In this document: positions 1 to 11,830 of the stretch, in pieces | Layout of the letters: each line of letters begins with the position of its first letter | How positions within the stretch are numbered: position 1 is the stretch's first letter | Origin: an uncultured Limnohabitans sp. | Lineage (GTDB): Bacteria; Pseudomonadota; Gammaproteobacteria; Burkholderiales; Burkholderiaceae_C | Length of the DNA: 11,830 nt | NCBI RefSeq assembly: GCF_937889215.1 | Contig: NZ_CALBEX010000156.1 | Span: forward strand, 1 to 11,830 | Direction of reading: 5' to 3' | Made by a program: the position numbers and the translations under genes | Notes under the pieces: model-generated | Seen by the model: only the letters and a program-made list of their open reading frames with translations | Database searches by the model: none | Told to the model about the DNA's origin: nothing

Positions 1-1
1 A

Positions 2-850
2 TCTGGAGAGGCGGCCGCTTCCAGCCGGGGTGAGCGCAATGAACTCGTGTTGGCCGCCGCCTATGTGGCGGGTGTCACGCGTGCCTTCACCGTGGGTGGC
101 GCACAAGCGGTGGGGGCTTTGGCCTACGGCACTGCCACCATCCCCAAAGTGGACAAGATCACCGGCCCGGGCAATGCCTATGTGGCCAGCGCCAAAAAGC
201 GCGTCTTCGGCACCGTGGGCATCGACATGATTGCGGGCCCTTCAGAAATTCTGGTCTTGGCCGATGGCAGCACGCCCGCCGAATGGGTGGCGATGGATTT
301 GTTCAGCCAGGCCGAGCACGACGAGCTGGCGCAAAGCATTTTGCTCTGCCCCGATGCGGCCTACATTGCCGAGGTGCAGGCCGCCATTGACCGCCTGCTG
401 CCCTCTATGCCGCGTCGCGAGATCATCGCCAAGTCTTTGAACGACCGGGGCGCTTTGATCCTGACGCGCAACATGGAAGAAGCCTGCGCCATCAGCAACC
501 GCATCGCGCCCGAGCACCTGGAGGTGTCGAGCAGCGAGCCGCACCGCTGGGAGCCGCTGCTGCGCCACGCAGGGGCCATCTTTTTGGGCGCTTTCACCAG
601 CGAATCGCTGGGCGACTACTGCGCAGGCCCCAATCATGTGCTGCCCACCAGCGGCACGGCGCGCTTTTCGTCGCCTTTGGGCGTGTACGACTTCCAAAAA
701 CGCAGCAGCCTGATCGAGGTGAGTGAAGCCGGTGCCCAGCCGCTGGGCCGCATCGCCGCCGAGCTGGCTTATGGCGAAGGCCTGCAAGCGCACGCCCGCG
801 CCGCCGAATTGCGCTTGAACCCTGTTCCCCCCATGCGAGAGCCGACATGA
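2..850 (+). CDS. hisD: Histidinol dehydrogenase, 5'-truncated by the window edge
   Basis: HisD catalyses the last two steps of histidine synthesis, oxidising L-histidinol to L-histidine with two NAD+ in the cytoplasm, as a zinc enzyme. The reading frame is open from base 2. The visible part holds family signatures: [34 protein letters not shown], the metal-ligand segment [11 protein letters not shown], the catalytic Glu-His pair in [24 protein letters not shown], and the late His of [15 protein letters not shown]. About the C-terminal two thirds are present. The stop overlaps the hisC start (ATGA, 847-850), implying translational coupling. The GTG at 47 is an internal codon, not the start. 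The first eight or so residues do not match the PTP-x-GE(R/K)N context expected just upstream of NELVLAAA, which may be an edge artefact. The identification is certain; the 5' end is not. Confidence 0.97.
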
Positions 851-1929
851 CCGTGAGCCCCCAACTGATGCAACGCATCCGCCAAGACGTGCAGTCCATG
901 CACGCCTACGCCATCCAGGACTCGGTGGGCATGGTCAAGCTGGACGCGATGGAAAACCCGCACAGACTGCCGGCTGAGCTGCAAAAAGCGCTGGGCGAGC
1001 GACTGGGTGCCTTGGCGCTCAACCGCTACCCCGACGGCCGCGTGAACGAGCTGCGCCATGCTTTGGCCCAGCACGCCGGCATGCCCGAAGGCTTTGACAT
1101 CATGCTGGGCAACGGCTCGGACGAGTTGATCTCTTTGCTGGCCATGGCCTGTGATGTGCCCGGCGCCTCCATCCTCTCGCCCTTGCCGGGCTTTGTGATG
1201 TACGCCATGAGCGCCCAACTGCAAGGCCTGGCTTTCCACGGCGTGCCGCTCACCGCCGACTTTGAACTCGACGAAGCCGCCATGCTGGCCGCGATTGCCG
1301 AGCACAAGCCGTCCATCGTGTATCTGGCCTACCCCAACAACCCCACGGGCAACCTTTGGAACGACGACACGATCGAAAAGATCGTCCTCGCCCAAGGCGC
1401 ACAAGGCGGCTTGGTCGTCATGGACGAGGCCTACCAGCCTTTTGCCAGCCGCAGCTACGCCGACCGCATCACGCGCCACACCCATGTGCTCTTGATGCGC
1501 ACGCTGTCCAAGTTTGGCTTGGCCGGGGTTCGCCTGGGCTACATGATCGGCCCCAAAGCGCTGATCGCTGAAATCGACAAAGTTCGCCCGCCTTACAACA
1601 TCAGCGTGCTCAACACCGAATGCGCACTGTTTGCGTTGGAGCATGCCCAGGTGTTTGCAGAACAAGCCAGAGACTTGCGCGAGCAGCGTGCCCGCTTGCT
1701 GCAAGCGCTGACGGCCTTGCCCGGCGTTCAGCCTTTCGCGAGCGAGGCCAACATGATCCTGGCCCGCGTGCCCGATGCCGCCAAAGCCTTTGACGGCCTG
1801 AAGGCCCAAGGCGTGCTGATCAAGAACGTTTCTAAAATGCACCCACTGCTGGCCAATTGCCTGCGCCTGACGGTGGGTACCGCCGCAGAAAACGACCAAC
1901 TCCTTGCCGCTTTGAAAGCTTCCTTATGA
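847..1929 (+). CDS. hisC: Histidinol-phosphate aminotransferase
   Basis: This PLP-dependent class I/II (fold type I) aminotransferase converts imidazole acetol phosphate and glutamate to histidinol phosphate and 2-oxoglutarate. The 360-residue length is normal. Visible PLP-site features are NGSDEL (residues 89-94), YPNNPTGN (162-169), MDEAYQPF with Asp193, which should contact the pyridine nitrogen, and the Schiff-base lysine Lys222 in [18 protein letters not shown]. The start at 847 overlaps the hisD stop by four bases. The stop overlaps the hisB start in the same way (1926-1929), so hisD-hisC-hisB are probably translationally coupled on one mRNA. Nothing is unusual in the sequence. Confidence 0.97.
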
Positions 1930-2516
1930 ACCGCACTGCTGCCGTCACTCGCAAGACCGCCGAGACGAACATCCGTGTCGCCATTAACCTGGACGGCACG
2001 GGCCAGGCCAAGCTGGCTTCGGGCATCGGTTTTCTGGACCACATGCTCGACCAGATCGCCCGCCACGGTTTGGTTGACCTCGATATCGCGTGCGAAGGTG
2101 ACCTGCACATCGACGGCCACCACACGGTGGAAGACATCGGCATCACCTTGGGCCAAGCCTTTGCGCAAGCGATTGGCGACAAAAAAGGCATCCGCCGTTA
2201 TGGCCACGCTTACGTGCCGCTCGACGAGGCTTTGAGCCGCGTGGTGGTGGATTTTTCGGGTCGCCCCGGTTTGCACATGGACGTGAATTTCACCTCCGGC
2301 TCTCTGGGCACACTCGACACCCAACTGGTCTACGAGTTCTTCCAAGGCTTTGTGAACCACGCGCTGTGCACGTTGCACATCGACAACCTCAAGGGCGTGA
2401 ACGCGCACCACCAGTGTGAAACCATCTTCAAGGCCTTCGCCCGCGCCATTCGCGCGGCACTCGAACTCGATCCTCGCTCAGCGGGCGTGATCCCTTCCAC
2501 CAAAGGCAGTCTCTGA
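1926..2516 (+). CDS. hisB: Imidazoleglycerol-phosphate dehydratase (monofunctional)
   Basis: HisB dehydrates imidazole glycerol phosphate to imidazole acetol phosphate using manganese. The protein has 196 residues from the ATG that overlaps the hisC stop. An in-frame GTG at 1857 lies inside hisC and is rejected. The two pseudo-repeated metal-binding halves are visible: [16 protein letters not shown] followed by [15 protein letters not shown] in the first, and the matching His-rich segment [13 protein letters not shown] in the second. There is no N-terminal HAD phosphatase domain, unlike the bifunctional enterobacterial HisB. A separate histidinol-phosphate phosphatase must therefore exist outside this window (inference). 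hisH follows after two bases. Confidence 0.97.
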
Positions 2517-2518
2517 AC

Positions 2519-3175
2519 ATGAGCGTCAACCGCGTCGCCGTTGTGGACTACGGCATGGGCAATCTGCGCAGCGTGGCGCAGGCGGTGATGCACGCCGCCT
2601 CCAGCGTGGACCATGCCGAAGTGACCGTCACCTCTGACCCGCAAGTGGTGCGCGACGCGCACCGCGTGGTCTTGCCGGGGCAGGGCGCCATGCCCGATTG
2701 CATGCGCGAGCTGCGCGAGTCGGGCCTGATGGACGCCGTGCTCGAAGCTGCTGCCAGCAAGCCTTTGTTTGGTGTGTGTGTGGGCATGCAAATGCTGCTG
2801 GACCACAGCGACGAGGGCGACACGCCGGGCTTGGGTCTGATCCCCGGGCGCGTGGTCAAGTTCGATTTGGCCGGACAAATGCAGCCCGACGGCACCCGCT
2901 ACAAAGTACCGCAAATGGGCTGGAACCAAGTCTGGCAAGACGCCCCAGCGCACCCGCTGTGGAACGGCATTGCCGACGGCAGCTGGTATTACTTCGTGCA
3001 CAGCTTTTATGCCCGGGTGGCGAACCCGGCGCACAGCGCGGCCCAGACCGACTATGGCGGCCGCTTTGCTTGCGCCATTGCCCGTGACAACATATTTGCC
3101 ACCCAGTTTCACCCCGAAAAAAGCGCGGCCCAAGGTTTGGCCTTGTTCCGCAATTTCCTCCACTGGCAGCCTTGA
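2519..3175 (+). CDS. hisH: Imidazole glycerol phosphate synthase, glutaminase subunit
   Basis: HisH is the class I glutamine amidotransferase subunit that hydrolyses glutamine and channels ammonia to HisF. The 218-residue protein begins with [14 protein letters not shown]. It carries the nucleophile Cys87 in [14 protein letters not shown], and the other two triad residues are His198 and Glu200 in TQFHPEKS. The oxyanion-hole region is at [11 protein letters not shown]. The ATG lies two bases after the hisB stop, consistent with co-translation. Its partner HisF is encoded about 1.7 kb downstream, after hisA and the mutarotase-like gene. A 49-base gap without a gene separates it from hisA. Confidence 0.97.
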
Positions 3176-3224
3176 GAAGTTTTCACTGCCGTTTTTCAGC
3201 CCCTCAGCTTCTTATTAATTCGCC

Positions 3225-3965
3225 ATGATTCTGATCCCCGCCATTGACCTCAAAGACGGCCACTGCGTTCGCCTCAAGCAAGGCGATATGGACCAAGCCA
3301 CGACCTTTGGAGAAGACCCCGCCGCCATGGCCCGCACCTGGCTCGAAAAAGGCGCACGCCGCCTGCACCTGGTGGACCTGAACGGCGCCTTTGCTGGCAA
3401 GCCGCAAAACTTCAGCGCCATCAAGTCCATCCTCAAGGCCGTGGGCGACGATATTCCGGTGCAGCTGGGCGGCGGCATCCGCGATCTGGACACGATTGAA
3501 AAATACATCGACAGCGGCCTGCGCTACGTCATCATCGGCACCGCAGCCGTCAAGAACCCCGGCTTCTTGAAAGACGCCTGCACCGCCTTTGGCGGCCACA
3601 TCATCGTCGGCTTGGACGCCAAAGACGGCAAAGTCGCCACCGACGGCTGGAGCAAGCTCACGGGCCATGAAGTGGTGGATCTGGCCAAGAAGTTCGAAGA
3701 CTGGGGCGTCGAGTCCATCATCTACACCGACATCGGCCGCGACGGCATGTTGAGCGGCATCAACATCGACGCCACCGTCAAGCTGGCGCAAGCCCTCACC
3801 ATCCCCGTCATCGCCTCGGGCGGCCTGTCCAACATGGCCGACATCGAGCAGCTGTGCGCGGTGGAGGGCGAAGGCGTCGAAGGTGTGATCTGCGGTCGCG
3901 CCGTGTACTCGGGCGACCTGGACTTCGCTCTGGCGCAGCAACGCGCCGACGAACTCAACGGCTGA
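3225..3965 (+). CDS. hisA: ProFAR isomerase (HisA)
   Basis: HisA is a (beta/alpha)8-barrel Amadori isomerase that converts ProFAR to PRFAR. The 246-residue length is typical. The N-terminal catalytic Asp8 sits in [12 protein letters not shown], and the second catalytic Asp131 in [11 protein letters not shown]. Phosphate-binding loops are seen at QLGGGIRD (about residues 80-87) and IASGGLSN, and the second half has [13 protein letters not shown]. It shares half-barrel ancestry with HisF, which lies downstream. No HisA/TrpF (PriA) bifunctionality is suggested by the context. The next gene is a mutarotase homologue rather than hisF itself, which is a departure from the simplest hisA-hisF order. 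Confidence 0.97.
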
Positions 3966-3986
3966 TCCTTTCCCTCTCTGTTGCAC

Positions 3987-4844
3987 ATGAGCGCTCAGGC
4001 CACTTGTCGCGACACCGCGTTCGCGGGCCTGCCCGCTTGCGAATTGACGCTGCCGCAAGGCGACCGCCTACTGGTGGCGCTGCACGGTGCGCATGTGCTG
4101 TCTTGGGTGTCGGGCGGGCAAGAGCGCCTGTACCTCAGTCCCCAAAGCATTTTGGACGGCCAAGCCGCCATTCGCGGCGGTGTGCCCGTTTGCTTTCCGC
4201 AGTTCAACCAACGCGGCCCCATGGCCGACCGTTTGCCCAAACACGGCTTTGCCCGCAATGTGGCTTGGCAGGCCGATGCGACCGAATTGGGTGCCGAGCA
4301 CATCCGCTTCACGTTGCGCCTGAAGGACAACTTTCAGACCCGCGCCTGGTGGCCCCAAGCCTTTGCCTTGGCACTGCACATCGACCTGAGCCCGGGTGCC
4401 GTGCAACTGACGCTGGACGTGCACAACACAGACACCCAAGCGCTGGCGTTCTCTGGCGCACTGCACAGCTATTTGGCCGTGCCCGATGTGACGCAGGCCA
4501 CGCTGGAGGGCCTGGGCGGTCAGCCCGAGTGGGATTCACTCACCGACACCCATGCACAAGCGGCCGACGCGATCCGCTTTACAGCCGAGTTTGACCGCGT
4601 TTACGAAGCTTCAGCTAATCCGATTACGCTGAACCAGACGCTGCATATCAGCCAAAGCCCCAGCTGGGCCAACACCGTGGTCTGGAACCCCGCGCAAGAC
4701 CTTTGCAAGCGCCTGGCCGACATGCCCGGAGATGGCTGGCGGCACATGCTGTGCGTCGAAGCCGCCCAAGTCTACGAGCCCATCACCTTGCCTGCGGGTG
4801 GGCGCTGGGCGGGCTGGCAGCGCTTGCAAGTGCTGAAACCCTAA
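3987..4844 (+). CDS. D-hexose-6-phosphate mutarotase-like (aldose 1-epimerase family)
   Basis: The protein resembles the YeaD/YMR099c branch of the galactose-mutarotase superfamily, which interconverts alpha and beta anomers of hexose 6-phosphates. It has 285 residues from ATG 3987; an in-frame TTG two codons upstream is less likely. Signatures are HGAHVLSW near residues 33-40, AIRGGVPVCFPQF (61-73), LPKHGFAR (83-90), the presumed catalytic His160 in SGALHSYLAVPDV, and the presumed catalytic Glu258 in HMLCVEAAQV near the C-terminus. It lies between hisA and hisF in the same orientation with short gaps (21 and 32 bases), so it is probably cotranscribed. It has no known step in histidine synthesis. 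The fold family is clear; the exact substrate is inferred. Confidence 0.88.
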   Translation: MSAQATCRDTAFAGLPACELTLPQGDRLLVALHGAHVLSWVSGGQERLYLSPQSILDGQAAIRGGVPVCFPQFNQRGPMADRLPKHGFARNVAWQADATELGAEHIRFTLRLKDNFQTRAWWPQAFALALHIDLSPGAVQLTLDVHNTDTQALAFSGALHSYLAVPDVTQATLEGLGGQPEWDSLTDTHAQAADAIRFTAEFDRVYEASANPITLNQTLHISQSPSWANTVVWNPAQDLCKRLADMPGDGWRHMLCVEAAQVYEPITLPAGGRWAGWQRLQVLKP

Positions 4845-4876
4845 AACCCTGAACCTATTCAACCAGAGAAGTCTCC

Positions 4877-5677
<801 letters not shown>

Positions 5678-6025
5678 TGCGCTGAGCAACCGATCAGGCC
5701 AAAGCCAGGCATCTAGCGGGCAGCGCGTACTGCCCTCAGCTGCACTTGAGCTCATGTTGGCCAGCGAATGAAAAAAGACTTCAATAGAATTCTTTTTTTG
5801 TTTTTTTGAGTCTATAGTGGATATTTACTATCCGCTTGCGTACTTGGTCAAACAAGCGAGGGACTGCAAGGAAGGAGCATCGCGTCTCATGGCAAATTTA
5901 TACCTGCACAGAATCACAGAACATGAATCTGTAAGCCAAGGCGCAAGCGGCTTGCAGCCAATTTATCTGAAAGATGTATCGACACGGCCCGGATGTATCC
6001 ATCGGGTTTTGCGGTCTACATTACG
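5678..6025. other. AT-richer intergenic stretch between hisF and the cassette; no convincing gene
   Basis: The first part (to about 5765) has host-like composition and holds a perfect 6-bp hairpin (5718-5723 with 5730-5735) with no U-tract next to it. From about 5766 the base composition drops sharply. A run of A (5771-5776) can pair with one of two T-runs (5793-5799; 5801-5807), leaving a weak AT stem. A bulged 8-bp hairpin lies at 5940-5959. A GTG-started 70-codon frame (5817-6029) has no ribosome-binding site and no recognisable family; it is not called as a gene. AT-rich hexamers such as TATAGT at 5813 could act as promoter elements but lack a good -35 partner. The left edge of the accessory DNA probably lies here. 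Confidence 0.5.
5771..5807 (+). terminator. Possible weak terminator after hisF
   Basis: The segment AAAAAAGA (5771-5778) can pair with TCTTTTTT (5791-5798), and a second T-run follows at 5801-5807. This has the shape of an AT-rich stem with a U-tract, about 95 bases after the hisF stop. The stem is nearly all A-U, so it would be weak. It may equally be just a low-complexity junction sequence. Confidence 0.25.
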
Positions 6026-6031
6026 TTAGGC
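6025..6031 (+). other. 5' recombination junction of the gene cassette (GTTAGGC core)
   Basis: The heptamer GTTAGGC fits the integron core consensus GTTRRRY, in which the integrase cuts between the first G and T. By that rule the cassette begins at T6026. Joining the cassette's 3' terminal G6886 to T6026 recreates GTTAGGC, the exact reverse complement of the R'' box GCCTAAC at 6776-6782, as expected of a true cassette end. Upstream I see neither an attC partner box nor a divergent integrase gene, so this is either a secondary target or a degenerate attI/attC remnant. Confidence 0.75.
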
Positions 6032-6886
6032 TCTTTTCGAACACCCCGATGAGCGACAAACAAGCAGAAATAAAAGCGATCATCCAGCGAGTTGAAGAAA
6101 CACTGGAAACCGCGAAGCATGGTCTATCCGATCTACTTGATCCGTCAAGGACTCGCTGGAGAACCGGTCTGCGAAACTTGATCACCTTCGGTCGATCAGT
6201 CACTTTTGTCATTCAAAACCTTCGAGGCGTGCGCGACGTTGACTTTGATAGTTGGTACGAGCCACATCAAACTGCAATGAAGGCTGACCCGCTCATGCGG
6301 TACTTCGTTGATGCTCGTAACGAGCTTGAAAAACAAGGGAAGCTCAGCGTAGCAACAAGCACGCACATCAAGTCTTTTTCGTCTAGCGACATTAGAAAAT
6401 TTGGGCGTCCACCTGTTGGAGCACAAAGGTTCTTCATCGGAGACACCCTAGGCGGAACCGGCTGGGAGGTTGAGTTAGCTGATGGCACGACAGAAAAGTA
6501 CTATGTCGACCTTCCAGCTTCAATAGGCGAAGTCAAACAGCAGTTCACCAATTTTCCTGCTGCTAAGGCGCCCGAGTTGGCCGGGAAGAGCGTGGAAGAA
6601 CTATGCACGATGTACATCGACAAACTCCAGGAGTTGGTCACCCGGGCCAAGAGTCATTTCCTCGAAGAGCCGGAACAGCCGAAACCTGCGCGTAGCCGAT
6701 CGCATTTGCGAGTCGTCAAATGACGCTCAAAATATTCCGGTTCGGTGGCATCAACGTCATTGCCTTCGCTCCCCAGCCTAACTGGGGGTTCAACGCGGAC
6801 GCCAACATAGGCCATGCCTTCGGCATTTTCATGGCGTATGTCGGTACCCTCCGTACTTCGTGCTCCGGCGCCGGTTAACCAAGGCG
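6026..6886 (+). mobile_element. Integron-type gene cassette (one ORF plus attC)
   Basis: This 861-bp unit has the anatomy of a mobile integron cassette: a TTAGGC 5' end, a single ORF starting 23 bases in, a short gap, then a complete attC at the 3' end. The circular form would carry R'' GCCTAAC and R' GTTAGGC, perfectly complementary to each other. The cassette is oriented with the his operon, so its promoterless ORF could be read from operon transcription. Base composition is lower in GC than the his genes on both sides. No integrase is present in the window, so mobilisation would need one in trans. The cassette structure is seen directly; the secondary-site interpretation is inferred. Confidence 0.85.
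6049..6723 (+). CDS. Cassette-encoded protein of unknown function
   Basis: I do not recognise this 224-residue protein. ATG 6049 is chosen because it lies inside the cassette, 23 bases from the recombination junction; an in-frame ATG at 5974 would make the ORF cross the cassette boundary. The protein is soluble, with no signal peptide or membrane segment. The N-terminal half looks helical, with charged heptad-like stretches at residues 1-30 and LRNLITFGRSVTF at 41-53. MRYFVDARNELEKQG at 83-97 recalls the R-N helix of HEPN-like domains, but the usual downstream His is not obvious. The middle (about 100-160) looks beta-rich, with GWEVELADGTTEKYYVDLP. The C-terminus is a basic, proline-containing tail. 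A defence or toxin role is possible from the context of cassettes in general, but nothing here proves it. Confidence 0.8.
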   Translation: MSDKQAEIKAIIQRVEETLETAKHGLSDLLDPSRTRWRTGLRNLITFGRSVTFVIQNLRGVRDVDFDSWYEPHQTAMKADPLMRYFVDARNELEKQGKLSVATSTHIKSFSSSDIRKFGRPPVGAQRFFIGDTLGGTGWEVELADGTTEKYYVDLPASIGEVKQQFTNFPAAKAPELAGKSVEELCTMYIDKLQELVTRAKSHFLEEPEQPKPARSRSHLRVVK

Positions 6887-6892
6887 TTAGCT
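6776..6892 (+). other. attC recombination site (117 nt)
   Basis: The outer boxes are R'' GCCTAAC (6776-6782) and R' GTTAGCT (6886-6892). The inner arms pair as GGTT.AAC.CGG.CGCC: left arm 6787-6803 and right arm 6867-6880 form 14 base pairs interrupted by three single unpaired bases on the left (C6791, G6795, A6799), of which C6791 is in the position of a classic extrahelical base. The central region (6804-6866) contains a further imperfect inverted repeat, 6802-6816 against 6830-6844. This asymmetry is what lets integrases recognise the folded bottom strand. Crossover is expected between G6886 and T6887. Confidence 0.9.
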
Positions 6893-6932
6893 TCCAAAAG
6901 CAATCACACCATTCATCGAAGAGGATCTTTCT

Positions 6933-7352
6933 ATGTCGCATCGTCCACCGCTTGCGGTTGTACAGGCTCAATTGGACGCGTACAACGCGAAAGACATTGA
7001 GGCACTGCTGGCCACCTATTCGCCAAAAGCAGAGCAGTACGCTACAGGTGGAGAGTTGCTGGCGCAGGGGTATGAGCAGATGCGTCCGCGATTTCTTGCG
7101 CGGTTCGCTGAGCCCAACCTTCACGCCAGGCTGCTGTCTCGACAAGTGGTGGGAAACATGGTCGCTGACCTTGAGCTGATTGAACGCACATTTCCAGAGG
7201 GCGTCGGCTCCATCGAAATGTTGTGCGTCTACGAAGTGGTCGATGGCCGCATCCTGCGAGCTACTTTTGCTACGGGTGAGAAAAAGCTGTTTGCTGAATG
7301 CAGTACAGGTCGTCCTGATTCTGTTGCATCCCGGATGAAAGCCAAAAAATGA
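6933..7352 (+). CDS. SnoaL-like / NTF2-fold protein
   Basis: This 139-residue protein looks like the SnoaL-like/NTF2 superfamily, a cone-shaped alpha+beta fold found in polyketide cyclases, small isomerases and hydrolases, and many uncharacterised proteins. The N-terminal helix VVQAQLDAYNAKDIEALLATYSPKAEQY is the characteristic opening. It is followed by the pocket-strand region and a C-terminal EVVDGRILRATFATGEK strand pair. The start is supported by a good ribosome-binding site, AAGAGGA (6919-6925), seven bases before the ATG. The gene begins only 46 bases after the attC crossover point. Its stop overlaps the start of the next gene (ATGA, 7349-7352), so the two are translationally coupled. 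Substrate and activity cannot be told from the sequence. Confidence 0.82.
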   Translation: MSHRPPLAVVQAQLDAYNAKDIEALLATYSPKAEQYATGGELLAQGYEQMRPRFLARFAEPNLHARLLSRQVVGNMVADLELIERTFPEGVGSIEMLCVYEVVDGRILRATFATGEKKLFAECSTGRPDSVASRMKAKK

Positions 7353-7639
7353 TTCTCGAAATTGCTCAATTGCAAGTGCGCCAAGGACAAACCAAAGAGT
7401 TCGAGTCATCATTCGCGATTGCTCAAAAAATCATTGCCTCAATGCCGGGTTACTTGGGGCACGAGCTTCATAAATGTATTGAGCAAGATCACCATTACAT
7501 GTTGCTTGTGCGCTGGGAGTCGGTTGAACACCATGAAATTGGCTTTCGCAAATCATCCGAATACCAAGAGTGGCGCAAGCTACTTCACCATTTCTACGAC
7601 CCATTTCCCACTGTGCTGCACTACGCAGCAATTCATTGA
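7349..7639 (+). CDS. Antibiotic biosynthesis monooxygenase (ABM) fold protein
   Basis: This 96-residue single-domain protein fits the ABM family, dimeric ferredoxin-like alpha/beta barrels that include cofactor-independent quinol oxygenases, haem-degrading enzymes and stress proteins. It has the expected first strand (MILEIAQLQVRQGQTKEFE), a helix leading to MPGYLGHELHKC, the central strand YMLLVRWESVEHHEIGFRKS, and a helix with a C-terminal FYDPFPTVLHYAAI. It overlaps the SnoaL-like gene by four bases, which suggests the two products act together or are needed in fixed proportion. Despite the family name, no biosynthetic cluster is visible here. The role may be detoxification or quinone/redox chemistry; this is not determined. 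Confidence 0.85.
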   Translation: MILEIAQLQVRQGQTKEFESSFAIAQKIIASMPGYLGHELHKCIEQDHHYMLLVRWESVEHHEIGFRKSSEYQEWRKLLHHFYDPFPTVLHYAAIH

Positions 7640-7705
7640 GTTGCACACTCGATTTTTTTTGCAGCGCTACTTTCCGCGGGCGTTGGCCAATAAGGTAGAG
7701 ACCAC

Positions 7706-8107
7706 ATGACCATCCGAGGCGTGAGCCATCTCACTTTCATCGTGCGTGACCTTGAGCGCACCGCGGCGCTGTTTTGTCAGGCCTTGGGTGCTGTGGAGGT
7801 CTATGACAGCAAAGATCGTCAGTTTTCCTTGGCTCGTGAAAAGTTTTTCCTGCTCGGTGGTGTTTGGTTGGCGTTTATGCAGGGTGAGCCGCTTGGGCGT
7901 TCGTACCGCCATGTTGCGTTTGCCGTCGATGAGGATGAACTCGAGATTTATGAAAGCCGATTGATCGCCGCAGGTATGGAGGTGAAGCCCCCACGTCCGC
8001 GTGTGCAGGGAGAAGGGCGCTCTTTGTATTTCTACGATTTCGATAACAATCTGTTCGAGTTGCACACGGGTACCCTTCAAGAGCGACTTGAAAGGTATGC
8101 GCGGTGA
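7706..8107 (+). CDS. fosX: FosX-type fosfomycin resistance epoxide hydrolase
   Basis: The 133-residue protein belongs to the vicinal oxygen chelate (glyoxalase) superfamily and closely resembles FosX, which opens the fosfomycin epoxide with water using Mn2+. The expected metal ligands are His8 (GVSHLTF), His69 (YRHVAF) and Glu118 (NNLFELH). Glu45 in REKFFL aligns with Glu44 of Listeria FosX, the general base that separates FosX from the thiol-transferring FosA and FosB. The C-terminal half, RPRVQGEGRSLYFYDFDN, follows the FosX signature almost exactly. The gene sits 66 bases after the ABM gene and 30 bases before the DUF1272 gene. Composition is below the his genes, suggesting acquisition. 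Family assignment is strong; the resistance phenotype is inferred. Confidence 0.92.
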   Translation: MTIRGVSHLTFIVRDLERTAALFCQALGAVEVYDSKDRQFSLAREKFFLLGGVWLAFMQGEPLGRSYRHVAFAVDEDELEIYESRLIAAGMEVKPPRPRVQGEGRSLYFYDFDNNLFELHTGTLQERLERYAR

Positions 8108-8137
8108 TGGCCAACAAACTGAACAGAGGATGACAAC

Positions 8138-8386
8138 ATGCTTCAACTGCGCCCAAGCTGCGAATGCTGCGATAAAGACCTTCCCCCCGATTCCACACAA
8201 GCACGCATTTGCTCTTTTGAATGCACCTTCTGCGCGGCATGCGCAGAGAATGTGCTGGCGGGCAAGTGCCCCAACTGCGGGGGTGAACTGCTAATCCGTC
8301 CTCGTCGCCCTGCAGCCAAGTTGAGCAAGTTCCCTGCCTCCACCGAACGGGTCGTCAAGCAGCACGGCTGCCAAGAGACCGCATGA
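8138..8386 (+). CDS. DUF1272 Cys-rich small protein
   Basis: This 82-residue protein matches DUF1272, a short family of unknown function with zinc-ribbon-like cysteine spacing. Cysteines are at residues 8, 10, 11, 25, 29, 32, 35, 44 and 47, in CECCDKDLP, CSFECTFCAAC and KCPNCGGE, and a further Cys78 lies in a basic tail. Binding of one or two zinc ions is likely. The ATG is preceded by AGAGGA (8125-8130) at good spacing. It lies just downstream of fosX and 10 bases upstream of the GNAT gene, all in one direction. A nucleic-acid or protein-binding role is only a guess. Confidence 0.88.
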   Translation: MLQLRPSCECCDKDLPPDSTQARICSFECTFCAACAENVLAGKCPNCGGELLIRPRRPAAKLSKFPASTERVVKQHGCQETA

Positions 8387-8396
8387 ACAAGATTTG

Positions 8397-8861
8397 ATGC
8401 AGATCGCCACAGAACCCGCCAACCAGCCCGAGGTCTTGGCGCTCATCGAGCAGCTGGACGCTTATCAGAAGCCGCTCTATCCAGCAGAGAGTCACCACGG
8501 GATCGACATGGCTGCCCTGTCGCAGCCGAACGTCATTTTTGCGGTCGCTCGCGATCCGTCTGGCCAAGCGGTGGCTTGTGGGGCCATCGTCGTCGAGCCC
8601 GCTTATGGGGAGCTCAAAAGGATGTTCACGCTGCCCAGCCACCGGGGCAAAGGCATCGCCCGCTCGCTGATGCTATGGCTGGAAGCGCAGGCGCAGGCCC
8701 GTGGCTGCCATCTTTTCATGCTCGAAACGGGTTACCTTCAACCCGAAGCCATCGCGTTGTATGAGCGGCTTGGCTACAGCCGTCGAGGCCCGTTCGGCCC
8801 CTACACGGAAGACCCCAACAGCGTGTTCATGCACAAGTCAGCCGCTGGCCCGCTTCACTGA
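8397..8861 (+). CDS. GNAT family N-acetyltransferase
   Basis: GNAT enzymes transfer an acetyl group from acetyl-CoA to an amine. This 154-residue protein carries the motif A pyrophosphate-binding loop R83-G-K-G-I-A in MFTLPSHRGKGIARSLM, the preceding strand AVACGAIVVEPAYGELKRM, and the motif B segment AIALYERLGYSRRGPFG. The N-terminal LDAYQKPLYPAESHHGID is typical of a subgroup common in proteobacteria (recalled). ATG 8397 is chosen over the adjacent TTG at 8394. The start is 10 bases after the DUF1272 stop. The acceptor is unknown; the position after fosX makes an antibiotic or toxin substrate conceivable but unproven. Composition is closer to the host than that of the upstream accessory genes. 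Confidence 0.88.
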   Translation: MQIATEPANQPEVLALIEQLDAYQKPLYPAESHHGIDMAALSQPNVIFAVARDPSGQAVACGAIVVEPAYGELKRMFTLPSHRGKGIARSLMLWLEAQAQARGCHLFMLETGYLQPEAIALYERLGYSRRGPFGPYTEDPNSVFMHKSAAGPLH

Positions 8862-8882
8862 CGACTCGATCAATGGTTGGGC

Positions 8883-8916
8883 CATTGGGTGTGAACACAG
8901 GTTTCATGTCCCAATG
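8883..8916. promoter_or_regulatory. Inverted repeat upstream of hisI
   Basis: CATTGGG (8883-8889) and CCCAATG (8910-8916) form a perfect 7-bp inverted repeat around a 20-base spacer that begins with the near-palindrome TGTGAACACA (8890-8899). It ends 18 bases before the hisI ATG, in the only sizeable gap between GNAT and hisI, so it could be an operator or a 5'-leader stem. A possible -10-like TAAGAT follows at 8920. No T-run follows, so it is not a terminator. It could be chance. Confidence 0.35.
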
Positions 8917-8934
8917 TCTTAAGATCACTCCCCT

Positions 8935-9324
8935 ATGAACTGGCTCGATCAAATCAAATGGGACGACAAAGGCTTGGTGCCGGTCATCGCCCAAGAAAAA
9001 GACACTGGCGACGTGATGATGTTCGCCTGGATGAACCGCGAGGCTTTGCAAAAGACGGCGGAGCTCAAACGCGCGGTGTATTTCAGCCGTTCGCGCAACA
9101 AGCTGTGGTTCAAGGGCGAGGAGTCGGGCCATGTGCAAACAGTGCACGACATTCGCATCGATTGCGACAACGATGTGGTGTTGCTCAAAATTACCCAGCT
9201 GGGGCATGAGCCGGGCATCGCTTGCCACACGGGCCGCCACAGTTGCTTTTTCCAGAGTTTGCAGCCGGACGGCTGGCTGGCTGTGGACCCGGTCCTGAAG
9301 GACCCTGAAACCATTTACAAGTGA
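8935..9324 (+). CDS. hisI: Phosphoribosyl-AMP cyclohydrolase
   Basis: HisI opens the purine ring of PR-AMP to give ProFAR; it is zinc- and magnesium-dependent. The 129-residue protein has the metal-binding segment [12 protein letters not shown] and the cysteine pair in [11 protein letters not shown]. The start region [20 protein letters not shown] and FAWMNREAL are also typical. It is monofunctional, with HisE encoded separately just downstream; the TGA (9322-9324) overlaps a possible GTG start of hisE. No clear Shine-Dalgarno precedes the ATG. This is where the histidine operon resumes after the accessory block, so its expression may depend on read-through or on a promoter in 8862-8934. Confidence 0.97.
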
Positions 9325-9329
9325 ATACG

Positions 9330-9722
9330 ATGAGTTCTACCGACACCATGGCCCCGTCCACTGAAGACACGCTCGCGCGTCTGGCCGCCATCATCGAAAG
9401 CCGCAAGGCGGTCAACGGTGGTGACCCCGAAAAAAGCTATGTCGCCCGCTTGTTGCACAAAGGGCCGGACGCCTTTTTGAAGAAAATCGGCGAAGAAGCG
9501 ACCGAAACCGTGATGGCCGCCAAAGACGTGGACCACGGCGGCGATGCGTCCAAGTTGGTTTATGAAGTGGCCGATTTGTGGTTCCACAGCATGATCGCGC
9601 TGGCCCACTACGGCTTGACCCCCGCCGATGTGGTCAACGAGCTGGCCCGCCGCGAAGGCTTGAGCGGTCTCGAGGAAAAAGCCCTGCGCAAGGTGCAAGA
9701 GCGCGAACGTCTTGGAGAATAG
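9330..9722 (+). CDS. hisE: Phosphoribosyl-ATP pyrophosphatase
   Basis: HisE hydrolyses PR-ATP to PR-AMP and pyrophosphate, the second step of the pathway, with an all-alpha MazG-like fold. The 130 residues from ATG 9330 are near the family length. A GTG at 9321 that overlaps the hisI stop is an alternative start adding three residues. Signatures are [21 protein letters not shown] (split here by LHK-G-PDAF), the acidic metal-binding helix [12 protein letters not shown], and [20 protein letters not shown]. The stop is three bases before the next gene, so cotranscription with the downstream membrane protein is likely. Confidence 0.96.
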
Positions 9723-9725
9723 GCC

Positions 9726-10103
9726 ATGAACCATCAGAACCCCAACGAGCAGCCGCTGGACGACAGCACCCACACCATCAGTTGGGTCAGTTACATCCTG
9801 CACCTGATCGTGGCGGTCAGCGCGGTGATCCCGGGCGCGCAGATGGGACCCGCCTTGCTGGTGGTGGCCTTGATCATGGATCTGGTCAAAAAAGGCGATG
9901 CCGTCGATTGGGAGGCCACGCATTTCAGCTACCGCATCCGCACCGTGATCTGGGCGGCTTTGCTCTACTTGCTCACGGCACCATTGTTTTTGTTGATGTT
10001 TTTCCCTGGCTGGCTGGCTTGGGTGGCCATTTCCATTTGGTTTTTGTACCGCATCGTGCTGGGCATGGTGCGCCTGAACGGGCAGCGCCCCGTGATGGAT
10101 TGA
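9726..10103 (+). CDS. DUF4870-like small membrane protein
   Basis: This 125-residue protein is predicted to be in the inner membrane. Hydrophobic segments lie at about residues 18-35 (ISWVSYILHLIVAVSAVI), 42-53, 73-92 and 94-114, separated by a short charged loop (KKGDAVDWEATHFSYRIRT) that is characteristic of the DUF4870 type. The function of the family is unknown. The ATG follows the hisE stop by three bases, and the HIT gene follows 25 bases after its end, placing it inside the his-hinT-tat transcription cluster. No signal peptide or catalytic motif is visible. The assignment rests on topology and loop pattern rather than on a diagnostic motif. Confidence 0.75.
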   Translation: MNHQNPNEQPLDDSTHTISWVSYILHLIVAVSAVIPGAQMGPALLVVALIMDLVKKGDAVDWEATHFSYRIRTVIWAALLYLLTAPLFLLMFFPGWLAWVAISIWFLYRIVLGMVRLNGQRPVMD

Positions 10104-10128
10104 TCAATCTTTTTAAGCTGAGCGCAAC

Positions 10129-10485
10129 ATGACCGACGACCACTGTATTTTTTGCAAAATCATCGCGGGCAAAATCCCCTCGCGCAAGGTGTACGAGGAC
10201 GAGCATGTCTATGCTTTCCACGACATCAACCCTTGGGCCCCCATCCATTTCTTGATCATCCCCAAGCTGCACATCCCGTCGATGGTGCAGCTGGCCCCTG
10301 AGCACGCCGCGCTGATGGGCCACATGATGACTTTGGCTCCCAAACTGGCCGCGCAGGAGGGGTGCAATCCATATCCGGAGGGGGGGTTCCGCACGGTGAT
10401 CAACAGCGGGACCGAGGGTGGTCAGGAGGTGCACCACCTGCACATGCACATCATGGGCGGCCCGCGCCCGTGGCTGCGGGGTTGA
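10129..10485 (+). CDS. hinT: HIT-family (HinT-like) nucleotide hydrolase
   Basis: Histidine-triad proteins hydrolyse AMP-linked substrates such as adenosine phosphoramidates. The 118-residue protein begins with the CIFCKIIAGKIPS motif and FHDINPWAPIHFLIIPK. It ends with the triad motif VHHLHMHIMGG, in which His103, His105 and His107 are the triad and His105 is the expected nucleophile. Length and order of motifs match bacterial HinT. It lies between the his genes and tatABC, an arrangement common in betaproteobacteria (recalled). A 96-base gap to tatA contains a likely separate promoter. Confidence 0.93.
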   Translation: MTDDHCIFCKIIAGKIPSRKVYEDEHVYAFHDINPWAPIHFLIIPKLHIPSMVQLAPEHAALMGHMMTLAPKLAAQEGCNPYPEGGFRTVINSGTEGGQEVHHLHMHIMGGPRPWLRG

Positions 10486-10552
10486 AACGGCGCTATTGGC
10501 CCCCAAATCCTTCCTTCCTCAGGGCCGATCCGATACCGGGTGTCGATCCCCT

Positions 10553-10575
10553 TAGAATCCAAGCATTAACAGGAG
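10553..10575 (+). promoter_or_regulatory. Candidate -10 element and Shine-Dalgarno of tatA
   Basis: A TAGAAT hexamer (10553-10558) resembles a sigma-70 -10 box, although no good -35 is seen at normal spacing. The ribosome-binding site AGGAG (10571-10575) is strong and lies six bases before the tatA ATG, in keeping with the high TatA level the translocase needs. Confidence 0.4.
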
Positions 10576-10581
10576 ATTTTC

Positions 10582-10821
10582 ATGGGTACTTTTTCAATTT
10601 GGCACTGGCTGATCGTGCTTTTGATTGTGGTCATGGTGTTTGGCACCAAAAAGCTCAAAAACATGGGCTCTGATTTGGGCGGCGCTGTCAAAGGCTTCAA
10701 AGATGGCATGAAAGAGGGCGGCAACAAACCCGAAGAAGACGCGCCTGTTGCAGGCCATGTTGCCTCTTCGACCCAGGCAGAAAAGACCACCATCGACGTC
10801 GAAGCCAAGACCAAGTCTTGA
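10582..10821 (+). CDS. tatA: Sec-independent protein translocase subunit TatA
   Basis: TatA oligomerises to form the passage for folded twin-arginine substrates in the inner membrane. The 79-residue protein has the expected layout: a short N-terminus, one membrane helix (residues 6-21, [16 protein letters not shown]), the hinge [10 protein letters not shown], an amphipathic helix (about 24-45, [20 protein letters not shown]), and an acidic, disordered tail. It is distinguished from TatB by its short length and by the FGTKKL hinge in place of GPEKLP. It begins the tatABC cluster; tatB follows 25 bases later. Confidence 0.96.
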
Positions 10822-10846
10822 GCTTTGAACGACAGAACGTTGCACT

Positions 10847-11314
10847 GTGCTTGATCTAAGCTTTTCCAAAATGGCGCTCATCGGGGTGGTGGCGCTGATC
10901 GTCATTGGCCCAGAAAAATTGCCCACCGTGGCGCGTACGCTGGGCACTTTGCTGGGCAAGGCGCAACGCTATGTGGCCGATGTCAAGGCCGAGGTCAACC
11001 GGTCCATGGACTTGGAAGAGCTCAAAAAAATGAAAGAGACGATGGAAACGGCGGCTCGAGATGTCGAGCAGACGGTTCAAACCTCGGCCTCTGATTTTGA
11101 AAAGGACTGGGCTGAAACCACAGCCGGTTTGACCGGTGATTTGCCGAGCATTGAACCGCCTGCGCCGGTCTACAAGCATCCCGAAAAGAATTGGCGTCTT
11201 AAGCGGGGTGCTGTCCCGCAGTGGTACAAATCGCGATCAGGGGTTCGCACCAAAGCCTTGTCCGGTGCAGCCCGTGTGGCCCGCTACCGACCCAAGCCCC
11301 TCAATTCTGTGTGA
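10847..11314 (+). CDS. tatB: Sec-independent protein translocase subunit TatB
   Basis: TatB pairs with TatC to form the receptor complex for twin-arginine signal peptides. The 155-residue protein starts at GTG 10847, giving [26 protein letters not shown], the standard TatB opening: a short periplasmic end, one membrane helix, and the Gly-Pro hinge before the amphipathic helix (about residues 22-50). The rest is a charged helical region and a basic tail ending near RPKPLNSV. There is no better ATG upstream in frame, and the GTG start may moderate TatB output relative to TatA. A hairpin follows directly at the stop. Confidence 0.95.
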
Positions 11315-11341
11315 CGGCTGCGCACTTTGGGTGCGCACCGT
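11314..11341 (+). other. Strong hairpin in the tatB-tatC gap
   Basis: ACGG (11314-11317) and TGCGCAC (11319-11325) pair with GTGCGCA (11331-11337) and CCGT (11338-11341), giving 11 GC-rich base pairs with a single bulged C11318 and a 5-base loop. It begins at the last base of the tatB stop and ends 14 bases before the tatC ATG. No T-run follows, so it is not a classical terminator. It may protect the upstream message or tune tatC translation. Confidence 0.7.
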
Positions 11342-11355
11342 CCAACTGACTTCCC

Positions 11356-11830
11356 ATGTCTGATACCCCATCCCCGTCCAATGAAGAGCTCAAAGGTTCT
11401 GAGCAACCTTTTGTGGCCCATCTGATCGAGCTGCGCGACCGCCTGATGTGGGCTGTGGCGGCAGTGGCCGTGGCGGCCGCGGCGCTGGCTATTTACCCAG
11501 GACCGGGCAATTTGTATGATATTTTGGCCGCGCCCTTGGTGGTGCATTTGCCCAAAGGTGCCACGCTGATTGCCACCTCGGTCATTTCGCCTTTCATGGT
11601 GCCGCTCAAGATTTTGCTGATGAGCGCTTTCCTCATCGCTTTGCCGGTGGTCTTGTACCAAGTGTGGGCCTTTATCGCTCCCGGCCTCTACAGCCATGAG
11701 AAAAAACTGGTCATGCCTTTGGTGGTGTCCAGTACTTTGCTGTTTTTTGTAGGGGTGGCGTTTTGTTATTTCTTCGTGTTTGGCCAGGTGTTCAGCTTTA
11801 TCCAGAGCTTTGCCCCCAAAAGCATCACCG
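11356..11830 (+). CDS. tatC: Sec-independent protein translocase subunit TatC, 3'-truncated by the window edge
   Basis: TatC is the polytopic membrane core of the Tat receptor and binds the twin-arginine signal. The first 158 complete codons are present from ATG 11356. After a polar N-terminus, FVAHLIELRDRLMWAV (about residues 19-34) gives the conserved E-L-R cytoplasmic motif and the entry to the first membrane helix. IATSVISPFMVPLKILLMSAF carries the conserved periplasmic and second-helix region. YQVWAFIAPGLYSHEKK is the conserved cytoplasmic loop after helix 2, followed by helix 3 (LVVSSTLLFFVGVAFCYFFVF). The frame runs off the window, with helices 4-6 missing. tatB precedes it by 41 bases, including the hairpin. 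Confidence 0.95.
   Translation, partial: MSDTPSPSNEELKGSEQPFVAHLIELRDRLMWAVAAVAVAAAALAIYPGPGNLYDILAAPLVVHLPKGATLIATSVISPFMVPLKILLMSAFLIALPVVLYQVWAFIAPGLYSHEKKLVMPLVVSSTLLFFVGVAFCYFFVFGQVFSFIQSFAPKSIT

Follow-up and report, generated by a model that had tools for sequence, protein, structure and literature searches.

Where do integron gene cassettes reside, and how do they come to be there? Integrons are described as one integrase gene, intI, with one adjoining attI, and cassettes found elsewhere are regarded as off-target insertions or leftovers. Published accounts, as far as their available text goes, fill in this picture in several ways. In Xanthomonas, an ancestral integron is placed at ilvD and has been progressively lost (PMC12444791); the same source says of CALINs, which are clusters of attC sites lacking an integrase, that they can be mobilised in trans, and routes by which integrase-less clusters may form are set out in PMC8618304. 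Insertion at a secondary site, attG, is named in PMC12901181 and PMC12444791. Nearly a third of intI genes are reported to be pseudogenes, and 20% of the genomes that bear intI carry more than one (PMC2426708). Repeated attI sites at fixed loci are not described in the available portions of these four papers, and titles and abstract openings, drawn mostly from outside the subscription literature, yielded no published report of dispersed attI sites.

Here, we describe a cassette in the histidine operon of a Limnohabitans genome. We propose that a sedentary chromosomal integron, now decayed, lies between hisF and hisI and that the cassette is its attI-proximal one; we put the probability of this reading at roughly 0.88.

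The hisF-hisI locus and its cassette

The window, by which we mean the whole 11,830-nucleotide stretch that was analysed, is contig C156 of a MAG of 2.72 Mb that is 82% complete and divided among 607 contigs. The closest named hisF loci include those of Limnohabitans sp. Bal53, L. parvus and L. planktonicus, and the genus comparison set comprised 90 Limnohabitans genomes. The features of the locus are as follows.

4877-5677, + strand: hisF, imidazole glycerol phosphate synthase subunit, left neighbour (Pfam His_biosynth, 4.3e-84; genus matches)
5761-5890, − strand: intI fossil, about the first 43 codons, directed toward hisF; start codon is the complement of 5888-5890
5813-5818, + strand: TATAGT, candidate −10 element of the cassette promoter (Pc), inside the intI remnant; conserved position, putative function
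5891-6031, + strand: attI region ending in the core GTTAGGC at 6025-6031 (profile R1); left limit set, by the probable position of the intI start
6026-6886, + strand: gene cassette, 861 bp, first integron position; junctions at both GTT cores
6049-6723, + strand: sole cassette ORF, 224 aa; precomputed label PF26900, function unassigned
6776-6892, + strand: attC site (homologous attCs and pairing test; missed by model R2)
6933-7352, + strand: SnoaL-like gene (Pfam SnoaL_2), right of attC
7349-7639, + strand: ABM-domain gene (Pfam), overlapping the SnoaL-like gene
7703-8861, + strand: block of FosX/FosE/FosI-family hydrolase, DUF1272 and GNAT genes (profile matches, comparison with relatives)
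8910-8934, + strand: short hisI leader, conserved in several inserted alleles
8935-9324, + strand: hisI, phosphoribosyl-AMP cyclohydrolase, right neighbour (Pfam PRA-CH)

A sequence-only reading of this DNA had placed an integron cassette inside the his operon, and the Pfam assignments of hisF on the left and hisI on the right agree with it. An aldose-1-epimerase-family gene (3981-4844) also lies within the operon, immediately 5' of hisF. Among the matches listed, 44 genomes have hisF and hisI on the same contig: the gap is 2-82 bp in 20 and 0.6-7.9 kb in 24 of them, and in 14 further genomes the two genes lie on separate contigs. Because the gaps are distributed in this way, inserted and empty alleles must both exist. 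The gap is exactly 2 bp, the empty site, in at least 11 genomes, and it is 19-44 bp in 7 additional ones. The sequence-only reading had anticipated an empty site reading ATTACGTTAGCTTCC; what is seen is an empty site at the level of the whole insertion (2 bp, at least 11 genomes). The insertion appears to be the derived state at this address, and the conserved leader at 8910-8934 is probably the right edge of the inserted stretch.

The limits of the cassette follow from its two cores. The 5' core GTTAGGC occupies 6025-6031, and cleavage behind its G makes 6026 the first position of the cassette; with the second core, GTTAGCT, at 6886-6892, the last position is 6886 and the length 861 bp. These are exactly the coordinates, core and single ORF that had been read from the letters alone. 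A relative of the cassette protein, 84% identical, is labelled Aeromonas rivipollensis. Scanned as 5974-6723, the protein has no match in Pfam, NCBIfam or PADLOC, and it is absent from the 40 loci compared. Its frame is open back into attI over that same interval, where translation from an ATG within the repeat of attI might produce a fused N-terminus, and a similar read-through into attI occurs in one representative each of loci C and E, which are described below. A scan of the window with Rfam returned nothing, and no tRNA was found.

What identifies the attC site? From left to right it consists of GCCTAAC, GTTCAACGCGGACGCC (6788-6803), GGCGCCGGTTAAC (6867-6879) and GTTAGCT, the outer two being the R'' and R' boxes, and its left arm carries extrahelical C, G and A. 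R'' pairs with the cassette's own first core at 7 of 7 positions, as in a circular cassette. Complementarity of the arms is by itself weak evidence: 30 shuffles of the window yielded 35 candidates, and 2 of these equalled its arm score of 11, as judged with a home-made scanner that is noisy and served for candidate collection only. Nor is the fold by itself significant (z −1.4; 21 of 200 shuffles were equally good). It is the homologous attCs and the pairing test, rather than arms or fold alone, that decide the matter and confirm the site. Homologous attCs, 76-85% identical, occur at six other Limnohabitans places, and plasmid pTB101 of Aquabacterium olei has four copies at E 0.01, two of them with the full 3' core; outside the cores their sequences are unlike, save for G011:C68 and G054:C25, which share theirs. 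Across nine sequences, 92.1% of 177 cells pair as predicted, versus 20-44% when partners are slid by 1-3 columns, a comparison biased toward the unslid version in that the structure came from the window itself. L148 and the plasmid copy at 10601, whose 3' arms are decayed or truncated, were omitted from this test. One pair is changed on both sides in four sequences.

The sequence-only reading had offered a covariance-model search as a check on the attC, and the result has to be read with the model in mind. R2, built from 12 other attCs of the genus, misses the window's attC (best overlapping match 11 bits, E 0.5). It also misses 3 of its own 12 training sites, each of 129 nt, and so is poor on long attCs; the window's attC is 117 nt long, and its left arm has one extrahelical base more than those of the 12 training attCs. 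Run on the whole genome of the window, R2 returns nothing, the window's attC included, and since it is blind to that site the empty answer proves little. The attC itself stands, on the homologues and the pairing test. A second supported attC is absent from the window, where a further scanner candidate, which overlaps the GNAT gene at its end, scores at shuffle level. We note that CCCCAG-CCTAA-CTGGGG (6771-6787) is a perfect inverted repeat around R'' and competes with R''-R' pairing in the predicted fold. We also note an attC of the window's type at G046:C62:74284-74399, 85% identical, with no attI match reported on its contig; it may belong to an attI-less cassette.

Beyond the cassette, the SnoaL-like gene has an 89% DNA match in L275. 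A 306-bp piece of a relative of this gene, starting inside the gene, lies downstream of an attI and an attC at locus B of G082, a weak hint that the SnoaL-like gene may be a second cassette or may have travelled as one. The FosX-family/DUF1272/GNAT block is common, whole or in part, to the hisF-hisI interval of several relatives, and its left edge at 7703 is identical in four of them. The glyoxalase-fold gene at 7706-8107 scores 193 bits against the NCBI cut-off of 170 for the FosX/FosE/FosI fosfomycin hydrolase family.

The attI site and the integrase fossil

What lies to the left of the cassette? Directly adjoining it is an attI, and beyond that an intI fossil; both had been overlooked in the sequence-only reading. 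R1, a profile of 32 attI sites that excludes the window, matches 5917-6031 with 108.7 bits (E 8e-34). The direct repeats GATGTATC lie at 5973 and 5992 and resemble the repeats of attI1. A DNA search with 5678-6032 finds matches in 39 of the 90 genus genomes, and the majority of these matches stop at the GTT core or no more than a few bases from it. In G066, G091 and G095, the same attI adjoins a long broken intI that runs toward hisF, with its 3' end abutting hisF. The R1 match and the alignment with the broken intI of these relatives thus identify the sequence up to 6031 as attI and 5761-5890 as the 5' end of intI.

The fossil carries a one-base gap, an in-frame stop and a truncation. Compared with the intI 5' ends of G066, G091, G095 and G022, window positions 5761-5894 are 73-76% identical in DNA, whereas the attI part (5895-6031) is 85-93% identical to the same four, as expected if intI decays and attI is retained. 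With the nearest relative, G070, the values are 92% for the intI part and 89% for attI, and that pair shows no difference. A tblastn search with the integrase P0121, which passes both integron integrase models, has no match in the window at E 0.01, and the fossil is recognised by alignment at the DNA level. By the same search, a broken intI is recognisable at the his locus in 16 of 19 genomes, the window being among the three without. The integron integrase family cut-off is passed in 2 of the 90 genomes, G091 and G066: the N-terminal piece of the former has two stops, and the latter passes only when neighbouring pieces are added, about 100 internal residues being missing. No intact intI was found in the 90 Limnohabitans genomes. 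The search for an intI elsewhere in the window's own genome, a step that the sequence-only reading had suggested, likewise found none above the family cut-off, leaving only the 5' fossil to the left of attI. Database (metagenome) proteins include uninterrupted IntI of 335 aa that are 94% identical over 90% of the G091 frame.

Two further elements overlap the start of intI. The candidate −10 element TATAGT lies 201-220 bp from the end of attI in the consensus of loci A, B, C and D (12, 16, 4 and 8 sites, respectively); a consensus promoter scan passes no promoter. An ORF of 46 codons (5889-6029) begins with an ATG (5889-5891) that overlaps the fossil start codon and ends at the TAG of the attI core. 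It has the same length and is open at 25 attI sites, and it could possibly serve as a leader for the translation of cassettes that have no ribosome site. There is no sign of selection on its protein product, pN/pS being 0.90 versus 0.80 and 0.84 in the other two frames.

Next to six intI genes of other families, all long or complete, R1 detects no attI (best 5.9 bits). The site type is hence lineage-specific, and for that reason its identity as attI rests on position, junction and cassette replacement. As in sedentary integrons, attI lies next to the start of intI, a cassette with its attC follows directly, and the address is conserved while the cassettes vary: attI occurs in a hisF-flanked locus in 19 of the 90 genomes, and the 15 strong sites of the his locus are followed by 13 different first cassettes. 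Only a broken 5' remnant of intI is present in the window, and we accordingly class the integron as decayed and not functional. We propose that an ancestor within Limnohabitans received an integron between hisF and hisI, with an original order of hisF, intI running toward hisF, attI with the cassette promoter inside the 5' end of intI, cassettes and hisI. In the window, intI would since have been reduced to about its first 43 codons, with the candidate promoter retained, and attI and the first cassette with its attC would be what remains. The cassette would have entered by IntI-mediated recombination of attI with attC, may be transcribed from the remnant promoter and is presumably immobile now, barring an integrase from outside. 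The sequence-only reading had offered two origins, and they fare differently. Insertion by a trans-acting integrase at a secondary site does not fit a 5' junction that is an attI with a broken intI at the same site; survival from a lost cassette array came close, the unit being rather the first cassette of a decayed integron.

attI loci across the genus and family

Is the his locus the only address of this attI? R1 matches occur at 76 places in 39 of the 90 Limnohabitans genomes, with up to six per genome, and 18 of the 33 genomes that have an attI above 60 bits have two or more. The presence of several attI at fixed loci of one genome thus holds for relatives and not for the genome of the window, which has one attI only. 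Loci were grouped by upstream flank, with both flanks compared for 20 sites outside the his locus. Flanking genes were read in one representative per locus, intI traces are tblastn matches of P0121 at E 0.01, and attC counts are of sites with an R2 match in the 4 kb downstream.

Locus A (his): 19 genomes; intI traces 16/19; attC 9/20
Locus B: 21 places in 19 genomes; intI traces 0/21; attC 11/21
Locus C: 5 places, recQ flank; intI traces 0/5; attC 1/5
Locus D: 8 places, efp and uvrC flank; intI traces 0/8; attC 6/8
Locus E: 5 places, sulfate permease flank; intI traces 4/5; attC 4/5
Cluster 5: 4 places; intI traces 4/4; attC 0/4
Cluster 6: 3 places, dapD flank; intI traces 3/3; attC 2/3

The remaining places are two pairs and seven singletons; one singleton, which has hisI downstream, is probably locus A. 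Grouped by tblastx over no more than their first 900 bp (E 1e-6, 40 residues or longer), the first cassettes at the 59 sites above 60 bits with at least 150 bp downstream fall into 52 groups, and the 19 sites of locus B alone have 18. One group occurs at both A and E within G042 (94%), and another at A in G051 and B in G073 (87%). R2 attC matches in 78 Limnohabitans loci lie downstream of attI on the same strand in 63 of 63 cases; 9 of these are training sites picked on that strand, and the independent count is 54 of 54. In 37 of the 80 named his loci, covering 769 kb, R2 has 0 matches (the attI-bearing L. planktonicus locus L153 lies outside the 37), and it matches 3 of 6 intI loci of other families.

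Similar sites extend beyond the genus. In a family set of 250 genomes, some of them Limnohabitans, R1 matches at E 0.01 are present in 34, which represent 26 of 141 genera; provided that the rough E-values are right, chance alone would account for about 2.5. A 24-base pattern of the attI core, with at most 2 mismatches, occurs in 27 of 399 genomes (18 of 141 genera); its reverse occurs in none of them. The 5.7-Mb genome G346 has eight attI-like matches (L321-L328) of 20-49 bits, six of which are followed by R2 attCs, and has no P0121-like integrase at E 1e-20. Only one of nine family genomes searched with P0121, G320 of a related genus, has an uninterrupted integrase (342 aa, L309). Its attI match lies 172 kb from this intact intI, with no intI trace adjoining and no R2 attC there, and R1 finds no attI beside the integrase itself. 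Just upstream of the integrase is a CTGT-N8-ACAG box, which resembles a LexA site. Together, these observations strongly suggest a lineage-specific attI in use, now or formerly, at several loci.

How were these loci loaded? One tentative answer, to which we give slightly less than an even chance, is a polytopic integron in Limnohabitans and perhaps in its wider family: promoter-attI docks at fixed loci, many of them without a local integrase but with their recognition sequence kept common, would be reloaded with different cassettes by one integrase acting in trans, which would come from another member of the lineage, a plasmid or a lost copy. The his site would be one such dock. We go no higher because some loci did once have an intI of their own, as the traces at locus E and in clusters 5 and 6 show.

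The strong rival is independent loss of local integrases: each attI locus would once have been a complete integron, each would have lost its own intI with nothing acting in trans, and the variety of cassettes would go back to the time when intI was there. We hold this, too, to be nearly an even proposition. It accounts for the traces at locus E (4/5), cluster 5 (4/4) and cluster 6 (3/3) besides the his locus, the leaders at C and D keep the region of the intI start codon, and decay of intI is common in print (nearly a third pseudogenes; PMC2426708, in its available text). It sits less easily with the lack of any tblastn trace at E 0.01 at the 21 B, 8 D and 5 C places, when B nevertheless has 18 first cassettes at 19 sites. 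Moreover, when different loci are compared across genomes, mean identity is about 0.80 over the 57 bp that precede the core but has fallen to about 0.56 over the 85-bp leader; within the same locus, the values are 0.85 and 0.75 (54 sites above 60 bits, excluding small clusters and weak sites). Finally, in seven genomes that carry an attI at B, D, E or cluster 5, a gap of 2 bp separates hisF from hisI.

Alternatively, the attI-like repeat might be a transposon end or a promoter repeat that precedes cassettes by chance. R1 finds no such site beside the six intI genes of other families or the intact intI of G320, several copies per genome resemble a dispersed repeat, and R2 detects no attC in the 4 kb downstream of 33 of the 66 sites that make up the seven named clusters, a count made with an insensitive model. 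We nonetheless judge this very improbable, for the similarity stops at the GTT core with mostly different cassettes beyond, the repeat adjoins intI starts, and R2 attCs follow it on the same strand in 63 of 63 and 26 of 27 cases. That a lone cassette was inserted in trans at a secondary, attG-like site where there was never an integron would suit a core operon, a genome without an integrase above the family cut-off and a window without a second supported attC, but is scarcely credible when the left junction is a full attI and not a bare GTT site, the same attI stands with intI fossils at the same place in relatives, and an intI 5' remnant is in the window.

If the proposal of trans-loaded docks is right, attI sites without an integrase, at fixed loci and with different cassettes in different species, would allow one genome to keep several expression docks even though intI is often absent, and would bear on the origin of integrase-less cassette clusters and on the frequent loss of intI. 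As a common genus of fresh water that has cultured strains, Limnohabitans allows the proposal to be tested directly. More generally, where a single cassette is met in a core operon, a lineage-specific attI should be looked for before the insertion is put down to off-target integration.

Comparison with described integron systems

How does the hisF-hisI locus compare with known systems, taking these as the available portions of the cited papers present them? The Xanthomonas ilvD integron (PMC12444791) is alike in its fixed core-gene address, in its progressive loss of activity and in the cassettes left behind, which differ between members; the Limnohabitans address, unlike that one, is hisF-hisI. 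At seven conserved loci, Xanthomonas also carries attC clusters that lack an integrase, and no attI is reported for these (PMC12444791), whereas the remote loci of Limnohabitans share one. As in CALINs (PMC8618304, PMC12444791), the cassette has no intact neighbouring intI. Unlike in CALINs, attI is retained together with a candidate promoter, and the window, with a single supported attC, lies below the threshold of at least two attC sites without an integrase (PMC12444791). Cassettes inserted at attG similarly lie in ordinary chromosome with no active integron near, but attG insertion needs a GTT site that is not attI, and the left junction here is an attI with an intI remnant. Finally, the Delta-attI gene cassettes (PMC12901181) resemble the Limnohabitans loci in having attI sequence displaced from its usual place. 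In those cassettes a partial attI replaces attC in mobile arrays; in Limnohabitans, attI and the promoter region head the cassettes at fixed loci.
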